Shown here: positions 1-64,000 of the stretch, piece after piece
Numbering within the stretch: the first letter of the stretch is position 1
How the letters are laid out: the number at the start of each line of letters is the position of its first letter
Source: Ruminococcus sp.
GTDB lineage: Bacteria; Bacillota; Clostridia; Oscillospirales; Ruminococcaceae
DNA length: 64,000 nt
Direction: 5' to 3'
Assembly (NCBI RefSeq): GCF_024691275.1
Contig: NZ_JAILNU010000023.1
Location: 1-64,000 of the forward strand
Translations under genes and position numbers: made by a program
The notes under the pieces: model-generated
Database searches by the model: none
What the model saw: only the letters and a program-made list of their open reading frames with translations
Told to the model about the DNA's origin: nothing

Positions 1-170
1 CTCCCGGTGGACAGAAGCTGACTTAAGCAGCTACCAGTACTCTATCGTTTGTAGATACTGTAATGTTATTTCTTGCGTTTATATTTAAACGTGGCGCAGG
101 TTATGGAGATCACGCCATTCTCCGCTCGCTTATCACACTTCAAGACCCCCGTCGAAACCTTTACGCCCCC
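1..170 (-). ncRNA. ssrA: tmRNA (ssrA), 5' part, running off the window start
   Basis: Trans-translation RNA that rescues stalled ribosomes together with SmpB. On the minus strand the 5' end reads GGGGGCGUAAAGGUUUCGAC, the hallmark tmRNA 5' acceptor arm, starting at 170. A tag reading frame runs 76 to 23 from resume codon GCA to TAA and encodes ARNNITVSTNDRVLVAA. Its hydrophobic, alanine-ending terminus is the usual protease degron. The 3' half, with the tRNA-like CCA end, lies outside the window. smpB is on the same strand about 0.6 kb upstream, a common arrangement. The exact mature 5' end is inferred from family consensus. Confidence 0.93.
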
Positions 171-217
171 AAAATTATGAGGGGACAGGTTAGGGAGCTT
201 TAAGTGCTCCGAATAAT

Positions 218-246
218 ATTATACAATGTTTCTGAGAATTTGTCAA
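218..246 (-). promoter_or_regulatory. Consensus sigma-A promoter of ssrA
   Basis: On the minus strand TTGACA (241-246), a 17-bp spacer and TATAAT (218-223) form a perfect consensus promoter. Transcription would start near 211, leaving a precursor leader of about 40 nt to be removed before the mature tmRNA 5' end at 170. It gives ssrA its own strong promoter, independent of the upstream smpB/GNAT pair. The stretch 247-344 holds no recognisable gene. Confidence 0.85.
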
Positions 247-344
247 CAGCAAACATTGTCACAAGCTGACGTTTTAAACAAAAGCTGTCGAAAACTTTGC
301 GGAGCGCCGAAGGCGGCGTTCCTTGATATGGTGCGATACAGCAT

Positions 345-800
345 TTAATGAATGTCGATGAGCCACTGAACAAAACCTTTTTTGTCATTCGGATCATAGC
401 CTGCTTTTTCGTACATATCAAGTGTTGATTTTTCTTTAGAGCCTGTCATCAGCATCAATCTTGTACAGTTCTCACTTAGAGCAATATCCTTTGCGAAGTT
501 GAGACAAGCTGTAGCAAGGCCCTTGCCGCGGAAGTCAGGGTGAGTGACTACATTTTCCACAAGGGCAAAGGGACGCTGACCGCGTGTGAGGTTTGGAATT
601 ATCAAGCACACGCAGGTAGAGACTATCATTCCGTCCTCTTCTGCGACGATTATGTGGTGGTTTTTGTCATTAATAATGCTTTCCCATACTCCCTGTATAC
701 GGCAGTCGAGCTCGGGGAACGGGTTATCGTGCAGGTACATATACAGTTTGAGCAGACCGCAGAGGTCGTTTTCATTTATTTCTCTTATCATAGCGGACAT
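345..800 (-). CDS. GNAT-family N-acetyltransferase
   Basis: A 151-residue single-domain GNAT protein predicted to transfer an acetyl group from acetyl-CoA to an unknown amine. The acetyl-CoA pyrophosphate loop is visible as HPDFRGKGLATACL (about residues 88-101), followed by the helix and the typical C-terminal MYEKAGYD segment. It starts one base after the smpB stop codon, so the two are translationally close and probably co-transcribed. A second in-frame ATG lies at codon 4. The substrate cannot be told from sequence. The link to trans-translation may be only positional. Confidence 0.85.
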   Translation of the reverse strand: MSAMIREINENDLCGLLKLYMYLHDNPFPELDCRIQGVWESIINDKNHHIIVAEEDGMIVSTCVCLIIPNLTRGQRPFALVENVVTHPDFRGKGLATACLNFAKDIALSENCTRLMLMTGSKEKSTLDMYEKAGYDPNDKKGFVQWLIDIH

Positions 801-801
801 C

Positions 802-1266
802 TTACCGATTCCTTATTTTCATATTGCGGTCGATCTCGCGGTTAGCGTCACGTTTAGCGATATCGGCACGTTTGTCGTAGAGCTTCTTACCTTTGCAGAG
901 TCCCACCTGCATTTTAACTCTTGAGTCCTTAAAATAGAGGCTAAGAGGGATAAGTGACAGACCCTCCTGCTTGAGAGTTCCGTAGAGTTTATTTATCTCT
1001 CGTTTATGCATGAGGAGTTTTCTCACTCTCATGGGGTCGCGGTTAAAGATGTTGCCTTTTTCATATGGAGATATGTGCATACCGCGGACGAAGAGTTCAC
1101 CCTTATCAATAGAGCACCATGAATCTTTAAGGTTTACACCGCCCTGACGGATAGATTTGACCTCTGTTCCGACGAGCTCGATGCCTGCTTCATATGATTC
1201 AAGTACGAAATAGTCATGCCTTGCCTTGCGGTTTTCGGCAATGGTCTTAGTGCCTTTTGAGCGCAT
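802..1266 (-). CDS. smpB: SsrA-binding protein SmpB
   Basis: SmpB binds the tRNA-like domain of tmRNA and mimics the anticodon arm in the decoding centre during ribosome rescue. The 154-residue length is normal. Family motifs are present: an early N-terminal stretch containing [10 protein letters not shown], the [13 protein letters not shown] segment of the OB fold, and the basic C-terminal tail [20 protein letters not shown] that enters the mRNA channel. It is transcribed towards the GNAT gene and ssrA. Confidence 0.97.
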
Positions 1267-1352
1267 AATATCATCTCCTGTTCATGTTAAAATTATACAC
1301 TATGCCGTCGGAATTGTCAACAGTCTGCTGTGGGACAAAATAAAGAAAAATA

Positions 1353-1381
1353 TTGCATTTCCGTGAAAAATGTGATATAAT
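1353..1381 (+). promoter_or_regulatory. Sigma-A promoter for the small gene at 1437
   Basis: TTGCAT (1353-1358), a 17-bp spacer and TATAAT (1376-1381). The start point would fall near 1388, downstream of the first ATG of the longer open frame. This supports the internal start at 1437. Confidence 0.7.
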
Positions 1382-1436
1382 GTTATTACAGATCAAAGGG
1401 TGGTCTGAGTGGTATAGTAAACGAAAGGGGTATACT

Positions 1437-1736
1437 ATGAGAGGAAATTACGGATTATTGGATCTCCTTCTTAGGGGAGTGAATGCAACTGCAAAATATA
1501 TCGCCGACGAAAGGCGTGAAGCACGGGGCGAGCGGCAGCAGAATAATGAATATCTCGGAGATATAAGCGGAACAAGGGGGCTTGAGTTCGCAGAGCTGCT
1601 TCGCAGGGACATGGAAAATGAAAAAGCAATGCGCGAGCAGACCGAGAATCAGCAGCGTGAGAAGTACAACTTCAGTGACAGAAATGCTGGTATGGACGAT
1701 CTGTATTCAATAGACAGCGACAAAGATAACAGATAA
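1437..1736 (+). CDS. Small charged hypothetical protein
   Basis: A 99-residue protein that I do not recognise. The start is chosen at 1437 because GAAAGGGG lies 6-9 bases upstream and the promoter -10 box is at 1376. A hydrophobic N-terminal stretch (GLLDLLLRGVNATAKYIA) is followed by a highly charged, probably helical region rich in Arg, Glu and Gln, then an Asp-rich tail. There is no signal peptide or full membrane span. It is monocistronic between a promoter and a terminator. Confidence 0.6.
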   Translation: MRGNYGLLDLLLRGVNATAKYIADERREARGERQQNNEYLGDISGTRGLEFAELLRRDMENEKAMREQTENQQREKYNFSDRNAGMDDLYSIDSDKDNR

Positions 1737-1771
1737 TAAAACGGGACGGTATAAGCCGTCCCGTTTATATT
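1737..1771. terminator. Bidirectional intrinsic terminator
   Basis: Stem ACGGGACGG (1741-1749) / CCGTCCCGT (1756-1764), flanked by A and T tracts on either side. It can end both the small gene at 1437-1736 (+) and the histidine kinase gene (-). Confidence 0.8.
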
Positions 1772-2983
1772 TTATACGGGAAGTGAAACGAAGAAGGTAT
1801 TGAGACCGTTCTCACTTTCAGCCCATATCCTGCCGTTGTGTTCATTTATGATGCTCATTGCAATGGAAAGTCCGAGCCCGTAGCTCTGACCGTCATTTCT
1901 GGACTTATCCATCCGATAGAACCTTTTGAATATATTGATGCGGTCTTCTTTTGTGAGGGGCGCTCCTGCACCCGATACGGAAAGGAGACAGTTTGAAGTC
2001 TGATGTTTCAGTGAAACGCAGACCTTTTCGGCAGGTTCGCAGTATTTCAGAGCATTGTCCAGCAGAATGCTTACGACCTGTCCCAATTTTTCCTTGTCAC
2101 CTCTGACGGTAATATTATCCTCGATATCGGCTGCGAGGATAAGACCGCTCTCGAAGAAAAGAGGCTCAAATGGCAGTATACTATTATTTATGAGCTTGCT
2201 CAGATCAACGCTGTCAAACTGCATCAGCGACCTGTTATTATCGAGCCTTGCAAGCTCCAGAAGGCTTTCGACCAATCCTCTCATGCGCTTAGACGTTGAG
2301 AGGATATTTTTTGTGAAGGCGGCTCTGTCATTTTCCGTGTAGCTTTTGTCTGTCATCATTTCTGCATTTGTCATTATGACAGTCAGCGGCGTTTTCAGTT
2401 CGTGTGAAGCATCTGCAATGAACTGCTTTTGCTCGTTCCATGTCTTTTCCACAGGCTTTGTGACCCATTTTGCGAGGATAAGGCTTATGGCGAACAATAT
2501 GATGTATGCCATAAGACCAATGATGGCAGAATTGCGTATAAGACCGTTTATCATGGCTTTTTCGCTGGAGATATCTGCAAATACGATAGCTTTCATGCGC
2601 CCGTTGTCATTTTTCAGGTAACGCAGGTCGTATTCAGGCAGTATCCCCGTTTCCTTTGAACTTGCGTCAGCAGCGTTCACGAGCTTCTGAAGCAGCTCCT
2701 TATCGGTCAGATCAAAATAATCGCCGCCGAAAGCCGTGAGCTCTCCGTCGCTGCCGATTGTCACGGTGAAGAATGGCAGTCTTATGTTGTCGGGCATATT
2801 ATCGGGTTTATGCATAGTTGAAGATGCAGGCGGACGAAATGCCATCGTGCGCAGCATCTGAACGCTTTCACGTTCGATATTCCGCTTTGTGAGGTGCATA
2901 ACAAGTCCGAAAATTGCTATGAACAGTACAGTTACGATAGACATTATGACAAGGACGAATTTCAGCCTCAGACGTTTCAGCAT
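1772..2983 (-). CDS. Two-component sensor histidine kinase
   Basis: A 403-residue membrane kinase. TM1 is at about residues 9-30, followed by an extracytoplasmic sensor of about 120 residues with no recognised fold, and TM2 at about 152-171. The HisKA domain has DASHELKTPLTV with the phospho-accepting His194. The HATPase domain has the N box LLDNALKY and the G-box YGLGLSIA near the C terminus. It follows the response regulator gene by two bases, so the pair is one operon. The VTC/DUF4956/CotH operon starts divergently upstream of the regulator, which makes it the likely regulon. The signal is unknown. Confidence 0.93.
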   Translation of the reverse strand: MLKRLRLKFVLVIMSIVTVLFIAIFGLVMHLTKRNIERESVQMLRTMAFRPPASSTMHKPDNMPDNIRLPFFTVTIGSDGELTAFGGDYFDLTDKELLQKLVNAADASSKETGILPEYDLRYLKNDNGRMKAIVFADISSEKAMINGLIRNSAIIGLMAYIILFAISLILAKWVTKPVEKTWNEQKQFIADASHELKTPLTVIMTNAEMMTDKSYTENDRAAFTKNILSTSKRMRGLVESLLELARLDNNRSLMQFDSVDLSKLINNSILPFEPLFFESGLILAADIEDNITVRGDKEKLGQVVSILLDNALKYCEPAEKVCVSLKHQTSNCLLSVSGAGAPLTKEDRINIFKRFYRMDKSRNDGQSYGLGLSIAMSIINEHNGRIWAESENGLNTFFVSLPV

Positions 2984-2985
2984 TA

Positions 2986-3654
2986 TTATTCACACTCCAG
3001 ATGATAGCCTAATCTGCGCACAGCCTCGATACGAACGTCGGAACCGATGCTGACCAGTTTTTTTCTCAGGAATCCCACGTACACCTCCACATGGTTCTCG
3101 ACTGCATTGGAATCGAACCCCCAAACTTTTGTGAGCAGTGTCTCCTTGGAAACGTGGTTGGTTCCCGATGCCATGAGTATGCGCATGACCTCGTATTCTC
3201 TTGCTGAGAGCCTTACGCTGTTCTCATCGCATACAAGCGAAGCCGATTCCATATCAAGGCGGGTATTGCCGAATACAAGCTCGTTGACCTGTGAGCCCTG
3301 ACGGCGCAGAAGAGCATTCACACAAGCGAGAAGCTCCCTTGCGTCGAAGGGCTTGGTCAGGTAGTAGTCCGCACCTGAGTTCAGCCCCTGCACCTTGTCT
3401 TCGATATCCGACTTTGCAGTGAGCATGAGTATGGGAGTGGAATTGCGCTTTTCGCGGATATCCTTTGCCACTTTATAGCCGTTCTGCTTGGGCAGCATGA
3501 TGTCAAGGATAATGAGATCATAGATATTAAGCATTGCGTACTGCTCACCGCTCTCGCCGTCGTATACAGCATCAGCCTCGAAGCCCTTTGATGCCAGCAT
3601 GAGCTTCAGTGAATCTGCAAGTACCTTTTCGTCCTCGATTATGAGTATCTTCAT
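2986..3654 (-). CDS. OmpR/PhoB-family response regulator
   Basis: A 222-residue regulator with a receiver domain (phospho-acceptor Asp51 in LIILDIMLPKQNG, conserved Lys in YYLTKPF) and a C-terminal winged-helix DNA-binding domain (NHVEVYVGFLRKKL, RRLGYHLE). I set the start at 3654 rather than 3660 because GGGGGA then lies six bases upstream. It is paired with the kinase downstream. OmpR-type proteins bind tandem 11-bp direct repeats head to tail. Such an array lies just beyond this gene at 3738-3802, in front of the divergent CotH operon, so direct control is likely. Confidence 0.94.
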   Translation of the reverse strand: MKILIIEDEKVLADSLKLMLASKGFEADAVYDGESGEQYAMLNIYDLIILDIMLPKQNGYKVAKDIREKRNSTPILMLTAKSDIEDKVQGLNSGADYYLTKPFDARELLACVNALLRRQGSQVNELVFGNTRLDMESASLVCDENSVRLSAREYEVMRILMASGTNHVSKETLLTKVWGFDSNAVENHVEVYVGFLRKKLVSIGSDVRIEAVRRLGYHLECE

Positions 3655-3737
3655 GTACATTCCCCCTTAAATGTTTTATATTATTATAATACATTATGTA
3701 ACTGAATTCAACCTGAAAAAACAGTATCCTGTAATTG

Positions 3738-3813
3738 TTTCACATAACTTTCACCTTTGTTTTACTTTGTCTTCACCCGCTTTCAGCGTCAATTCAGCGA
3801 CCTAATGTATAAT
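3738..3813 (+). promoter_or_regulatory. Array of about six 11-bp direct repeats upstream of an activator-type promoter
   Basis: Units start every 11 bases: TTTCACATAAC (3738), TTTCACCTTTG (3749), TTTTACTTTGT (3760), CTTCACCCGCT (3771), TTTCAGCGTCA (3781) and ATTCAGCGACC (3792). They end just upstream of TATAAT (3808-3813). There is no recognisable -35 box, as in Pho-box-type promoters activated by OmpR/PhoB regulators. The pattern is seen directly. That the adjacent response regulator binds here is inference. Confidence 0.7.
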
Positions 3814-3899
3814 AACATCATAGGCAGAAACACACACGGACTTCTGTCCCGCTAATTTGGTCTGTGTGTGTGCCTATAACAAAGAAAAGAGGTGATACT

Positions 3900-4568
3900 A
3901 TGGATTTCAGACATGAGATCAAGCATGAGATCAATTATTCCGATATGATGACCATAAGGCACAGACTCAGTACAGTCGCTTATTCAGATCCCCATACCAT
4001 AGACGGAAAGTACTATATCCGAAGCCTTTACTTCGATAACCTTGCGGATAAGGCACTTATGGAGAAGGTCAACGGTATGAGCCGAAGGGAGAAATTCCGT
4101 ATCCGTTACTATAACGGTGATACTTCAGTGATACACCTTGAAAAGAAAAGCAAGATAGATCATCTTGGCAACAAGCAGAGTGCTCCGCTGACAGCTCAGC
4201 AGGCACAGAGTATCGTGGACGGCGATGTACAGTGGATGCTTGGTTCGGAATATCCGCTTGTCAGGGAGCTTTACTCAAAGATGCAGACGCAGGGGATAGC
4301 TCCTAAGACCATCGTGGACTACACAAGAGAGCCTTTTATATATCCTGCAGGCAATGTGCGCATAACGCTGGACTATAATATCAGGAGCGGAATGAGATGC
4401 ACGGATTTCCTTGACACCGACTGCGTGACCGTACCTGTTTCGGATTCCATAATACTTGAGGTGAAATGGGACGGATTCCTGCCCGATATCATCAGAGATG
4501 CGGTAGCCCTTGCAGACAGGCGCGAGGGAGCTTTTTCAAAATATGCAGCCTGTCGAATTTACGGCTAA
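3900..4568 (+). CDS. VTC-domain (polyphosphate polymerase-like) protein
   Basis: A 222-residue protein of the VTC domain family, the tunnel fold first known from yeast vacuolar polyphosphate polymerase and related to triphosphate tunnel enzymes. Visible signatures include FRHEIKHEI at the N terminus, YYIRSLYFD, REKFRIRYY with basic residues for phosphate, and LEKKSK. The start at 3900 follows AGAGGTGATACT. It is the first gene of an operon with DUF4956 and CotH genes. In bacteria this trio recurs, but its substrate and product are not settled. Polyphosphate synthesis here is a family inference. Confidence 0.85.
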   Translation: MDFRHEIKHEINYSDMMTIRHRLSTVAYSDPHTIDGKYYIRSLYFDNLADKALMEKVNGMSRREKFRIRYYNGDTSVIHLEKKSKIDHLGNKQSAPLTAQQAQSIVDGDVQWMLGSEYPLVRELYSKMQTQGIAPKTIVDYTREPFIYPAGNVRITLDYNIRSGMRCTDFLDTDCVTVPVSDSIILEVKWDGFLPDIIRDAVALADRREGAFSKYAACRIYG

Positions 4569-4588
4569 AGCCAAAAGGAGTAATTACA

Positions 4589-5260
4589 ATGAGTTTCAAT
4601 GATATTTTTAAATCCAATTTCCTTGAGAACGTGACAAGCGTCAGTATTCTTGATATGTTGATAGCGCTTGTACTTGCATTTGGTCTGGGAATCTTCATCT
4701 TCCTTGTTTACAAGAAGACATATTCGGGAGTTATGTACTCGTCGAGCTTTGGTACTACTCTCGTAGCACTTACAATGATAACCACAGTAGTTATCCTCGC
4801 AGTCACAAGTAACGTAGTTCTTTCACTCGGCATGGTTGGCGCACTTTCTATCGTCCGTTTCCGTACAGCCATAAAGGAACCTCTCGATATCGCGTTCCTG
4901 TTCTGGTCGATAGCAGTAGGTATCGTACTTGCAGCAGGCATGATACCGCTTGCAGTAGTCGGCAGCATCGTTATCGGAGTTATCCTGCTGGTATTCGTTA
5001 ACCGCAAGGCACACAAGAATCCGTATATCGTTGTTATCCGCTGCGACGGCCACGACAGCGAGACAAAGGCAAAGTCCTTCCTCGAAGGCAAGACAGAGAG
5101 ATGCGTTGTCAAGAGCAAGACTGCTCAGAAGGGCTTTGTTGAGCTGAATATGGAGATACGCCTGAAGGACGACAACACCGACTTCGTAAACACTCTTGCA
5201 GATATGGAAGGTGTTCAGAGCGCAGTTCTTGTCAGCTACAACGGTGATTATATGGGATAA
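4589..5260 (+). CDS. DUF4956 integral membrane protein
   Basis: A 223-residue protein with about four hydrophobic segments in its first 140 residues, the conserved stretch LGMVGALSIVRFRTAIKEPLD, and a soluble C-terminal alpha/beta domain of about 80 residues. This is the DUF4956 architecture. The start at 4589 follows AAAAGGAG. It lies between the VTC gene (21 bases upstream) and the CotH gene (12 bases downstream), and its function is unknown. The neighbourhood suggests it forms a membrane unit with the other two, perhaps coupling a cytoplasmic nucleotide or polyphosphate enzyme to the exported CotH kinase. Confidence 0.85.
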   Translation: MSFNDIFKSNFLENVTSVSILDMLIALVLAFGLGIFIFLVYKKTYSGVMYSSSFGTTLVALTMITTVVILAVTSNVVLSLGMVGALSIVRFRTAIKEPLDIAFLFWSIAVGIVLAAGMIPLAVVGSIVIGVILLVFVNRKAHKNPYIVVIRCDGHDSETKAKSFLEGKTERCVVKSKTAQKGFVELNMEIRLKDDNTDFVNTLADMEGVQSAVLVSYNGDYMG

Positions 5261-5272
5261 GGATGTGATACG

Positions 5273-7597
5273 ATGTCAGCACATAAGAGGATAGATAAAA
5301 TATGCGTATCTATCGTTGCATTGACCGTAGCGATAGCAATGATCTTCTGCTGCGGAAGATACTTCGGCATTGAGACCACAGCCCGCGCGATCGGATATGA
5401 AAACAGGATATTCGACCGTTCAAAGGTGCATACCTTTGACATTGTTATCGACGATTGGGACGCTTTCCTTGAGACCTGCGAAAGTGAAGTCTATACTAAC
5501 TGCAATGTTATCATCGACGGCGAAGCAGTAAGGAATGTAGGAATACGCGGCAAGGGCAATACCTCCCTCAGCTCGGTAAAAAATATGGACAGCAGCCGTT
5601 ACAGCTTCAAAATAGAATTCGACCAGTATGACAGCACCAAAAGCTACCATGGACTCGATAAGCTCTGCCTGAACAATATCATTCAGGATAATACCTACAT
5701 GAAGGATTATCTCGCTTATACCCTTATGTACGACTTCGGTGTTGACGCTCCTCTTTGCAGTTTCGTGTATATCACGGTCAACGGCGAGGACTGGGGACTG
5801 TATCTTGCTGTAGAGGCTATAGAGGAATCCTTCCTTGAGCGCAATTACGGAAGCAATTTCGGTGACCTCTATAAACCTGACAGTATGAGCTTTGGCGGCG
5901 GCGGTCCGGGCAAGGGCAAAGACTTCAGTATGGGGAATTTTTTTAATAAAGACAATACAGATAAAGAAGAAGGAAATGCTGCTCCGCCGAACGGTTTCGG
6001 AGGCGAAATGCCTGATTTTGGCGGAGAAATGCCCGATTTTAGCGGAGAGATGCCTGAAGGCTTCGACCCCAACAACTTTGACCCATCTGAGATGTTCGGC
6101 GAAAACAGCGGAAAGATGCCTGATTTCGGCGGCAAGGGCGGCGGATTCGGCATGGGCAGCGATGATGTCAAGCTGAATTACACAGACGACGATATCGACA
6201 GCTACTCAAATATTTTCAATAACGCAAAGACCAATGTTAATACTGCTGATAAAAAGCGTCTTATCAGATCTCTGAAAGCGCTGAAGGAGCAGTCTGATAT
6301 TGAAAATACAGTAGATGTTGATGAGGTTATACGCTACTTTGTAGTTCATGATTTTCTTGTCAACGGCGACAGCTACACAGGTCAGATGATACATAATTAC
6401 TACCTTTACGAGAAGGACGGACAGCTCTCCATGATACCGTGGGACTATAATCTTGCTTACGGCTCGTTCATGGGCGGTCAGGCTTCTTCTTCCGTAAATG
6501 CAGCTATCGACACACCTGTATCAAACGGCATGAGCGATCGTCCGATGGTATCATGGATATTCGATAATGAAGAATATACCGAGAAATACCATGAGCTTTT
6601 CGGTGAGTTTTTAAGCTCAGTCGATTTTGAAGAGCTTGTTTCGGAAACAGCAGCTCTCATTGATGAGTACGTTGAAAAAGATCCCACTAAATTCTGTACA
6701 TATGAGGAATTTCACAAGGGCGTTGAGGCAATAAGCCGTTTCTGTACACTTCGCGCCGAAAGCGTTATCGGCCAGCTCGACGGCACTATCCCATCGACGA
6801 CAGAAGGTCAGAAGGCTGACAGTTCTTCACTTGTTGATACAGACGACCTTAACATTTCTGATATGGGCAGCATGGCAAGCGGCGGCGGATTTGGCGGCGG
6901 CGAAAAGAAGGGCGGTTTAAGCAAGTCTGACAGATCTGAAAAGTCTGATACTTCAAAGCAGTTTGGCGGTGAAGTAAAGCAGACCTCTGATACTTCCGAT
7001 TTTTCGGTAACTATGCTTAGCAATATCAAGCTGTTGACAAACGAGAAAAGCTTTGCTTCCGACGACAAGAAATCGAAGCGCAGCAGCGGTGACAAGTCAG
7101 GTTTCGGCGGACAGCCTCCGCAGGGCTTTGGCGGTAACTTTGACCCGAACAATATGCCCGAGGGATTTGACCCTGATAATATGCCTGATTTCGGCGGCGG
7201 AATGTCCGGCGACTTTGATCCCGACAATATGCCTGAAGGCTTTGATCCTGAAAATATGCCCGATGACTTCGACCCGAGCAATATGCCTGACGGTTTCTCA
7301 GGCGGCAGATCAAAGTCTGACAGCAGCGAGACAGAGGAAAAAACTTCCGACAGCAAGTCAGAAACAGATGACGAGCAGAAAGAAGCTCCCGATGAAAGAG
7401 CAAAGTCAGGCGATGAACAGGAAAAAGCTCCTTCCGATAAACCTGACAGATCAGGTGAGGGAAGACCTCAGATGGGCAGCTTCTCACCTATGGACGGCGG
7501 CGGAGACAAAGATAATACAGTTCCGTATGTTTTGCTTGGAGTATCAGCAATAGTGCTTCTTGCAGGTCTGGTATTCGCTGTAAAGTTCAAAAGATAA
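5273..7597 (+). CDS. Membrane-anchored CotH-type protein kinase with Gly/Met/Pro-rich repeats
   Basis: A 774-residue protein of the CotH family, atypical protein kinases first found in spore coats. An N-terminal membrane segment (about residues 8-25) is followed by the CotH N-lobe (VGIRGKGNTS) and a catalytic C-lobe with DSYTGQMIHNYYLY and SMIPWDYNLAYGSF; Asp391 is the likely metal ligand. Two low-complexity regions rich in GGEMPDF and FDPDNMPEG units interrupt the kinase domain (about 205-300) and follow it (about 530-720). A C-terminal transmembrane helix ends in KFKR. It is most likely exported and membrane-tethered. Substrates are unknown. Repeats rich in Asp, Ser and Thr could themselves be targets, which is inference. 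Confidence 0.88.
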   Translation: MSAHKRIDKICVSIVALTVAIAMIFCCGRYFGIETTARAIGYENRIFDRSKVHTFDIVIDDWDAFLETCESEVYTNCNVIIDGEAVRNVGIRGKGNTSLSSVKNMDSSRYSFKIEFDQYDSTKSYHGLDKLCLNNIIQDNTYMKDYLAYTLMYDFGVDAPLCSFVYITVNGEDWGLYLAVEAIEESFLERNYGSNFGDLYKPDSMSFGGGGPGKGKDFSMGNFFNKDNTDKEEGNAAPPNGFGGEMPDFGGEMPDFSGEMPEGFDPNNFDPSEMFGENSGKMPDFGGKGGGFGMGSDDVKLNYTDDDIDSYSNIFNNAKTNVNTADKKRLIRSLKALKEQSDIENTVDVDEVIRYFVVHDFLVNGDSYTGQMIHNYYLYEKDGQLSMIPWDYNLAYGSFMGGQASSSVNAAIDTPVSNGMSDRPMVSWIFDNEEYTEKYHELFGEFLSSVDFEELVSETAALIDEYVEKDPTKFCTYEEFHKGVEAISRFCTLRAESVIGQLDGTIPSTTEGQKADSSSLVDTDDLNISDMGSMASGGGFGGGEKKGGLSKSDRSEKSDTSKQFGGEVKQTSDTSDFSVTMLSNIKLLTNEKSFASDDKKSKRSSGDKSGFGGQPPQGFGGNFDPNNMPEGFDPDNMPDFGGGMSGDFDPDNMPEGFDPENMPDDFDPSNMPDGFSGGRSKSDSSETEEKTSDSKSETDDEQKEAPDERAKSGDEQEKAPSDKPDRSGEGRPQMGSFSPMDGGGDKDNTVPYVLLGVSAIVLLAGLVFAVKFKR

Positions 7598-7618
7598 AAC
7601 GTGATCCCATAAAAATAA

Positions 7619-7657
7619 CAGGCAGATGCTTCTGATGTGAAGTATCTGCCTGTTTTG
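7619..7657. terminator. Bidirectional intrinsic terminator
   Basis: A 14-bp stem CAGGCAGATGCTTC / GAAGTATCTGCCTG (7619-7652, one G-U type pair) followed by TTTTG on the plus strand. It separates the converging cotH-like and dockerin protein genes. Confidence 0.85.
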
Positions 7658-7665
7658 TTATAAGC

Positions 7666-9993
7666 TTACCATTCCGGATCATTTTCAGTTGAAGACAGTG
7701 AGTAGTAACGAAGTATCCTTGAAGCGTCGGAGCTGTCTATCTTGCAGCCATCGCCTATGCACATATTGACAGTTTCGGTGTCGATATCCGCTGCGAGGTA
7801 GGAAAGACGTTCGTCAAGCTCATCGCCGCTGTTCGTGAATGACCAGCTCTCACCTACAGAGAGCTTCGCATAGCAAGCGAGAACGATGCTTGCATCGACG
7901 GAATCGACTTTGCCGTCCATATTTACGTCGCCTTTCAGTACAGATGCGACAGCAGGAGAAGCCAGCAGTTCGCTGCCTAAGTAAATATTTATAAGGCAGG
8001 TGAAGGTCTTTCCATCGCTTACGAATTCGAGCTGTGGAATATCTGAATCGCCGAAGCTGAGCTCTTCGGGAGATACGGCAGCTCCGTCCTTTGATGCCGC
8101 AGATATTATATCTTTCGGAGTAATACCCTTTCGATACATCAGTTTACGTGCATCTTCTTTCAGGGAGACTGCGCAGGAGGTTGAAGATGGCGGTATAACA
8201 GAAGTTGCCGCAGTTGTAGTCGTGGTAGTGGTAGAAGTAGTCGTGGTAGTGGTGGAAGTAGTCGTGGTAGTGGTGGAAGTAGTCGTGGTGGTAGAAGTAG
8301 TCGTGGTGGTAGAAGTAGTCGTGGTAGTGGTAGAAGTAGTCGTGGTGGTGGTAGAAGTGGTCGTATTGACATCACGAACCAACTCGTCAGCAAACGGAAT
8401 GACTACATATGTATTGTACAATGCACAGCCGTAGATGGGATTTACGCTGTTTTTCTGGTTGTCAAAAATGTGATCTCCGAGGGTAGGACCTGACTGCCAC
8501 CACTGATCGGTGTAGCCGTTTCCAGTGTAAATACCGATATGATGAAAATCCGAGAGCAGCCGCAGACCATTCAGACCTGTTCCGCAGTTTCTGTCAACGC
8601 ACCAGATTATATCGCCTTTTCGCAGAGCTCCCGAGCCGAGCATTTCGGCTTTTGTGGAAAATTCGTAGTATCTTATGTTATAAGTTTCGAGATAATCGAG
8701 CCAGCCGCTGTAAGTACCGCTCCACGACTGCCTCGTGAACATATAGTTGAAGTCGTCATTGAACGGGACATATCGACTGACTGCCGCGATGGAAGTCCCG
8801 TTATTTACGGCAAGTCCGTTAGAGATAGCGTGCCATACGAAAGCCATACAGTTAAGACCGCCGTCAGTAGGAGAGCCGCCGGAGTTGATGATGGTGTCCT
8901 TGCAGCCTTCATAGTACTGCCACAGGTCACCGCGGGGACATGAAGCGTAGAGCCACTCGGAGTAGGGAGTGCCTATATAATAATCATTGGAAGTATACTG
9001 GTCGATGAAGCTCTGCCACTGAGAGAGCGACATTGATATACTGCCGCCGCTGGCAGCGGTAAAGGCGTGATTGAAGTAGTAGCCTTCGGGATTTTTCAGT
9101 CCATAAGTGACAGTTCTTGTGCTGTGCTCATAGCCCGTCGTCGGGGGCTGATCGGTATGGACGCCGTCCCATGGAAGAACGATATATGTGCTGTAATATG
9201 CACAGCCGTAAATCGGATTAATGCTGTTGTACTGGGCGGAGGTGTTGCCGTCGCCGTAGACAGGACCTGTCTGCCACCATACATCATCTGAGCCGTTTCC
9301 CATGTATATTCCGACGTGGTGATTGTCGGCAGGAATGCTCAGGCCGTTCATCAGACTGCCGACAGCGCCGTCCACGCACCAGATTATGTCGCCTTTTCCG
9401 AGCACTCCGCTTGCGAGCATATCGGATTTGGTGTAGAATTCATAGTATTTTACGTTGTACTGGTTGATGAAGTCGTACCAGCGGTTGTTTCCGCCCTGCC
9501 AGCACGAACGTGAAAAGCCCTGATAATTGAAGCCGTTCAGATTGGGGACCCATCTTCCTGTCACAGAGATATCGAGCCCCGAAGCTTCGGAGAGACTTTT
9601 GGCAATGGTATGCCAGATAAAGCCTGTGCTGTTGAGGCCGCCAAGTTCAGCTGAACCGCCGCCGCTCGTTATGCTGTAAGAGTATCCTTCATCGAGCTGC
9701 CACCTGTCACCGCGCGGAGAAGCCGAATAGAGCCAGTCGTCAAATGGAGTGCCGAGGTAATAGTCGTTTGCCGAATATTTATCAAGAAACTTTATCCACT
9801 GTGAGCGGGGCTGGTTGTAAAGATTCCCGCCTGCAATATTTAAGGCTTCACAGAGATAAACTCCGTTCGGGTTACATAGTGATGCAGTTTCGGCTCGCAG
9901 AAGCGGAGTCGGGAAGATACCGCAGGTCAGTATCAAAAGAAATGATACAAATAGAGAAAGCACTTTAGTTAAATGTTTACAATTAGCGGTCAT
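7666..9993 (-). CDS. Secreted dockerin protein with two NlpC/P60-like domains
   Basis: A 775-residue secreted protein with a signal peptide of about 35 residues. It has two tandem copies (about 43-275 and 305-535) of a papain-like domain resembling NlpC/P60 hydrolases. The second copy has GGLNCMAFVWHAI (Cys382) and HHIGIYTGNG (His485), a plausible Cys/His catalytic pair. The first copy has Ser122 at the cysteine position and His226. A Thr/Ser linker of about 50 residues follows, then a small beta region and a type I-like dockerin (GDVNMDGKVDSVDASIV ... IGDGCKIDSSDASRIL). It is likely attached to the cellulosome and acts on peptide or amide bonds. The substrate is unknown. Confidence 0.82.
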   Translation of the reverse strand: MTANCKHLTKVLSLFVSFLLILTCGIFPTPLLRAETASLCNPNGVYLCEALNIAGGNLYNQPRSQWIKFLDKYSANDYYLGTPFDDWLYSASPRGDRWQLDEGYSYSITSGGGSAELGGLNSTGFIWHTIAKSLSEASGLDISVTGRWVPNLNGFNYQGFSRSCWQGGNNRWYDFINQYNVKYYEFYTKSDMLASGVLGKGDIIWCVDGAVGSLMNGLSIPADNHHVGIYMGNGSDDVWWQTGPVYGDGNTSAQYNSINPIYGCAYYSTYIVLPWDGVHTDQPPTTGYEHSTRTVTYGLKNPEGYYFNHAFTAASGGSISMSLSQWQSFIDQYTSNDYYIGTPYSEWLYASCPRGDLWQYYEGCKDTIINSGGSPTDGGLNCMAFVWHAISNGLAVNNGTSIAAVSRYVPFNDDFNYMFTRQSWSGTYSGWLDYLETYNIRYYEFSTKAEMLGSGALRKGDIIWCVDRNCGTGLNGLRLLSDFHHIGIYTGNGYTDQWWQSGPTLGDHIFDNQKNSVNPIYGCALYNTYVVIPFADELVRDVNTTTSTTTTTTSTTTTTTSTTTTTSTTTTTSTTTTTTSTTTTTTSTTTTTTTAATSVIPPSSTSCAVSLKEDARKLMYRKGITPKDIISAASKDGAAVSPEELSFGDSDIPQLEFVSDGKTFTCLINIYLGSELLASPAVASVLKGDVNMDGKVDSVDASIVLACYAKLSVGESWSFTNSGDELDERLSYLAADIDTETVNMCIGDGCKIDSSDASRILRYYSLSSTENDPEW

Positions 9994-10029
9994 GAATGAT
10001 CGCCCCTTTCGTCATAAATGCCTAAGCTC

Positions 10030-10058
10030 ATAATATCATATAAGGTATAAAATGTCAA
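10030..10058 (-). promoter_or_regulatory. Sigma-A promoter of the NlpC/P60-dockerin gene
   Basis: On the minus strand TTGACA (10053-10058), a 17-bp spacer and TATTAT (10030-10035). It lies about 40 bases before the start codon at 9993. Confidence 0.75.
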
Positions 10059-10149
10059 TATTTCTCTGAGTAATAAAAAAATAATGATATAAATCGCAAA
10101 ATAGCGCTGTAAAGGCTTCATTTTATCCACCAAATCTTCGTTTTTTCGG

Positions 10150-10178
10150 TTGATATGCAATTGGCACAATGATAAAAT
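10150..10178 (+). promoter_or_regulatory. Probable promoter of the GH43-CE1 gene, in a 351-bp divergent intergenic region
   Basis: TTGATA (10150-10155), 17 bp, TAAAAT (10173-10178). A second isolated TATAAT lies at 10219-10224 without a clear -35 box. The resulting leader is about 160 nt. Beyond these and the divergent promoter at 10030-10058, I see no gene or strong inverted repeat between 9994 and 10344. Confidence 0.5.
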
Positions 10179-10344
10179 AAGCGTGAACAGGCAAATAAAA
10201 ATTCGTTAATATGTTACATATAATGCACAGAAATATGTGGACATTTTTTTCATCAGTGGATCATGATATTATTGCCGTTGATGTGAGGAGGCAAGAAGAC
10301 GGTAAATAATATGAACGGGATATTACAATAAGGAGGAATTATTT

Positions 10345-13300
10345 ATGAAACATTTTCAGGCAAGGAAGGCGGCACTGTCATTTATTCTCGCAGCAGTCGT
10401 AGCGCTTCCTTTGGTCACGGCTTCATCAAGCCCGTCAGCAAAGACTACCGCAGCAGCAACGATCAACAACCCTATAATCTGGTCTGACGTTCCCGATGAA
10501 GACGTTATCAGAGTGGGGGATACCTATTATATGGTAAGCACCACTATGTATTTCAGTCCGGGTGCGCCGATAATGAAATCGAAAGACCTTGCAAACTGGG
10601 AGATATGCGGATATGTCTACGACAGGCTCGCTGAAGGCGACGGCGAGAACCTGAAAAACGGCAAGCATGACTATTCTAAAGGACAGTGGGCTGCAAGTCT
10701 CCGATACAACGAAAAAACAGGCAAGTTCTATGTATTTTTCGGAAGCTACAGCACCAACAAGTCTTACATTTATTCAACAGATGATATAGAGAACGGCGAG
10801 TGGTCAAAGGTAGAACTCAACGGTATGTACCACGACGCTTCGATACTCTTCGATGACGACGGCAGAAATTATCTGGTCTACGGCGGCGGAGAGATCAAGA
10901 TAAAGGAATTCAACTCCGATATGACAGGCTTCAAGCAGGGCGGAGTTGACAAGACCCTCTTCAAGACAAATATTACGGGATATGTTGCCGGTGAAGGCTC
11001 CCATATCCAGAAGATAGGCGATTACTATTACATATTTATTATCGCATGGCCAAGCGGTACAGGACGTGTTGAGATATGCTTCAGAAGCAAGGATCTCCTC
11101 GGAAATTACGAGAGAAAGACCGTTCTCGATTCCAACTTAGGTTCATACAACAGCGGCTGCGCACAGGGAGGTATTGTCCAGACTCCCGACGGAAAATGGT
11201 ACGGACTTCTTTTCCAGGATCACGGTTCGGTAGGACGTATCCCTGTCCTCGTACCTGTTACATGGCAGAATGACTGGCCTATGATGGGCGTAAACGGAAA
11301 AGCTCCTCTCACGCTTGATCTCGGAACGAGCACGGGAACGGATCTTGCAGGCGACGACAGCTTTGATTATTCCACGAATGATCTTGCTCTTGAATGGCAG
11401 TGGAACCACAACCCTGATAACAGCGCATGGTCTGTTACAGAGCGTTCCGGCTGGCTGAGACTGAAAAACAAGACTCTCGCTTCAAATCTGCTCAATGCGC
11501 GCAATACCCTCACAATGCGTACTGAAGGCCCTTCATGCAGCAGCTATATCAAGCTCGATGCTTCAAACATGAAAGCAGGCGACTATGCAGGTCTTTCGGC
11601 ATTCCAGCTCAAATACGGCTGTATCGGCGTATATGTTACCGACAGCGGTCAGAAGAAGGTATATATGTCAGTCAACGGAGGCAACGATATCGGAAACAGC
11701 TCCAACAAGATCGTTGCCGAGCAGAATATGAGCGGCGACGAGGTATACCTCAAGGTGGATTTCAAGTTTGCAACAGTCAATAATGACGGAAGCTCGTCAA
11801 ATAACATTGACAAGGCGAATTTCTACTACTCATATGACGGTCAGAACTGGAACAAGCTGGGACAGGAACTCTCGATGTCCTACGACCTGAAGCTATTTAC
11901 AGGCTACCGCAGCGGTATCTACAGCTATGCTACAAAGACTACAGGCGGATATGCTGATATCGACTTCTTCGAGTACGAACGTCAGATGTGGAACGGCTGC
12001 AACGGCAGCAAGGTCCTCAGCGGCTCACCTGTGGTTATCGAGCCTGATGAGAACGGTTTCTACTTCCATAACACGTTCGAGAGCGGTACGGATTCATGGA
12101 CAGGCAGAGGCTCGGCAAAAGTTGAAAACAGCAGCAGCCAGCATTATGCAGGCAGCGGTTCCCTTTACTGCTCAGGCAGAGAGGCTAACTGGAACGGCGC
12201 TACACGTACGCTTTCATCGGCTGTGTTCAAGGCAGGCGAGGAGTACAGCTTCAGCGCAGATGTAATGTATACAGAGGGTCCTGCTACACAGAAATTCTAT
12301 CTCACACTTCAGTACGAAAACGGTACAGACGAGACACAGTACGATAAGATCGCTATTGTTGACGCTGTTCCGAAGGGAGAGTGGGTACAGCTTTATAACC
12401 CGAACTATAAGATCCCCGAAAACGCAACTAATATGCAGTTCTACGTTGAGACTGCCGACGACGAATACAGCTTCTATGTTGACGAAGCTGCGGGCGGTAT
12501 CGCAGGACTTGCCATCGACGGTCCTAAGGCTGCAAAGGTGATACCTGCTGATATCAACGGCGATGAAGTTGTAAACAGCCTTGATATGGTAGCTGCAAGA
12601 AAGGCACTCACAGGCAAGGAGTTCGCTTCCGCAGCAGCTAAAAAGGCGGCAGATGTTAACGGTGACGGTGAGTTCAATGTTGCAGATGCACTTCTCATTC
12701 AGCAGTATATCCTCGGCAAGATAAGCGAGTTCCCAAAGGCTGAGCCTGTAAAGTCTGTTGAGGAGGAGAAGGCTTCAAATAACTACACAATGGCAGAGTA
12801 TACAAAGCTCGTGGAGACAAAGCTCGCAAACAAGGAGCCTGATTCATCACATCAGGAAAAGTCGGGCGTTAAGTACGGCACAGTAAAGAGCGGTACATAT
12901 TATTCTACGACCTGCAAGCGCGAAAAGCCGTACAATATCCTTCTCCCTGCAAACTACGACAGCAGCAAGAAATATCCTGTTCTGTACGTTATGCACGGTT
13001 ACTGGGAGAATCAGGACAGAATGATAATAAAGGGCAACAACACTATGTATACCCGTCAGATAATCGGCAATGCAATTGCAAGCGGCGAAGCTGAGGATAT
13101 GATCGTTGTCTTCCCTTACATTTATTCAAGCGCTACTCAGAAGGACTGCTCGGCAATGGACGACAACAACAACCGCGCTTATGACAACTTCATAAACGAT
13201 CTCACAAAGGATCTCATGCCTCATATCGAAAAGACCTACAGCGTCAAGACAGGCAGAGAGAATACAGCTATCACAGGCTTCTCAATGGGCGGACGTGAGT

Positions 13301-13593
13301 CTCTCCTCATCGGTATGCAGCGCCCCGACCTTTTCGGCTATGTGGGAGCTATTTGTCCTGCACCGGGTGTTACTGGCAGCTTCAACTGGAAGAGCGGCGA
13401 AGAACCACATCTCCTGTTCATCACAGCAGGAAGCAATGATGAGGTAGTATATACTACTCCAAGCGGCTATCATGACAGCTTCACAAAGAACGGAGTACCT
13501 CATGTATGGCACTATGTGAACGGCGGATATCATGGTGATAATTCAATACACGCTCACCTTTACAATTTTGTCCGCGCAGTGTTCAAAGCATAA
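10345..13593 (+). CDS. Bifunctional cellulosomal GH43-CBM22-dockerin-CE1 xylan enzyme
   Basis: A 1082-residue modular enzyme. Signal peptide about 1-35. The GH43 catalytic module (about 42-330) has the expected acids: Asp51 in VPDED, Asp164 in YHDASILF and Glu217 in AGEGSH. A GH43-associated beta-sandwich spans about 335-555 and a CBM22-like module about 568-725. An internal dockerin spans about 733-800 (DINGDEVVNSLDMVAAR, DVNGDGEFNVADALLIQQYILG). A C-terminal CE1 esterase (about 840-1082) has nucleophile Ser980 in GFSMGG and a final GGYHGDN histidine. It probably removes arabinose or xylose side groups and ester-linked ferulate or acetate from arabinoxylan. Exact substrates are inferred from family. 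Confidence 0.92.
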   Translation: MKHFQARKAALSFILAAVVALPLVTASSSPSAKTTAAATINNPIIWSDVPDEDVIRVGDTYYMVSTTMYFSPGAPIMKSKDLANWEICGYVYDRLAEGDGENLKNGKHDYSKGQWAASLRYNEKTGKFYVFFGSYSTNKSYIYSTDDIENGEWSKVELNGMYHDASILFDDDGRNYLVYGGGEIKIKEFNSDMTGFKQGGVDKTLFKTNITGYVAGEGSHIQKIGDYYYIFIIAWPSGTGRVEICFRSKDLLGNYERKTVLDSNLGSYNSGCAQGGIVQTPDGKWYGLLFQDHGSVGRIPVLVPVTWQNDWPMMGVNGKAPLTLDLGTSTGTDLAGDDSFDYSTNDLALEWQWNHNPDNSAWSVTERSGWLRLKNKTLASNLLNARNTLTMRTEGPSCSSYIKLDASNMKAGDYAGLSAFQLKYGCIGVYVTDSGQKKVYMSVNGGNDIGNSSNKIVAEQNMSGDEVYLKVDFKFATVNNDGSSSNNIDKANFYYSYDGQNWNKLGQELSMSYDLKLFTGYRSGIYSYATKTTGGYADIDFFEYERQMWNGCNGSKVLSGSPVVIEPDENGFYFHNTFESGTDSWTGRGSAKVENSSSQHYAGSGSLYCSGREANWNGATRTLSSAVFKAGEEYSFSADVMYTEGPATQKFYLTLQYENGTDETQYDKIAIVDAVPKGEWVQLYNPNYKIPENATNMQFYVETADDEYSFYVDEAAGGIAGLAIDGPKAAKVIPADINGDEVVNSLDMVAARKALTGKEFASAAAKKAADVNGDGEFNVADALLIQQYILGKISEFPKAEPVKSVEEEKASNNYTMAEYTKLVETKLANKEPDSSHQEKSGVKYGTVKSGTYYSTTCKREKPYNILLPANYDSSKKYPVLYVMHGYWENQDRMIIKGNNTMYTRQIIGNAIASGEAEDMIVVFPYIYSSATQKDCSAMDDNNNRAYDNFINDLTKDLMPHIEKTYSVKTGRENTAITGFSMGGRESLLIGMQRPDLFGYVGAICPAPGVTGSFNWKSGEEPHLLFITAGSNDEVVYTTPSGYHDSFTKNGVPHVWHYVNGGYHGDNSIHAHLYNFVRAVFKA

Positions 13594-13636
13594 TAAACTT
13601 ATTCGATACATTTAAACTTCCTCAGAAAGAGAAATA

Positions 13637-13668
13637 CCGCAGTTCCGTTTTGGAACTGCGGCGTTTCG
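13637..13668. terminator. Intrinsic terminator
   Basis: A 10-bp perfect stem CCGCAGTTCC (13637-13646) / GGAACTGCGG (13652-13661) between the converging GH43-CE1 and MATE genes. The T tract on the plus side is interrupted (CGTTTCGC). Confidence 0.7.
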
Positions 13669-13680
13669 CTATATATAGTT

Positions 13681-15078
13681 TTAAATATCATCAACGATAT
13701 TGTTTATCCATATATTGCTGCGAACCATGAAATATCCGATTGCGACCTTGATTACCTCGGAGAGCGTGACAACTGCAAAGACAATGCGGATATCCAGATG
13801 AGTGCAGTACGACAGGACAGCTGCAAGAGGTATCATTATCAGCCATGTAAAGCCAAAATCGAAGAGGAACGTGATGCCTGTTTTGCCGCCGCTTCTCAGT
13901 GTGAAGTAGCAGGCGTTGGTATAGCTCCACATGGGCATTGCCGCAGCCTGTATCATTATCATATATGCTGCGAGGTCACGTATGTTGTCCTCGGTGTTGT
14001 AAAACTGTGGAAAAAGCGGCGCAAGGGGCAGAGTGACAAGTCCCACGGCAGCAGCAGAGACCACTGCGAAGAAAAGCAGCTTGTTATCGAGGTCACGGGC
14101 TTCTTTGAGCTTGTTAGCTCCGAGACGCGCACCGACGATTATAGCGATACACGCTCCCATCTGAACGTATATCGAGCTGAAAAGATTCGTCATGGTGCTG
14201 GATATATTTCGTGCTGCGACAACATCAGTGCTCCTGACAGAATAGCACTGCATGACCACAGACATTCCCAGTGACCACAGGAATTCGTTTACGAGCATGA
14301 GTATACCCTTTTTCGTGATGTCTGCAATAAGCCGTGAAGGAATGTGGAAACCGCGGAAAAGTCCTATGATATACTTGTTTCGATCATGGTGGGTGTGTGC
14401 CCAGACGATGACCACAAGAGCCTCAAAGGTCTTTGCGATGACAGTTGCCCATGCTGCGCCCCTGACACCTAATTCGGGCATACCGAGCTTTCCGAATATG
14501 AGACCGTAATCAAGGAGCACGTTTATGCCAATGGCGGACATAGCGCCTATCATTGGGATCTTTGTTTCGCCGCACTCGCGGATAACGCTGGAGTAAGCCT
14601 GACCAATGCCAAAGGGGATAAGTCCGATAATGATTATCCTAAGGTATTCGGAACCGCATTTCAGTATCGCGGAAGCCTGTTCGGGTTCGCTCTCCTTACT
14701 TATGAAAAGGGAGATAAGCGGTGAGCCGAAAAGACTGAAAACGGCAGCAGCTATGGTGATGATCGCAGCACATACGATCAGGCGGAAACGAAAGGTGTAC
14801 TTCTGACCTTCGTGGTCGCCCTTGCCGAAAAACTGCGCGCCGAATATGCTGGGACCTGCTACTGCACCGAAAATGGTCACGTTGAATACGAATATGAACT
14901 GATTGACGACGGAAACTCCGCTCATAGGTTCAGTGCCAAGTCTTCCGACCATGATATTGTCGATCAGACTTACCAGATTTGTTATCATCATCTGAAGTAT
15001 CATAGGCACGACCATAGTCAGTATCATTTTGTAAAAGGCTTTATCGCCTATAAATTTTTTTCTGAAATGTGAAAACAT
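13681..15078 (-). CDS. MATE-family multidrug/Na+ antiporter
   Basis: A 465-residue polytopic membrane protein with about 12 hydrophobic segments and the MATE signature near the N terminus (LVSLIDNIMVGRLGTEPMSGVSVVNQ). I chose ATG 15078 because AGGAGG lies directly upstream; the longer frame starting at 15132 has no ribosome-binding site. Family members export cationic drugs or metabolites using Na+ or H+ gradients. It stands alone between two cellulosomal genes, and no local regulator is evident. The 15079-15334 gap holds an isolated TATAAT at 15198 but no clear promoter. Confidence 0.9.
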   Translation of the reverse strand: MFSHFRKKFIGDKAFYKMILTMVVPMILQMMITNLVSLIDNIMVGRLGTEPMSGVSVVNQFIFVFNVTIFGAVAGPSIFGAQFFGKGDHEGQKYTFRFRLIVCAAIITIAAAVFSLFGSPLISLFISKESEPEQASAILKCGSEYLRIIIIGLIPFGIGQAYSSVIRECGETKIPMIGAMSAIGINVLLDYGLIFGKLGMPELGVRGAAWATVIAKTFEALVVIVWAHTHHDRNKYIIGLFRGFHIPSRLIADITKKGILMLVNEFLWSLGMSVVMQCYSVRSTDVVAARNISSTMTNLFSSIYVQMGACIAIIVGARLGANKLKEARDLDNKLLFFAVVSAAAVGLVTLPLAPLFPQFYNTEDNIRDLAAYMIMIQAAAMPMWSYTNACYFTLRSGGKTGITFLFDFGFTWLIMIPLAAVLSYCTHLDIRIVFAVVTLSEVIKVAIGYFMVRSNIWINNIVDDI

Positions 15079-15334
15079 ATACTCCTCCTGTGTAATAGGA
15101 TTAATTATATCATAGCACAGGTTAAAAATCAAGTTCGGTAGGTATAAAAATTACCAAAAATGTAATAATAGTTGTATTATTGTATAGGTTGCTGCATTAT
15201 AATTAATGCATAGAAATAAAAACGGCTATCATGCACAAATTAAGTGAAGATGATAGGGGAATTAAAAATAGTATTTCTGCACGGAGCTTAAAAATACTAA
15301 CGCTTCGTGTGAAATATAAAAAGGAGGATTATTT

Positions 15335-18181
15335 ATGAGTAAAATCAAAAGAGCAGCGGCTATTGCAGTCAGTCTTTCGTCGATGTTTTCAGCTGTGAAC
15401 TTCACGACCCTCTCGGAAGTCACAACTGCGGCGGGAATACAGGCTGTGTTCTATGTAGCCCCTGACGGAAGTGACAGCGGCGACGGTTCTATAGGCTCAC
15501 CGTTTGCTACGCTGGAAAAAGCCCGTGATGCAGTGCGGAAGATCAACGGCAGCATGAGCGGCGATATCGTAGTGTATCTCCGCGGCGGTGATTACCGCAT
15601 CACCAAGCCTTTTGAGTTTGACACAAGGGACTCAGGAAGCGGCGGATATACCGTAAGATACGAGGCGTATGAAGGCGAGACTCCCGTTATCAACGGTGCT
15701 CAGAAGGTAACAGGCTGGAAGAAGTACAACGACAAGCTGTGGGCGGCTCCTCTCGACCGCGACATCAAGCTGCGAAATCTGTATGTAAACGACCGCCGTG
15801 CCAATATGGGCAGCGTTCAGGTGCAGGCAAAAGGCGGATACGGTGACTACTACATTCAGGCAGGTCAGGCGGACTGGGCTTGGGATTCGGGCAAAAAGAG
15901 CGACGGTATCGTCTATGATGCAGGCTCAATACCGCGAATAACTTCAAACTTCGACGATCTCGAAGTTGTCAACGGCACAACATGGAACGAGAATATCGTA
16001 TGCTCCCGTGATATCAAGTACGACGGCGGCAGCATGATACTTCTGCTTCAGCAGCCCTATGGCGCTATTGCTCAGACTCCCGGTTGGGGAGCAGGCTTCA
16101 CAACAAACGGCACTCATACAATATATAATGCCTTCTCGTTCGTGGACAGCGAAGGCGAGTTCTTCTTCGACAAGACTGCCAAAACTCTGTATTACTATCC
16201 GAGAAGCGGCGAGGATATGACTTCTGCCGATGTTGAAGCTCCTGTAGCTGACGGACTTATAAAAATAGCGGGCAATTCTACAAGCGACAGGGTTGAAAAT
16301 ATAAGCTTCAGCGGGATAACCTTCGCAAATACGGATTATCAGCTCACAGATGTGGCAGGCTCGCACGGTAAGACTACCTGTCAGGCAGCTCAGACCTATA
16401 CGGCTTTTGCCGATTCAAACTGGCATTCCAAGAACTACGAAATGGTAGATACTCTGCCTGCGGCTATACATATCACCAGCAGTGATAACATAAATCTCAC
16501 AGGCAATGTTGTAAAGCATACAGGTGCAGACGGTATCTCCATGACAAATGATGTTATCAATTCCGAGGTGCGCGGCAACTTCGTTACCGATATCACTTCC
16601 AGCGGTATCACAGTCGGTCACCCGCAGCACATCTATATAGGCGATAAGACGAACAGTAACCGAGAGAAGTTCCCAAAGGGCGTTGAGGGCATATGCAAAA
16701 ACGACCTCATCACCGAGAACCTTCTCTATGACATAAGTGTCGTACACGGTTTCGGCGGCTGTGCAGCAATAACAGCATACTTCGTTGACTCTGTGAAGAT
16801 ACTGAGCAATACAATTGAAAAGACCGCATATAACGGCATACATCTCGGCTGGGGCTGGTGCAACTTCAAGGACAGCACCACCTGCCGCGACAATCAGATA
16901 TGCTACAACAGAGTTATCAACTCGCTGAATCGTCTCCATGACAGCGGAGGAATCTATACTATCGGTCAGATGCCGGGAACTATAATCAACGAGAACTACG
17001 TTCAGGGAATACCTGCGGGAGGTCCGGGCTGGCCGACATACGGTCTTCACAATGATGAGGGCACGACCTATATCGAGGAGAACGACAACGTTCTTGAAAT
17101 AAGCCCTAATGTTACATACACTATCAACTGCGAGGAGTACGGCGACAAGCACCACCTCACTATCAAGCGTACATATGCTACAGTAAATAAAATGGGCAAG
17201 AACCCGCCGTACAGCGATATCGACACTCCTATAGTCGTTTCCGATAACGTATGGCCGTTTGCACAGTATAAGATATGCCTCAACTCTGGTATATCCGATA
17301 CTTACCGCGGAATGATGCCTTCATGGCTCAAATCCGCAGCAGATTATGCTTTCCCTGCAAGCTGCGCAACTACCTGCGGCAGCAAGCTTCCTGTCAGAAA
17401 GGTCGATGGTACTGTATGGATAGCTCCCGACGGCACAACAAGCTTCAAGGCAGGAGCAGATATGACCAAGGCTAACGGCGGAGCAGGTACCATAAAAACT
17501 CCTTCAAAGGAAGGCGATTACAAGATATACGTCCTTGATGCGAGCGGTAAGGTGCTAAGCAAGTCGGGACATATCCTCCGTGTAAGCGGCAGCGGTGATG
17601 CAGGTGACGTGATCGAGGCTGAGAGCTGCTATTACAAGTCAGGCATCGACACCGAGAACTGTTCAGAGGGCGGAAGCGATGTTGCTTACATCGAAAACGG
17701 CGACTACATTGGCTTCAAGGACATTGACCTTACAAGCGCAACAGATATCGACTTCCGCATTGGTTCAAACGGCGCTGCAGCTGCACTTGAAGTACGCCTT
17801 GATGCTCCCGACGGCAAGCTCATTGGAAAAATGGACATCAAGAGCACAGGCGGCTGGCAGAAATGGACAACTCAGAACTGCAAGATAGATGCAACTTCGG
17901 GCAAGCATGATGTTTACTTCGTATTCACAGGCGGCGAGGGCTATCTCTATAACGTGAACTGGTGGAGACTCAACAAACCTGCGGAGGAATACATACTCGG
18001 CGATCTTAACGGCGATGAGATCGTGGATATCTATGACCTGACACAGATGCGCAGAGTTGCTGTTGAGGGCGATGCAGAGCGTTTCGGAGCAGCTGATATC
18101 AACGGCGATGATACTATTGACGAAGCTGACCTGATACTTCTGAAGAAGTTCATCATGGGCGAGATAAAATCATTTGACTGA
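15335..18181 (+). CDS. Cellulosomal right-handed beta-helix enzyme (GH141-like) with CBM6 and dockerin
   Basis: A 948-residue secreted protein. Signal peptide about 1-33. The parallel beta-helix catalytic region (about 36-640) begins FYVAPDGSDSGDGSIGSPFATL. It includes LRNLYVNDRRA and many Asn/Gly-rich coils such as DNINLTGNVVKHTGADGISM. A CBM6/35-like module follows (about 760-885, DVIEAESCYYKSG ... NVNWWRLN). The C-terminal dockerin is DLNGDEIVDIYDLTQMRR ... DINGDDTIDEADLILLKKFIMG. The order beta-helix, CBM6, dockerin matches the layout known for a GH141 xylanase of Clostridium thermocellum. GH141 and xylan activity are inferences; a pectin-acting beta-helix enzyme is the alternative. Confidence 0.8.
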   Translation: MSKIKRAAAIAVSLSSMFSAVNFTTLSEVTTAAGIQAVFYVAPDGSDSGDGSIGSPFATLEKARDAVRKINGSMSGDIVVYLRGGDYRITKPFEFDTRDSGSGGYTVRYEAYEGETPVINGAQKVTGWKKYNDKLWAAPLDRDIKLRNLYVNDRRANMGSVQVQAKGGYGDYYIQAGQADWAWDSGKKSDGIVYDAGSIPRITSNFDDLEVVNGTTWNENIVCSRDIKYDGGSMILLLQQPYGAIAQTPGWGAGFTTNGTHTIYNAFSFVDSEGEFFFDKTAKTLYYYPRSGEDMTSADVEAPVADGLIKIAGNSTSDRVENISFSGITFANTDYQLTDVAGSHGKTTCQAAQTYTAFADSNWHSKNYEMVDTLPAAIHITSSDNINLTGNVVKHTGADGISMTNDVINSEVRGNFVTDITSSGITVGHPQHIYIGDKTNSNREKFPKGVEGICKNDLITENLLYDISVVHGFGGCAAITAYFVDSVKILSNTIEKTAYNGIHLGWGWCNFKDSTTCRDNQICYNRVINSLNRLHDSGGIYTIGQMPGTIINENYVQGIPAGGPGWPTYGLHNDEGTTYIEENDNVLEISPNVTYTINCEEYGDKHHLTIKRTYATVNKMGKNPPYSDIDTPIVVSDNVWPFAQYKICLNSGISDTYRGMMPSWLKSAADYAFPASCATTCGSKLPVRKVDGTVWIAPDGTTSFKAGADMTKANGGAGTIKTPSKEGDYKIYVLDASGKVLSKSGHILRVSGSGDAGDVIEAESCYYKSGIDTENCSEGGSDVAYIENGDYIGFKDIDLTSATDIDFRIGSNGAAAALEVRLDAPDGKLIGKMDIKSTGGWQKWTTQNCKIDATSGKHDVYFVFTGGEGYLYNVNWWRLNKPAEEYILGDLNGDEIVDIYDLTQMRRVAVEGDAERFGAADINGDDTIDEADLILLKKFIMGEIKSFD

Positions 18182-18190
18182 ATATAATTC

Positions 18191-18223
18191 TAAGGGAACG
18201 TCTTTGCGGCGTTCCTTTTTTTG
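18191..18223 (+). terminator. Intrinsic terminator
   Basis: Stem AAGGGAACG / CGTTCCTT with a short loop, followed by a run of seven T, directly after the beta-helix gene. Confidence 0.85.
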
Positions 18224-18245
18224 TATCGGGCATTTTTCTGCTGAT

Positions 18246-18274
18246 TTGACGGCATCGAAAAAAAGTGGTATAAT
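18246..18274 (+). promoter_or_regulatory. Sigma-A promoter for the GNAT-carrier pair
   Basis: TTGACG (18246-18251), 17 bp, TATAAT (18269-18274). The start codon at 18308 follows with GAAAGGAAAG as the ribosome-binding site. Confidence 0.8.
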
Positions 18275-18307
18275 CTATTTTGCAGATAATGCGAAAGGAA
18301 AGATTAT

Positions 18308-18763
18308 ATGGAAAAGAATATCAATATACGTCAAATGAAAGCTGATGACCGCGATGAAGTCATTGCTATGATGAGAGTTTTTTACGATTCACCTGCGGTC
18401 ATTCACAAGTCATCGGACGAGATACTTATGCGCGATTTTGATGACTGTGTCGGAGATACGCCGTTTCTCCGCGGTTTTATGCTGGAATTTGACGGCGATG
18501 CCGCAGGCTATGCCATGGTATCGCTGGGGTATACCACAGAGTACGGCGGAGTTTGTGTATGGCTCGAGGATCTCTATATAAAGCCTGAATACCGCCGTTT
18601 TGGGATTGCCTCAGAACTGCTGGCATACATTGAAAGGGAATTCCCCGATGCTGTCCGCTTCAAGCTTGAAGTAGAACAGGAGAACGAGCCTGCATACGCC
18701 TGCTATTTCCGCGGCGGCTACAGAATGTCGGATTACGGGCTTATGACAAAGGAGAACGTATGA
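18308..18763 (+). CDS. GNAT-family N-acetyltransferase
   Basis: A 151-residue acetyltransferase. The acetyl-CoA loop is KPEYRRFGIASELLAYIE (about residues 98-115). The C-terminal AYACYFRGGYRMSDYGLM is typical of the fold. Its last four bases overlap the start of the next gene (ATGA), so the two are translationally coupled. The substrate is unknown. Coupling to an anion carrier might mean that it modifies a transported compound, but this is speculation. Confidence 0.85.
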   Translation: MEKNINIRQMKADDRDEVIAMMRVFYDSPAVIHKSSDEILMRDFDDCVGDTPFLRGFMLEFDGDAAGYAMVSLGYTTEYGGVCVWLEDLYIKPEYRRFGIASELLAYIEREFPDAVRFKLEVEQENEPAYACYFRGGYRMSDYGLMTKENV

Positions 18764-19872
18764 AGCAGGTTACGAAATTTTTCAGATCGCAGCCCGTACT
18801 TGCTATAGCTTTCGTTCTTGCAGTCATTACCATGTTCATTATACCTCCTGATAAGAAGTATATTGGCTACTGCAACAGAACTGTACTGATAGAGCTTTTT
18901 GCACTCATGGCGGCAGTTGCAGGACTTCGCAGCATAGGCATATTTGATTCAGTGACAGGAGTGCTTCTCCGTAAGACGGGAACTGTGCGGCGATTGGGAG
19001 CATTTCTGACGCTGATAACCTTTTTCAGTGCCATGGTGGTTACCAATGATGTGGCACTGATAACATTTGTCCCATTGACGCTGCTTATCTACGGAAGTAT
19101 TAAAGACAGCCGAAGCCTTATAATAACAGTCGTTCTTGAGACCGCAGCCGCTAATCTCGGCAGTATGATGACACCTGTGGGAAATCCTCAGAATCTCTAC
19201 CTGTACGATGAATTCGGACTGACCGCAATGACCTTCCTGAGAACGATGCTTCCTGTAGGAACTGTGGGACTTGCTGTTGTTATGCTGCTCTCGTTGCTGC
19301 TTCCAAATGATAAGTGCGAAGCTCCCAAGCCTGAGAAGATCAAAGTCCTGAAGCTGAAGGCGGCAGTATACACAGGTTTGTTTTTGTTGTGTATCGCGGC
19401 TGTGTTCAGAGTAATACCTGATTGGGTGTGTCTTGTTGCAGCAGTTCTGGCAGCCGTTGTGTGCGATATAAAGCTGCTTACAAAGGTGGACTATGCTCTG
19501 CTTGCAACTTTTGTGTGCTTTTTCGTTTTTGTGGGAAATATCGCACGTATCGAAACAGTCAGCAGTTTTTTCAGAGATATCCTGTCAGGCAGGGAGCTCA
19601 TAGTCGGAGCGCTCTTGTCACAGGTCATAAGCAACGTTCCTGCGGCAGTAATGCTTGCAGGCTTTACCAAAAACGGAACGCAGCTTCTTCTCGGAGTGGA
19701 TATCGGCGGCTTTGGAACGCTCATAGCTTCATTGGCGAGTCTTATATCCTTCCAGCTCTATCGCAAGTCCGAGATGGCGCAAGCAGGCAGATATATGGTG
19801 GTATTTTCAGCAGTAAATTTTGGACTTCTCGGTCTTATCCTCGGAGTGCAGCTGATTATTTCTAGCTTATAA
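18760..19872 (+). CDS. SLC13/ArsB-type (ion-transporter superfamily) permease
   Basis: A 370-residue protein with about 10-11 hydrophobic segments. The motifs MVVTNDVALITFVPLTLLIYG and NLGSMMTPVGNPQNLYLY are characteristic of the ion-transporter superfamily (DASS/SLC13, CitMHS, ArsB). The second, PxGNPQN, is the substrate-binding hairpin, and a matching hairpin occurs late (SQVISNVPAAVMLAGF). Carriers of this type move di- or tricarboxylates, arsenite or sulfate. The specific ion cannot be assigned. It shares an operon with the GNAT gene. Confidence 0.85.
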   Translation: MKQVTKFFRSQPVLAIAFVLAVITMFIIPPDKKYIGYCNRTVLIELFALMAAVAGLRSIGIFDSVTGVLLRKTGTVRRLGAFLTLITFFSAMVVTNDVALITFVPLTLLIYGSIKDSRSLIITVVLETAAANLGSMMTPVGNPQNLYLYDEFGLTAMTFLRTMLPVGTVGLAVVMLLSLLLPNDKCEAPKPEKIKVLKLKAAVYTGLFLLCIAAVFRVIPDWVCLVAAVLAAVVCDIKLLTKVDYALLATFVCFFVFVGNIARIETVSSFFRDILSGRELIVGALLSQVISNVPAAVMLAGFTKNGTQLLLGVDIGGFGTLIASLASLISFQLYRKSEMAQAGRYMVVFSAVNFGLLGLILGVQLIISSL

Positions 19873-19881
19873 AGAATATTA

Positions 19882-19912
19882 AATGCGGCGGTAAACTGCC
19901 GCATTTTTTTTG
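19882..19912 (+). terminator. Intrinsic terminator
   Basis: Stem AATGCGGC (19882-19889) / GCCGCATT (19898-19905) followed by eight T. Confidence 0.9.
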
Positions 19913-19964
19913 CGTAATAATCCTTAAATATAGTTATTGAATTATTAAATCTTTCTTAATTCTA

Positions 19965-20083
19965 TTGACATTATATGCAATTGTGAATATAATTTTAATA
20001 TACAATTCATTTAAGGCATATAGATAAAATATAATAGTATTTATAATTGCCGCATGAATTAAGGTTTGTGCGGCTTTTTTATG
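19965..20083 (+). promoter_or_regulatory. Consensus promoter plus terminator-like leader hairpin of the M13 peptidase operon
   Basis: TTGACA (19965-19970), 17 bp, TATAAT (19988-19993) is a perfect consensus promoter. The transcribed leader contains GCCGCA (20049-20054) / TGCGGC (20069-20074) followed by six T (20075-20080), which is an intrinsic-terminator shape, about 30 bases before the start codon at 20112. GGCATA (starting about 20015) could pair with TATGCC (about 20080) as a competing outer stem. Attenuation is inferred; the sequence features are visible. Confidence 0.6.
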
Positions 20084-20111
20084 CCATGATAATAAGAATC
20101 GGAGGATAAAA

Positions 20112-22127
20112 ATGCGAAATTTCAAGAAGCTTCTTGCGCTCCTGCTGACTTGTTCGTTATCATTGGGAACTTTCGGCTGCGTGGAGAAGTCAGATGCTGA
20201 AAAATCTGACGGTGATACCGCAGTCAGCAGCGAAGGAAATGACATATCAGCCAAAAAGGCGGAAAAGCCGCGTCTTCAGGACGATTTCTATGACTATGTG
20301 AATTACGATACACTGATGGATATGGAGATACCTTACGGTGAAGATTCGGTGGCTCTTTTCAGCTTTAATGATTCGATCGACCAGGCGAAGGAAATGATAA
20401 AGGAGATCGGCACAAGCAAGGAAAAATTCACGGCTGGAAGCAATGAGCAGCTCGTTCATGATGCATATTGTCAGTTCCTGGAGTACAAGGACGACGGCTA
20501 TGCCGAAAAGATAATCATGGACAACTGTGACCGCATACGTGCTGCTGAAAATATACAGGAGCTCTTTGAGGTCTGGGGCGACCTTGCACGGAATTACGGA
20601 GCAGACTCCATTATTCAACTGAGTGTCCGCAGGGACTACAAGGACGGTTCGAGATATTCCCTTTACAATTCACCTGTAAACAATTTCTTTGATTCTTCGA
20701 TAAAAAAGCTCCATGAGGAAAGCCAGGAGGCAAGTAAGGCGAATGCTATTGCGCGTGATATGCTCCGAGCTCTGGGTGACGACTATGAGACTGCCAATGA
20801 AAAGGGCAGACAGATGGCTTATCTGGGAATATATATTGCCGATGCCACAGATGTTGATCTGAAAATGGATCTCGATCTCGCAATAAGTCTGGAGCGCATA
20901 AGCTTCAGCGAGTTTGACAGCATCTTGTCAAACCTTGACGGCTCGGCAGTTGAGATGTTTTTCGGAGATGCCGAAAAGTACACGGACGGTATCTATGTCG
21001 CTGACAAGGGACAGCTCGAAAAGATCAACGAGCTCATAACAGATGATAACCTTGAAAGATGGCGTACATACCTCCTCTCAAGCTATCTTTACTCCTTCTG
21101 TGAGTACATACGCAGCAGCAATGAAATATTTGCCGAATATGCTCCTGAAAGCAAGAAAGAGCAGGACGAACAAGCTGCGGGCTTCGTAATGGATCTTTGT
21201 GCCGATCAGTTGAGCGAGCTGTATGCGGAGAAGTACTATACTCCCGAGCTCGATGAAGCTATCCACGGTCTCTTTGATGACATTATATCAAGTTATGACG
21301 AACTTATCACGAAGGCTGACTGGCTCTCTGAGGAAGCGCGTACTCTCCTGAAAAAGAAGCTCCATAACATTATACTTATCACTACACCTGTGATGCATAA
21401 GACAGCCCCTGCCGATGCAAAGCTTATCGGCAGAAATAAATTTGAGACTGTTATAAATTTCCAAAAGGAGTTCATCAGGAAGTCACTGGAAAAACTGCCC
21501 AAAAAAGTGGACAGGGACGTGCCTGATATGCTTTCCATGGATTACAACGCGCAGTATCTCCCATGCAACTCAATAAATATAACAGTTGCTATCATGCAGA
21601 AGCCGATGTTTGATGTCAACGGCAACCGCGCAGAAAATCTTGGCGGACTGGGCTTCGTCGTAGGTCACGAGATAGGTCATGCTTTTGATTCCACACTCAT
21701 GCAGTACAATGCAGACGGAGACTATGATCCCGAATGGCTGCCCGAGACTGACCGAAAGGCTCTCAAAGAAAGAGCAGATGCTCTTACCGAGTACTACAGC
21801 AAGTACACTATCATGGAGGTCTACCACGTTGACGGAGAGCTTACAAACGGCGAGAACTACGCGGATATCGGAAGCATGGAGTGTATAACGAATCTCCTTG
21901 ATGACAAGGCTGATCTTGAGAGAATGTTCAAGCGCTATGCTGAGAGCTGGTGTAGTCTTGCTGTGGATAAATCGGGTATAGATCAGGTACTGACCGATGA
22001 GCACAGCCCTGAAAAGATACGTGTAAATGCTGTCCTTTCTTCAAACAGCAAATTCAACGAGGTGTTCGGACTGAAAGAGGGCGACGGAATGTACACAGCT
22101 CCCGAGGAAAGGGTAAGCAGGTGGTAA
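20112..22127 (+). CDS. M13-family zinc metallopeptidase lipoprotein (neprilysin/PepO-like)
   Basis: A 671-residue lipoprotein. The signal peptide ends in a lipobox (LGTFGC, Cys near residue 23), so the enzyme should sit on the outer face of the membrane. The C-terminal catalytic domain has the gluzincin motif VGHEIGHAFD (His519, Glu520, His523) and ENYADIG with the third zinc ligand Glu581. The N-terminal helical lobe limits substrates to short peptides. It is followed after three bases by an ABC permease, suggesting a shared role in processing or exporting a peptide or lipoprotein. No substrate gene is seen next to it. Confidence 0.92.
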   Translation: MRNFKKLLALLLTCSLSLGTFGCVEKSDAEKSDGDTAVSSEGNDISAKKAEKPRLQDDFYDYVNYDTLMDMEIPYGEDSVALFSFNDSIDQAKEMIKEIGTSKEKFTAGSNEQLVHDAYCQFLEYKDDGYAEKIIMDNCDRIRAAENIQELFEVWGDLARNYGADSIIQLSVRRDYKDGSRYSLYNSPVNNFFDSSIKKLHEESQEASKANAIARDMLRALGDDYETANEKGRQMAYLGIYIADATDVDLKMDLDLAISLERISFSEFDSILSNLDGSAVEMFFGDAEKYTDGIYVADKGQLEKINELITDDNLERWRTYLLSSYLYSFCEYIRSSNEIFAEYAPESKKEQDEQAAGFVMDLCADQLSELYAEKYYTPELDEAIHGLFDDIISSYDELITKADWLSEEARTLLKKKLHNIILITTPVMHKTAPADAKLIGRNKFETVINFQKEFIRKSLEKLPKKVDRDVPDMLSMDYNAQYLPCNSINITVAIMQKPMFDVNGNRAENLGGLGFVVGHEIGHAFDSTLMQYNADGDYDPEWLPETDRKALKERADALTEYYSKYTIMEVYHVDGELTNGENYADIGSMECITNLLDDKADLERMFKRYAESWCSLAVDKSGIDQVLTDEHSPEKIRVNAVLSSNSKFNEVFGLKEGDGMYTAPEERVSRW

Positions 22128-22130
22128 GCG

Positions 22131-24593
22131 ATGAGACTGATACTTAAACATACATTCAAAAATATACTTGCACACAAGCTCAGGACGCTGCTGCTCCTTA
22201 TATGTATAACTGTATGCAGCTTTACGGCAATGATGTGTCTTGATATGAGCGGCTCGCTCAAGATCATAATCAGGGGAATGTTCACATCTTTTGCAGGCGA
22301 TGCCGATATGCAGGTAAGGACAAAATCACCTATCGGCGACGATTTTGCAGATGGAGCTCCTGACTGTACGGTACTTAAAATATCAGGTGTGAGCTGTTAT
22401 TTTGACAGACATCTTGATATTGACCTTTCTTATGTGAGACGTGAAAATATGGACGTTATAGGTCTTGAGCCTGATATTGCGTCAGAAATGCACCTTGTGC
22501 GAGACGGTATAGAAATAGGCGGAAAAAAAGTTGCTATCACCAAGCAGTTTTCAAAGGAATTCGGCTATGAGGTCGGCGATAAGATAATCCTTCACGGCGA
22601 AAGAGATATCCCTGTGGAGTTTACAGTCGGCTGCGTGGAGAAAAAGCAGGGATTTTTTGATACTTCGACCAATATGGTAATATCAATGGAGGATCTGAAG
22701 GAGCTTATACTGGCTGATGAACCTGAATGCGATCAGGCGTTTATTGATGTACATGATGATAGCAGGATCACCGAGGCTGAGAAATTCTTCAAGAAGAAAT
22801 ATCCTTCAGCCGATGTTAACAACTTCATGGAAAGCAAGGAGATGCGCGAACAGATACAAAGCATCACAAATCTCTTCTTTGTGCTCTTTGCGCTGTGTAT
22901 GCTGCTTGTTGTATTTGTGACCATATCCGTGAGCGAGAGAATGATAATCGAAAAGATGTCAGTGGTAGGAACCTTCCGAAGTCTCGGCATTTCCTCTAAG
23001 CTTACAACAACAGCTATGCTTATGGAGAATGCGCTGTACGGCTTGATAGGAGGAATCATAGGAGTGGTGCTTTATGCCTTTGTCAAAGAGCCGTTCTTCT
23101 ATTCCGTGTTCACTTTCAGTGCCAACGGAGATGACAACATAAAGCCTGATATACCGTCTGCAAGCGTAACTGTTATGCTTATCGTAGTGGCGTGTGCGAT
23201 ACTTATAGAGTGCCTTTGCCCGATCAAGGAGGTCGTCAAGGCAGTAAAGACATCTATCCGCGATATCATTTTCGATACGAAGGATACAGAATACCGTCCG
23301 AGCAGAACAGCTACTGTTTTAGGTATCATTCTTTTTGCAGTATCGGCAGTTACATTCTTCTTTAAGGACAGCTTTGTCATGAACATGATATGCTTTGTGA
23401 CATTTTTCGGAGCTCTTTCGCTGCTGTTCAATTATGTACATCGTTTCATAGCACGTCTGCTGGAAAAGCTTTTTGAAAAGCTGAACTTCCCTATAGCTCA
23501 CCTTGCGGCAGTGGAAGCGGGAGCGAAGAAATGCACGGTCGGAAGCTCTGTGCTCTGCGTAACAGCGGCTTCTGTAGCAATGGTAATATACATATTTGCG
23601 AATTCTCTTTCGATGCTTTACAGCTATCCTGTATACAAAACTGATGTTATAGCATCATTGAATGATGTTCAGATGAAGTATCTTTCCTATGTTGAGCAGA
23701 TAGACGGCGTTGATGATGTTGAGTTCATATATATTCGCAGTAATAAGGTAAAACTCAACGGAAAGAAAGTTGATATCATTGCATACGGCTGGAAAGACGG
23801 CGGATATGATATGTTCAATGCGTTTGATGGAGTTCCCGATACTATTGCCGATGACGAGGTAGTACTCGACAAGTTCCTTATGAAAAAGTACGGCATAAAA
23901 ACAGGCGATGAGGTTGAGATAGTATTCAACTGTGAAGGCTATATGCCTATTGAAAAAAAATTAAAAGTTGCAGGCAGGATAGAGAATGACTACAATGCAG
24001 CATCAGGAATATCGCTGGTAATATCAGAAAACAGCTACAAGAGCTTATTCAACGACCAACCGACTGATCTTCTTGTCAGCGGAAGCAATCCGGAAGCTCT
24101 CAAAAAGAGTATAACCGACCATTCGGGCGATTATGTTTATGACGTAAAAACCATAGATGAGTACAATGCGGATATGAAGCAGGAAAGAGCATCTTTAACT
24201 GCTATTATAACTATGCTCATAATCATTGGCGTGGGACTTACCTTTATTGGTATCGTCAGCAACCAACTCATCGGACTTGAAGGCAGAAAGCGTGAATGTG
24301 CGGTAATGACATCGGTAGCTATGCCAAGGAAGAAGCTCTCACGAATGTTCCTGCTGGAGAATTTCTTTGCTTCGGCAATATCTTTAGCAGTATCCCTGCC
24401 TACAGCCTTCTTTATGTCGAAGGTCTTCCTGCGTATAATGGAAGCACTGCAAATATATGTACCGCTTGATATAGAGGCAGGCAGATGTGCAGGCTGTGCG
24501 GCACTCCTGTGTCTGATATTCACACTGGTATCGCTGTTCCCGATAAGGGCATTGAAAAAAATGGATATCGTTACACAGCTGAAATACGAATAA
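22131..24593 (+). CDS. FtsX/MacB-type ABC transporter permease
   Basis: An 820-residue permease. An N-terminal helix (about 15-36) precedes a large extracytoplasmic region. A first FtsX domain of three helices spans about 245-375, and two further helices lie around 385-430. A second extracytoplasmic domain and a C-terminal FtsX domain of three helices (about 690-815) follow. This duplicated layout belongs to the type VII (MacB/LolE-like) mechanotransmission ABC family, which handles peptides, lipoproteins or bacitracin-type antibiotics. It lies between the M13 peptidase and its ATPase gene. Confidence 0.88.
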   Translation: MRLILKHTFKNILAHKLRTLLLLICITVCSFTAMMCLDMSGSLKIIIRGMFTSFAGDADMQVRTKSPIGDDFADGAPDCTVLKISGVSCYFDRHLDIDLSYVRRENMDVIGLEPDIASEMHLVRDGIEIGGKKVAITKQFSKEFGYEVGDKIILHGERDIPVEFTVGCVEKKQGFFDTSTNMVISMEDLKELILADEPECDQAFIDVHDDSRITEAEKFFKKKYPSADVNNFMESKEMREQIQSITNLFFVLFALCMLLVVFVTISVSERMIIEKMSVVGTFRSLGISSKLTTTAMLMENALYGLIGGIIGVVLYAFVKEPFFYSVFTFSANGDDNIKPDIPSASVTVMLIVVACAILIECLCPIKEVVKAVKTSIRDIIFDTKDTEYRPSRTATVLGIILFAVSAVTFFFKDSFVMNMICFVTFFGALSLLFNYVHRFIARLLEKLFEKLNFPIAHLAAVEAGAKKCTVGSSVLCVTAASVAMVIYIFANSLSMLYSYPVYKTDVIASLNDVQMKYLSYVEQIDGVDDVEFIYIRSNKVKLNGKKVDIIAYGWKDGGYDMFNAFDGVPDTIADDEVVLDKFLMKKYGIKTGDEVEIVFNCEGYMPIEKKLKVAGRIENDYNAASGISLVISENSYKSLFNDQPTDLLVSGSNPEALKKSITDHSGDYVYDVKTIDEYNADMKQERASLTAIITMLIIIGVGLTFIGIVSNQLIGLEGRKRECAVMTSVAMPRKKLSRMFLLENFFASAISLAVSLPTAFFMSKVFLRIMEALQIYVPLDIEAGRCAGCAALLCLIFTLVSLFPIRALKKMDIVTQLKYE

Positions 24594-24606
24594 AGGAGAG
24601 AGAACA

Positions 24607-25296
24607 ATGGCAAAGGTTATTGAAGTCAATAATGTATATAAATCATTCGGAAAAGGCGAGTCTATAACAAATGTGCTGTCAGGAGCTTCACTTTCGGTGG
24701 AGAATGGCGAGTTCGTGTCACTTATGGGCGCGTCGGGAAGCGGCAAATCCACGCTTCTGTATCTCATTGGCGGACTTGACAGGAACTTCGAGGGCAATAT
24801 CTCTATATGCGGAAGTGATATCGGCAAGATGAAGGAGAAGGCTCTTTCAGCGCTCAGACTGGAAAAGATAGGCTTTATCTTTCAGTTCTACAATCTTGTG
24901 CAGAACCTGAACGTCGAGGACAATATCCTGCTTCCGTCCAGCGTCAAAGGAAAGTCAAAGGCTGAGATGAAGGCAAAGCTCGACGAGATACTCAAGATAA
25001 CAGGACTTACCGAAAAGCGCAAGGCAAAGCCTGCACAGCTCTCAGGCGGACAGCAGCAGAGAGTTGCCATTGCAAGAGCAGTTATCGGCGATCCGGAGAT
25101 AATACTTGCAGATGAGCCGACGGGAAACCTTGATTCCAACGCAGGAGCTGAGATAATGAATCTCTTCTCGGAGATAAACAAGAAAAAGGGGATAACTATT
25201 TTACAGGTAACACACTCCGACAAGTGTGCTGCTTACGGTGACAGAGTTATCGAGCTCGTGAACGGAAAGACCGACATACATTCCGAAAACAGCTGA
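24607..25296 (+). CDS. ABC transporter ATP-binding protein (MacB/LolD type)
   Basis: A 229-residue ATPase. Walker A GASGSGKST (residues 41-49), signature LSGGQQQR, Walker B IILADEPTGNLD and the switch histidine in THSDKC are intact. Its start follows AAAGGAGAG and lies 13 bases after the permease stop. It pairs with the permease at 22131-24593 to drive an exporter or extracytoplasmic machine. Confidence 0.93.
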   Translation: MAKVIEVNNVYKSFGKGESITNVLSGASLSVENGEFVSLMGASGSGKSTLLYLIGGLDRNFEGNISICGSDIGKMKEKALSALRLEKIGFIFQFYNLVQNLNVEDNILLPSSVKGKSKAEMKAKLDEILKITGLTEKRKAKPAQLSGGQQQRVAIARAVIGDPEIILADEPTGNLDSNAGAEIMNLFSEINKKKGITILQVTHSDKCAAYGDRVIELVNGKTDIHSENS

Positions 25297-25308
25297 ATAC
25301 AATAAAAA

Positions 25309-25346
25309 TGCCCGAAAACAGCGGAAAAAAGCTGGTTTCGGGCAAT
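25309..25346. terminator. Bidirectional intrinsic terminator
   Basis: A 14-bp stem TGCCCGAAAACAGC (25309-25322) / GCTGGTTTCGGGCA (25331-25344) between the converging ABC operon and TetR gene. Confidence 0.85.
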
Positions 25347-25358
25347 ATTATTTGTGTA

Positions 25359-25922
25359 TTATTGGTCGTCGCCGCTGAAGTTCCTGAAGTAAAGTCCGCC
25401 AAAAAGGCTGAACATGAGCTTTTTGAGGAAACCGATGTCAGCGTTGCCACCTGTGAGAATGTAGTTCTTGGCAATGCTGTTCATTCCGCTGGCAATGAAG
25501 TCAACGATGAACACTCGTTTTTCGTCGGAAACGTCACTTATGAAGTATTTGCAGTTCATCAGCGAGTTGTACTGCACGTCATAGAGAAAGTGTATCATAT
25601 TGTTTCTGACCAGAAGGCTTATGATGTGGCGCTTTTCTATGATATAGCGGCTGAAGCCTTCGCAGAAGCTTCGGAACATGGCTGAATGGCAGGAAACATC
25701 ACATTCCTCGGGCAGAAAGCAGCAGTTGTGGCTCAGTTCGTACCTCACCACGTTCTCCTTAGTACCGAACATAGAATAGAAGGTCTGGCGTGAGACCTGA
25801 GCTTCACGGCAGAGGTCGCTGACACTTATGTCATTGAAGGACTTTCCTTCGAGCAGTCGCAGCATAGCATCGGAAATGAGCTTCTGTGAGAGCAGAGCGG
25901 ATTTGTTGCTGCCTTGATACAT
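25359..25922 (-). CDS. TetR/AcrR-family transcriptional regulator
   Basis: A 187-residue regulator from ATG 25922 (a TTG two codons upstream is the alternative; GAGGT spacing favours the ATG). The N-terminal helix-turn-helix is SFNDISVSDLCREAQVSRQTFYSMFGTKENVV. The ligand-binding helical domain follows. It is divergent from the DUF1858 gene, and a palindrome sits in the shared promoter region. It converges on the ABC exporter operon, which could also be a target. The ligand is unknown. Confidence 0.88.
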   Translation of the reverse strand: MYQGSNKSALLSQKLISDAMLRLLEGKSFNDISVSDLCREAQVSRQTFYSMFGTKENVVRYELSHNCCFLPEECDVSCHSAMFRSFCEGFSRYIIEKRHIISLLVRNNMIHFLYDVQYNSLMNCKYFISDVSDEKRVFIVDFIASGMNSIAKNYILTGGNADIGFLKKLMFSLFGGLYFRNFSGDDQ

Positions 25923-25962
25923 GGACAAAATACCTCACTTTGTAAAAGTTTGCAAAAGCTCC

Positions 25963-25991
25963 TTGACAAATGTCAAAGGCTATGATAATAT
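25963..25991 (+). promoter_or_regulatory. Promoter overlapped by a palindromic operator
   Basis: TTGACA (25963-25968), 17 bp, TAATAT (25986-25991) would drive the DUF1858 gene. The -35 box is one arm of the palindrome TTGACAAATGTCAA (25963-25976). A TetR dimer bound there would block RNA polymerase. The operator role is inference. Confidence 0.55.
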
Positions 25992-26050
25992 TATAACAAG
26001 GGAGCAGACAGTTGTCAAGTCCCTTTAACTCAAAAAACGGAGGTCAAAAA

Positions 26051-26251
26051 ATGGCACAGGTTACAAAGGAAACAAAGATCGGCGAGCTCCTTCAGCTCGA
26101 TAAGGACGTATCACCAATTCTTTTCAGCATTGGAATGCACTGTCTCGGATGTCCTGCATCACAGGGAGAGACAATTGAGGAAGCTGCAATGGTTCACGGC
26201 GTAAACGCAGATGAACTCGTAAATGCTATCAACCAGAAGCTTGCTGAATGA
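26051..26251 (+). CDS. DUF1858-domain small protein (hybrid-cluster associated type)
   Basis: A 66-residue protein made of one DUF1858 domain: KETKIGELLQLDKDVSPILFSIGMHCLGCPASQGETIEEAA, with the paired cysteines of GMHCLGCP. Such proteins are thought to bind or reduce thiols, nitrosothiols or metal clusters and often lie near hybrid-cluster proteins. The start at 26051 follows GGAGGTC. It is monocistronic, with its own promoter and terminator, and divergent from a TetR regulator. Confidence 0.82.
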   Translation: MAQVTKETKIGELLQLDKDVSPILFSIGMHCLGCPASQGETIEEAAMVHGVNADELVNAINQKLAE

Positions 26252-26278
26252 TCTGAACTGAAATATATCATAACAAGC

Positions 26279-26308
26279 AAAAGGACACCTTTATGGTGTC
26301 CTTTTTTG
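26279..26308 (+). terminator. Intrinsic terminator
   Basis: Stem AAGGACACC (26281-26289) / GGTGTCCTT (from 26295) followed by a run of T. Confidence 0.9.
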
Positions 26309-26323
26309 TACGTGGTATCATTT

Positions 26324-28237
26324 TTAATCCAAAACGAAGTTATGATCGTAAATCATAAGAGTATAGGTAAAGCTGTTGACATTAACGGATTCTGAACGTA
26401 TAGGCTTGTCCTTCTGGTACTGTTCTGAGGATCTGAAATTGTCACATTCTGACTCGCTAAGCAGCAGGAAGTATTCTTTGCGCTCGGGAGAGTCCTTGTA
26501 CCATCTGTCTGCGGACTGGTATCTGCGATGATGAATGCCGTCTGCTTCGACAGAGACATCTCTTATTTTTATTCTGCCGTCAGTAAGCAGGGTAATGGAG
26601 TTTGCGTTCCAGAATGTGGAGTAGCCATACTCAACTCCCTGTTTTTCGAGAAAATCCACGAGGATATACTGATTGTTGGTCTTATAGCCGTCTTTAGGCA
26701 TCTTCATGATAGTTACGCAGTTCAGATAACCTGCGATGAAAATGGGGACAACAAGCAGTGTTGATATCCTTGCGACGCTCTCGTTTCCTGTAACAGCCCA
26801 GAACACAAAGAGTATGCTCAGTATGATAGATGTGCCGATCATCGGTGTGAGGCGCCAGTCAGCAGTTGCGAGTATGCCGCATATATAGCCCATGAGTACA
26901 ACAGCTGTCACAGCCCAGTGTATCCAAACCCATATGCGCATCATTCTGCCTTTTTTGTCGCTGCCGTACTTTTTGTAGCAGAGAGTAGCTACGATAGGAA
27001 GCGCAGCGAGCAGCAGCGAAGCCATGATGCTGCTGATATTGTATATGCCTTCATTTGTGGTGAACATAACGTCGGGAAGGTTTTTTACTCCCAGAAGTCT
27101 CATCCACGCCATAGGAAGCATATGGAGATGCTCTATCCATGAATTTATTTCCGAGAACTCTGAATACGAATCGGCGTAGGTCTGGACAAGACCGCCGAGG
27201 AGCCGTGTGTTAAATTTGTTTCCGGCGAAAGCGAAAAACAGGAATACCAGTGCGCGGCAGATGACCGCAGTTGTTTTTGTGCTGAAAAGCTTATATTTGG
27301 TGTTAAGGAACTGTTCTGCGAATATAGCTCCCACCAAAGGAATAACGAACAGAGTAATGCCTGAGATGCCGTCCATGCCTGTCAGGAAGAGAAATACGCA
27401 AAGGCAGATGAATACGAAGATCCTGTGTATGAAGATGCCTTTAGTTTCCGCACCCTCCTTGCGGCGGCGGATCTGTTTGCTGTTCAGGGACAGCAGACGT
27501 GCATAGAGATACGCGCCGATGACGAGGAAAAGTATTCCCAGGGAGTAGTAAATGGTGTGTCCCCAGAATATCTCACGCATCTTCGGTGTAGCATGAGTAA
27601 TGGCAAGTAACAGGGAAGTGCCGCATAGTGCAGCGTTGAAGCTTTCTGTGATCTCACGTATCATGAGTATCATGAACAGCGTGAGAAGGATGAAGAAGCC
27701 TATCATGCCGAGGGTATGAGCTGTCATGCCAAAGCCGAATATCTTTATGAGCGGAATCATGAGAGTGCTTGTGCTGAAAGGCAGGAAGCAGGCGTAAGAG
27801 AAGTCTCTGTCATAGAGGTGACCGCTCTCGATGGAGGCGTTTGCCCACATGATAGTGTCTGTGCAGTCGGCGTGAAACTCAGTCTTGCTTATGCAGAGAA
27901 TATAGTACATTGTAGTGGTGACAGTTCCGATGAATAATACAAGTGAGGTGACGAAAAGAATGATCTTGCTGAGCATCTTACCGTTCAATCCGCTTTTTTC
28001 GGGCGGCATATCCAGCGGAAAAGCCGGAGCTTCATTTTCTCCTGCCGCAGTCTCGGGAGAGTCCGCCCCGATTTCGGGAGAGCCTTCTGCGGTATCGGCA
28101 GTTTCCTGCACCGCAGAAGCGGTATCATCTGTGAGTTCTTCTTCAGTATTCGGTACAGTGGAGGCTTCTGTTTCTGTTATGTCGGTGTTTTCCTGAGTAT
28201 CTGTACCGGCGAGGGGAGTATCTTTTTTTGTATCCAT
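26324..28237 (-). CDS. Polytopic membrane protein, possible GT-C-type glycosyltransferase
   Basis: A 637-residue protein. The first 85 residues are acidic and Thr/Glu-rich (TDTQENTDITETEAS), then come about 11-13 hydrophobic segments. After the first transmembrane helix a loop contains HADCTDTIMWANASIESGHLYDRDFSY, where paired acidic residues resemble the early catalytic loop of GT-C enzymes that use polyprenyl-phosphate sugars. No named family is certain. It follows the GtrA gene in the same direction with a 49-bp gap, so a shared role in building or modifying a cell-surface glycan is likely. Confidence 0.6.
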   Translation of the reverse strand: MDTKKDTPLAGTDTQENTDITETEASTVPNTEEELTDDTASAVQETADTAEGSPEIGADSPETAAGENEAPAFPLDMPPEKSGLNGKMLSKIILFVTSLVLFIGTVTTTMYYILCISKTEFHADCTDTIMWANASIESGHLYDRDFSYACFLPFSTSTLMIPLIKIFGFGMTAHTLGMIGFFILLTLFMILMIREITESFNAALCGTSLLLAITHATPKMREIFWGHTIYYSLGILFLVIGAYLYARLLSLNSKQIRRRKEGAETKGIFIHRIFVFICLCVFLFLTGMDGISGITLFVIPLVGAIFAEQFLNTKYKLFSTKTTAVICRALVFLFFAFAGNKFNTRLLGGLVQTYADSYSEFSEINSWIEHLHMLPMAWMRLLGVKNLPDVMFTTNEGIYNISSIMASLLLAALPIVATLCYKKYGSDKKGRMMRIWVWIHWAVTAVVLMGYICGILATADWRLTPMIGTSIILSILFVFWAVTGNESVARISTLLVVPIFIAGYLNCVTIMKMPKDGYKTNNQYILVDFLEKQGVEYGYSTFWNANSITLLTDGRIKIRDVSVEADGIHHRRYQSADRWYKDSPERKEYFLLLSESECDNFRSSEQYQKDKPIRSESVNVNSFTYTLMIYDHNFVLD

Positions 28238-28260
28238 AATATATCCTCATAATACGGGAA

Positions 28261-28281
28261 CGGGCAGCGCTTTGCTGCCCG
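28261..28281. other. Intergenic hairpin between gtrA-like and membrane protein genes
   Basis: CGGGCAGC / GCTGCCCG forms an 8-bp stem with a 5-base loop. In the direction of transcription (minus) no T run follows, so it is more likely an mRNA processing or stabilising element than a terminator. Confidence 0.45.
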
Positions 28282-28286
28282 AACTT

Positions 28287-28769
28287 TTATTTTGAATCTT
28301 TTTTTGTGTACAGCAGTATTTTTCTTGCGAAGAAGTTCCACAGGAAGGATACCGCAGTAGATACGATCTTGGCGATGACCTGGAAAAGACTGGTAGTATC
28401 AGCCAGCCAGATCTCAAAGAGTTTCGTAATGCCGATGGTTATGAGAAGTCCCACAACGCCGATAGCGGCAAAGCTGAGGAATTCTACCAGCTTGTTCTCG
28501 ACCTTTGAGTTCTTGAATATCCAGAAGGTGCTGATGATGTAATTCACAGCCAGACCTGCAACGAATGAGAGGGAATTGGCTACCCAGCCGAATTCCTTCT
28601 GCTCATTGAAGGCAAATCTGAACAGTATATACGACAGAGCGAAGTCCACCACGAATGCCAGACCGCCGACGAAAAGGTAACGGAAGAACTGTATCAGTGT
28701 ATTATCCGTATCTCCGACGAACAGCTTCTTGAACTGCTTGTCGCGGAATATCTGCTTGATCTCGTCCAT
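28287..28769 (-). CDS. GtrA-family membrane protein
   Basis: A 160-residue protein with four predicted transmembrane helices. FFRYLFVGGLAFVVDFALSYILF at about residues 27-49 is the characteristic first helix of the GtrA family, often involved in flipping polyprenyl-phosphate-linked sugars. The start overlaps the stop of the FAD enzyme gene by one base (TAATG), so the two are translationally coupled. Together they suggest synthesis and export of a lipid-linked sugar. Confidence 0.9.
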   Translation of the reverse strand: MDEIKQIFRDKQFKKLFVGDTDNTLIQFFRYLFVGGLAFVVDFALSYILFRFAFNEQKEFGWVANSLSFVAGLAVNYIISTFWIFKNSKVENKLVEFLSFAAIGVVGLLITIGITKLFEIWLADTTSLFQVIAKIVSTAVSFLWNFFARKILLYTKKDSK

Positions 28770-30328
28770 TACTTCTGCTTCTCCTCGTGGTATTCCTTTT
28801 CAGTATTAACGTTCCAGATAGCGGACTTGTCAGTGCTGCCGCTCTTGATAGCCTTAACAGCCTCGAAGGAAGTAACCATAGAGTGGTCGATATTGTTGTA
28901 TCTGTGCTGACCGTTACGTCCTACACAGAAGAGATTCGGGATAGTATCGAGGTAGCTGATGAGCTTGTCCATTTCCTCGTAGGTGTCGAAGTAAGCAGGA
29001 TAAGCCTTCTTTACCTTTTCCATATGTGTGTCGATAACCTCGTCTGCGCTGTCGATAAGACCGAGCTTTACCATTTCCTTTACGCAGAAGTCGGAGAACT
29101 GCTGTTCTGTCATGTTCCAGAACTTGTCGCCCTCTGATACGAAGTATTCAAGACCCACCCATACTGTATGACCGAGATCCTTTACCATGTAAGGAGACCA
29201 GTTGTTGTAGATCTGGAAACGGCCCATCTTAACACGTCTGTCCTGAACGTATACCCAGCAGTCGGGCACGATATTGCCGACTGTCTTCATAGTGGTCTTG
29301 TTCTTGAGCTTGAGCTTAGGAACGAGAACGCCGAGTGTCATATAGTCACGGTAAGGAAGACCTGCTGCGATACGTGCAGCCTCGGCAGGAACGTCGTTCA
29401 TGCCTGCAACGAGGTCCTTGACAGGCATTGATGAGATAACGCAGTCGCCGTCGAGAGTAACTTCCTGACCGTCTTTGATATAGGTAACGCCTGTGAGAAC
29501 GTTGTCGCTGTTCTTGTGGAGCTTCTTTACAGCAGCCTCCATGATGATGTGGCCGCCAAGCTTCTTTACTTCATCGGCAGTTACTTCCCAGAGCTGACCG
29601 GGGCCGAGCTTAGGGTACTTGAACTCCTCGATAAGAGAAGTATTTACCTTACGGTTCTTGACCTTGAAGAGCTTTCCGAAGAAGTCCTTGATGATGCCCA
29701 CGATAGACAGACCCTTTGTACGCTGAGCGCCCCATGAAGCGTCGATCTCGCTGGGGTGTCTGCCCCAGAGGTTCTCGGTGTAGTACTCGAAGAACATAGA
29801 GTAGAGTTCCTTGCCGAAGCAATTGATGTAGAAGTTTTCAAGGTTGGTCTCGGGACGCTTATGGAGAGCAGCACCGAGATAGCTGAAGCCCACCTTCATA
29901 GTGGTGAAGAAGCCGAAGTTCTTGATAGTTTCGGGCTTGAGCGAAACAGGATAATCATAGAACTTATCATTGAAGAGGATACGAGAAACTCTGTGTCTCT
30001 TGAGCATTACGCGGTCAACGTGCTTAGGGTCGGGACCGCCCGGCTCAACGTTTACGTGTCTGTTGAGATACTTGTCGTCCTTGGAAGGAACGCCCTGCAT
30101 AGGGAGCATCTCGCTCCACCACTTGTTGACCTCGGGGATCTTTGAGAAGAAGCGGTGACCGCCCATATCCATACGGTTGCCCTTGTAGTTTACAGTTTTT
30201 GAAATACCGCCTATAGCAGTAGTCTCCTCGAGTACAGTTACGTCGTACTCGCCTGAGCCGTCTCTGAGCAGCTCATAAGCAGCGGTAAGACCTGCCGGTC
30301 CTGCACCGATGATTATAATTTTTTTCAT
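28769..30328 (-). CDS. FAD-dependent oxidoreductase (amine oxidase / UDP-galactopyranose mutase-like fold)
   Basis: A 519-residue flavoenzyme. The N terminus [21 protein letters not shown] is a dinucleotide-binding Rossmann motif, followed by the FAD ribose Glu ([14 protein letters not shown]) and [10 protein letters not shown] second FAD contact lies near the C terminus ([22 protein letters not shown]). Members near GtrA and GT-C genes are usually annotated as NAD(P)/FAD-dependent oxidoreductases of surface-glycan pathways. The precise reaction cannot be given. It is the first gene of a three-gene operon. Confidence 0.85.
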
Positions 30329-30344
30329 GATGTTTATTCCTTTC

Positions 30345-30475
30345 CGCGGAGCATTACAGCTCCGAAATATGCCTACATATTATTAGACGAATAATAAGAC
30401 GATATCTCTCACATATAAAAAGTGAGATATCACAACTATAACCTCTATTATAGCATATACTTATAAAATAATCAA
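30345..30475 (-). promoter_or_regulatory. Promoter and hairpin-rich leader of the FAD enzyme operon
   Basis: On the minus strand TTGATT (30470-30475), 17 bp, TATAAT (30447-30452). The leader of about 110 nt then contains two stems: one pairing GATATCTCAC with GTGAGAGATATC (30402-30431 region), and CGGAGC/GCTCCG (about 30345-30362) close to the ribosome-binding site. No known riboswitch is recognised. The region 30476-30680 shows no gene or clear structure. Confidence 0.55.
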
Positions 30476-30683
30476 GAGCAGAAGGGGCAAAACTTTACAT
30501 TGCAGTGCAATTTGTACAACTTGCCGAATTTTAGCCCATAGGCAGGGCAACGCTGTAACCTGTCAACGGTGGTGCTTGTGCCGCGCACTCACTCTGCATA
30601 TAATAGTTGATCTGCTTTCACTTACGGCATAATACGTAAAATGCAACATGAAATCATTATTTTTCATACAGCAGCCATAAAAA

Positions 30684-30820
30684 TACCGAGTCTGTTAAGC
30701 GGAGTACTCATATAGAAACTTTACACGAAATTATCGGGGGAAACCCTTTTTCAAAAGGGTTCCCTCAATATCTCACGTAAAAACTTCTGTATAAGTACCT
30801 CGCTTATTACGGACCCGGTA
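30684..30820 (-). terminator. thiC terminator split by a palindromic repeat element
   Basis: Reading the minus strand after thiC, ACCGGGTCCGT (30809-30819 side) pairs with ACAGACTCGGTA (30684-30695 side) and is followed by TTTTTATG. This is an intrinsic terminator whose loop holds the 111-bp palindromic element at 30696-30806. The pairing is imperfect but clear. Confidence 0.65.
30696..30806. repeat. Palindromic dispersed element, copy 1 (MITE-like)
   Basis: A 111-bp element with terminal inverted repeats TAAGCGGAGTACTCATATAG / CTGTATAAGTACCTCGCTTA and an internal palindrome up to GGGAAACCC / GGGTTCCC, so nearly the whole element can fold into one long hairpin. A second copy lies at 36993-37104 with very similar arms. 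No coding capacity. It looks like a miniature inverted-repeat transposable element. Confidence 0.8.
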
Positions 30821-30835
30821 ATATTTATATAAGCC

Positions 30836-32149
30836 TTATTTTTCTGTACAGAACTCGACCTTTTCGCCGTTGAGGATCATATTTGTAGTTCTTACAGCGC
30901 ACATCTTGCCGCACATTGAGCAGGTGTGTCTGTCAGCAGGAGGAGTGCTCTCGAAGTAAGCGCGAGCCTTTTCACCGTCAACAGCGATCTCGAACATCTT
31001 CTCCCAGTCAACTTCGTGACGAGCCTCAGCCATAGCGTTATCGCGGTCGGTAGCGTGTGGAACACCCTTTGCGATATCAGCAGCATGAGCGGCTATACGG
31101 CTTGCGATGATACCTTCCTTAACGTCGTTTGCATCAGGAAGTCTCAGGTGCTCTGCGGGAGTAACATAGCAGAGGAAGTCAGCACCGCTTGCAGCAGCGA
31201 TAGCTCCGCCGATAGCAGAAGTGATGTGGTCGTAGCCGGGGAAGATATCGGTTACGAGAGGTCCGAGTACGTAGAACGGAGCATTATGGCAGATGCGCTT
31301 CTGGAGTTTCATATTAGCAGCTATCTCGTTCATTGCCATATGTCCGGGACCTTCTACCATTACCTGAACGTCCTTAGCCCATGCTCTTTCAGTGAGAGCT
31401 CCGAGCTCGATAAGCTCAGCTATCTGACCGCCGTCGGTCGAATCGTCGATACAGCCTGGACGGAGAGCGTCACCGAGGGAAATAGTACAGTCGTACTCGC
31501 GGAGGATATCGAGGACCTCGTCATAGTGCTCGTAGAATGGGTTCTCGTTGCCTGTCATCATCATCCATGCAAAGAGGAGAGAGCCGCCGCGTGAAACAAT
31601 GTTCATCTTACGCTTGTCTCTGCGGAAAGCCTCTACAGCACGGCGGTTGATGCCTGCGTGTATAGTCATGAAGTCAACGCCCTCTTCTGCGTGAGCGCGA
31701 ACGACTCTGAGGAAGTCCTCGGCAGTAATTTCGAGAAGATCCTTTTCGAGGTAGCCGATAGCGTCGTACATAGGAACAGTACCTATCATAGCAGGAGACT
31801 TCTCGATGAGAGCCTTGCGGAAGGTATTGGTCTTGCCGTAGTTAGAGAGGTCCATGATAGCCTCAGCGCCGAATTTAAGTGCCATGTCCACCTTTTCCAT
31901 CTCGATGTCATAGTTCTTGGCATCGCCTGAGATACCGAGGTTCACGTTGATCTTTGTGCGCATCTTAGTGCCGATGCCCTCAGGAGATATGGACTTGTGG
32001 TTGACGTTGCAGGGGATACAAACCTCGCCCTTGGCAACAAGCTCGCGGAGAGCCTCAGCGTCGATATATTCCTTTTCAGCAACTATCTTCATTTCGGGAG
32101 TGATGATACCCTTTTTAGCTGCTTCCATCTGTGTGTAATAATTCTTCAT
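30836..32149 (-). CDS. thiC: Phosphomethylpyrimidine synthase ThiC
   Basis: Radical-SAM enzyme that converts aminoimidazole ribotide to hydroxymethylpyrimidine phosphate in thiamine biosynthesis. At 437 residues it is the short clostridial form without the plant/proteobacterial N-terminal extension. Visible landmarks are [11 protein letters not shown], the [11 protein letters not shown] segment, and the C-terminal iron-sulfur motif [11 protein letters not shown] (CX2CX4C). It lies 49 bases downstream of thiD and under the same TPP riboswitch. Confidence 0.97.
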
Positions 32150-32198
32150 TTTAAATTCCTCCGATAAAAAATTCTTTGTGTGAGCTTATTGAAGCTTA

Positions 32199-33005
32199 TT
32201 ATTCAGCTGTTCCGGCGAACTCGCCCGTAAGTGCGAAGGCGTGGTTCATGGGGCCGCTGCCCTTGCCGAGGTCGAGCGTGGCTGAAAGTGCGCCCGAGAT
32301 GTAATCCTTGGCGCGTTCCACTGACTTTTCAAGTGAGAAGCCCTTTGCAAGGTTTGAAGCAATGGCGCTTGAAAGAGTACAGCCTGTACCGTGGGTATTG
32401 GGGTTGTCGATACGTCTTCCCCTGAACCATGTACAATTGCCCTTGTTCCAGAGCAGGTCGTTTGCATCATTGAGACTGTGACCGCCCTTGCATAGTACCG
32501 CGCAGCCGTACTTCTCGCCGATGACCTGAGCAGCTTTCAACATATCTTCCTGTGAAGTTATCTTCATATCCGCGAGTATCTCAGCTTCGGGAATATTGGG
32601 AGTAACAACGGTAGCGAGTGGGAGAAGCTCTGACTTCAGGGTTTCAACAGCTTCGTCTGCAATGAGCTTAGCGCCGCTGGTAGCTACCATAACGGGATCG
32701 ACTGTGATGTTCTCAGCCTTGTATTGTCTGAGTTTTTCCGCGATAGTGCGGATAAGCTTATCGGAGGAGACCATGCCTGTCTTTACTGCGTCGGGACGAA
32801 TATCCGTGAACACAGCATCGAGCTGCATAGCCAGAAATTCAGGCGTTACCTCCATAATACCTGTTACGCCGGTCGTGTTCTGCGCGGTGAGAGCGGTTAT
32901 AGCGCTCATGGCAAAAACACCATTCATGGTCATGGTTTTCATGTCCGCCTGAATACCGGCGCCTCCGCAGGAATCGCTCCCTGCGATCGTTAATGCTGTT
33001 CTCAT
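32199..33005 (-). CDS. thiD: Hydroxymethylpyrimidine/phosphomethylpyrimidine kinase ThiD
   Basis: A 268-residue kinase that phosphorylates HMP and HMP-P for coupling with the thiazole. ALTIAGSDSCGGAGIQADMKT at the N terminus and the C-terminal anion hole NTHGTGCTLSSAIASNLA are diagnostic. The start at 33005 is preceded by AAAGGAG at a suitable distance. A much longer open frame reaches back to 33254 but encodes only the structured leader. It forms an operon with thiC controlled by the upstream TPP riboswitch. Confidence 0.96.
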   Translation of the reverse strand: MRTALTIAGSDSCGGAGIQADMKTMTMNGVFAMSAITALTAQNTTGVTGIMEVTPEFLAMQLDAVFTDIRPDAVKTGMVSSDKLIRTIAEKLRQYKAENITVDPVMVATSGAKLIADEAVETLKSELLPLATVVTPNIPEAEILADMKITSQEDMLKAAQVIGEKYGCAVLCKGGHSLNDANDLLWNKGNCTWFRGRRIDNPNTHGTGCTLSSAIASNLAKGFSLEKSVERAKDYISGALSATLDLGKGSGPMNHAFALTGEFAGTAE

Positions 33006-33062
33006 TTGCATTTCTCCTTTTCGGCAGATTCGGGCATGATGCCCCAGCATTAATTTTGTATA

Positions 33063-33237
33063 GCGAGACAAGGTGGTGCCCCCGATGTCCCGCTTTAAAG
33101 CTGTCACGTTCATTCCGCGGAACGCCGAGGACGGTATTCCCTGAAAATGTGCTGTAAGCGATGTACGATTATCGTTTTTGATAATTGCAGCGAGTTTACG
33201 AGCGATAACGTGACAAGGGTGCAGCATTGCGCTGCAA
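33063..33237 (-). other. Structured leader between the TPP riboswitch terminator and thiD
   Basis: This part of the untranslated leader can fold further. GTCACGTT (33103-33110) and AACGTGAC (33207-33214) form a long-range stem. Inside it ATTATC/GATAAT forms a hairpin. GCGAGACA (33063-33070) and TGTCCCGC (33086-33093) pair fully only in the minus-strand RNA, through a G-U pair. No known RNA family is recognised. Confidence 0.45.
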
Positions 33238-33266
33238 AAAAGGTGTGCCTGCAAAGAGACACACCT
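33236..33266 (-). terminator. Riboswitch-controlled terminator of the thi operon
   Basis: On the minus strand stem AGGTGTG (33260-33266 side) / CACACCT (33241-33247 side) followed by TTTTT, placed directly after the TPP aptamer. It is the expression platform: TPP binding should favour termination. Confidence 0.85.
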
Positions 33267-33282
33267 ATGTTACATAAGTATT

Positions 33283-33358
33283 TCCCTACGTTGGCATTAT
33301 CCAAATCAGGTAAGGTCGGAGTTTGAAACTCCCTCTCAGCCTGTCACACAAGCTCCCT
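33283..33358 (-). ncRNA. TPP riboswitch (THI element)
   Basis: On the minus strand the THI-box core is present: ACAGGCTGAGAGGG, then ACCTGATTTGGATAATGCCA and ACGTAGGGA. These are the pyrimidine- and pyrophosphate-sensing helices of the thiamine pyrophosphate aptamer. It precedes thiD-thiC and a terminator hairpin, so it should switch the operon off when TPP is plentiful. Confidence 0.96.
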
Positions 33359-33366
33359 TTTGTATT

Positions 33367-33394
33367 ATTATACCACTTTTGCGTGAATTGTCAA
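33367..33394 (-). promoter_or_regulatory. Promoter of the thiD-thiC operon
   Basis: On the minus strand TTGACA (33389-33394), 16 bp, TATAAT (33367-33372). The start point would lie about at 33360, immediately before the riboswitch aptamer. Confidence 0.8.
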
Positions 33395-33475
33395 GCCTTT
33401 AGCATATAGGTTGAATTGATCGCGGGACAGTTAGCGTATGCTCTCCGATTATAACTTGTCCGAGCTGTTATCCCT

Positions 33476-33504
33476 TTGACTTTGCGGGAAAGATGTGGTA
33501 TAAT
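33476..33504 (+). promoter_or_regulatory. Sigma-A promoter
   Basis: TTGACT (33476-33481), 17 bp, TATAAT (33499-33504), serving the small membrane protein gene at 33560. Confidence 0.75.
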
Positions 33505-33559
33505 GAGTAAAATACTGATAATTGTTTTCGCTGATACATAACTAATGGAGGTGCGGAAA

Positions 33560-33949
33560 ATGAGACATTTGTTCATAGTTTTTATAGTGATATGCGTTCT
33601 TGTTATCCTGTATAAGCTCATCGAAACTATCAGGATATATAAAAAATGCAGCGAAAAGGTCGATGCGGTAGTGGTCGATATGGAGCTCAGAGAAGACGTT
33701 GACAAAGATACACTGTATGCTCCTGTGTACCAGTTTCACTATAATTTCAGGGAGTACCGCGTGAAAAACAAGGAGCTCAGCGAGACAAAGTGCAAGAAGA
33801 TGATGCAGCGGCACTTCAAGCTGAGGATAGACCCGAATAACCCGACAAAGGTATTTGACGTGAATGCACAGATAAAGAGCGCAGTGGTTTTTATAATGAT
33901 CCCGCTGGTGTTTATTATCATGATGCTGGTCATAAAATTCTGTCGTTGA
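33560..33949 (+). CDS. Small membrane protein, DUF3592-like
   Basis: A 129-residue protein with an N-terminal and a C-terminal transmembrane helix flanking a soluble beta-rich domain (APVYQFHYNFREYRVKNKE, ... LRIDPNNPTKVFD). The layout and the NPTKVFD-type motif resemble DUF3592 proteins. The start at 33560 follows GGAGGTGCGG. It is monocistronic. Function unknown. Confidence 0.7.
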   Translation: MRHLFIVFIVICVLVILYKLIETIRIYKKCSEKVDAVVVDMELREDVDKDTLYAPVYQFHYNFREYRVKNKELSETKCKKMMQRHFKLRIDPNNPTKVFDVNAQIKSAVVFIMIPLVFIIMMLVIKFCR

Positions 33950-33979
33950 AACAGATACAAGAGAATTAACAAAATGTAC

Positions 33980-34008
33980 TTGAATTGATGCTGATATTTT
34001 GGTAAAAT
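33980..34008 (+). promoter_or_regulatory. Sigma-A promoter for the flavoprotein-rubrerythrin gene
   Basis: TTGAAT (33980-33985), 17 bp, TAAAAT (34003-34008). The start codon at 34074 follows GGAGG. Confidence 0.65.
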
Positions 34009-34073
34009 TAGTATAAGATGTGGTCAGCTGTTAAATGCTCACTGCAAATATTACCAAACGGAGGTATCTATTT

Positions 34074-35405
34074 ATGGACAAAAATGCGATCTACAAAATA
34101 AGCTACGGTCTTTTCGTTGTAACTGCCAATTGTGACGGCAGGGATAACGGCTGCATAACCAATACCCTTGCACAGGTCACTTCTTCGCCTAACAGAGTTA
34201 CGCTTACAGTTGCCAAAAGCAATCTTACCCATGATATGATAATGGCTACAGGAAGGTTCACGGCTTCCGTTATTGGTACTGATGCGGATTTTGAGCTTTT
34301 CAGGCACTTTGGCTTCCAGTCGGGGCGTGAAGTGAACAAGTTTGCGGAGTTTACTGAGTGCAAGCGCGCCGAAAACGGCACACTCATCATAACCAAAGGA
34401 ACGAATGCCTATATTTCGGGTATGGTATTCCATACTATCGACCTGGGCACACATACTCTCTTCATTGCTGATGTAACGGAAATGGAGATGCTCAGCGATA
34501 CTCCTTCGGCTACATATGAGTTCTATCAGAAAAATATCAAGCCAAAGCCACAGGCTGTGGGAACAGCATCTGACGGGCAAACTATCTGGAGATGTGTTAT
34601 ATGCGGCTATGAGTACGTTGGCGAGGAGCTCCCCGAGGGCTTTGAATGTCCTATATGCAAGCACGGTGCTGCTGATTTCGAGAAGGTAACGGGGGGAAGC
34701 GTCCCTGTGGGCAGGACTGCTGACGGTCAGATCATATGGAGATGTACGGTTTGCGGCTATGAGTATATCGGTGATGAGCTCCCCGATGATTTTGAATGTC
34801 CTATATGCAGCGTGGGCAAGGATCAGTTTGAACTGATAAACCGCGATGTTGAAGACGTGCCGAATGCTGTGAACAAGTACGCGGGCACAAAGACGGAAAA
34901 GAACCTGCTTGAGGCGTTTGCAGGCGAATCTCAGGCAAGAAATAAATATACCTACTATGCATCTGTTGCCAGAAAGAACGGCTATGAACAGATAGCGGCG
35001 CTGTTCCTTCAGACTGCCGAGAACGAAAAGGAACACGCGAAGCTCTGGTTCAAGGCTCTGGGCGGTATCGGTACGACCTCCGAGAATCTGCTCCATGCGG
35101 CTGAGGGCGAGAACTTCGAGTGGACGGATATGTATGAGAGAATGGCAAGAGAGGCTGAGGAAGAGGGCTTCTACAGTATCGCTGCTCAGTTCCGCGGTGT
35201 TGCGGCTATCGAAAAGCATCATGAGGAGCGCTACCGTGCACTGCTGCATAATGTCGAGGCGATGGAGGTCTTCAAAAAGAGCGGCGTAACTATGTGGGAG
35301 TGCCGCAACTGCGGTCATATCGTTATCGGTACGGAAGCTCCGCAGGTATGTCCCGTATGCCACCACCCGCAGAGCTATTTTGAGGTGCGCAGCGAAAATT
35401 ATTGA
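34074..35405 (+). CDS. Flavin reductase-rubredoxin-rubredoxin-rubrerythrin fusion
   Basis: A 443-residue, four-module redox protein. Residues 1-155 form an FMN-binding flavin reductase domain as in high-molecular-weight rubredoxin. Two rubredoxin modules follow (Cys174/177/192/195 and Cys224/227/242/245, near-identical repeats). Residues 268-400 are a rubrerythrin diiron four-helix bundle ([11 protein letters not shown] with Glu284; [11 protein letters not shown] with Glu318 and His321; IEKHHEERY). The C-terminal rubredoxin-like site has Cys410/413/426/429. NAD(P)H electrons could pass FMN, then rubredoxins, then the diiron site to reduce hydrogen peroxide in one chain. This is inferred from domains. 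It is a cytoplasmic oxidative-stress defence in an anaerobe. Confidence 0.93.
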
Positions 35406-35458
35406 TATATCGGTCACCGACCTGCATAGGCTGATGCCGTAAAGGAGATAAATGTATT

Positions 35459-36211
35459 ATGATAGTATATTTTTCAGCTACGGGAAACAGTAAGTACGCA
35501 GCGGAAAGGATAGCTGCTGCCATAAATGACAGGGCTGTATCCATTGAGGACGACTGCTATGATATCGTTCTCGGAGATGGAGAATGTCTCGGTATAGTGA
35601 TGCCGACACACTTCTGGGCTCTGCCTGTTCCGATGAAGGATTATCTGCAAAAGATGAAGCTCCGCAGACAGGGAAGACACTATATATTTTCTGTATCGAC
35701 TTATGGCACGACGGCCGGATGCAGCGGCGAGGAGGCAAGACATCTCCTGAGAGACAATAATATAAGGCTGAGTGCGGCTTTTCAGATAAAAATGCCAGAT
35801 AACTGGACTGTTGCCTTTGACTTGTCCGACAAGGAAAAGGTCGCGGAGCAGAACAGAAAGGCTGAAAAGAATATCGACAGGGTCATCGCCATGATCCTTG
35901 ACAGAAAAAAGGGAAACTTTACTCATCTGAGAACACCTTATATGGTTTACCCTATTACTTCAAAGCTCTTTGACAAGGTAAGAGTAACGAAGAATCTCAC
36001 TGTTGAGGACAGTTGCATAGGCTGCGGACTTTGTGCGCAGAAATGTCCTGTCAGGGCGATAGAGATGCAGGACGGAAAGCCTGTATGGGTAAAGGAGCGC
36101 TGTGCGCTTTGCTTCCGATGCCTGCATCACTGTCCGAAGTTCGCAATACAGTTCGGAAAAGGTGCAACAAAGAAACACGGTCAGTACACAAATCCGAACG
36201 TTAAGATATGA
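35459..36211 (+). CDS. EFR1-type flavodoxin/ferredoxin fusion protein
   Basis: A 250-residue protein with an N-terminal flavodoxin-like domain (MIVYFSATGNSKYAAERIA phosphate loop; STYGTTAGCSGEEA) and a C-terminal 2[4Fe-4S] ferredoxin (CIGCGLCAQKCPVRAIEM and CALCFRCLHHCPKFAIQF). EFR1-family proteins shuttle electrons in anaerobes; partners are unknown. It starts about 50 bases after the rubrerythrin fusion, so the two may share a redox role. Its last bases overlap the TraX gene. Confidence 0.9.
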   Translation: MIVYFSATGNSKYAAERIAAAINDRAVSIEDDCYDIVLGDGECLGIVMPTHFWALPVPMKDYLQKMKLRRQGRHYIFSVSTYGTTAGCSGEEARHLLRDNNIRLSAAFQIKMPDNWTVAFDLSDKEKVAEQNRKAEKNIDRVIAMILDRKKGNFTHLRTPYMVYPITSKLFDKVRVTKNLTVEDSCIGCGLCAQKCPVRAIEMQDGKPVWVKERCALCFRCLHHCPKFAIQFGKGATKKHGQYTNPNVKI

Positions 36212-36972
36212 ATAAAGACAAACTGAAGATATTTGACCGCGATATGATGAAATGCCTTGCGCTGTTCATCATGTTCTGGGGACATCTTGCGGGGTGGGTC
36301 ACACTCTACAAGCACGGAGATATCAAAGCTTACTATTCACTGCCAATGTGGGAATACGTGCTGATATACACTTCTCTTTTCTGTCCGCCTGTGATGTTCT
36401 TTTTTGTGGCAGACGGCTACAAGTACACCCGTGACCGTAAGAAATACGCAAAGAGGCTTTTCGTATTCGCCTGTATAACACAGCCCCTCAACTGGCTGCT
36501 GATGCGCAAGATGTTCGGCTGGTGGAATTCAAACGTAATATTCACACTTTTTTTCGGATTGCTGGCAATAATGGCGTGGGAGAGCAGGTTCAAGCTCTGG
36601 CAGAGGATAGTTCTTATCATACTTTGCTGCGGAGCTACGGCACTTATACAGTCGGACTGGATCGTTTTCGGAGTGCTTTTCATACTGTTCCTGCATATTT
36701 TCCGTGATAAGCCGAAGCATCGGTTCATAGCTTACATGAGCCTTACGATGCTGTATTTTCTGCCGAATCTGTTCAGTCTGGGGAAAGTTCCCACAGACAG
36801 GCTGCTGATACAGATAGCAGTCATGATGCTGATGTTCGTGTTGGCGTATTTGTGCATGACAGTGTTCTACAACGGCAAGAAGGGAAAGTATCCGATTTTT
36901 GCAAAGTGGTTTTTCTACGGATTTTATCCGCTGCACTACCTGATAATATGGATAGTGGCAGTTAATTCTTAA
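36208..36972 (+). CDS. TraX-family membrane protein (acyltransferase-like)
   Basis: A 254-residue polytopic protein with about eight hydrophobic segments. The start IFDRDMMKCLALFIMFWGHLAGW and the end KWFFYGFYPLHYLIIWIVAV are the conserved ends of the TraX family, named after an F-plasmid pilin acetylase and related to membrane acyltransferases. It overlaps the ferredoxin gene by four bases (ATGA). No conjugation genes are nearby, so it probably acetylates an unknown surface molecule. Confidence 0.88.
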   Translation: MNKDKLKIFDRDMMKCLALFIMFWGHLAGWVTLYKHGDIKAYYSLPMWEYVLIYTSLFCPPVMFFFVADGYKYTRDRKKYAKRLFVFACITQPLNWLLMRKMFGWWNSNVIFTLFFGLLAIMAWESRFKLWQRIVLIILCCGATALIQSDWIVFGVLFILFLHIFRDKPKHRFIAYMSLTMLYFLPNLFSLGKVPTDRLLIQIAVMMLMFVLAYLCMTVFYNGKKGKYPIFAKWFFYGFYPLHYLIIWIVAVNS

Positions 36973-36984
36973 TAAAAACTGAAA

Positions 36985-37118
36985 GGCACTCATAAGCGGT
37001 GTACTCATATAGAAACTATACACGAAATTATCGTGGGAAACCTTTCTGAGGAAAGGTTTCCCCCAATATCTCACGTAAAAACTTCTGTATAAGTATCGTG
37101 CTTACGAGTGCCTTTTTT
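36985..37118. terminator. Intrinsic terminator whose loop holds the palindromic repeat
   Basis: GGCACTC (36985-36991) pairs with GAGTGCC (37106-37112), followed by six T on the plus strand, downstream of the TraX gene. The loop is the 112-bp element at 36993-37104. It can also act on the converging GH30 gene. Confidence 0.75.
36993..37104. repeat. Palindromic dispersed element, copy 2 (MITE-like)
   Basis: A 112-bp copy of the element at 30696-30806, with the shared arms TACTCATATAGAAACT and ACGTAAAAACTTCTGTATAA. The apical stem is a perfect 12-bp pair here (GGGAAACCTTTC / GAAAGGTTTCCC), while copy 1 has different bases that still pair. No open reading frame. Confidence 0.8.
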
Positions 37119-37173
37119 AGCCGTTAGCTATTGTTGGGCGGATATTATCCGCCCGCAATTTGCCGGTCAATGA

Positions 37174-39768
37174 TCAAATGCTGCTTGCTAACACGAGTTT
37201 TCTGAGAGCTATCATATCGAAAACATTTATGCTGCCGTCACCGTTGACATCGCCGTTCTCAGGAGCTGTCAGCTTTCCTGAACCGAGCAGATGCTTCTGA
37301 AGCATCACAAGGTCTGCAACAGATACTTCCTTGTCTCCGTTCACGTCGCCGAGTGCTGTGCCCTCTGTGCCGTAGACTGCTATCTCAGCCACATTGCAGA
37401 GGAAAACATCGTCAGTGCTGAGAGGACTTGTGGGAGCTCCCGTGGGGACTTCATAGCGTACATATCGCGCTTTTATGTTATCGAAATCGTCGGTGTAGTT
37501 CATCTTGAATAAAGGCTTGTTCTCGACAGTATAGATCTTCGTCCAGTTTTTACCGTCAAGTGAAACGCTGAAGTATCCGCCTATCATACGTGTTTCGTAG
37601 CCGCTTCTCGGACAGTATGCGATGTTGCCTATGGTGCATACCTTACCGAGGTCTAGCTGAACATATCCGCCCTCAAGTCCGTCGAAGAAAGTGCTGCTGC
37701 CGTCGTAAGCCTTTTCAAAGGTAGTATCGGCGTTGTCCTTCCACGAACGGCTGCCCTTGCCCGAAACTACTTCCAGCTTGTTGTATTTGGGACGCTGGCT
37801 CTGGCTGTGAGGAGTTCCGAAAAGCGCTATCTCGGCGATATTTGCGCAGTATGAGCTGTCTTTATTGTACTCGTTCTTAGGAGCGCCGGCAGGAACTTCA
37901 TAGCGGATATAACGTGCTGTTGTATCGCCTGAGAAAGAAGTAATGTAGTGCATACCCGAGGTGGGCTTACCGTTTACGGTATAGAGCGTTGACCAGTTCT
38001 GACCGTCGGTGGAGATAAGGAACTTTCCATCGACCATACGGTATTCGTAGCCGCTTCTGGGAGCGTATCCAAGAGCTGAGATGTCGTATTCTTCGTCAAG
38101 GTCAGCCTGTACCCAGCCGTCGGCAACACCGTCGAAGAATGTTCCTGTACTGCCGTCAAAAGCCTTGTGGTAAGAAGTGGAGGAGTCGCTCTTCCACGAA
38201 TCGGAGCCGCTGAGCTTAGCAGTGGAGAGGTCGATCTTGTCGGTAAGAGCTGTTCCGCCCTTAACGCCGTTGATTATGTAAGTGGTAACGGACTGCTTTG
38301 CAAGAGTTGCAGAAAGAGCGCCGCCTGAAACAGATATATTTCCAACGTCCTTCCAGTTCTCGGAATTGCTTGTTCGTATCACCTGAGCGCTTTTGCCCAC
38401 AGAACTGAAACCTGAAAGGTCGAATGTGAGCTGCTTGTCGGACGAGCCTTCATTTGTTGCAACGATAACCAGTCTGCCGCCCTTTTCGTCAAATGCGGCA
38501 ACGCAGTTGTTGCTGCACTTGAGCATGGTCATGCCGGGACGGATATAGCGTGAGAACTGTCCCATTGAGTAGTATTTCTTAGTAAGGATGATCTTGTTGT
38601 TGTCATGGTCGGCAACTGCAAGACCCCAGTAGCCGCCCTGAGTATTGACCATACCTTTGTCCTTGTTGCCGTTCATGCCGACAGACGAGATATGGTTGTC
38701 GATGACCTGCCAGAGTATCCATGCTGATGAATTAAGTTCGTTGAGGTCAACGGTTATTCGGTTTGCGAGCCAAAGACCTGCGCCCATTTCGCCTGCACTG
38801 TTGCCTGACACAGCACCGCCGTCAACTTCGCTCATCCAGAGGTTCCTGCCTGCGCTTACAGCTGTATTTTTCAGCTCTGCACGCTGACTTCCGCCGTATG
38901 TATGAGTGTCTATGCGACCTATGAGTGCCTTTGTATCGGCAGACATCTTGTTCCATGAGCTTATCTGCGTATCTATGACAGACTCGTCGTTGGCGCTGAT
39001 AATGATATCGTTCAGACCACGCTTTTTCAGTGACTTGGCAAGTTCCTGATAGATCTTGTCCATGGAAGCTCCCTGATCGAAGTGGCAGCCCTCCTGCTTG
39101 TTGCTGTAAGCTCCCCAGTAGTTGGTATAAGGCTCATTCATCGGGGTAATACTCTGAACGTGTATGCCCCATTCGTTTTCATAGTGAGCTGTTACCTCTG
39201 CGAGGTATTCGGCAAAGTCGGGATACTTGTCGTCGCGGAGATTATTCTTGCCCGAGTCGATAGCACCGGAGCTGCAACCGCTGTTGGTCATATAGTACGG
39301 GGGCGAGTTGGAGAACATCTCCACGATCATATCATCGCCTGCTGCCTTTATACATCTTCGGAGCACATTTCGCTGGTTGTAGTCGGCATTCCAGTCGTAT
39401 GTAACAATGCCGTTGTTATATTTTGTATAACCCGGCATATTTGAGTCGGTACGTGTTATATGAGTATGGGACGGATCGTCACCGCCGCCGATGTTGAAGC
39501 GGGCGATATTAAGTCCCAGACCGTCGGTGCTGAAAAAGGTGTCAGCAGCCTGCTGAGCGAGGGTATCGGAATAGCCCACGCGGTTAGCCCACCAGCAGAG
39601 TGAAGTGCCCCAACCCTCGAATTTTCCGCCGTTTATCTCGTATACATCATATGGCGATACCGTAACTATAGTTGCCGCGAAAGAGTCATCTTTCGGCATG
39701 ACGCTGAATACAGCGGCAAACACGGTGAGAGCAGCTGCTGCCGAGCATATACGTTTTAAAAGTTTCAT
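37174..39768 (-). CDS. Cellulosomal GH30 glycoside hydrolase with two discoidin-type domains and dockerin
   Basis: An 864-residue secreted enzyme starting at ATG 39768 with AAAAGGAG upstream. Signal peptide about 1-31. The GH30 catalytic (beta/alpha)8 barrel with side beta domain spans about 35-500; acid/base Glu212 lies in ITPMNEPY and nucleophile Glu314 in WMSEVDGG. GWGTSLCWWA near the start resembles subfamily 5, which includes endo-beta-1,6-galactanases (inference). Two F5/8 type C (discoidin/CBM32-like) domains follow (about 515-650 and 665-790, both with FFDG and YAPRSGYE-type motifs), then a dockerin (DVNGDKEVSVADLVMLQKHLLG, DVNGDGSINVFDMIALRKLVLA). It probably acts on arabinogalactan or another side-chain glycan. 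Confidence 0.9.
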   Translation of the reverse strand: MKLLKRICSAAAALTVFAAVFSVMPKDDSFAATIVTVSPYDVYEINGGKFEGWGTSLCWWANRVGYSDTLAQQAADTFFSTDGLGLNIARFNIGGGDDPSHTHITRTDSNMPGYTKYNNGIVTYDWNADYNQRNVLRRCIKAAGDDMIVEMFSNSPPYYMTNSGCSSGAIDSGKNNLRDDKYPDFAEYLAEVTAHYENEWGIHVQSITPMNEPYTNYWGAYSNKQEGCHFDQGASMDKIYQELAKSLKKRGLNDIIISANDESVIDTQISSWNKMSADTKALIGRIDTHTYGGSQRAELKNTAVSAGRNLWMSEVDGGAVSGNSAGEMGAGLWLANRITVDLNELNSSAWILWQVIDNHISSVGMNGNKDKGMVNTQGGYWGLAVADHDNNKIILTKKYYSMGQFSRYIRPGMTMLKCSNNCVAAFDEKGGRLVIVATNEGSSDKQLTFDLSGFSSVGKSAQVIRTSNSENWKDVGNISVSGGALSATLAKQSVTTYIINGVKGGTALTDKIDLSTAKLSGSDSWKSDSSTSYHKAFDGSTGTFFDGVADGWVQADLDEEYDISALGYAPRSGYEYRMVDGKFLISTDGQNWSTLYTVNGKPTSGMHYITSFSGDTTARYIRYEVPAGAPKNEYNKDSSYCANIAEIALFGTPHSQSQRPKYNKLEVVSGKGSRSWKDNADTTFEKAYDGSSTFFDGLEGGYVQLDLGKVCTIGNIAYCPRSGYETRMIGGYFSVSLDGKNWTKIYTVENKPLFKMNYTDDFDNIKARYVRYEVPTGAPTSPLSTDDVFLCNVAEIAVYGTEGTALGDVNGDKEVSVADLVMLQKHLLGSGKLTAPENGDVNGDGSINVFDMIALRKLVLASSI

Positions 39769-39810
39769 AGCAATTCTCCTTTTATAATATATTTGAGAGG
39801 TTTTTATTAT

Positions 39811-39839
39811 ATTATACAACGTGTTTTATAAGATGTAAA
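39811..39839 (-). promoter_or_regulatory. Sigma-A promoter of the GH30-dockerin gene
   Basis: On the minus strand TTTACA (39834-39839), 17 bp, TATAAT (39811-39816). Confidence 0.75.
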
Positions 39840-39932
39840 CATAAATTATGAGGAATATAGAAAAATAATGCAGCAATATTTTTTGACTTTGACATTTTGC
39901 CGTCGGAAAAAGTTGCGCGTTACTCCGCCGAT

Positions 39933-39961
39933 TTGCTTTATTATAGAGTTTATGATATAAT
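39933..39961 (+). promoter_or_regulatory. Sigma-A promoter of the second ABC exporter operon
   Basis: TTGCTT (39933-39938), 17 bp, TATAAT (39956-39961). Confidence 0.7.
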
Positions 39962-40009
39962 CATAATGCAAGATTAATTGCTGAAACTTTTACTATGGAA
40001 AGGATAATT

Positions 40010-40714
40010 ATGAGCGCTTACGTTGAATTTAAAAATGTTAAAAAGACATATAAGACGGGCGAGGTGGAGATACACGCCCTGACCGACGTAAATTTCGAGA
40101 TAAACAAGGGAGAGTTCTGCGTTATCGTGGGAGCTTCAGGAGCAGGCAAGACGACTATCCTCAATATTCTCGGCGGCATGGATACCCTCACTTCTGGCAG
40201 CGTATTCCTTGACGGCACGGAGATATCTGCTCTTAACAAGAAAAAGCTCACTGCGTACAGACGGTATGATGTGGGCTTCGTATTTCAGTTCTACAACCTT
40301 GTACAGAACCTGACAGCTCTTGAGAATGTGGAGCTTGCTGCACAGATATGCCGTGATCCTCTTGATGCGGAGACTGTACTGAAGCAGGTAGGGCTGTCCG
40401 AACGTACAAAGAATTTCCCTGCACAGCTTTCGGGCGGCGAGCAGCAGCGTGTAGCCATTGCCCGCGCCCTTGCAAAGAACCCGAAGCTTCTGCTCTGCGA
40501 TGAGCCTACAGGAGCTCTGGACTATGAAACTGGCAAGGCTGTACTCAGACTGCTTCAGGACACCTGCCGCAAGAACGGCATGACAGTGGTGGTCATAACA
40601 CATAACCAGGCGATAACTCCGATGGCTGACCGAATAATCACAGTCAGGAACGGAACGGTATCAAAGGTGAAAATGAACGACAATATCGTTGATATTGCAG
40701 ATATAGAGTGGTGA
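40010..40714 (+). CDS. ABC transporter ATP-binding protein (LolD/MacB type)
   Basis: A 234-residue ATPase with Walker [10 protein letters not shown] (residues 41-49), signature LSGGEQQR, Walker [13 protein letters not shown] and the switch ITHNQ. I set the start at 40010, preceded by AAGGAT; a 5-codon longer version starts at 39995. Four bases separate it from the permease it energises. Confidence 0.93.
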
Positions 40715-40718
40715 CGCT

Positions 40719-43448
40719 ATGGGATTAGCTGTAAGAAAAACTGCGCTGCGTGAGATACGCGGCACATTCGGAAGATTTTTTGCCATAATGGCGATAATCG
40801 CACTTGGTGTCGGATTTTTCACCGGAGTAAGGATAACCACTCCTGCAATGGTGAACACTGTGAACAGCTTCTTCAGCGAGAAGCAGTTCTATGACTACAG
40901 GCTGCTGTCCACATTCGGCTGGAATGAGGAGGATATTGAGGACTTCCGCAGCCGTCCCGATGTGCGGTACGCAGAGGGAGCGTATTCCCTTGATGTTCTC
41001 ACTGAGGGCAACTACCAGTACGTACTGCGCACACATTCTCTCACGGAAAATGTAAACGGTTTAAGACTCATTGAGGGCAGAATGCCGCAGTTACCTGATG
41101 AATGCCTGTCGGACAGCAAAAAATTTGAGATCGGCAAGGTTTTCGTAGTCTCCGATGAGAACTCGGAAAGGGTGAAGAACGCTCTTCCGAACAGGAAGTA
41201 TACAGTGGTGGGAACAGTGGATTCTTCGCTGTATATCAACTTTGAGAGAGGCACGTCATCTGTCGGTAACGGTTCGGTCGATGCTTTTGTATATCTCCCG
41301 AAGGAAGCCTACGACCTTGATGTATATACGGAAGCATATGTCCGTTTCGATCAGGATCATACGATATATTCTGATGAGTACGATAATTATATGGACGGCA
41401 GGGAAGAACAGTGGAAGGAAATTGCACAGTCCCGTGCCGATATGAGGTTCGATGAGCTATACAGTGAAGCTGAGAGCAAGCTTGCGGACAGCAGGAACGA
41501 GTTCGAACAGAAGCGCAGCGACGGACAGCAGGAGCTGGACGATGCAAAGGTAGAGCTGGACAGCGCGGAAAATACCCTTGCCGAGCAGCTCGCTCAGCTG
41601 GAACAGATAAAAGATATCGCTCCGCAGCAGTATGCCGAGGGTATGGAGCAGTATAATGCGGCTTATGCCGATTATGAAAGCGGACTTGCGGAGTATGAGA
41701 GCTCCCGTGCTGACTTTGAGCAGCAGATCGCCGATGCCGAAAATGAGCTCAGCGACGGTGAGAAGCAGCTTGCGGATATGAAGCACCCCGATGTGTATAT
41801 CCTTGACAGGAACACCAACATCGGTTACGCCTGTTTTGAGAACGATTCCGAGATAGTTGCGCAGGTTGCGAGGGTATTCCCTGTATTCTTCATACTCGTT
41901 GCAGCTCTGGTATGCATGACGACCATGAGCCGCATGGTCGAGGAGCAGCGTACACAGATAGGAGTATTCAAGGCGCTTGGCTACTCGGGCAGAACTGTCA
42001 TGGGAAAGTTCATGTTCTATTCGGGATCGGCAGCTGTAACAGGCTGCATCATCGGCTTTGCGGGAGGAACGTATCTTTTCCCGAAGATAATATGGAAGAC
42101 CTACGTTCTCATGTATATCGACCTTGATATACCGTATATATTTGACAAGACGCTGGCGGTCATCGCACTGGCAGTATCGCTCCTGTGCTCTGTCGGTACA
42201 ACATGGCTGAGCTGCCGCATAGAGCTTTCTGAGACCGCTGCAAGTCTTATGCGTCCGAAAGCTCCGAAGGCGGGCAAAAGGGTATTCCTTGAGCGCGTCG
42301 GATTCATCTGGAAAAAGCTGAAATTCCTGCACAAGGTGTCGATAAGAAATATCTTCAGGTACAAAAAGCGTTTCTTTATGATGATACTCGGCATAGGCGG
42401 CTGTACGGCACTGCTGGTAACGGGCTTCGGTATAAAGGACTCCATCGCAGGCTTTGCAGACACACAGTACGGAGAGATACAGGTGGCTGATGCTTCGGTT
42501 TCACTGAGAAATACCGACAGCGGTATCCCGCAGGAGCTGACTGATGTTCTCGCAGATAATACTTCTGACTATAAGCTGCTTTATACGGGATCATGGGATC
42601 TTATCAGCGGCAAAAAAGTGAAAAGCGTGACTGTGAATGCAGCCGACAGCTTCGATGATATGGGCAGGTACTTTATATTCCGTGATATCAACGGGAATGA
42701 GCTGCCTGCGCCTGCTGAGGGAGAGGCTCTCGTAAGCCACAGTATATCCGAGCGCTACGGAATTAAAACAGGCGACACCATGAAGCTGCGCGACGAGGAT
42801 ATGCGCGAGCTTAATGTGAAGGTGTCGGGAGTGTTCGAGAATCACGTCTACGATGTTGTGTTCCTCGGCACACAGACCATGGAGCAGCAGCTCGGCGAGA
42901 GCGTTCCTGAAAACTACGCTTTTATTAATCTCCGCGAAGGCGCAGATGCCTATGCAGCGTCAGCGGATATCTCCAAAAACAGTAATGTTACGGCAGTTCT
43001 TGTGTTCAGTGATCTGAAGGTGCGTCTCGGAAAAATGATGAGCAGCCTTGATTATATCGTGCTGATAGTTATTATCTGCGCGGCAGCTCTTGCGTTTATC
43101 GTGCTGTATAATCTGACAAATATCAATATCACAGAACGTGTCCGTGAGATAGCGACCATAAAGGTACTGGGCTTTTTCAGGCGTGAGACATCTTCTTATG
43201 TCCTGCGGGAGAACGTAGCACTGACGGCTTTCGGCACAGCCTTTGGACTGGCGGCAGGAGTTATGCTGCACCGCTTCATTATGACTCAGATAAGAGTAGA
43301 CATGGTGGATTTCGGTGTCAGCATACTGCCGGCGAGCTTTCTTTGGAGCGTTGTTCTGACGTTTTTATTTAACTTTATTATAGATCTGTTCATGGAACTT
43401 AAATTAGACAAGATAAATATGGCTGAATCACTTAAATCAATTGAGTGA
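40719..43448 (+). CDS. FtsX-type ABC permease with extracytoplasmic coiled coil
   Basis: A 909-residue permease. TM1 at about 17-38 is followed by a large extracytoplasmic region including a long Ala/Glu/Gln-rich coiled coil (about 250-350). The first FtsX domain has three helices (about 385-500). A second extracytoplasmic domain (about 570-770) and a C-terminal FtsX domain (about 775-905) follow. The coiled coil suggests a periplasm-like stalk contacting an outside partner, as in MacB or FtsX-driven hydrolase activation. The transported substrate is unknown. Confidence 0.88.
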   Translation: MGLAVRKTALREIRGTFGRFFAIMAIIALGVGFFTGVRITTPAMVNTVNSFFSEKQFYDYRLLSTFGWNEEDIEDFRSRPDVRYAEGAYSLDVLTEGNYQYVLRTHSLTENVNGLRLIEGRMPQLPDECLSDSKKFEIGKVFVVSDENSERVKNALPNRKYTVVGTVDSSLYINFERGTSSVGNGSVDAFVYLPKEAYDLDVYTEAYVRFDQDHTIYSDEYDNYMDGREEQWKEIAQSRADMRFDELYSEAESKLADSRNEFEQKRSDGQQELDDAKVELDSAENTLAEQLAQLEQIKDIAPQQYAEGMEQYNAAYADYESGLAEYESSRADFEQQIADAENELSDGEKQLADMKHPDVYILDRNTNIGYACFENDSEIVAQVARVFPVFFILVAALVCMTTMSRMVEEQRTQIGVFKALGYSGRTVMGKFMFYSGSAAVTGCIIGFAGGTYLFPKIIWKTYVLMYIDLDIPYIFDKTLAVIALAVSLLCSVGTTWLSCRIELSETAASLMRPKAPKAGKRVFLERVGFIWKKLKFLHKVSIRNIFRYKKRFFMMILGIGGCTALLVTGFGIKDSIAGFADTQYGEIQVADASVSLRNTDSGIPQELTDVLADNTSDYKLLYTGSWDLISGKKVKSVTVNAADSFDDMGRYFIFRDINGNELPAPAEGEALVSHSISERYGIKTGDTMKLRDEDMRELNVKVSGVFENHVYDVVFLGTQTMEQQLGESVPENYAFINLREGADAYAASADISKNSNVTAVLVFSDLKVRLGKMMSSLDYIVLIVIICAAALAFIVLYNLTNINITERVREIATIKVLGFFRRETSSYVLRENVALTAFGTAFGLAAGVMLHRFIMTQIRVDMVDFGVSILPASFLWSVVLTFLFNFIIDLFMELKLDKINMAESLKSIE

Positions 43449-43573
43449 CGAGGCTGAAAATGCACTGCAAAAAGCTTAAATAAATACTTTTTAAAATTAA
43501 ATCAATAGGTATATTCACTTAATTTAATGGTTGAAATTCACTCTCCCTGCAATTGGCAGAAGAATATTTTGTA

Positions 43574-43640
43574 CAACACTTACGAATATAAGTGTTGATA
43601 GATGTTAAACATTGACTTTCTATCGTTGCTGTGATATAAT
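43574..43640 (+). promoter_or_regulatory. Promoter with upstream inverted repeat
   Basis: TTGACT (43612-43617), 17 bp, TATAAT (43635-43640) serves the LRR gene at 43715. Just upstream is a perfect 9-bp inverted repeat CAACACTTA (43574-43582) / TAAGTGTTG (43589-43597). It could be an operator; no T tract follows, so it is a poor terminator for the ABC operon. The rest of 43449-43573 shows nothing recognisable. Confidence 0.55.
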
Positions 43641-43714
43641 AATGTTGAACAAAATATTAAGAAAAAACGTTCGCTGTCAGATTCAATTATTGGTAGAAAA
43701 CAAGGAGTAATTAA

Positions 43715-44173
43715 ATGAATTATAAGATCAAACGTGGTGTACTGAAAAAGTATAAGGACGAAAAAGGCGTTACCGAGATCTTCATTCCCGATAGCGTCGG
43801 GATCATCGACCAGGGAGCTTTCAGCGGCTGTACTAATCTTGTAAGGATACTTGTTCCTGATTCGGTGCAGATAATATCGGATACCGCATTCAGCGGCTGC
43901 GAGAATCTTCAGAGCATCGCATTGCCCGAGAGTACTGTAAGGCTCGGCTGGTATGCATTTCGCGGCTGCCGCAGTCTCAGTGACCTGACGATACCGTCAT
44001 CGCTTCGGGAGATAGGCAAGTTTGCATTTGCGGGCTGTGACCACCTTGCAGCAGTGAAAGTAGTGCATGATGATAAGATATACAGATTCGTTCTCCGCGG
44101 AGAGCTTGACAATGATAGATGGCAGAAGATAAGAAATACTGTCATTAATCATGAACAGGATATTGCATCATAA
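43715..44173 (+). CDS. Small BspA-type leucine-rich repeat protein
   Basis: A 152-residue protein with about four BspA/LRR_5 repeats (VTEIFIPDSVGIIDQGAFSGCTNL, VRILVPDSVQIISDTAFSGCENL and so on). It has no signal peptide, dockerin or membrane anchor, so it is probably cytoplasmic, unlike the secreted dockerin LRR protein at 52088. Function unknown; such repeats usually bind proteins. The start follows AAGGAG. Confidence 0.85.
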   Translation: MNYKIKRGVLKKYKDEKGVTEIFIPDSVGIIDQGAFSGCTNLVRILVPDSVQIISDTAFSGCENLQSIALPESTVRLGWYAFRGCRSLSDLTIPSSLREIGKFAFAGCDHLAAVKVVHDDKIYRFVLRGELDNDRWQKIRNTVINHEQDIAS

Positions 44174-44177
44174 TTGT

Positions 44178-44252
44178 GTCCCTGTCCGTAATGGACGGGG
44201 ACTTTTTTTGCTTCTCGGACATAAAGAAAAGGGCACACACTGTGCGCCCTTA
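44178..44252. terminator. Two converging intrinsic terminators
   Basis: For the plus-strand LRR gene: GTCCCTGTCC (44178-44187) / GGACGGGGAC (44193-44202) then seven T. For minus-strand nadE: AAGGGCGCACA / TGTGTGCCCTTTTC (44229-44252). Confidence 0.85.
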
Positions 44253-44265
44253 TTTCTATGAAAAA

Positions 44266-45015
44266 TTACTTGTTAAGTTCGTACTTCGGCATGAGCTGGA
44301 GCTTGTGGAGATTAGCCCTGTGAAGACGGTCTATCTTTTCTTTTATCTCGGGAACAGAGCTGAGATCGTCCTCGCCACGGATATACTTGTCGAGCATAGC
44401 GTATGTAAAGCCGAGGTTCTCCTCGTCAGTCTTTCCGCAAAGTCCGTCGGTAGGTGTTTTGTGAACAAGCTCCTTTGGAAGTCCAAGATACTCGCCTATC
44501 TGCAATACTTCGGTAACGGTAAGATCGGAGAGAGGGGAGAAGTCGCCTGCAGCATCGCCGTATTTCGTTGAGTAGCCTACCCAGTCCTCAGAGAGGTTGC
44601 AGGTGTTCACAACTCTGCCGTTGTGGCAGGCTGCGATCGCATAAAGGGTAGTCATGCGAATTCTTGCAGGAGTATTCACAATAGCCTGATTTGAAGGCTC
44701 AACGTGTTTTTTCAGTTCGTTCATGAATGAGCTTACCGTGTCGCCGATATTTACCACATAGTGAGCGATACCGAGAGTATCGACCAGAAGGTGGCTGTAG
44801 GAGATATCCGACTGCTCACCCTGCGGCATGAGAACGCCGATAACTCTGTCTTTGCCCAGTGCCTTTACGCATATCGCTGCTGCTACGGAGCTGTCCTTGC
44901 CGCCTGATATGCCGATGACTGCCTTAGTAGTCGGGGAAGCTGTTTTCTCGAAGAGGTCACGTACCCACTCGACTACTTCCTGTGTAACTTTCTCTGCATT
45001 GAAGCTGTAGCTCAT
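44266..45015 (-). CDS. nadE: NH3-dependent NAD+ synthetase NadE
   Basis: A 249-residue ammonia-dependent NAD synthetase that amidates deamido-NAD with ATP. The PP-loop GISGGKDSSVAAA (about residues 34-46) and the C-terminal GLCGKTDEENLGFTY are diagnostic. There is no N-terminal glutaminase domain. It lies 40 bases downstream of thrH in the same direction and is probably co-transcribed. Confidence 0.96.
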   Translation of the reverse strand: MSYSFNAEKVTQEVVEWVRDLFEKTASPTTKAVIGISGGKDSSVAAAICVKALGKDRVIGVLMPQGEQSDISYSHLLVDTLGIAHYVVNIGDTVSSFMNELKKHVEPSNQAIVNTPARIRMTTLYAIAACHNGRVVNTCNLSEDWVGYSTKYGDAAGDFSPLSDLTVTEVLQIGEYLGLPKELVHKTPTDGLCGKTDEENLGFTYAMLDKYIRGEDDLSSVPEIKEKIDRLHRANLHKLQLMPKYELNK

Positions 45016-45055
45016 AACTTTTCCTCCGCTCTTAATTGCTTTATATCAGCAGAAA

Positions 45056-45661
45056 TCAGTCTGCCATTGCCTTTTTGATCGCTTCGAGAAGCTCGTCATA
45101 TGTCTCATATGCCGGGAGCTCGGGGTGATCATTTTTGATCTGCTCAGTGCTTCTGAAAAGGAAGCCTGCCTTGCTTGCCTCGATCATGCCGAGGTCATTG
45201 TAGCTGTCGCCGCTTGCGATAGTGTCGTAACCTATGGACTGGAGAGCCTTTACAGTGGTGAGCTTTGATTTCTCGCAGCGCATCTTGAAGCCTGTTATCT
45301 CGCCGTTTTCGGCTACTTCGAGACTGTTGCAGAAGATAGTTGGGTATCCCAGCTTCTTCATGAGAGGAGCTGCGAACTGAGTGAATGTATCGCTGATGAT
45401 GATGACCTGTCCGAGCTCGCGCAGAGAATCAAGGAACTCCTTAGCGCCGGGCATAGGATCAATCTTAGCGATAGTGTCCTGTATCTCCTTGAGACCGAGA
45501 CCGTGCTCCTTGAGAACGCCAAGTCTCCATGTCATGAGCTTATCGTAATCAGGCTCATCGCGGGTGGTCTTTTTAAGCTCCGGGATACCGCTTGCCTCTG
45601 CAAAAGCGATCCATATCTCAGGAACGAGAACACCTTCAAGGTCAAGACAAGTTATATACAT
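45056..45661 (-). CDS. thrH: ThrH-type HAD phosphatase (phosphoserine phosphatase / homoserine phosphotransferase)
   Basis: A 201-residue HAD-superfamily enzyme closely matching the Pseudomonas ThrH pattern: DLEGVLVPEIWIAFAE with nucleophile Asp7, a small helical cap, VIIISDTF motif II, and GDSYNDLGMI motif IV. ThrH dephosphorylates phosphoserine and can transfer the phosphate to homoserine. Its link to nadE downstream is not an obvious pathway link. Confidence 0.9.
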   Translation of the reverse strand: MYITCLDLEGVLVPEIWIAFAEASGIPELKKTTRDEPDYDKLMTWRLGVLKEHGLGLKEIQDTIAKIDPMPGAKEFLDSLRELGQVIIISDTFTQFAAPLMKKLGYPTIFCNSLEVAENGEITGFKMRCEKSKLTTVKALQSIGYDTIASGDSYNDLGMIEASKAGFLFRSTEQIKNDHPELPAYETYDELLEAIKKAMAD

Positions 45662-45696
45662 ATGAATTCCTCCATTAATTAAAATCTTACCCTACT

Positions 45697-45725
45697 ATTA
45701 TACTACGATTTATTTCATTTGTAAA
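45697..45725 (-). promoter_or_regulatory. Promoter of the thrH-nadE operon
   Basis: On the minus strand TTTACA (45720-45725), 17 bp, TATAAT (45697-45702). Confidence 0.75.
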
Positions 45726-45841
45726 GAGGGCAGGGAACAAGTCATTAGTTAGTAGTTGAGAGTGTTGGTGTCGGCTGTTGCGGGCGGATCAAAATATATG
45801 CAAAACGAGCCAACAGGTGATGGCTGACAGCTGAAGCAGGC

Positions 45842-45870
45842 TTGACGAAACGGTGATTTTGGTATATAAT
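45842..45870 (+). promoter_or_regulatory. Promoter of the first penicillin-binding lipoprotein
   Basis: TTGACG (45842-45847), 17 bp, TATAAT (45865-45870). The 45726-45841 stretch between the divergent promoters shows nothing recognisable. Confidence 0.8.
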
Positions 45871-45917
45871 TGAAGCTGGTCATATATTTTGAACTATTTT
45901 TATGAGGAATATGAAAA

Positions 45918-47366
45918 ATGAAGATAAAAAGATTTGCAGCTTTTGCTGCTTCACTGGCTTTACTTGCAGGTACGGCTTCATGCTCGTCATCTGTGGGACA
46001 GGCAAATACAGACGATACTCCTTCGGCAGCAACTTCCGCGACAACAGTTCCTGCTGAGACCACAACTGCTCAGGTGACCACCGTTCCTGCGGAGACAAAG
46101 CCTGCTGCAAACGTGAGAAAGGGCAGTATATTCGATGCCAAGGGAAAGCTCCTCGTTTCTGCGGGAGAGGACGGCAAGCGCAGAGTATTTGCGGATAATT
46201 ATGCAGTTTCGTTTGCAAATATCATTGCGCCCATGTCTGAGGGCTTCGACCTTACCTTCGATAAACAGCTGACAACTCCCATGGCTTCGGACAGTTCTCT
46301 GGGACAGTCCATTAAGCTCACCCTCGACGGCGACGTTCAGAACGAGATATACAGCTATATGGAGAGCAACAATATCGTGGGAACAGTAGTCGTTCTGAGA
46401 ACTGACGGCTCAATAATGGCACAGGTCAACTACCCGTCCTACGACCCGAATACCGTTGCGGACCAGTCCCCGAACGATGACCTTGCATGGGGAGATACGG
46501 GCAACAAGGCATTCAGCAACTACGAACCAGGTTCATGCTTCAAGATAATGTCCGAGGTCATTGCCGACAAGCACGGCGTATACTCGGTACACGACGATGG
46601 AACATGGGAAGTAGGCGGTTTCCCTATAGTCAACTGGGATCACGAGACAAATAAGGGCAGCTATCCTATTGAGCGTTCGCTCAGCTCGGCATTTGTCAAC
46701 TCCAGCAATATCTTTTTCGCCAAGGCATTCGACCAGATAGGTGCTGATGCCGTCCTTGCAGACCTTAGTTCGATATTCCATTTCGGTGCTGATGATAATA
46801 TCAAGTGCGATTTCGGTGAGCTTAACAATAATATCGAGATATACTGCGATGACGACCTGCGCAGGAGCGCATTCGGTCAGTCATACGTGCTCACCTGTCC
46901 GATATATCTTGCAGCTCTCGGCAGAGAAGCTGCTTTCGGAGACATGGTTACGCCTTTCGTTGTCAAGGACATCGTGGACACCAATGACAGCTCGGTGAAG
47001 ATAGGAAGCGGCTCGGCAGACAATGAGGTCATAGCTTCTATACCCGTGGATTACCGCCAGAATCTCCTTAACGGTATGTCTGCTGTAGGCTCGGATATCG
47101 GAGTTTATGTTCCCGGCGGATACAGCTTCTATGCAAAAACAGGTACAGCTGAGGGCTGGAAGGGGGATTTCCTCTATATCACAGGCTGCGCAAGGAATAA
47201 TAATGACAGCGGTTCTTCACATTGGGACAGTTATGACAGCTACGGTGAAACAGGTTCGTATGTCATGGTAATGGAGATACAGAATCCTGTTGCACACGGT
47301 TTTGAGTTCGCTTCTCAATCAGCAGGAATTTATAGCAGCATATTGAACATAGTCATCGGAAGATGA
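45918..47366 (+). CDS. Penicillin-binding transpeptidase lipoprotein (first of a tandem pair)
   Basis: A 482-residue protein with a lipobox signal (LLAGTASC), a Thr/Ala/Pro-rich linker, then a penicillin-binding transpeptidase domain. Active-site motifs are intact: SxxK at Ser206-Lys209 (GSCFK), SxN at Ser262-Asn264 (NSSN) and KTGT from Lys407. VVLRTDGSIMAQVNYPSYDPN is typical of FtsI/PBP2-like class B enzymes. The usual N-terminal dimerisation (pedestal) domain is very short and there is no transmembrane anchor. It may cross-link peptidoglycan in a special setting or be a beta-lactam sensor or decoy. Confidence 0.88.
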   Translation: MKIKRFAAFAASLALLAGTASCSSSVGQANTDDTPSAATSATTVPAETTTAQVTTVPAETKPAANVRKGSIFDAKGKLLVSAGEDGKRRVFADNYAVSFANIIAPMSEGFDLTFDKQLTTPMASDSSLGQSIKLTLDGDVQNEIYSYMESNNIVGTVVVLRTDGSIMAQVNYPSYDPNTVADQSPNDDLAWGDTGNKAFSNYEPGSCFKIMSEVIADKHGVYSVHDDGTWEVGGFPIVNWDHETNKGSYPIERSLSSAFVNSSNIFFAKAFDQIGADAVLADLSSIFHFGADDNIKCDFGELNNNIEIYCDDDLRRSAFGQSYVLTCPIYLAALGREAAFGDMVTPFVVKDIVDTNDSSVKIGSGSADNEVIASIPVDYRQNLLNGMSAVGSDIGVYVPGGYSFYAKTGTAEGWKGDFLYITGCARNNNDSGSSHWDSYDSYGETGSYVMVMEIQNPVAHGFEFASQSAGIYSSILNIVIGR

Positions 47367-47383
47367 TACTCTGTTTTTGTATA

Positions 47384-47419
47384 AAACTCCCTTTTGCAAA
47401 TGCAGAAGGGAGTTTTATT
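47384..47419 (+). terminator. Intrinsic terminator between the PBP genes
   Basis: Stem AAACTCCCTTTTGC / GCAGAAGGGAGTTT followed by TTATTATTTT, so the second PBP gene is separately transcribed. Confidence 0.85.
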
Positions 47420-47439
47420 ATTTTATTTTTTAAAACGTA

Positions 47440-47468
47440 TTGACGAATAAAGAAAAAGAATGTATAAT
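47440..47468 (+). promoter_or_regulatory. Promoter of the second penicillin-binding lipoprotein
   Basis: TTGACG (47440-47445), 17 bp, TATAAT (47463-47468). Confidence 0.8.
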
Positions 47469-47546
47469 ATAATCATGAACGTTTTCTGCGCTGTTTTATG
47501 CGGCGCAGTCCAGTTGATAAATAAATAACAAGGGCGGTATTCATTA

Positions 47547-49028
47547 ATGAAAATCTGGGGAAGAAGGCTCGTGCCGCTGCTCGTTGCAGCAGCTGCGGTA
47601 CTGTCGTTTCCGTCCTGTTCAGCAGAAGTTGGACAAGTAAGTTTCCACGGCGAAAAAAACAATAATTCGGCAAAGAAAAAGAAGTCCGAACCACAGACCA
47701 CTGCAACAACAGAAGAAACGACAACTTCAACAACTACTACGACCACTGCGTTGGTCTACAGGGGAAATATCTACGACACCAACTATAAACTCGTTACATA
47801 CGGCACTTATGCAGGGGAGAATGATGACCAGCGTTTGTACGGTGAGGGGTGCGGTTACTCATTCGGCAATATCATCAGCGACGCTTCGGCAGGCTTCGAC
47901 GATACCTTCGGCGACCTCATGCGCGTGAAGAATCCTTCACCTGTTGGCGACAACAACATGGTAGGTCAGTCTATTCGGCTCACCTTAGATGCCGATGTAC
48001 AGTCGGCACTGTCAAATTATATGGCGGAAATGGGCATGGCAGGCTCTATTGTAGTGCTTCGTACAGACGGCTCTGTACTGGCTGAGGTGTCATATCCTAA
48101 TTACGATCCCGAGCAGTTCTATGCTGATCCGGGCTACAGGGATAACCTCTGGGAGGGAACTGTGGCGAACAAGGCTTTCCAGAATGCGACTCCCGGTTCA
48201 TGCTTCAAGATAATGTCTGAGGTCATAGCAGATAAAAACGGCATAACTACACTCTATGATGACGGTACATGGGTGGACAGCGGTGCTACTATAGTCAACT
48301 GGGATCATGATACAGGAGCTTATCCTGTTCCCGAAAGAAGCCTTTATTCGGCTTTTGTAAATTCCAGCAATATCTACTTTGCGAAGGTGTTCGACACCCT
48401 CGGCACCGAGACCGTTCTCGCAGACCTTAATAATATGTTCCACTTCTGCGACACTATCCAGTGTGACTTCGGTCCCATAACCAATAATATCGAGATCTAC
48501 TGCCGCGATGATCTGCGCAGGAGTGCTTTCGGACAGGCTTATGTTCGTACCTGCCCGATATATCTTGCAGCTCTCGGCAGAGAAGCCGTGTTTGGCGATA
48601 TGGTCAAGCCATTCGTGCTTCAGCAGGTAGTGGATACAAATGACCCGTATACTCAGCTCGTTGGCGGAAGTAAGCCATATGAGGTCATCGGAAGTATCCC
48701 CGAGGAGTGCCGCGAGAATATCCGCGAGGGTATGCGCGGAGTAGCAAATAATCTCGGGCTTTACATTCCTGACGGCTACGAGTTCTTTGCCAAGACAGGT
48801 ACTGCTGAAACAGGCAGCGGAGATATCCTTTATATCACAGGCTGTCTGCGAAATCTCTGTGACCGCACTGCTGAGAACATCACCTACAGCGATTACAACG
48901 ATTACAAGTCGGGCGGCTCGTATATCATCGTTATGCAGCTTCAGAATCCTGCTGCCTTCGGTTTTGATTTTGCCAGCCAGACAGGAAGCCTTTATCAGGG
49001 CATAATAAATACGGTGCTTGCATATTGA
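47547..49028 (+). CDS. Penicillin-binding transpeptidase lipoprotein (second of a tandem pair)
   Basis: A 493-residue paralogue of the preceding protein with the same layout: lipobox (VLSFPSC), basic then Thr-rich linker, and transpeptidase domain. Motifs are Ser218-Lys221 (GSCFK), Ser273/Ser274-Asn275 (NSSN) and KTGT from Lys416. Long stretches are nearly identical between the two (CRDDLRRSAFGQAYVRTCPIY in this copy), so the pair arose by tandem duplication, but each has its own promoter and terminator. Confidence 0.88.
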   Translation: MKIWGRRLVPLLVAAAAVLSFPSCSAEVGQVSFHGEKNNNSAKKKKSEPQTTATTEETTTSTTTTTTALVYRGNIYDTNYKLVTYGTYAGENDDQRLYGEGCGYSFGNIISDASAGFDDTFGDLMRVKNPSPVGDNNMVGQSIRLTLDADVQSALSNYMAEMGMAGSIVVLRTDGSVLAEVSYPNYDPEQFYADPGYRDNLWEGTVANKAFQNATPGSCFKIMSEVIADKNGITTLYDDGTWVDSGATIVNWDHDTGAYPVPERSLYSAFVNSSNIYFAKVFDTLGTETVLADLNNMFHFCDTIQCDFGPITNNIEIYCRDDLRRSAFGQAYVRTCPIYLAALGREAVFGDMVKPFVLQQVVDTNDPYTQLVGGSKPYEVIGSIPEECRENIREGMRGVANNLGLYIPDGYEFFAKTGTAETGSGDILYITGCLRNLCDRTAENITYSDYNDYKSGGSYIIVMQLQNPAAFGFDFASQTGSLYQGIINTVLAY

Positions 49029-49041
49029 GCATAAGTTAGGA

Positions 49042-49073
49042 AAGTCGGAGATGTATTTCTCCGACTTTTTTGT
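49042..49073 (+). terminator. Intrinsic terminator
   Basis: Stem AAGTCGGAG (49042-49050) / CTCCGACTT (49059-49067) followed by a T run. Confidence 0.9.
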
Positions 49074-49122
49074 AAAATTGGTTGAATTTCAGCAAATAAC
49101 CACAGGATATGGCATAAAACGC

Positions 49123-49151
49123 TTGACATATATAACAATATATGAGATAAT
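49123..49151 (+). promoter_or_regulatory. Sigma-A promoter
   Basis: TTGACA (49123-49128), 17 bp, GATAAT (49146-49151), before the small exporter gene at 49189. Confidence 0.75.
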
Positions 49152-49188
49152 AAATTGTATATGATTTTTTAGGAAAGAGAGTTGTGGT

Positions 49189-49662
49189 ATGAAAAAGTAC
49201 ATCATTACATTTCTTATCTCTATGGTTCCTATATTGGAGCTAAGAGGCGCTATCCCGATAGGTGTCACCATGGGAGTAAAATGGCAGTACGCAGTTCTCC
49301 TGTGTATGATAGGCAATATGCTGCCTGTTCCGTTCATCTATTTCTTTGCGCGGAAAGTCCTTGAATGGGGAGCGGACAAGCCTGTTATCGGAAAGTTCTT
49401 CACATGGTGCCTGACCAAAGGAAAACGCGGCGGCGAACAGCTTAAAGAGAAAGCAGGCAAGGGGCTGTTCTGGGCACTCCTGTTTTTCGTTGGTATCCCT
49501 ATCCCTGGCACGGGGGCTTGGGTAGGAACTCTTGCGGCGAGTATGCTTGAACTTGATTTTAAAAAGAGCGTATTGGCTGTTGCACTTGGAGTTATCCTTG
49601 CAGCAGCAATAATGACAACAGCAACCCTTCTTGGTGTTCAGGCATTTATCGCAGTCAAGTAA
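49189..49662 (+). CDS. Small multidrug export protein family (COG2426-like)
   Basis: A 157-residue membrane protein with about four helices. Conserved features are VPILELRGAIPIGV near the N terminus and FFVGIPIPGTGAWVGTLAASML in the middle, as in the Sm_multidrug_ex family. The family name rests on limited functional data. It is 24 bases upstream of an unknown gene in the same direction. Confidence 0.88.
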   Translation: MKKYIITFLISMVPILELRGAIPIGVTMGVKWQYAVLLCMIGNMLPVPFIYFFARKVLEWGADKPVIGKFFTWCLTKGKRGGEQLKEKAGKGLFWALLFFVGIPIPGTGAWVGTLAASMLELDFKKSVLAVALGVILAAAIMTTATLLGVQAFIAVK

Positions 49663-49686
49663 GAAAAAAGGACGGGGATATAGTTA

Positions 49687-50208
49687 ATGTTCTTCAGAAG
49701 GAAAAGACCGAGGGAGTTTTTGTGCAAGCAGGCAAAGGAACTGAAGGGCGCAGAATTGCGCAGTTTTTTTGACAGCCTGAAGACTAATGAGATGACTCAG
49801 CTTGTGAATGATCTTTCCCCTGATGAGATAGGGGAGATGTTTATAAAGCTCGCTTCTGCCAACAGCGGAAAAGACGAGATAACTCCTGATATGATAAAGG
49901 AGTTCGATTACAGTAAGCTTAAACCTGTAAGGAGCGAGGTGGCTCCGGATAAGCTGTTCCACGCACCTGTGAGCTTTGATGATGTGTGTACCGAAAACGG
50001 CGAAAGGTACTGTATATCCGATTGCAATGGAAAGAAAGAGACACTGAATGTTGTGTCATACTGTAATATCATGCGCCTTATCTATGACGATGGAGAAGTT
50101 ACAGGCGTGTTTCAGGGGCAGGATTCTGAGGAGGATATAATCCTTGCCGTAGAAAACAAACTGTATCGTTTTACCCTTAAAGGGTGCAGTATCGAAATAA
50201 TCGAATGA
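49687..50208 (+). CDS. Hypothetical soluble protein
   Basis: A 173-residue protein that I do not recognise. A basic N terminus (MFFRRKRPREF) is followed by a helical region with EMTQLVNDLSPDEIGEMFIKLA, then a beta-rich C-terminal half. No signal peptide or membrane span. It probably shares a transcript with the exporter gene upstream and ends at the terminator at 50213-50245. Confidence 0.65.
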   Translation: MFFRRKRPREFLCKQAKELKGAELRSFFDSLKTNEMTQLVNDLSPDEIGEMFIKLASANSGKDEITPDMIKEFDYSKLKPVRSEVAPDKLFHAPVSFDDVCTENGERYCISDCNGKKETLNVVSYCNIMRLIYDDGEVTGVFQGQDSEEDIILAVENKLYRFTLKGCSIEIIE

Positions 50209-50212
50209 TGAT

Positions 50213-50245
50213 AAAAGGTCTGAGTATGCTGCTCAGACCTTTTTT
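50213..50245 (+). terminator. Intrinsic terminator
   Basis: Stem AAAGGTCTGAG / CTCAGACCTTT followed by six T. Confidence 0.9.
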
Positions 50246-50280
50246 GTGTCAGTATGCGTATTATGTTCATATTATAAAAT

Positions 50281-50329
50281 GTGCGGAAGAACTTCGCACA
50301 GTTTCTCCGCACGAGAAAGGAGGACTCGT
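50281..50329 (+). promoter_or_regulatory. Leader hairpins around the cotJA ribosome-binding site
   Basis: GTGCGGA (50281-50287) can pair with TCCGCAC (50306-50312), while GTGCG could instead pair with CGCAC (50295-50299). ACGAG (50311-50315) and CTCGT (50325-50329) form a small stem that presents AAAGGAGGA in its loop. The first and last stems share two bases and compete. A regulatory role is speculative. Confidence 0.4.
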
Positions 50330-50330
50330 T

Positions 50331-50582
50331 ATGAATCTCGATCTTTTTGACGATGTTGAAGGCGTTATCCTTCACGAAAGAGAAGCGTCACTGAGCCGAA
50401 TGAATATGGCTATGAATAATGGAAACGATACAGTATCAAGATTCCCTCAAAATACACCGCCTGCAATGGCATATGTTCCGTTTCAGCAATGGGGAGAATT
50501 ATATGATGACGAGAAGGCATTTTCAAGAGGAACTCTGTTTCCCGAGCTTGATCTGCCGTTTTCAGGAGGTGGTTCCCAATGA
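50331..50582 (+). CDS. cotJA: Spore coat-associated protein CotJA
   Basis: An 83-residue protein. The MAYVPFQQWGELYDDEKAFSRGTLFPELDLPF segment (about residues 43-74) is the CotJA signature. The start at 50331 follows AAAGGAGGA. It overlaps cotJB by four bases, and cotJC follows, giving the full cotJABC operon. In Bacillus it is a mother-cell gene set for the spore coat; its presence argues that the organism or its recent ancestor sporulates. Confidence 0.85.
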   Translation: MNLDLFDDVEGVILHEREASLSRMNMAMNNGNDTVSRFPQNTPPAMAYVPFQQWGELYDDEKAFSRGTLFPELDLPFSGGGSQ

Positions 50583-50827
50583 ATGAACGCAAGATGCTTC
50601 TGAACAAAATAAAAAAATATGATTTTGCACTGAAGGAACTGGTACTTTTTCTTGATACCCACACCGAATGCAGATCAGCACTTGCAATGTTCAAAAAGTA
50701 TAAGGAGCTCCGCAGCTCGGCTGTTGAGGAATACAGCCGTAAATTCGGCCCGCTTACTCCTGAACAGAACAATGATATGCGCCACTGGAGCTGGACAGAC
50801 GATCCGTGGCCGTGGGAAAGGAGATAA
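50579..50827 (+). CDS. cotJB: Spore coat protein CotJB
   Basis: An 82-residue protein of the CotJB family: KIKKYDFALKELVLFLDTHTECRSALAMFKKY and the end HWSWTDDPWPWE are characteristic. It is translationally coupled to cotJA (ATGA overlap) and three bases before cotJC. Confidence 0.9.
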   Translation: MNERKMLLNKIKKYDFALKELVLFLDTHTECRSALAMFKKYKELRSSAVEEYSRKFGPLTPEQNNDMRHWSWTDDPWPWERR

Positions 50828-50830
50828 TCT

Positions 50831-51445
50831 ATGTGGCAGTATGAAAAAAAACTACAATATCCCGTAAATATCAAGACCCCCAACGCAAAGCTTGCAAAGG
50901 TCATCGTATCACAGCTCGGCGGACCCGACGGTGAGCTCGCCGCATCACTTCGATACCTCAATCAGCGTTATGCCATGCCTTATGCTCAGGTAAAGGGACT
51001 TCTTACAGATATAGGCACTGAAGAGCTTGCACACGTTGAGATGATATCGGCTATACTCTATCAGCTCACGAAAGATCTCTCAATTGAGGAGATAAAAGCA
51101 AGCGGTTTTGACACTTATTTTGTTGATCATACCACAGGAATATACCCTGTTGCAGCATCAGGAGCACCGTTTACAGCGGCATATTTCCAGTCAAAGGGCG
51201 ATATACTGACTGATCTCACAGAAAATATGGCTGCTGAGCAGAAAGCCCGCACAACCTATGACAATATCCTGCGCCTTGCAGATGATCCGGATGTTCGTGA
51301 TCCGATCAGATTCCTGCGTGAACGCGAAATAGTCCATTTCCAGAGGTTTGGAGAAGCACTTCGTATTGCTCAGGATAATCTTGATTCTAAAAACTTCTAC
51401 GCCTGCAATCCGGCATTTGATAAGAACTGCGGCAGACGCAGGTAA
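50831..51445 (+). CDS. cotJC: CotJC, manganese-catalase-like spore coat protein
   Basis: A 204-residue member of the manganese catalase/ferritin-like superfamily. The N terminus MWQYEKKLQYPVNI and the metal-site helices GPDGELAASLRYLNQRY, DIGTEELAHVEMI and EREIVHFQRFGEAL carry the expected Glu and His ligands. It may break down hydrogen peroxide in or on spores. Last gene of cotJABC. Confidence 0.93.
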   Translation: MWQYEKKLQYPVNIKTPNAKLAKVIVSQLGGPDGELAASLRYLNQRYAMPYAQVKGLLTDIGTEELAHVEMISAILYQLTKDLSIEEIKASGFDTYFVDHTTGIYPVAASGAPFTAAYFQSKGDILTDLTENMAAEQKARTTYDNILRLADDPDVRDPIRFLREREIVHFQRFGEALRIAQDNLDSKNFYACNPAFDKNCGRRR

Positions 51446-51501
51446 GAAGCAGCGGGTTCCGATATTTCGGGAGTCGTTTTCTATATGCTTCAACAGAGCT
51501 G

Positions 51502-51531
51502 ATGAAAGTGTTGATTAATACTTTCATTTTG
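51502..51531 (+). terminator. Possible terminator of the cotJ operon
   Basis: ATGAAAGT (51502-51509) / ACTTTCAT (51520-51527) with only four T after it. Weak. Confidence 0.4.
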
Positions 51532-51588
51532 GAGCTAAAAGTGGACGGAGCTGCCGTCAAGCAGTTCTGCATCAACACCAAAAGCCTT

Positions 51589-51685
51589 ATTTCAATCCAC
51601 GCTTTCCATGAAGGAAGCGAACTCGGCAACACGTTGAAAGCCTGTATATTCGCTGTTTCGATCCATGCCCCTGTGGCAGGGCGAC
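51589..51685. CRISPR. Degenerate two-repeat CRISPR relic
   Basis: The first unit (51589-51621) matches the main-array repeat from ATTTCAATCCACGCT onwards, with five changes; CGCTTTC/GGAAGCG still forms the stem. A 33-base spacer-like gap follows (51622-51654). The second unit (51655-51685) reads GTTTCGATCCATGCCCCTGT... and GGGCGAC, closer to the common type I-C repeat form than to the local one. It lies about 1.8 kb from the main array with no cas gene beside it. Confidence 0.75.
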
Positions 51686-51843
51686 TTGGGCTAAGTCGAG
51701 TATATGGCTTAAAACAGCCTTTTGCAAGTATATTATATCATGTATTCTTTGTTTGTCAAGAGCAAAATATTCACAGGTATCTCTTATGGAGGATTTTTAT
51801 TCATTCCTTTGTGTAAATTCAGGCGCTTATCTGCAAAGGAGCA

Positions 51844-51961
51844 ATGATACACGGTGATCTACAGATACCAGATGATATACTCGAAAGATTGAAACGTTAA
51901 AAATTCAGGATCTGCCCGAAATTATAATGCTGAGTCTTGGTCTTGCCATGTTTGGATCGCT
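51844..51961 (+). pseudogene. Possible broken antitoxin-like gene fragment
   Basis: After AAAGGAG a short frame encodes MIHGDLQIPDDILERLKR and stops at 51902. A shifted frame continues as LPEIIMLSLGLAMFGSL. The pattern of a short strand, LPDDILE-like helix and an alanine/leucine helix loosely recalls UPF0175-type antitoxins, but the match is weak. The remaining part of the 642-bp gap 51446-52087 holds the CRISPR relic and a terminator, and otherwise nothing I can identify. Confidence 0.25.
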
Positions 51962-52012
51962 CTGAATTTTCAATTTCTAATGAGCATGATTTATGAATTG
52001 AAATAAAATAAT

Positions 52013-52043
52013 AAAGCGGCGAGAGGTTGACTCTCGCCGCTTT
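52013..52043 (-). terminator. Intrinsic terminator of the LRR-dockerin gene
   Basis: A perfect 13-bp stem AAAGCGGCGAGAG (52013-52025) / CTCTCGCCGCTTT (52031-52043) followed, on the minus strand, by a T-rich stretch. Confidence 0.85.
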
Positions 52044-52087
52044 CGCATATGATACCATTTTAAGGTTGGTTTTATAGGTAATGATAA

Positions 52088-53242
52088 TTATTTTTTTATA
52101 ATAGCTTTTCTCATGAGGACAAGATCAAATACATCAAGAACTTCATCTTTTGTATAATCAGCAGCCTTCCAGTTTTTAAGTTCTGCATTTTTATCGCCAA
52201 GCAGCCACTTCTGAAGTAATAAAAAGTCGGCAACGTTGAATTCGCCGTCCATATTCAGATCGCCTGCAATTTCTTCATTAGGATCGCTGTGGTTTTCATC
52301 AAATATCATTTTGGCATTTTTCAGGAATGGATCATCGTTTGGTTTATTGATCTTTTCCCATGTTTCTTTGCTGCCGTAAAATGTTATTGTAGCATTTGAT
52401 TTGATATCTGAAAAAGCTCTTTCGTCAATGTCGGTAAGTTTCCCCGAAAGTTTAAGGTCAGTCAGCTTTTCGCAGCCGCAGAAAGCCATACTGCCAATAA
52501 GCGTTGCGCCGTTAAGCTCAACTGAGGTAAGATTTGTGCAATAGAAGAATACATTATCGCAAAGCTTTGTGACGCTTGAAGGAACAACAACAGAAGTAAT
52601 ATCCATATTACGTTGGAATGCACCTGATGCGATATACTTTATATCAGATGTCAGCTTTACCTCTCCCTTGCACTTGTCTCCGTCCAGCAGTGCGCCATTT
52701 ACGATGACAAGAGGAGATTTTTCGCGCTGTGATGATATCCACGGAGTTCCCTCGAATACTTTTGTATTCCACTCGATAATATGATCAGGAAATTCTATTT
52801 TTTCCAGAGATGAACAATTTTCAAATGCACGGATACCCACTTTTTCAACGCTGTCTGGAATAGTTATTGATGTAAGATTCGAGCAGCTGTTAAAAGCATA
52901 GTGTCCGATTTCTTTAACTGAATTCGGGATAGTTACGCTTTGTATTTTGCTAATCTGGAAAGCATATATACCGATCACTGTAACCGGCAAGCCTTCAATG
53001 CTCTCAGGTATCTCAACAGATGTTGCCGACAACTCACAGTGGCTTATCTCTACATGGTCAGAATATTTCCTGTAAGTCAATAATCCCGATTTTCCTTCTG
53101 TATAGCTTTCATTATCTGCTGCATAAACTGTGATCGGAGCAGATTCCCAAACACCTCTCTGCGCTGACAGCGGAATACCTGTTGTAAGCGTAACAGCAGC
53201 GAGAATTACAGCTGTCTTTAATGCTTTTACCCTGTTCTTCAT
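52088..53242 (-). CDS. Secreted BspA-type LRR protein with C-terminal dockerin
   Basis: A 384-residue protein. A signal peptide (about 1-27) is followed by about seven BspA/LRR_5 repeats (VTIPNSVKEIGHYAFNSCSNL, ITIPDSVEKVGIRAFENCSSL and so on, about 70-300). The dockerin (DLNMDGEFNVADFLLLQKWLLG ... DYTKDEVLDVFDLVLMRKAI) is at about 323-384. Its second calcium loop is DYTKDEVLDVFD, less canonical than the first. Probably a cellulosome-bound binding or adhesion protein, not an enzyme. Confidence 0.88.
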   Translation of the reverse strand: MKNRVKALKTAVILAAVTLTTGIPLSAQRGVWESAPITVYAADNESYTEGKSGLLTYRKYSDHVEISHCELSATSVEIPESIEGLPVTVIGIYAFQISKIQSVTIPNSVKEIGHYAFNSCSNLTSITIPDSVEKVGIRAFENCSSLEKIEFPDHIIEWNTKVFEGTPWISSQREKSPLVIVNGALLDGDKCKGEVKLTSDIKYIASGAFQRNMDITSVVVPSSVTKLCDNVFFYCTNLTSVELNGATLIGSMAFCGCEKLTDLKLSGKLTDIDERAFSDIKSNATITFYGSKETWEKINKPNDDPFLKNAKMIFDENHSDPNEEIAGDLNMDGEFNVADFLLLQKWLLGDKNAELKNWKAADYTKDEVLDVFDLVLMRKAIIKK

Positions 53243-53335
53243 TAATACCCCTCCAGTTATTATATCAATATGATCCTGCCTAAAATTCAGGCTGAAAAAT
53301 ATTGTTTGATGAAATATTTTCTATATTTTAACATA

Positions 53336-53446
53336 TTAAAACAGAATTGTCAAGATATATGTAAATGAAGAAATAATTCCTAAAAGATACTGATGAATAC
53401 GAAGTGCATCATTTACAGTAAGACCGTCCGAGTCAGAAAATTCACA
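53336..53446 (-). pseudogene. Dockerin gene stub at the leader-distal end of the CRISPR array
   Basis: On the minus strand an open frame without a proper start reads FSDSDGLTVNDALRIHQYLLGIISSF, the second half of a type I dockerin (DxDGxxxxxD calcium loop plus helix), and stops at 53336. Upstream the frame runs into the last CRISPR repeat. It is the 3' remnant of a dockerin gene truncated at the array boundary. Confidence 0.6.
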
Positions 53447-53482
53447 CCCCTTTTTACATTTTGTACAACAGGCGAATTGTGA

Positions 53483-56400
53483 ATTTAAAACCACGCTCCC
53501 AATGAAGGGAGCGACTGATATATTCAAGGCTGGTGCTTCCTGCTACTACTATTTCAATCCACGCTCCCAATGAAGGGAGCGACTTCCTTGAACGTTAGCC
53601 CAGCCGTCAGCTTCACGAATTTCAATCCACGCTCCCAATGAAGGGAGCGACCTCAGGAGTTACGTGCTGGGAACCATACCAATGCATTTCAATCCACGCT
53701 CCCAATGAAGGGAGCGACAAGTTATATTCCTTCTCGTCCCCATATACAAGCATTTCAATCCACGCTCCCAATGAAGGGAGCGACTCTGTTCCGCTTTCCG
53801 TACTCCATTCGTAAGCAGATTTCAATCCACGCTCCCAATGAAGGGAGCGACAATAAGGCTGTGGCTGTCTCTTGTGAACGCTAAGAATTTCAATCCACGC
53901 TCCCAATGAAGGGAGCGACCGTAGGGCGATAATACAAGCGTTTCTGACGTGGTCATTTCAATCCACGCTCCCAATGAAGGGAGCGACCGAGCAGGGATTG
54001 GAAAAAGCCAATACCGAAAATATTTCAATCCACGCTCCCAATGAAGGGAGCGACAATAAGGCTGTGGCTGTCTCTTGTGAACGCTAAGAATTTCAATCCA
54101 CGCTCCCAATGAAGGGAGCGACGCTGATCGAGTGTTGCTTTTTGGATACCACTCACCGATTTCAATCCACGCTCCCAATGAAGGGAGCGACACAACTCAG
54201 ACTACTATCCGTTTGCAGACTATTGATTTCAATCCACGCTCCCAATGAAGGGAGCGACTTCTGGACGTGACGACGCAAGTGTAGAAATATTTTTATTTCA
54301 ATCCACGCTCCCAATGAAGGGAGCGACCACATTTTTGTATCCATATGTTATAATTTGTAGATTTCAATCCACGCTCCCAATGAAGGGAGCGACCCTTTTA
54401 ATATTAAATTTTGTGGTTGTCTTTTGAATTTCAATCCACGCTCCCAATGAAGGGAGCGACGATTACCATAGTCAACAGGAACAAAAGAGGAAAATTTCAA
54501 TCCACGCTCCCAATGAAGGGAGCGACCTGATAATGATTTTAATTTTGTTTGGTGGTCTGATATTTCAATCCACGCTCCCAATGAAGGGAGCGACCAAGCG
54601 ATATCATATGCCTTCTGATTTATCCGAAGATTTCAATCCACGCTCCCAATGAAGGGAGCGACAGCTTGCGAGCCTTGCAAAGCTCTGTAAAGAATTTATT
54701 TCAATCCACGCTCCCAATGAAGGGAGCGACGTTTTCCTTCCTCGACGCTCACATTTGCAGAATGCAATTTCAATCCACGCTCCCAATGAAGGGAGCGACA
54801 GGATTTAAAAACAGAAACGGTTATGATTGATGGTATTTCAATCCACGCTCCCAATGAAGGGAGCGACGTTTTCCTTCCTCGACGCTCACATTTGCAGAAT
54901 GCAATTTCAATCCACGCTCCCAATGAAGGGAGCGACAATACGAACGTCGTTCTATTGCACGCGCTAAAAGATTTCAATCCACGCTCCCAATGAAGGGAGC
55001 GACAGGCTAAAGATATGTTGACTTTGGTCGATATCAAGATTTCAATCCACGCTCCCAATGAAGGGAGCGACTGGACTGCGGCAAAAAATTAAATTAGGTG
55101 CTTATATTTCAATCCACGCTCCCAATGAAGGGAGCGACATGAAATTGAAAAGCCCATAGAAACAAAAACGGTTATTTCAATCCACGCTCCCAATGAAGGG
55201 AGCGACGAGAGACAGTCGCCGCTTCGTACATAGTAGGTCTGATTTCAATCCACGCTCCCAATGAAGGGAGCGACTATATTTTGATTTCTCCGTTTTCAAG
55301 CTTATGAAGATTTCAATCCACGCTCCCAATGAAGGGAGCGACGTAGCCTGAGAAGCTCCTGAAGCTTAAACTCTCCTCGATTTCAATCCACGCTCCCAAT
55401 GAAGGGAGCGACCAGGTCTGCTATTCTTATTTTTGCCAGTATATCATTTCAATCCACGCTCCCAATGAAGGGAGCGACCAAAATGGAGCAGTATCAAGCA
55501 AAGATGAATTAATTTCAATCCACGCTCCCAATGAAGGGAGCGACTTCTTGCTTATGCCATTTTCCAATATCAATAAAATTTCAATCCACGCTCCCAATGA
55601 AGGGAGCGACCAGCCTAACGGCGTATGCCGATTACCGTACACGATTTCAATCCACGCTCCCAATGAAGGGAGCGACAACATTACAATATTGGATTGACAC
55701 ATGCAAGTGTATTTCAATCCACGCTCCCAATGAAGGGAGCGACCGATGTTGCACGTACACTAACACCTGAGATGATAATTTCAATCCACGCTCCCAATGA
55801 AGGGAGCGACTCAAGTATCCTGTTGATGTAATACCGTCGATAGGTATTTCAATCCACGCTCCCAATGAAGGGAGCGACAGTTACAGCCCCTCATTGCTGA
55901 GAGGCTGTTGTATTTCAATCCACGCTCCCAATGAAGGGAGCGACTATTGTATTGTTAATACTCATCTGCATAGCTGAGAATTTCAATCCACGCTCCCAAT
56001 GAAGGGAGCGACTGACAGCATTTAATTACCCTGTAGGGCGTTTTTATATTTCAATCCACGCTCCCAATGAAGGGAGCGACACCCCTCTCTCATATAGAGA
56101 GGGGTATTATTTAAGATTTCAATCCACGCTCCCAATGAAGGGAGCGACATTTCGTTCTGCTTCTGTAAGATTAAACGTATACATTTCAATCCACGCTCCC
56201 AATGAAGGGAGCGACACGGCTATCAGATCAGCAGGAAAGTCCGAACGCAGATTTCAATCCACGCTCCCAATGAAGGGAGCGACCGAGCGTTCTTCCCTAT
56301 TCCAAAGAGTGCCAGCAAATTTCAATCCACGCTCCCAATGAAGGGAGCGACGGCGCAAGAAGCAGCAAACAAAAGCAATTGAACCTATTTCAATCCACGC

Positions 56401-57223
56401 TCCCAATGAAGGGAGCGACAAAACGAGGGCATTAACGCAGCCATAGTCGGCGATATTTCAATCCACGCTCCCAATGAAGGGAGCGACTAAACGGCTCGAC
56501 TGTGTATTCATCATCAACGAATTTCAATCCACGCTCCCAATGAAGGGAGCGACGATATTGGTTCGCTTCTCCGCCGTAATGATATTGATTTCAATCCACG
56601 CTCCCAATGAAGGGAGCGACAATAATGTACTTTTTTCCTTCAATCTCGATTTGAATTTCAATCCACGCTCCCAATGAAGGGAGCGACCTATCGATAAAAG
56701 TTTGAGCTTTTGCGGCATGGACATTTCAATCCACGCTCCCAATGAAGGGAGCGACTTTAATCAGACGTTACCGCGATGATATAGTAACAATTTCAATCCA
56801 CGCTCCCAATGAAGGGAGCGACTTAAATGAATTGCAGTCAAATATTCAGTTCAATGGTATTTCAATCCACGCTCCCAATGAAGGGAGCGACAATGTCAAA
56901 ATTAACGCTTTTAACCGAATAACAATTTCAATCCACGCTCCCAATGAAGGGAGCGACAGTATACGCTAAAACAGTTGGTTTTGCTTGTCTATTTCAATCC
57001 ACGCTCCCAATGAAGGGAGCGACTCTGTATGCCTTCTCATATGCGCCCGGAATAGTATTTCAATCCACGCTCCCAATGAAGGGAGCGACTATTGAACGAT
57101 TTTCGCATAAATGGCTGTTTTGGATTTCAATCCACGCTCCCAATGAAGGGAGCGACACCTTCTTGATGATCTTGTTTGCGATAGTTGTAGATTTCAATCC
57201 ACGCTCCCAATGAAGGGAGCGAC
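53483..57223 (-). CRISPR. Type I-C CRISPR array, 56 repeats and 55 spacers
   Basis: The 33-nt repeat on the plus strand begins ATTTCAATCCACGC and ends AAGGGAGCGAC; on the minus (transcribed) strand it begins GTCGCTCCC and ends GTGGATTGAAAT, the type I-C stem and 5' handle. By hand count there are 56 repeats, with spacers of 33-37 nt. All repeats look identical except the first on the map (53483-53515), which has two changes and marks the old, leader-distal end. The leader side is at 57223 next to cas2. Two spacers occur twice. Confidence 0.98.
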
Positions 57224-57384
57224 AGCAAAAATGCACATATAACGCTGATTTTAATCGTATACAATGCACATTTTTGCGAACATAAAAAGCTTCTGAGCAA
57301 CAGAATAAACACTTTGTTACTGAAAAAAGCCTTTTATTATTGGTGCGAATGATAGGGAGTTTTTATGTGAACTTATCATTCGCA
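57224..57384 (-). promoter_or_regulatory. CRISPR leader with inverted repeats
   Basis: An AT-rich stretch between cas2 and the first repeat. It has GCGAATGATA (57345-57354) / TATCATTCGC (57374-57383), a perfect 10-bp inverted repeat adjoining the cas2 stop. It also has GCAAAAATG (57225-57233) / CATTTTTGC (57269-57277) beside the first repeat. A possible promoter on the minus strand is TTGTAT (57259-57264), 17 bp, TATATG (57236-57241), which would start transcription at the first repeat. Confidence 0.65.
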
Positions 57385-57675
57385 TCAGAAAATAAGTGGT
57401 TCGTCCACTTTTATAGTCTGTTTAGCACCGATATGTTCTATCTTTGCTTTTTTACTGTCGCCAAGATAATAAAAACGCAGACTATCCCGTTCGTTATCTA
57501 TTTCTTCTGTCAGTTTTTGTTTGAGCAAACGGCACTGTGCAGGATCGAGCTCGCATTCAAACACTGAATTCTGAACTCTTATTCCGTAGTTGACGCATTG
57601 TTTTGCAACGTGCCTGAGTCGTTTTTTTCCTGCGCCGTCTGATGTATTCACATCATATGTTATCAATACGAGCAT
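57385..57675 (-). CDS. cas2: CRISPR-associated endonuclease Cas2 (type I-C)
   Basis: A 96-residue Cas2 beginning MLVLITYDVNTSDGAGKKRLR, with metal-site Asp8 and the ferredoxin fold. It forms the spacer-integration complex with Cas1. A longer frame to 57786 overlaps cas1 and lacks support. The ATG at 57675 is preceded by GGAAGTG, five bases after the cas1 stop. Confidence 0.96.
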   Translation of the reverse strand: MLVLITYDVNTSDGAGKKRLRHVAKQCVNYGIRVQNSVFECELDPAQCRLLKQKLTEEIDNERDSLRFYYLGDSKKAKIEHIGAKQTIKVDEPLIF

Positions 57676-57679
57676 ACAT

Positions 57680-58711
57680 TCACTTCCACATAAAAGGCGG
57701 GTACGAATCAAGGTCGCCCCTGATATATCTTGCGAGTAACAATGCCTGAGAATATGGCAGCATTCCCCATTCCAGCTTTTCGTCAAGGAACGGGTGCTTC
57801 AGTTCATCGCTCTTGCGTTTTTGCCATGAGGATATGAAGGTCTTTCTTCCGCTTTCCGTAAGAAGCACAGCACCGTCCTCCCGTTTTTCAAAATCGGAAG
57901 GGGAGATGATACGTTTATTTATCATTGTTATTACGAACCTGTCACACAGCGGAGCACGGAATTCTTCAACAAGGTCAAGAGCCAGCGATCTTCTTCCGGG
58001 GCGGTCTGTATGCATAAATCCCACATAAGGATCAAGTCCCACGGCGGCAAGAGAAGAGGTACACATACTTGTAGCGAGTGAATATGCGAAAGAGAGCATT
58101 GCATTTACGAAGTCTCTTGGGGGACGCTTATTTCTGACGGTAAAGCAAAAATCGTCTTTCTGCTGTAGTATCATGTCATTGAATACCGAAAAATAGACCT
58201 GTGCGCCTTCGCCCTCGATACCTCTCAGGGTATCCATATCAGCAGCTTCCAGAGCGTTTTTTGATGAGCTTTTCAGAAGTTCTGAGCAGTGTGCAAATTT
58301 TTCGGTATCAATTCTCAGCGAGTGATCTCTGAGTGTGCGCTCGACGGTCCAGCGGCTGTTGAAAAGCTTGGCGCATATGATATTTCTTGCTATTTCGAGT
58401 GATTTTTCGGTATCGTCTGCAAAACGATATTGCTGTCGTCTTAAAAGCACATTTCCGCTTACTTCTCCCTCAACACGGGCAAGGAAGCGTCCGCTGCCGC
58501 TCATAAATATCAGTTCGATGCCGTCATTGGCGCATTTCCCCATGAGAGCAGGACTTGCTCCCGTATAGCCAAAAGTCATTATCCTTTCCAGGTTATGCAG
58601 GGGAACTCTTCCTATCTCTTTTCCATCGCTCAGTATGACCACGGTTTCTCCGTCAAGGGAAAGATACCTGTCAGGAGAAGTGATATATAAAGTATTCAGC
58701 AGCTTTTTCAT
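57680..58711 (-). CDS. cas1: CRISPR-associated integrase Cas1 (type I-C)
   Basis: A 343-residue Cas1, the spacer-acquisition integrase. An N-terminal beta domain is followed by the helical catalytic domain, with the likely metal ligands in IEGEGAQVYF (Glu), GFMHTDRPGRRSLALDLVEEFR (His, Asp/Glu). It starts one base after the cas4 stop. Intact length and motifs suggest the array can still adapt. Confidence 0.97.
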   Translation of the reverse strand: MKKLLNTLYITSPDRYLSLDGETVVILSDGKEIGRVPLHNLERIMTFGYTGASPALMGKCANDGIELIFMSGSGRFLARVEGEVSGNVLLRRQQYRFADDTEKSLEIARNIICAKLFNSRWTVERTLRDHSLRIDTEKFAHCSELLKSSSKNALEAADMDTLRGIEGEGAQVYFSVFNDMILQQKDDFCFTVRNKRPPRDFVNAMLSFAYSLATSMCTSSLAAVGLDPYVGFMHTDRPGRRSLALDLVEEFRAPLCDRFVITMINKRIISPSDFEKREDGAVLLTESGRKTFISSWQKRKSDELKHPFLDEKLEWGMLPYSQALLLARYIRGDLDSYPPFMWK

Positions 58712-58712
58712 A

Positions 58713-59369
58713 TCATTTATCCTCCAGCATTGACGCTATATGAGCTTTTGCACTTTTATCCGAACACAGTGCGGGCAGGCAGATATTTTTCAGCGAACAG
58801 GCATTGCAGGCTTTGCTGCGTTTTACCTTTGGGGTATACTGCCTGCGGTACATTTCGTGCATTTCTTTCAGTGCTTTTTCTGTTTTTTCACGAAGCTCGT
58901 CGGTGAGATCGACTTTTGTACGCCTTCTGGTCTCTCCGTAATAGAGAAAGCCTGTTTTAATTTCGCAGCAGAGCATTTCCTCCAGACACATGGCCTGAGC
59001 TGCAAGCTGCATAATATCGCTGTCGTTTTCTTTTGGCTGTCCCCGTTTGTATTCCACAGGAGTTACGGAGTATCTGCCTTCAAGCCCGAAAATCTCTATA
59101 CCCGAGCTGTTCCGTGTGAACTCGACAACATCGCATTCGCCGCTTATGCCGAGCCTTGCGGAGGCTACTGCCATTGCGCGGGATATGATAACATTTCCGC
59201 GTTTTTCGTGAAAATCCGCATCATGAACATTGCGGTGCATTACTCTTCCGTCAGCTGTGCGGAAATTTTCTTCCCACTGCTGTTCTATATGTATCAAAGC
59301 CCATTGCCGACGGCAGAAAACGAAGTGCTGTATCCCTGACAGCAGCAGATACTCGTCCTCGCTGTACAT
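58713..59369 (-). CDS. cas4: CRISPR-associated exonuclease Cas4
   Basis: A 218-residue RecB-like nuclease with a C-terminal iron-sulfur cluster (CNACSLKNICLPALC plus Cys in HFVFCRRQWAL). Nuclease-core residues include SGECDVVEF and VEYKRG. It trims and selects PAM-bearing prespacers for Cas1-Cas2. I place the start at ATG 59369 (GAAGG upstream, one base after the cas7 stop) rather than the TTG at 59381. Confidence 0.94.
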   Translation of the reverse strand: MYSEDEYLLLSGIQHFVFCRRQWALIHIEQQWEENFRTADGRVMHRNVHDADFHEKRGNVIISRAMAVASARLGISGECDVVEFTRNSSGIEIFGLEGRYSVTPVEYKRGQPKENDSDIMQLAAQAMCLEEMLCCEIKTGFLYYGETRRRTKVDLTDELREKTEKALKEMHEMYRRQYTPKVKRSKACNACSLKNICLPALCSDKSAKAHIASMLEDK

Positions 59370-59370
59370 A

Positions 59371-60228
59371 TCAGCCTTCAAATACTTCAGGTGTCAGTCC
59401 TTCGATAGAATCGAGCCTTATGTCGTAATCCTCGAAGCAGCGCGGTCTGTCAACTTTTTCCTTCAGGCTTACATTGAGCAGGCGGTGTACCTTAGCCGAT
59501 GAGAATATAGGAGTTTTGCTGTCGTGCTTGTACCAGTAAACACGTCTTACCTCCATGCTGCCCTCGGGTCTTGCAGATGAACAGTCATTCTCGAACAGTG
59601 TTTCGAGAGCGAGCTTTATCTTTTCGGCATCTTCTTCTGTGAAGCCTGTCTTTTCAGCAAGCTGGCAGTTGATGCTGCCGTGGAAAACGTAGAGAGCGAA
59701 ATCAATTTTGTGCTTTGTTCCCATAGTATCCGAAGCCTTGCCGTCCTTGCCGCTTTCGCCGTTAACGCTTTTTGTTATCTGCATACTCACGATATCCACA
59801 GGGGAGACACTTTCAGCCTGTTGGATAGTAACAGGACCTCTTACTCCTACAGAAACTGAATCGCCCTTGAAAGCGAATACCTGACCGAAGCTGCGGACAT
59901 CTATCCATTCCTCACAGGCAGCTTTAGCGTATTCATCTCTGTCGGTATTCTTGGCTTTGCTGAGCTTGGCAAGTGTTTCACAGGCTTTTGCACGGTCGTG
60001 AAGACTTTTCTGACCGTCGTCGCATCTTTCGTCGGACTGAACGAAGATTTTCTCACCCATATCCTGCAAGCGGTTGCGGATCTTACGCTTTATGCATACG
60101 TCGCTTATCTCACCGAGGCCGTCGTAATTCTCACGAGGACGGTTGCCGTTGAGAGGGTCGCCGTTGGGGTTAGCATTTTTAGCTGTGATTATCACTGAAA
60201 AATCTATTTTATTCTGAAGTACGCTCAT
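59371..60228 (-). CDS. cas7: Cascade backbone protein Cas7 (Csd2, type I-C)
   Basis: A 285-residue Cas7/Csd2. IDFSVIITAKNANPNGDPLNGNRPR at the N terminus is the family signature, with further RRM-like motifs (FGQVFAFKGDSVSVGVRGPVTIQ). Several copies wrap the crRNA in Cascade. The start follows GAGGAGG, three bases after cas8c. Confidence 0.97.
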   Translation of the reverse strand: MSVLQNKIDFSVIITAKNANPNGDPLNGNRPRENYDGLGEISDVCIKRKIRNRLQDMGEKIFVQSDERCDDGQKSLHDRAKACETLAKLSKAKNTDRDEYAKAACEEWIDVRSFGQVFAFKGDSVSVGVRGPVTIQQAESVSPVDIVSMQITKSVNGESGKDGKASDTMGTKHKIDFALYVFHGSINCQLAEKTGFTEEDAEKIKLALETLFENDCSSARPEGSMEVRRVYWYKHDSKTPIFSSAKVHRLLNVSLKEKVDRPRCFEDYDIRLDSIEGLTPEVFEG

Positions 60229-60231
60229 TTT

Positions 60232-62076
60232 TTATTCCTCCTCGTTATTCCTGTCAGATGAACTGCTGTTCCAGAGCAGTGCATTGTAATGGTGGAAGCC
60301 TATAAGATACATTGGTGAGAGCTTGCTGTTATCGGCAAAATCCTCGGGTGACATCTTTGACATTATCTCATTGATGTGCTTGGTGTATTTAGTCATTACC
60401 CACTGTTCTTTTTCGAGGTATGGTTCAAGTCTTTCCTCGATGATTTTCCATGTCTGGTAAGGTCTTGACGAAAAGGTGTTCCAGAATCTTCTTGCGTTTG
60501 TTACACGTCTTTCGTCCCTGTCGTATGTATCGCTTTCAGCCTTGTCAGCAATTGCGAGCAGACAGCCGAAAAGATAGCTTCTGTCGGTGCAGGTGGGATC
60601 ATATGCCATTTTTATCTCTCCTTTATAATAAAGTTTGTTATCATGGTCGGTATGCTCTTTTTTTATAAGGGCACAAGTATTTTCGATGACTTTGCGGTGG
60701 CTGGATTCGTGTTCATATAAAAGGGGTGATGATGCTTTTTCGCAGAGTATCATTACCACATCGTGTGGGAGCATCTTTCCCTCTGTAACACACGGCAGCA
60801 GTCTTAGTATAACATCTCCCATGAGCTTCTTGTCACACGCAAGGAAACCGCTTTGTTCCGAGCCGTACAGACAGTTGGCTATCTGGGGCAGGCTGCATGA
60901 ATCGTCAATTGACTTTTCGAGCTTGCTGTTGTATCTTCTCCATACAGTGCCGTTATGCCATTTTTCAAGGTTATTATAGAAATCTGATTCTGCGAGCTCG
61001 GTATAGAGGGCTATGGAAAGTCTTCCTGTGGTAGCGGCATCGAGACCCATTATCATTACCTTGCTGTCGGGAGATATTTTCATCTTATTACCTAACAGAG
61101 ATTTGTTGAGCAATTCTGAGAATTTCGGCACAGTATCGTAGTCCTCGGCATCGTCGTCGAAAAGTTCAAAAGCACTTTTTGTGACGCTTGGAACGAATCC
61201 GAGGGCACTGCTCCATGTTACTAGAGTCAGTGTGTCGTAGGAACGGCTCTGTCTGCTGATGAGCCATTTCAGAGAATTGTGCATTTTCTGGGAGTAGTCG
61301 TAGCTTACAGCTATAGCTTCCTCTTTATTTGAAAAACGTCCGCGGAAGGTATAATTTGCACTGTCATTGGCAGAGATCAGCTTTGCCTTGTCGCCGCTGT
61401 TGCGTATTTTTGCGGGGTGCTTATAGGTCACAGCGCCAATTTTGCCGTCGGCGTAGCTCAGTCCGCAGCTGTCAAGAGTTGACTCATAGTACTTTCGGAA
61501 AAGATCATGGAGTTCGGTATCGAGCCATGTATAGCACAGACCGTTTTTGCCGCTGACGATGAAACGAACGAAGGAATCTTCTTGAGAAATGTTATTGTAC
61601 TTTTTATCCGAGAACTTTCCGTTTGTTTCGTTGAGTTCGATAACTCCCATTTTTACGAGGTCGCTTATCAGCTGTCTCTTTTCGAGGTAAGCATATATAG
61701 CAGTTATGGCAAAGTGAGAGTATTCGCTTTTGCACCATTTGCCGAGCTGCTCCATATAAGCACTGAAATAATCGGAATTATCTGCGCGTTTGCCCTCGGC
61801 ATACTGACTGTAGTCGCCTGCGATATATACAAGTTTGTCCGCAAGGGGCATGGGATTTATTCCACTGCCTCGGGCAGCTGAATCCTCGGTGACAGGGATT
61901 ATTGTCACAGCATTTTCCTTTTCGACAGCCGAAGCACTGATAGCTTCACCTTCATCGGAAATAGTGATCTCTATCTGAGCATTTGCCGTGGAGTGGGAGA
62001 TAGGCAGCATAGTTTTTCCGTCATCTGTGTTCAAAGCGCGTTCGTAGACCATGTAAAGCTCATTCGTCCAGCTCAT
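60232..62076 (-). CDS. cas8c: Cascade large subunit Cas8c (Csd1)
   Basis: A 614-residue type I-C large subunit. The N terminus MSWTNELYMVYERAL and the segment MPLADKLVYIAGDYSQYAEG with ISRQSRSYDTLTLVTWSSAL are typical of Csd1. It recognises the PAM and recruits Cas3; the C-terminal part may also supply the small subunit through an internal start, as known for I-C. The start at 62076 follows GGGAGGTG and overlaps the end of cas5 by 17 bases; a longer frame to 62205 is not supported. Confidence 0.95.
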   Translation of the reverse strand: MSWTNELYMVYERALNTDDGKTMLPISHSTANAQIEITISDEGEAISASAVEKENAVTIIPVTEDSAARGSGINPMPLADKLVYIAGDYSQYAEGKRADNSDYFSAYMEQLGKWCKSEYSHFAITAIYAYLEKRQLISDLVKMGVIELNETNGKFSDKKYNNISQEDSFVRFIVSGKNGLCYTWLDTELHDLFRKYYESTLDSCGLSYADGKIGAVTYKHPAKIRNSGDKAKLISANDSANYTFRGRFSNKEEAIAVSYDYSQKMHNSLKWLISRQSRSYDTLTLVTWSSALGFVPSVTKSAFELFDDDAEDYDTVPKFSELLNKSLLGNKMKISPDSKVMIMGLDAATTGRLSIALYTELAESDFYNNLEKWHNGTVWRRYNSKLEKSIDDSCSLPQIANCLYGSEQSGFLACDKKLMGDVILRLLPCVTEGKMLPHDVVMILCEKASSPLLYEHESSHRKVIENTCALIKKEHTDHDNKLYYKGEIKMAYDPTCTDRSYLFGCLLAIADKAESDTYDRDERRVTNARRFWNTFSSRPYQTWKIIEERLEPYLEKEQWVMTKYTKHINEIMSKMSPEDFADNSKLSPMYLIGFHHYNALLWNSSSSDRNNEEE

Positions 62077-62809
62077 CAGATTCACCTCCCTCGAACTCGC
62101 AAAGACCGCTGAAGTTGTCAAGGTCTTTGCCGAACTTCTTGATCTCCATTTTCTTGATGTGACGTTTGTGCTCTGACGGTATATCCGAAGGACGCACGAA
62201 CTCAATGATGCCGTTTTTCATTTCGGGCTTGAAGAAGCAAACGGTCATGAAGTCCTTATCTTCGTCCTTTTCGGCTTCGTCGGGATAGATCATAGCGTAG
62301 TACATGAATGCAAGGTCCATATCAACTCCGTCGTATGCGCCCTTGCCCTCACCGAAGATGCAAGGCTCAACGTAACCCTGACATTCCCGTGTGCCGAGAA
62401 AAATATCACGTCTGCCGCCGCGTTCTATCATACGTCTGGCGATATTATGATGCTTGTGTTCGTTCCTGTCCTGTTCGAGCTCAGGGCGGTTAAGGTTCCA
62501 TTCAAAATGAGCTCTTACCTGATAGCGAACATTTTCAAGGTAGTTATAGTATGCCAGATCGTTTCCGCCGTCGTATTTTATGGGACGAATACCTTTTCGC
62601 ACTGTTTTGATGGGGTTCATGATCCTTACAGCGTCTATATACCACGTAATTGTCGGTTTCCAGTAAACGCTCTGGAGACAGCCCTTCAGTGCTTCATATG
62701 TGGGGATACTGTAGCTGAATTTTTCACCGCCCACTCGAGTAAGCACATCTGAGAACAAAGCGTTTTTGCCGTATACGCAGAACTCAACTGTATTTCTGTG
62801 TTTTTGCAT
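62060..62809 (-). CDS. cas5c: Cas5c (Cas5d), crRNA-processing Cascade subunit
   Basis: A 249-residue type I-C Cas5. In this subtype it replaces Cas6 and cuts the repeat hairpin to leave the 11-nt 5' handle. FCVYGKNALFSDVLTRVGGEKFSYSIPTYEALKGCLQSVYWKPT is the conserved N-terminal region. The start at 62809 is preceded by AAAGGAGG. It is the first gene of cas5-cas8c-cas7-cas4-cas1-cas2 and has its own consensus promoter, so this operon can be regulated apart from cas3. Confidence 0.95.
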   Translation of the reverse strand: MQKHRNTVEFCVYGKNALFSDVLTRVGGEKFSYSIPTYEALKGCLQSVYWKPTITWYIDAVRIMNPIKTVRKGIRPIKYDGGNDLAYYNYLENVRYQVRAHFEWNLNRPELEQDRNEHKHHNIARRMIERGGRRDIFLGTRECQGYVEPCIFGEGKGAYDGVDMDLAFMYYAMIYPDEAEKDEDKDFMTVCFFKPEMKNGIIEFVRPSDIPSEHKRHIKKMEIKKFGKDLDNFSGLCEFEGGESDELDE

Positions 62810-62830
62810 CTGAGCACCTCCTTTTTTATC

Positions 62831-62849
62831 TTCTATACAAATTATATTA
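62831..62849 (+). promoter_or_regulatory. Predicted Cascade autorepression site: TTC PAM plus 16-nt seed over the cas5 promoter
   Basis: TTC (62831-62833) is followed by TATACAAATTATATTA (62834-62849). These 16 bases are identical to the start of the spacer-like part of the guide RNA at 62980-62995. TTC is the established type I-C PAM, and its placement directly 5' of the matched strand is correct. The match covers the -10 box of the cas5 operon promoter. Identity stops after base 16, expected to permit binding but not cleavage. Confidence 0.8.
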
Positions 62850-62869
62850 ATTTCAAACACGCTTGTCAA
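62841..62869 (-). promoter_or_regulatory. Consensus promoter of the cas5-cas2 operon
   Basis: On the minus strand TTGACA (62864-62869), 17 bp, TATAAT (62841-62846): a perfect sigma-A promoter about 30 bases before the cas5 start. Its -10 box lies inside the sequence matched by the crRNA-like guide. Confidence 0.88.
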
Positions 62870-62916
62870 GTCTTTTTCTAAAAAAATTTATAGAAAATCA
62901 AATTTAAGAGAATCTG

Positions 62917-62945
62917 TTGCTATTTATTGAGTTTTATGTTATAAT
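62917..62945 (+). promoter_or_regulatory. Promoter of the crRNA-like guide RNA
   Basis: TTGCTA (62917-62922), 17 bp, TATAAT (62940-62945) on the plus strand, divergent from the cas5 promoter. The start point falls at about 62951-62953, exactly where the repeat-like sequence begins. Confidence 0.7.
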
Positions 62946-62950
62946 AAACC

Positions 62951-63045
62951 GTCGCATATTAATATGCGTGGATTGAAAATATACAAATTATATTATCGTT
63001 TTTACGAGTCGGCACACCGCATGGGAGCATATCCTGTGCGGTGTG
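62951..63045 (+). ncRNA. CRISPR-repeat-like guide RNA (CreR-like) predicted to repress the cas operon
   Basis: GTCGC...GCGTGGATTGAAAA (62951-62979) keeps the ends and the 3' handle of the array repeat, but its stem is a different perfect palindrome, CGCATATTAATATGCG, a compensated change that Cas5 could still cut. A 33-nt spacer-like stretch follows (62980-63012). A hairpin CACACCGCA (63013-63021) / TGCGGTGTG (63037-63045) can close the 3' end. The spacer's first 16 nt match the cas5 promoter beside a TTC PAM. Cascade loaded with this RNA should block cas5-cas2 transcription. The sequence is seen directly; function is inferred from known CreR/CreA-type RNAs of other type I systems. Confidence 0.75.
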
Positions 63046-63063
63046 TTGATCTATCTGCAATGA

Positions 63064-64000
63064 TCAGTATATGAGTACTTCTTGTTCAGCGCCTTCCAAG
63101 GTCACTCCGAACTCATTATTATAAAAGCTGCGGTCTTTCAGGTAAAAAATTCCGCTTTGGTTCATGCTCAATGCACCTTTTTCGATGAGCTTTTTTTCTG
63201 CTGAGGCATAAACGCTGACAGTATATTTCTGAGCTTTTCTCAGCAGCTCAACAGCCTCAGAAGGGGAGATATCGCTTTCCAGCTCAGCGATTATAGCTTT
63301 AGCTTTTTTGTTATACGGAACGATAATACTCTTTGTTCTGCTGTCGATGACTTCAAAGAGAGTGCCTGCTGTCATGAAAGCCTGTGAAAGGAACTTCTCG
63401 GTGCTCTTTTTTACTTTCCAGCGGTCTTTATCAGTGGAAAGGAGCTCAAGCAAAGTTGTGTCGTTATCGCCGTCTTTGACCTTATAGGAGAGCTCATCTT
63501 TATAACGCTGAAACAGCATATTGAAGTATTTTGTCTGGATATCCACTGATAAAAGGTCTGCGTCGGTATTGCTGATAATATTTTGCGAGATGATCTGCGC
63601 AGACTTTATCTCTTCAAGGTGTCTTAGCTCCTCAGCCTTGAAGTTGATGATATATACAGGACATATCCTGCCGAATTCGTCGCTGCGGTTGCATCTTCCT
63701 GCTGCCTGAGCAGCATTGTCAAGTCCTGCGATTGCACGTATCACGCAGCTGAATGATATATCTACACCTGCTTCGATAAGCTGCGTTGTAACACATACAA
63801 CAGGCATTTTTCTCCTGAGGAATCTTTTCAGCGTACCTATGCGTTTTTTTCTGTGTACAGGACACATATTGGTACTGAGGTGTATGAGGCAGGCTTCATT
63901 TCCGAGGCGCTCTTTAAGTTCGGCATACATCTTCTTTGCCTGAGCCTTTGTATTAACTATCAGCAGAAGATCGCCGTTTTCTCTGAATTTTTCGCAGCAG
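63064..64000 (-). CDS. cas3: CRISPR-associated helicase-nuclease Cas3, C-terminal part (continues beyond window)
   Basis: The reading frame is open from 64000 to the stop at 63064 (312 codons seen); the start lies outside the window. It holds the second RecA-like helicase domain (LLLIVNTKAQAKKMYAEL motif IV; VTTQLIEAGVDISF motif V; DNAAQAAGRCNRSDEFG motif VI) and the Cas3 C-terminal domain. Cas3 unwinds and degrades target DNA after Cascade binding. It precedes cas5 on the same strand, but a 254-bp gap with its own promoter and a plus-strand guide RNA separates them. Confidence 0.95.
   Translation of the reverse strand, partial: CCEKFRENGDLLLIVNTKAQAKKMYAELKERLGNEACLIHLSTNMCPVHRKKRIGTLKRFLRRKMPVVCVTTQLIEAGVDISFSCVIRAIAGLDNAAQAAGRCNRSDEFGRICPVYIINFKAEELRHLEEIKSAQIISQNIISNTDADLLSVDIQTKYFNMLFQRYKDELSYKVKDGDNDTTLLELLSTDKDRWKVKKSTEKFLSQAFMTAGTLFEVIDSRTKSIIVPYNKKAKAIIAELESDISPSEAVELLRKAQKYTVSVYASAEKKLIEKGALSMNQSGIFYLKDRSFYNNEFGVTLEGAEQEVLIY

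What the first reader, a model, noticed from the sequence alone, without database searches (positions are those of the whole stretch)
62831..63045. Built-in crRNA-like guide that appears to aim type I-C Cascade at its own operon promoter
Between cas3 and cas5 a plus-strand promoter (TTGCTA-17-TATAAT, 62917-62945) starts at a lone repeat-like unit (62951-62979) with the same ends and GTGGATTGAAA handle as the array repeat. The next 33 nt act like a spacer: the first 16 (TATACAAATTATATTA) match 62834-62849 exactly. That site has TTC, the type I-C PAM, directly 5' and overlays the -10 box (62841-62846) of a perfect-consensus cas5 promoter. Beyond 16 nt the match ends, as expected for binding without Cas3 cutting. 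A closed loop follows: free Cascade picks up the guide and shuts off cas5-cas2; abundant crRNAs, or anti-CRISPRs that inactivate Cascade, would relieve it. Guides of this kind (CreA/CreR) are reported in other type I systems. I know of none described for this locus.
Basis: partly seen in the sequence, partly recalled or inferred. Interest (0 to 1): 0.96.

Follow-up and report, generated by a model that had tools for sequence, protein, structure and literature searches.

The report
Guide RNA aimed at CRISPR promoter
A type I-C CRISPR immune system carries, between two of its own genes, what looks like a tiny guide RNA gene that would steer the immune complex onto the promoter of its own gene cluster and hold itself in check, and dozens of related loci show guide and promoter pairs that differ from each other yet match within each locus.

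Summary
A lone I-C repeat (62951-62979) with its own promoter-like site is followed by 16 nt identical to 62834-62849, beside a TTC PAM and over the -10 box of a 12/12 consensus cas5 promoter. The best of 5000 shuffles was 12 nt.

The decisive test was comparative. In 181 distinct I-C loci (plus L008, dropped by clustering) I found 37 guide/target pairs, window included, all with different guides. Pairs were selected on positions 1-5, 7-11 and 13-14; beyond these, identity is 34, 33 and 24 of 37 at 15, 16 and 17, then 6 at 18. Positions 6 and 12 sit at background, as in Cascade pairing. Of 38 hits at any PAM, 29 have TTC and 7 TTT, the two PAMs reported for a characterised I-C system. Twelve permuted handles gave 3 TTC/TTT hits. 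Targets lie upstream of cas5 (18) or cas3 (19).

This is a CreR-like guide, a kind reported for I-B, I-E and V-A. I found no I-C case in the searches made; two central papers were not readable. RNA, processing and repression are inferred. It makes the unexplained autoregulation by Myxococcus DevTRS testable.

The parts
62917..62945 (+). Promoter-like site of the guide RNA: TTGCTA-17-TATAAT with extended -10
   Evidence: scan 10 of 12
62951..62979 (+). Lone CRISPR-repeat-like unit: 6-bp stem CGCATA/TATGCG, loop TTAA, handle GTGGATTGAAAA
   Evidence: sequence; of 57 exact GCGTGGATTGAAA in the genome 55 lie in the array, one in the 51589 unit and one here
62980..63007 (+). Guide part of the RNA; first 16 nt (62980-62995) match the target
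63008..63050 (+). Strong hairpin ending the unit (probable terminator; no clear U-tract in this copy)
   Evidence: -31.9 kcal/mol; RNA 62951-63055 z = -6.5; not called a terminator by the scan
62834..62849 (+). Target (protospacer) of the guide, over the cas5 -10 box
   Evidence: 16 of 16 identical
62831..62833 (+). TTC PAM of the target
   Evidence: 29 of 38 hits at any PAM in related loci have TTC and 7 TTT
62841..62869 (-). cas5 promoter TTGACA-17-TATAAT
   Evidence: 12 of 12
62060..62809 (-). cas5c, pre-crRNA processing subunit, first gene of the targeted operon
   Evidence: TIGR01876 2.8e-66
60232..62076 (-). cas8c
   Evidence: TIGR01863 9.6e-92
59371..60228 (-). cas7 (csd2)
   Evidence: TIGR02589 2.9e-99
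58713..59381 (-). cas4
   Evidence: TIGR00372 1.8e-38
57680..58711 (-). cas1c
   Evidence: TIGR03640 5.1e-142
57385..57675 (-). cas2
   Evidence: TIGR01573 1.4e-19
63064..64000 (-). cas3 (continues beyond the window to contig 65394)
   Evidence: TIGR01587 1.5e-37 and TIGR01596 2.6e-23
53551..57223 (-). CRISPR array, 55 identical 33-nt repeats

Best explanation
A Cas-regulating guide RNA gene for a type I-C system. A short RNA starts at a lone repeat at 62951, Cas5c trims it at the base of the repeat hairpin to leave the usual handle, and Cascade (Cas5-Cas8c-Cas7) carries it to the TTC-flanked site over the cas5 -10 box. Pairing over 16-17 nt, about three Cas7 segments, holds Cascade there without a full R-loop, so Cas3 is not engaged and the promoter is blocked. 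This caps Cascade and adaptation genes (cas5-8-7-4-1-2) but not the separately promoted cas3. When crRNAs occupy Cascade, or something disables it, repression should lift. Shown: anatomy, match, PAM, uniqueness in the held genome, recurrence and covariation. Inferred: RNA, processing, binding, repression, relief.
For: Exact 16-nt match with PAM over a perfect promoter, the only seed-plus-PAM site in the held genome. 37 guide/target pairs, all guides different. Positions 1-5, 7-11 and 13-14 were the selection criterion; outside it, 34, 33 and 24 of 37 match at 15, 16 and 17 (swapped expectation 0.37-0.40), then 6 of 37 at 18; positions 6 and 12 match in 10 and 16 of 37, the swapped expectation (0.33, 0.44). 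Phase control: 38 hits with mismatches allowed at 6/12, against 14, 11, 16, 8 and 10 at the other phases (each of which also counts the fully matching pairs). PAM was free in that scan: 29 TTC, 7 TTT, 1 AAG, 1 CTC. Permuted handles: 3 TTC/TTT hits in 12 permutations against 36. Register: 41 hits at shift 0, 0-2 at six shifts. Targets upstream of cas5 (18) or cas3 (19). A 37-nt footprint overlaps the best promoter in 21 of 29, 6.3 expected. Hairpin anchored on the handle in 30 of 37, 8.7 expected, 26 distinct arm pairs. I-C PAMs TTC and TTT, and repression by I-C Cascade from a spacer over a -10 box, are reported for the Neisseria lactamica system (PMC10865793, passages).
Against: No expression or repression data. 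In E. [quoted passage not shown] against that, an 11-bp match is said to suffice for CreA in I-B (PMC10989794, passages). Only 34 of 169 loci with at least 2.8 kb upstream of cas5 have a pair, and presence is scattered on the Cas5 tree (33 changes, shuffled mean 33.7). The 17-nt match itself overlaps a -10 box in only 13 of 37, and 8 of 37 have no promoter of 10/12 within 150 nt. L189 lies 916 nt upstream of cas3, so its target is not clearly a cas promoter. One permuted handle gave 34 hits, 33 of them at other PAMs. The window hairpin lacks a U-tract.
Confidence: 0.88

Rival explanations
1. Relic: a decayed array repeat whose spacer happens to come from the neighbouring promoter, with no function.
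For: The repeat differs from the array repeat in length and stem; no pair was found in most surveyed loci.
Against: 37 different guides each match a site of their own locus, in the handle's register and beyond the selected positions; the promoter-hairpin-handle-guide-hairpin layout recurs. Decay would not keep register and PAM.
Confidence: 0.03
2. The 16-nt direct repeat is an operator bound twice by a protein repressor, unrelated to Cascade.
For: A duplicated AT-rich 16-mer near promoters is what paired operators look like.
Against: Matches start one base after GTGGATTGAAA, favour TTC/TTT when the PAM is left free, ignore positions 6 and 12, and guide sequences differ in all 37 loci. In 9 of 37 the target lies on the other strand relative to cas.
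Confidence: 0.02
3. The RNA acts by base-pairing to the cas mRNA leader (antisense), not through Cascade and DNA.
For: In 28 of 37 pairs, the window included, the guide sequence is complementary to the cas strand.
Against: The window target lies mostly upstream of the start point expected from the -10 box (inference). In 9 of 37 the target is on the cas-sense strand, so the RNA could not pair with the mRNA. A PAM has no role in antisense pairing.
Confidence: 0.03
4. The unit is a real guide but its main role is other than repression, for example a decoy that soaks up Cascade (Racr-like) or a primer of spacer acquisition.
For: Solitary repeats acting as I-C inhibitors exist in a prophage (RacrIC1, PMC10651486, passages).
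Against: A decoy needs no promoter match; here the match is kept by covariation upstream of cas genes. In a I-B system a spacer shortened to 24 bp still repressed while priming and interference disappeared (PMC10989794, passages).
Confidence: 0.04

Closest known systems
CreR, Cas-regulating RNAs of types I-B, I-E and V-A (Liu et al. 2023, recalled, not held; described in PMC13131331 and PMC12737573, passages)
   Same: crRNA-like RNA, partial match to a cas promoter, predicted autorepression
   Different: Subtype I-C, expected to be processed by Cas5c rather than Cas6; here one repeat followed by a hairpin; the target promoter excludes cas3
CreA of CreTA modules (PMC9458426, start of abstract and passages; PMC10989794, passages)
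   Same: Ectopic degenerate repeat, partial spacer match, TTC PAM, Cascade-borne repression
   Different: CreA represses a toxin RNA; here the target lies upstream of cas5 or cas3
tracr-L / Cas9 autorepression (PMC8616872, passages)
   Same: Natural guide turns the effector on its own expression
   Different: Class 2, different RNA and effector
Predicted crRNA-like elements and mini-arrays in type I and V-A loci (Shmakov et al. 2023, recalled; not held)
   Same: Standalone repeats with spacers partly matching cas promoters (recalled)
   Different: Could not read whether I-C loci are included
DevTRS negative autoregulation, Myxococcus xanthus I-C (PMC8616872, passages)
   Same: I-C Cas5-Cas7-Cas8c proteins proposed to repress their own operon without Cas3
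   Different: No guide known there; mechanism described as unknown

Membership tests
CreR (Cas-regulating RNA) | crRNA-like unit outside the array, beside cas genes, with its own promoter | tested here: met
   by sequence:
CreR (Cas-regulating RNA) | Limited guide match to a cas promoter, next to a PAM | tested here: met
   16 nt, TTC, over the -10 box; PAM pattern in related loci
CreR (Cas-regulating RNA) | Guide and promoter co-evolve | tested here: met
   37 distinct guides; 34, 33 and 24 of 37 match at the unselected positions 15-17. Own pairs average 14.46 of 15 (12 of the 15 were selected on), swapped pairs 5.93
CreR (Cas-regulating RNA) | RNA is transcribed, processed and bound by the effector | not testable with these tools
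   needs small-RNA sequencing and pull-down
CreR (Cas-regulating RNA) | Effector-dependent repression of cas, relieved by crRNA or anti-CRISPR | not testable with these tools
   needs reporter assays
CreTA | Target promoter drives a toxin gene | tested here: not met
   the target promoter lies directly upstream of cas5; no other ORF of 60 aa or more lies in the gap. Very short toxin RNAs not excluded
Racr (RNA anti-CRISPR) | Encoded by a phage or other mobile element; decoy without a required target | tested here: not met
   lies inside the cas locus and has a matching target; the exact guide was not found in viral contigs
Ordinary CRISPR array | Two or more repeats at regular spacing | tested here: not met
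   single repeat; a hairpin follows where a second repeat would be
Type I-C CRISPR-Cas | cas3-cas5c-cas8c-cas7-cas4-cas1c-cas2 operon | tested here: met
   NCBIfam models

The most novel reading that the evidence does not exclude
Type I-C systems across Bacillota run a two-setting control by single-repeat guides whose pairing is limited to three Cas7 segments (17 nt), enough to sit on a promoter and too short to call Cas3. Where the guide sits between cas3 and cas5 it lowers Cascade and adaptation while leaving Cas3 untouched; where it sits upstream of cas3 it lowers everything. The same device, with an unrecognised degenerate guide, is the missing mechanism of DevTRS autoregulation in Myxococcus development.
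Probability: 0.3. Interest if true: 0.85.

Novelty: new member of a known kind. Interest (0 to 1): 0.68.

Why it matters
It extends guide-based self-restraint of CRISPR to subtype I-C with evidence from dozens of natural pairs instead of one locus. The pairs work as a natural mutagenesis data set: they read out the I-C PAM (TTC, TTT), the unpaired sixth positions, and the pairing length that evolution seems to treat as safe for binding next to an active Cas3. That is useful for I-C CRISPRi design, and it gives a concrete search rule for the unexplained autoregulation of the Myxococcus I-C (dev) operon.

Tried and rejected
Rfam: three matches in 62700-63200, all far below their gathering scores. 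Viral contigs hold no exact copy of this guide with its handle (only this guide was tried, plus the spacer of the second unit). My first stem finder took the longest hairpin anywhere and misplaced some stems; I replaced it with one anchored on the handle, which in turn misses the longer hairpins of L025 and L142 that one search shows. The Cas5 tree (172 rows, quick method) does not show the guide inherited as a clade: presence or absence needs 33 changes against 33.7 shuffled. The cas5-upstream arrangement is mildly clustered (15 changes, 17.4 shuffled, 2 of 500 shuffles as low), the cas3-upstream one is not (18 against 18.3). I make no claim about a single origin. Two of 38 phase-6 hits had other PAMs and were left out of the 37: L220 (CTC) and L033 (AAG, part of a repeat of at least 34 nt; L033 also has a shorter TTC pair). 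L008 had been lost by clustering with L005 (two systems of one strain) and was added back by hand. Antisense and operator models were considered and rejected (see rivals). The survey is not random: of the Cas5d places listed I fetched 119, chosen mostly by high score and available upstream sequence, with a last batch of lower scores. In one search the looser 11-nt criterion gave 22 hits over 15 permuted controls (two controls gave 11 and 6), so counts rest on the stricter criterion. The hairpin survey and the plasmid scan had no shuffled control. The second repeat unit at 51589-51685 was followed up without a convincing target.

Full report
What is there. The window ends inside a type I-C locus on the minus strand: cas3 (reaching contig 65394), a gap of about 250 bp, then cas5c-cas8c-cas7-cas4-cas1c-cas2 and a 55-repeat array. 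In the gap, on the plus strand, lie a promoter-like site (TTGCTA-17-TATAAT, extended -10), a lone 29-nt repeat-like unit whose stem CGCATA/TATGCG differs from the array repeat but whose ends and handle are kept, then a guide. The first 16 nt of the guide equal 62834-62849, directly 3' of TTC, over the -10 box of the 12/12 consensus cas5 promoter. A strong hairpin starts at guide nt 29. Read on the minus strand, the repeat palindrome is itself terminator-like.

Chance. In 5000 dinucleotide shuffles of 62813-62950 the best guide-prefix match was 12 nt. TTC plus guide positions 1-5 and 7-11 occurs once in the held genome (3.4 Mb, 93% complete), at the target. GCGTGGATTGAAA occurs 57 times: 55 in the array, once in a second small unit at 51589, and once here.

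Related loci. A Cas5c search gave 80 loci, the best of at least 558. Cas5d was found in 61 of 391, 122 of 396 and 110 of 398 genomes of the class, family and phylum; I fetched 119 of those places. With the window's own contig that made 200 loci, 181 after merging near-identical ones. Each non-array handle-like site (GTGGATTGAAA, up to 2 mismatches; 505 sites) was tested for a match of its next 14 nt within 1500 nt, at any PAM, with mismatches allowed only at one phase of six. Allowing positions 6 and 12 gave 38 hits (29 TTC, 7 TTT, 1 AAG, 1 CTC); the other five phases gave 14, 11, 16, 8 and 10, which include the fully matching pairs. Twelve letter-permuted handles gave 1 TTC and 2 TTT hits in total; at all PAMs they gave 0-4 hits each except one with 34.

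Pattern of the match. Adding L008 gives 37 pairs with TTC or TTT, window included, all with different guides. Positions 1-5, 7-11 and 13-14 match by selection. Of the rest, 34, 33 and 24 of 37 match at 15, 16 and 17 (swapped pairs 0.37, 0.38, 0.40), then 6 of 37 at 18 and background after that. Positions 6 and 12 match in 10 and 16 of 37, as in swapped pairs (0.33 and 0.44). Similar guides differ in step with their targets: L019 and L202 differ at positions 5 and 15 in both guide and target. Shifting the guide start by -3, -2, -1, +1, +2, +3 nt leaves 1, 0, 2, 1, 0, 0 hits against 41. Every sixth position being flipped out in Cascade is stated in PMC5904413 (passages). TTC and TTT are the I-C PAMs given in PMC10865793 (passages), which also reports I-C repression from a spacer over a -10 element.

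Layout. Targets lie 7-298 nt upstream of cas5 in 18 pairs and 18-916 nt upstream of cas3 in 19; the 916 is L189 alone, the next is 404. The guide gene runs against the cas genes in 32 of 37; the target is on the cas-sense strand in 9 of 37. The 17-nt match overlaps a -10 box in 13 of 37. A 37-nt footprint from the PAM overlaps the best promoter in 21 of 29 cases with a promoter of at least 10/12 within 150 nt, 6.3 expected; 8 pairs have no such promoter. A hairpin anchored on the handle is present in 30 of 37 (8.7 expected in shuffles), with 26 distinct arm pairs, so the stem is kept while its sequence changes. Of the seven others L025 and L142 have longer hairpins; L123, L126, L172, L179 and L218 are the weaker members. 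A hairpin begins 18-32 nt into the guide in 33 of 37, often followed by T-runs (no shuffled control).

Coverage. Of 169 loci with at least 2.8 kb upstream of cas5, 34 carry a pair. A looser 11-nt test reached 40 loci. Nine more loci have a lone TGGATTGAAA without a pair; of 8 re-examined, L120, L140 and L191 have a TTC site with one extra mismatch, the other five have no convincing site. On a 172-row Cas5 tree presence is scattered (33 changes, 33.7 shuffled), with mild clustering of the cas5-upstream arrangement only. Of six plasmid I-C loci fetched out of 16 records found, one from Lacticaseibacillus paracasei pLPZ1 (L245) has a degenerate handle followed by 13 nt matching a TTC site between cas2 and cas5; no convincing pair was found in the other five, which include Zymomonas and Nitratidesulfovibrio.

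How it most likely works. Inferred from the anatomy and from other subtypes: the RNA is trimmed by Cas5c (Cas5 is the I-C processing enzyme according to a figure legend of PMC10651486), loaded into Cascade, and placed on the cas5 promoter by about three 6-nt segments of pairing. In a I-B system spacers shortened to 24 bp repress without interference or priming, and CreA is said to act with an 11-bp match (PMC10989794, passages). Against strong repression, PMC5904413 cites work in which 6 PAM-distal mismatches greatly reduced promoter blocking by I-E Cascade. In this window only the Cascade and adaptation genes are downstream of the targeted promoter; cas3 has its own promoter-like TTGAAA-17-TATAAT, read by eye.

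Known or new. CreR-type control is reported for I-B, I-E and V-A (PMC13131331, passage) and described for type I and V-A in PMC12737573 (passages). I saw no I-C case in the rows listed by my searches (several lists were cut at 20-30 rows) or in the passages opened, but the two central papers, Liu 2023 and Shmakov 2023, are not held, and the latter may list I-C elements. I therefore file it as a new member of a known kind. PMC8616872 (passages) describes negative autoregulation by the Myxococcus I-C proteins DevT, DevR and DevS with unknown mechanism, no matching spacer apparent and no need for Cas3; a degenerate guide of the sort seen here would fit, and can now be looked for. I could not reach that genome.

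Noticed in passing
window 51589-51759, minus strand: A second standalone unit about 1.9 kb beyond the far end of the array: promoter-like TTGACA-16-TATAAT (51759-51732, by eye), degenerate repeat GTCGCCCTGCCACAGGGGCATGGATCGAAAC (51655-51685), 33-nt spacer, second degenerate repeat (51589-51621). No convincing target in the window; one 11-nt seed match with TTC elsewhere in the genome (C1:6531-6544; about 0.2 expected by a hand estimate), so unresolved.
   Followed up: partly
L245 around 4635 and 4799: Lacticaseibacillus paracasei plasmid pLPZ1 (typed as mobilizable) carries an I-C locus with a degenerate-handle guide, a terminator-like hairpin with a T-run, and a 13-nt TTC-flanked match upstream of cas5: a cultured test host from kefir.
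   Followed up: partly
L005 and L008 (Ruminococcus sp. YE71): One strain has two I-C systems; L008 has the guide, while in L005 cas3 directly abuts cas5 and no pair was found.
   Followed up: no
L045, L052, L058, L078, L079, L172, L194: Pairs with TTT instead of TTC as PAM; possibly a weaker PAM that limits self-damage.
   Followed up: no
L113 6083-10342: Next to cas3, beyond the window, several reading frames look signal-peptidase-like and sortase-like (by eye, not searched).
   Followed up: no
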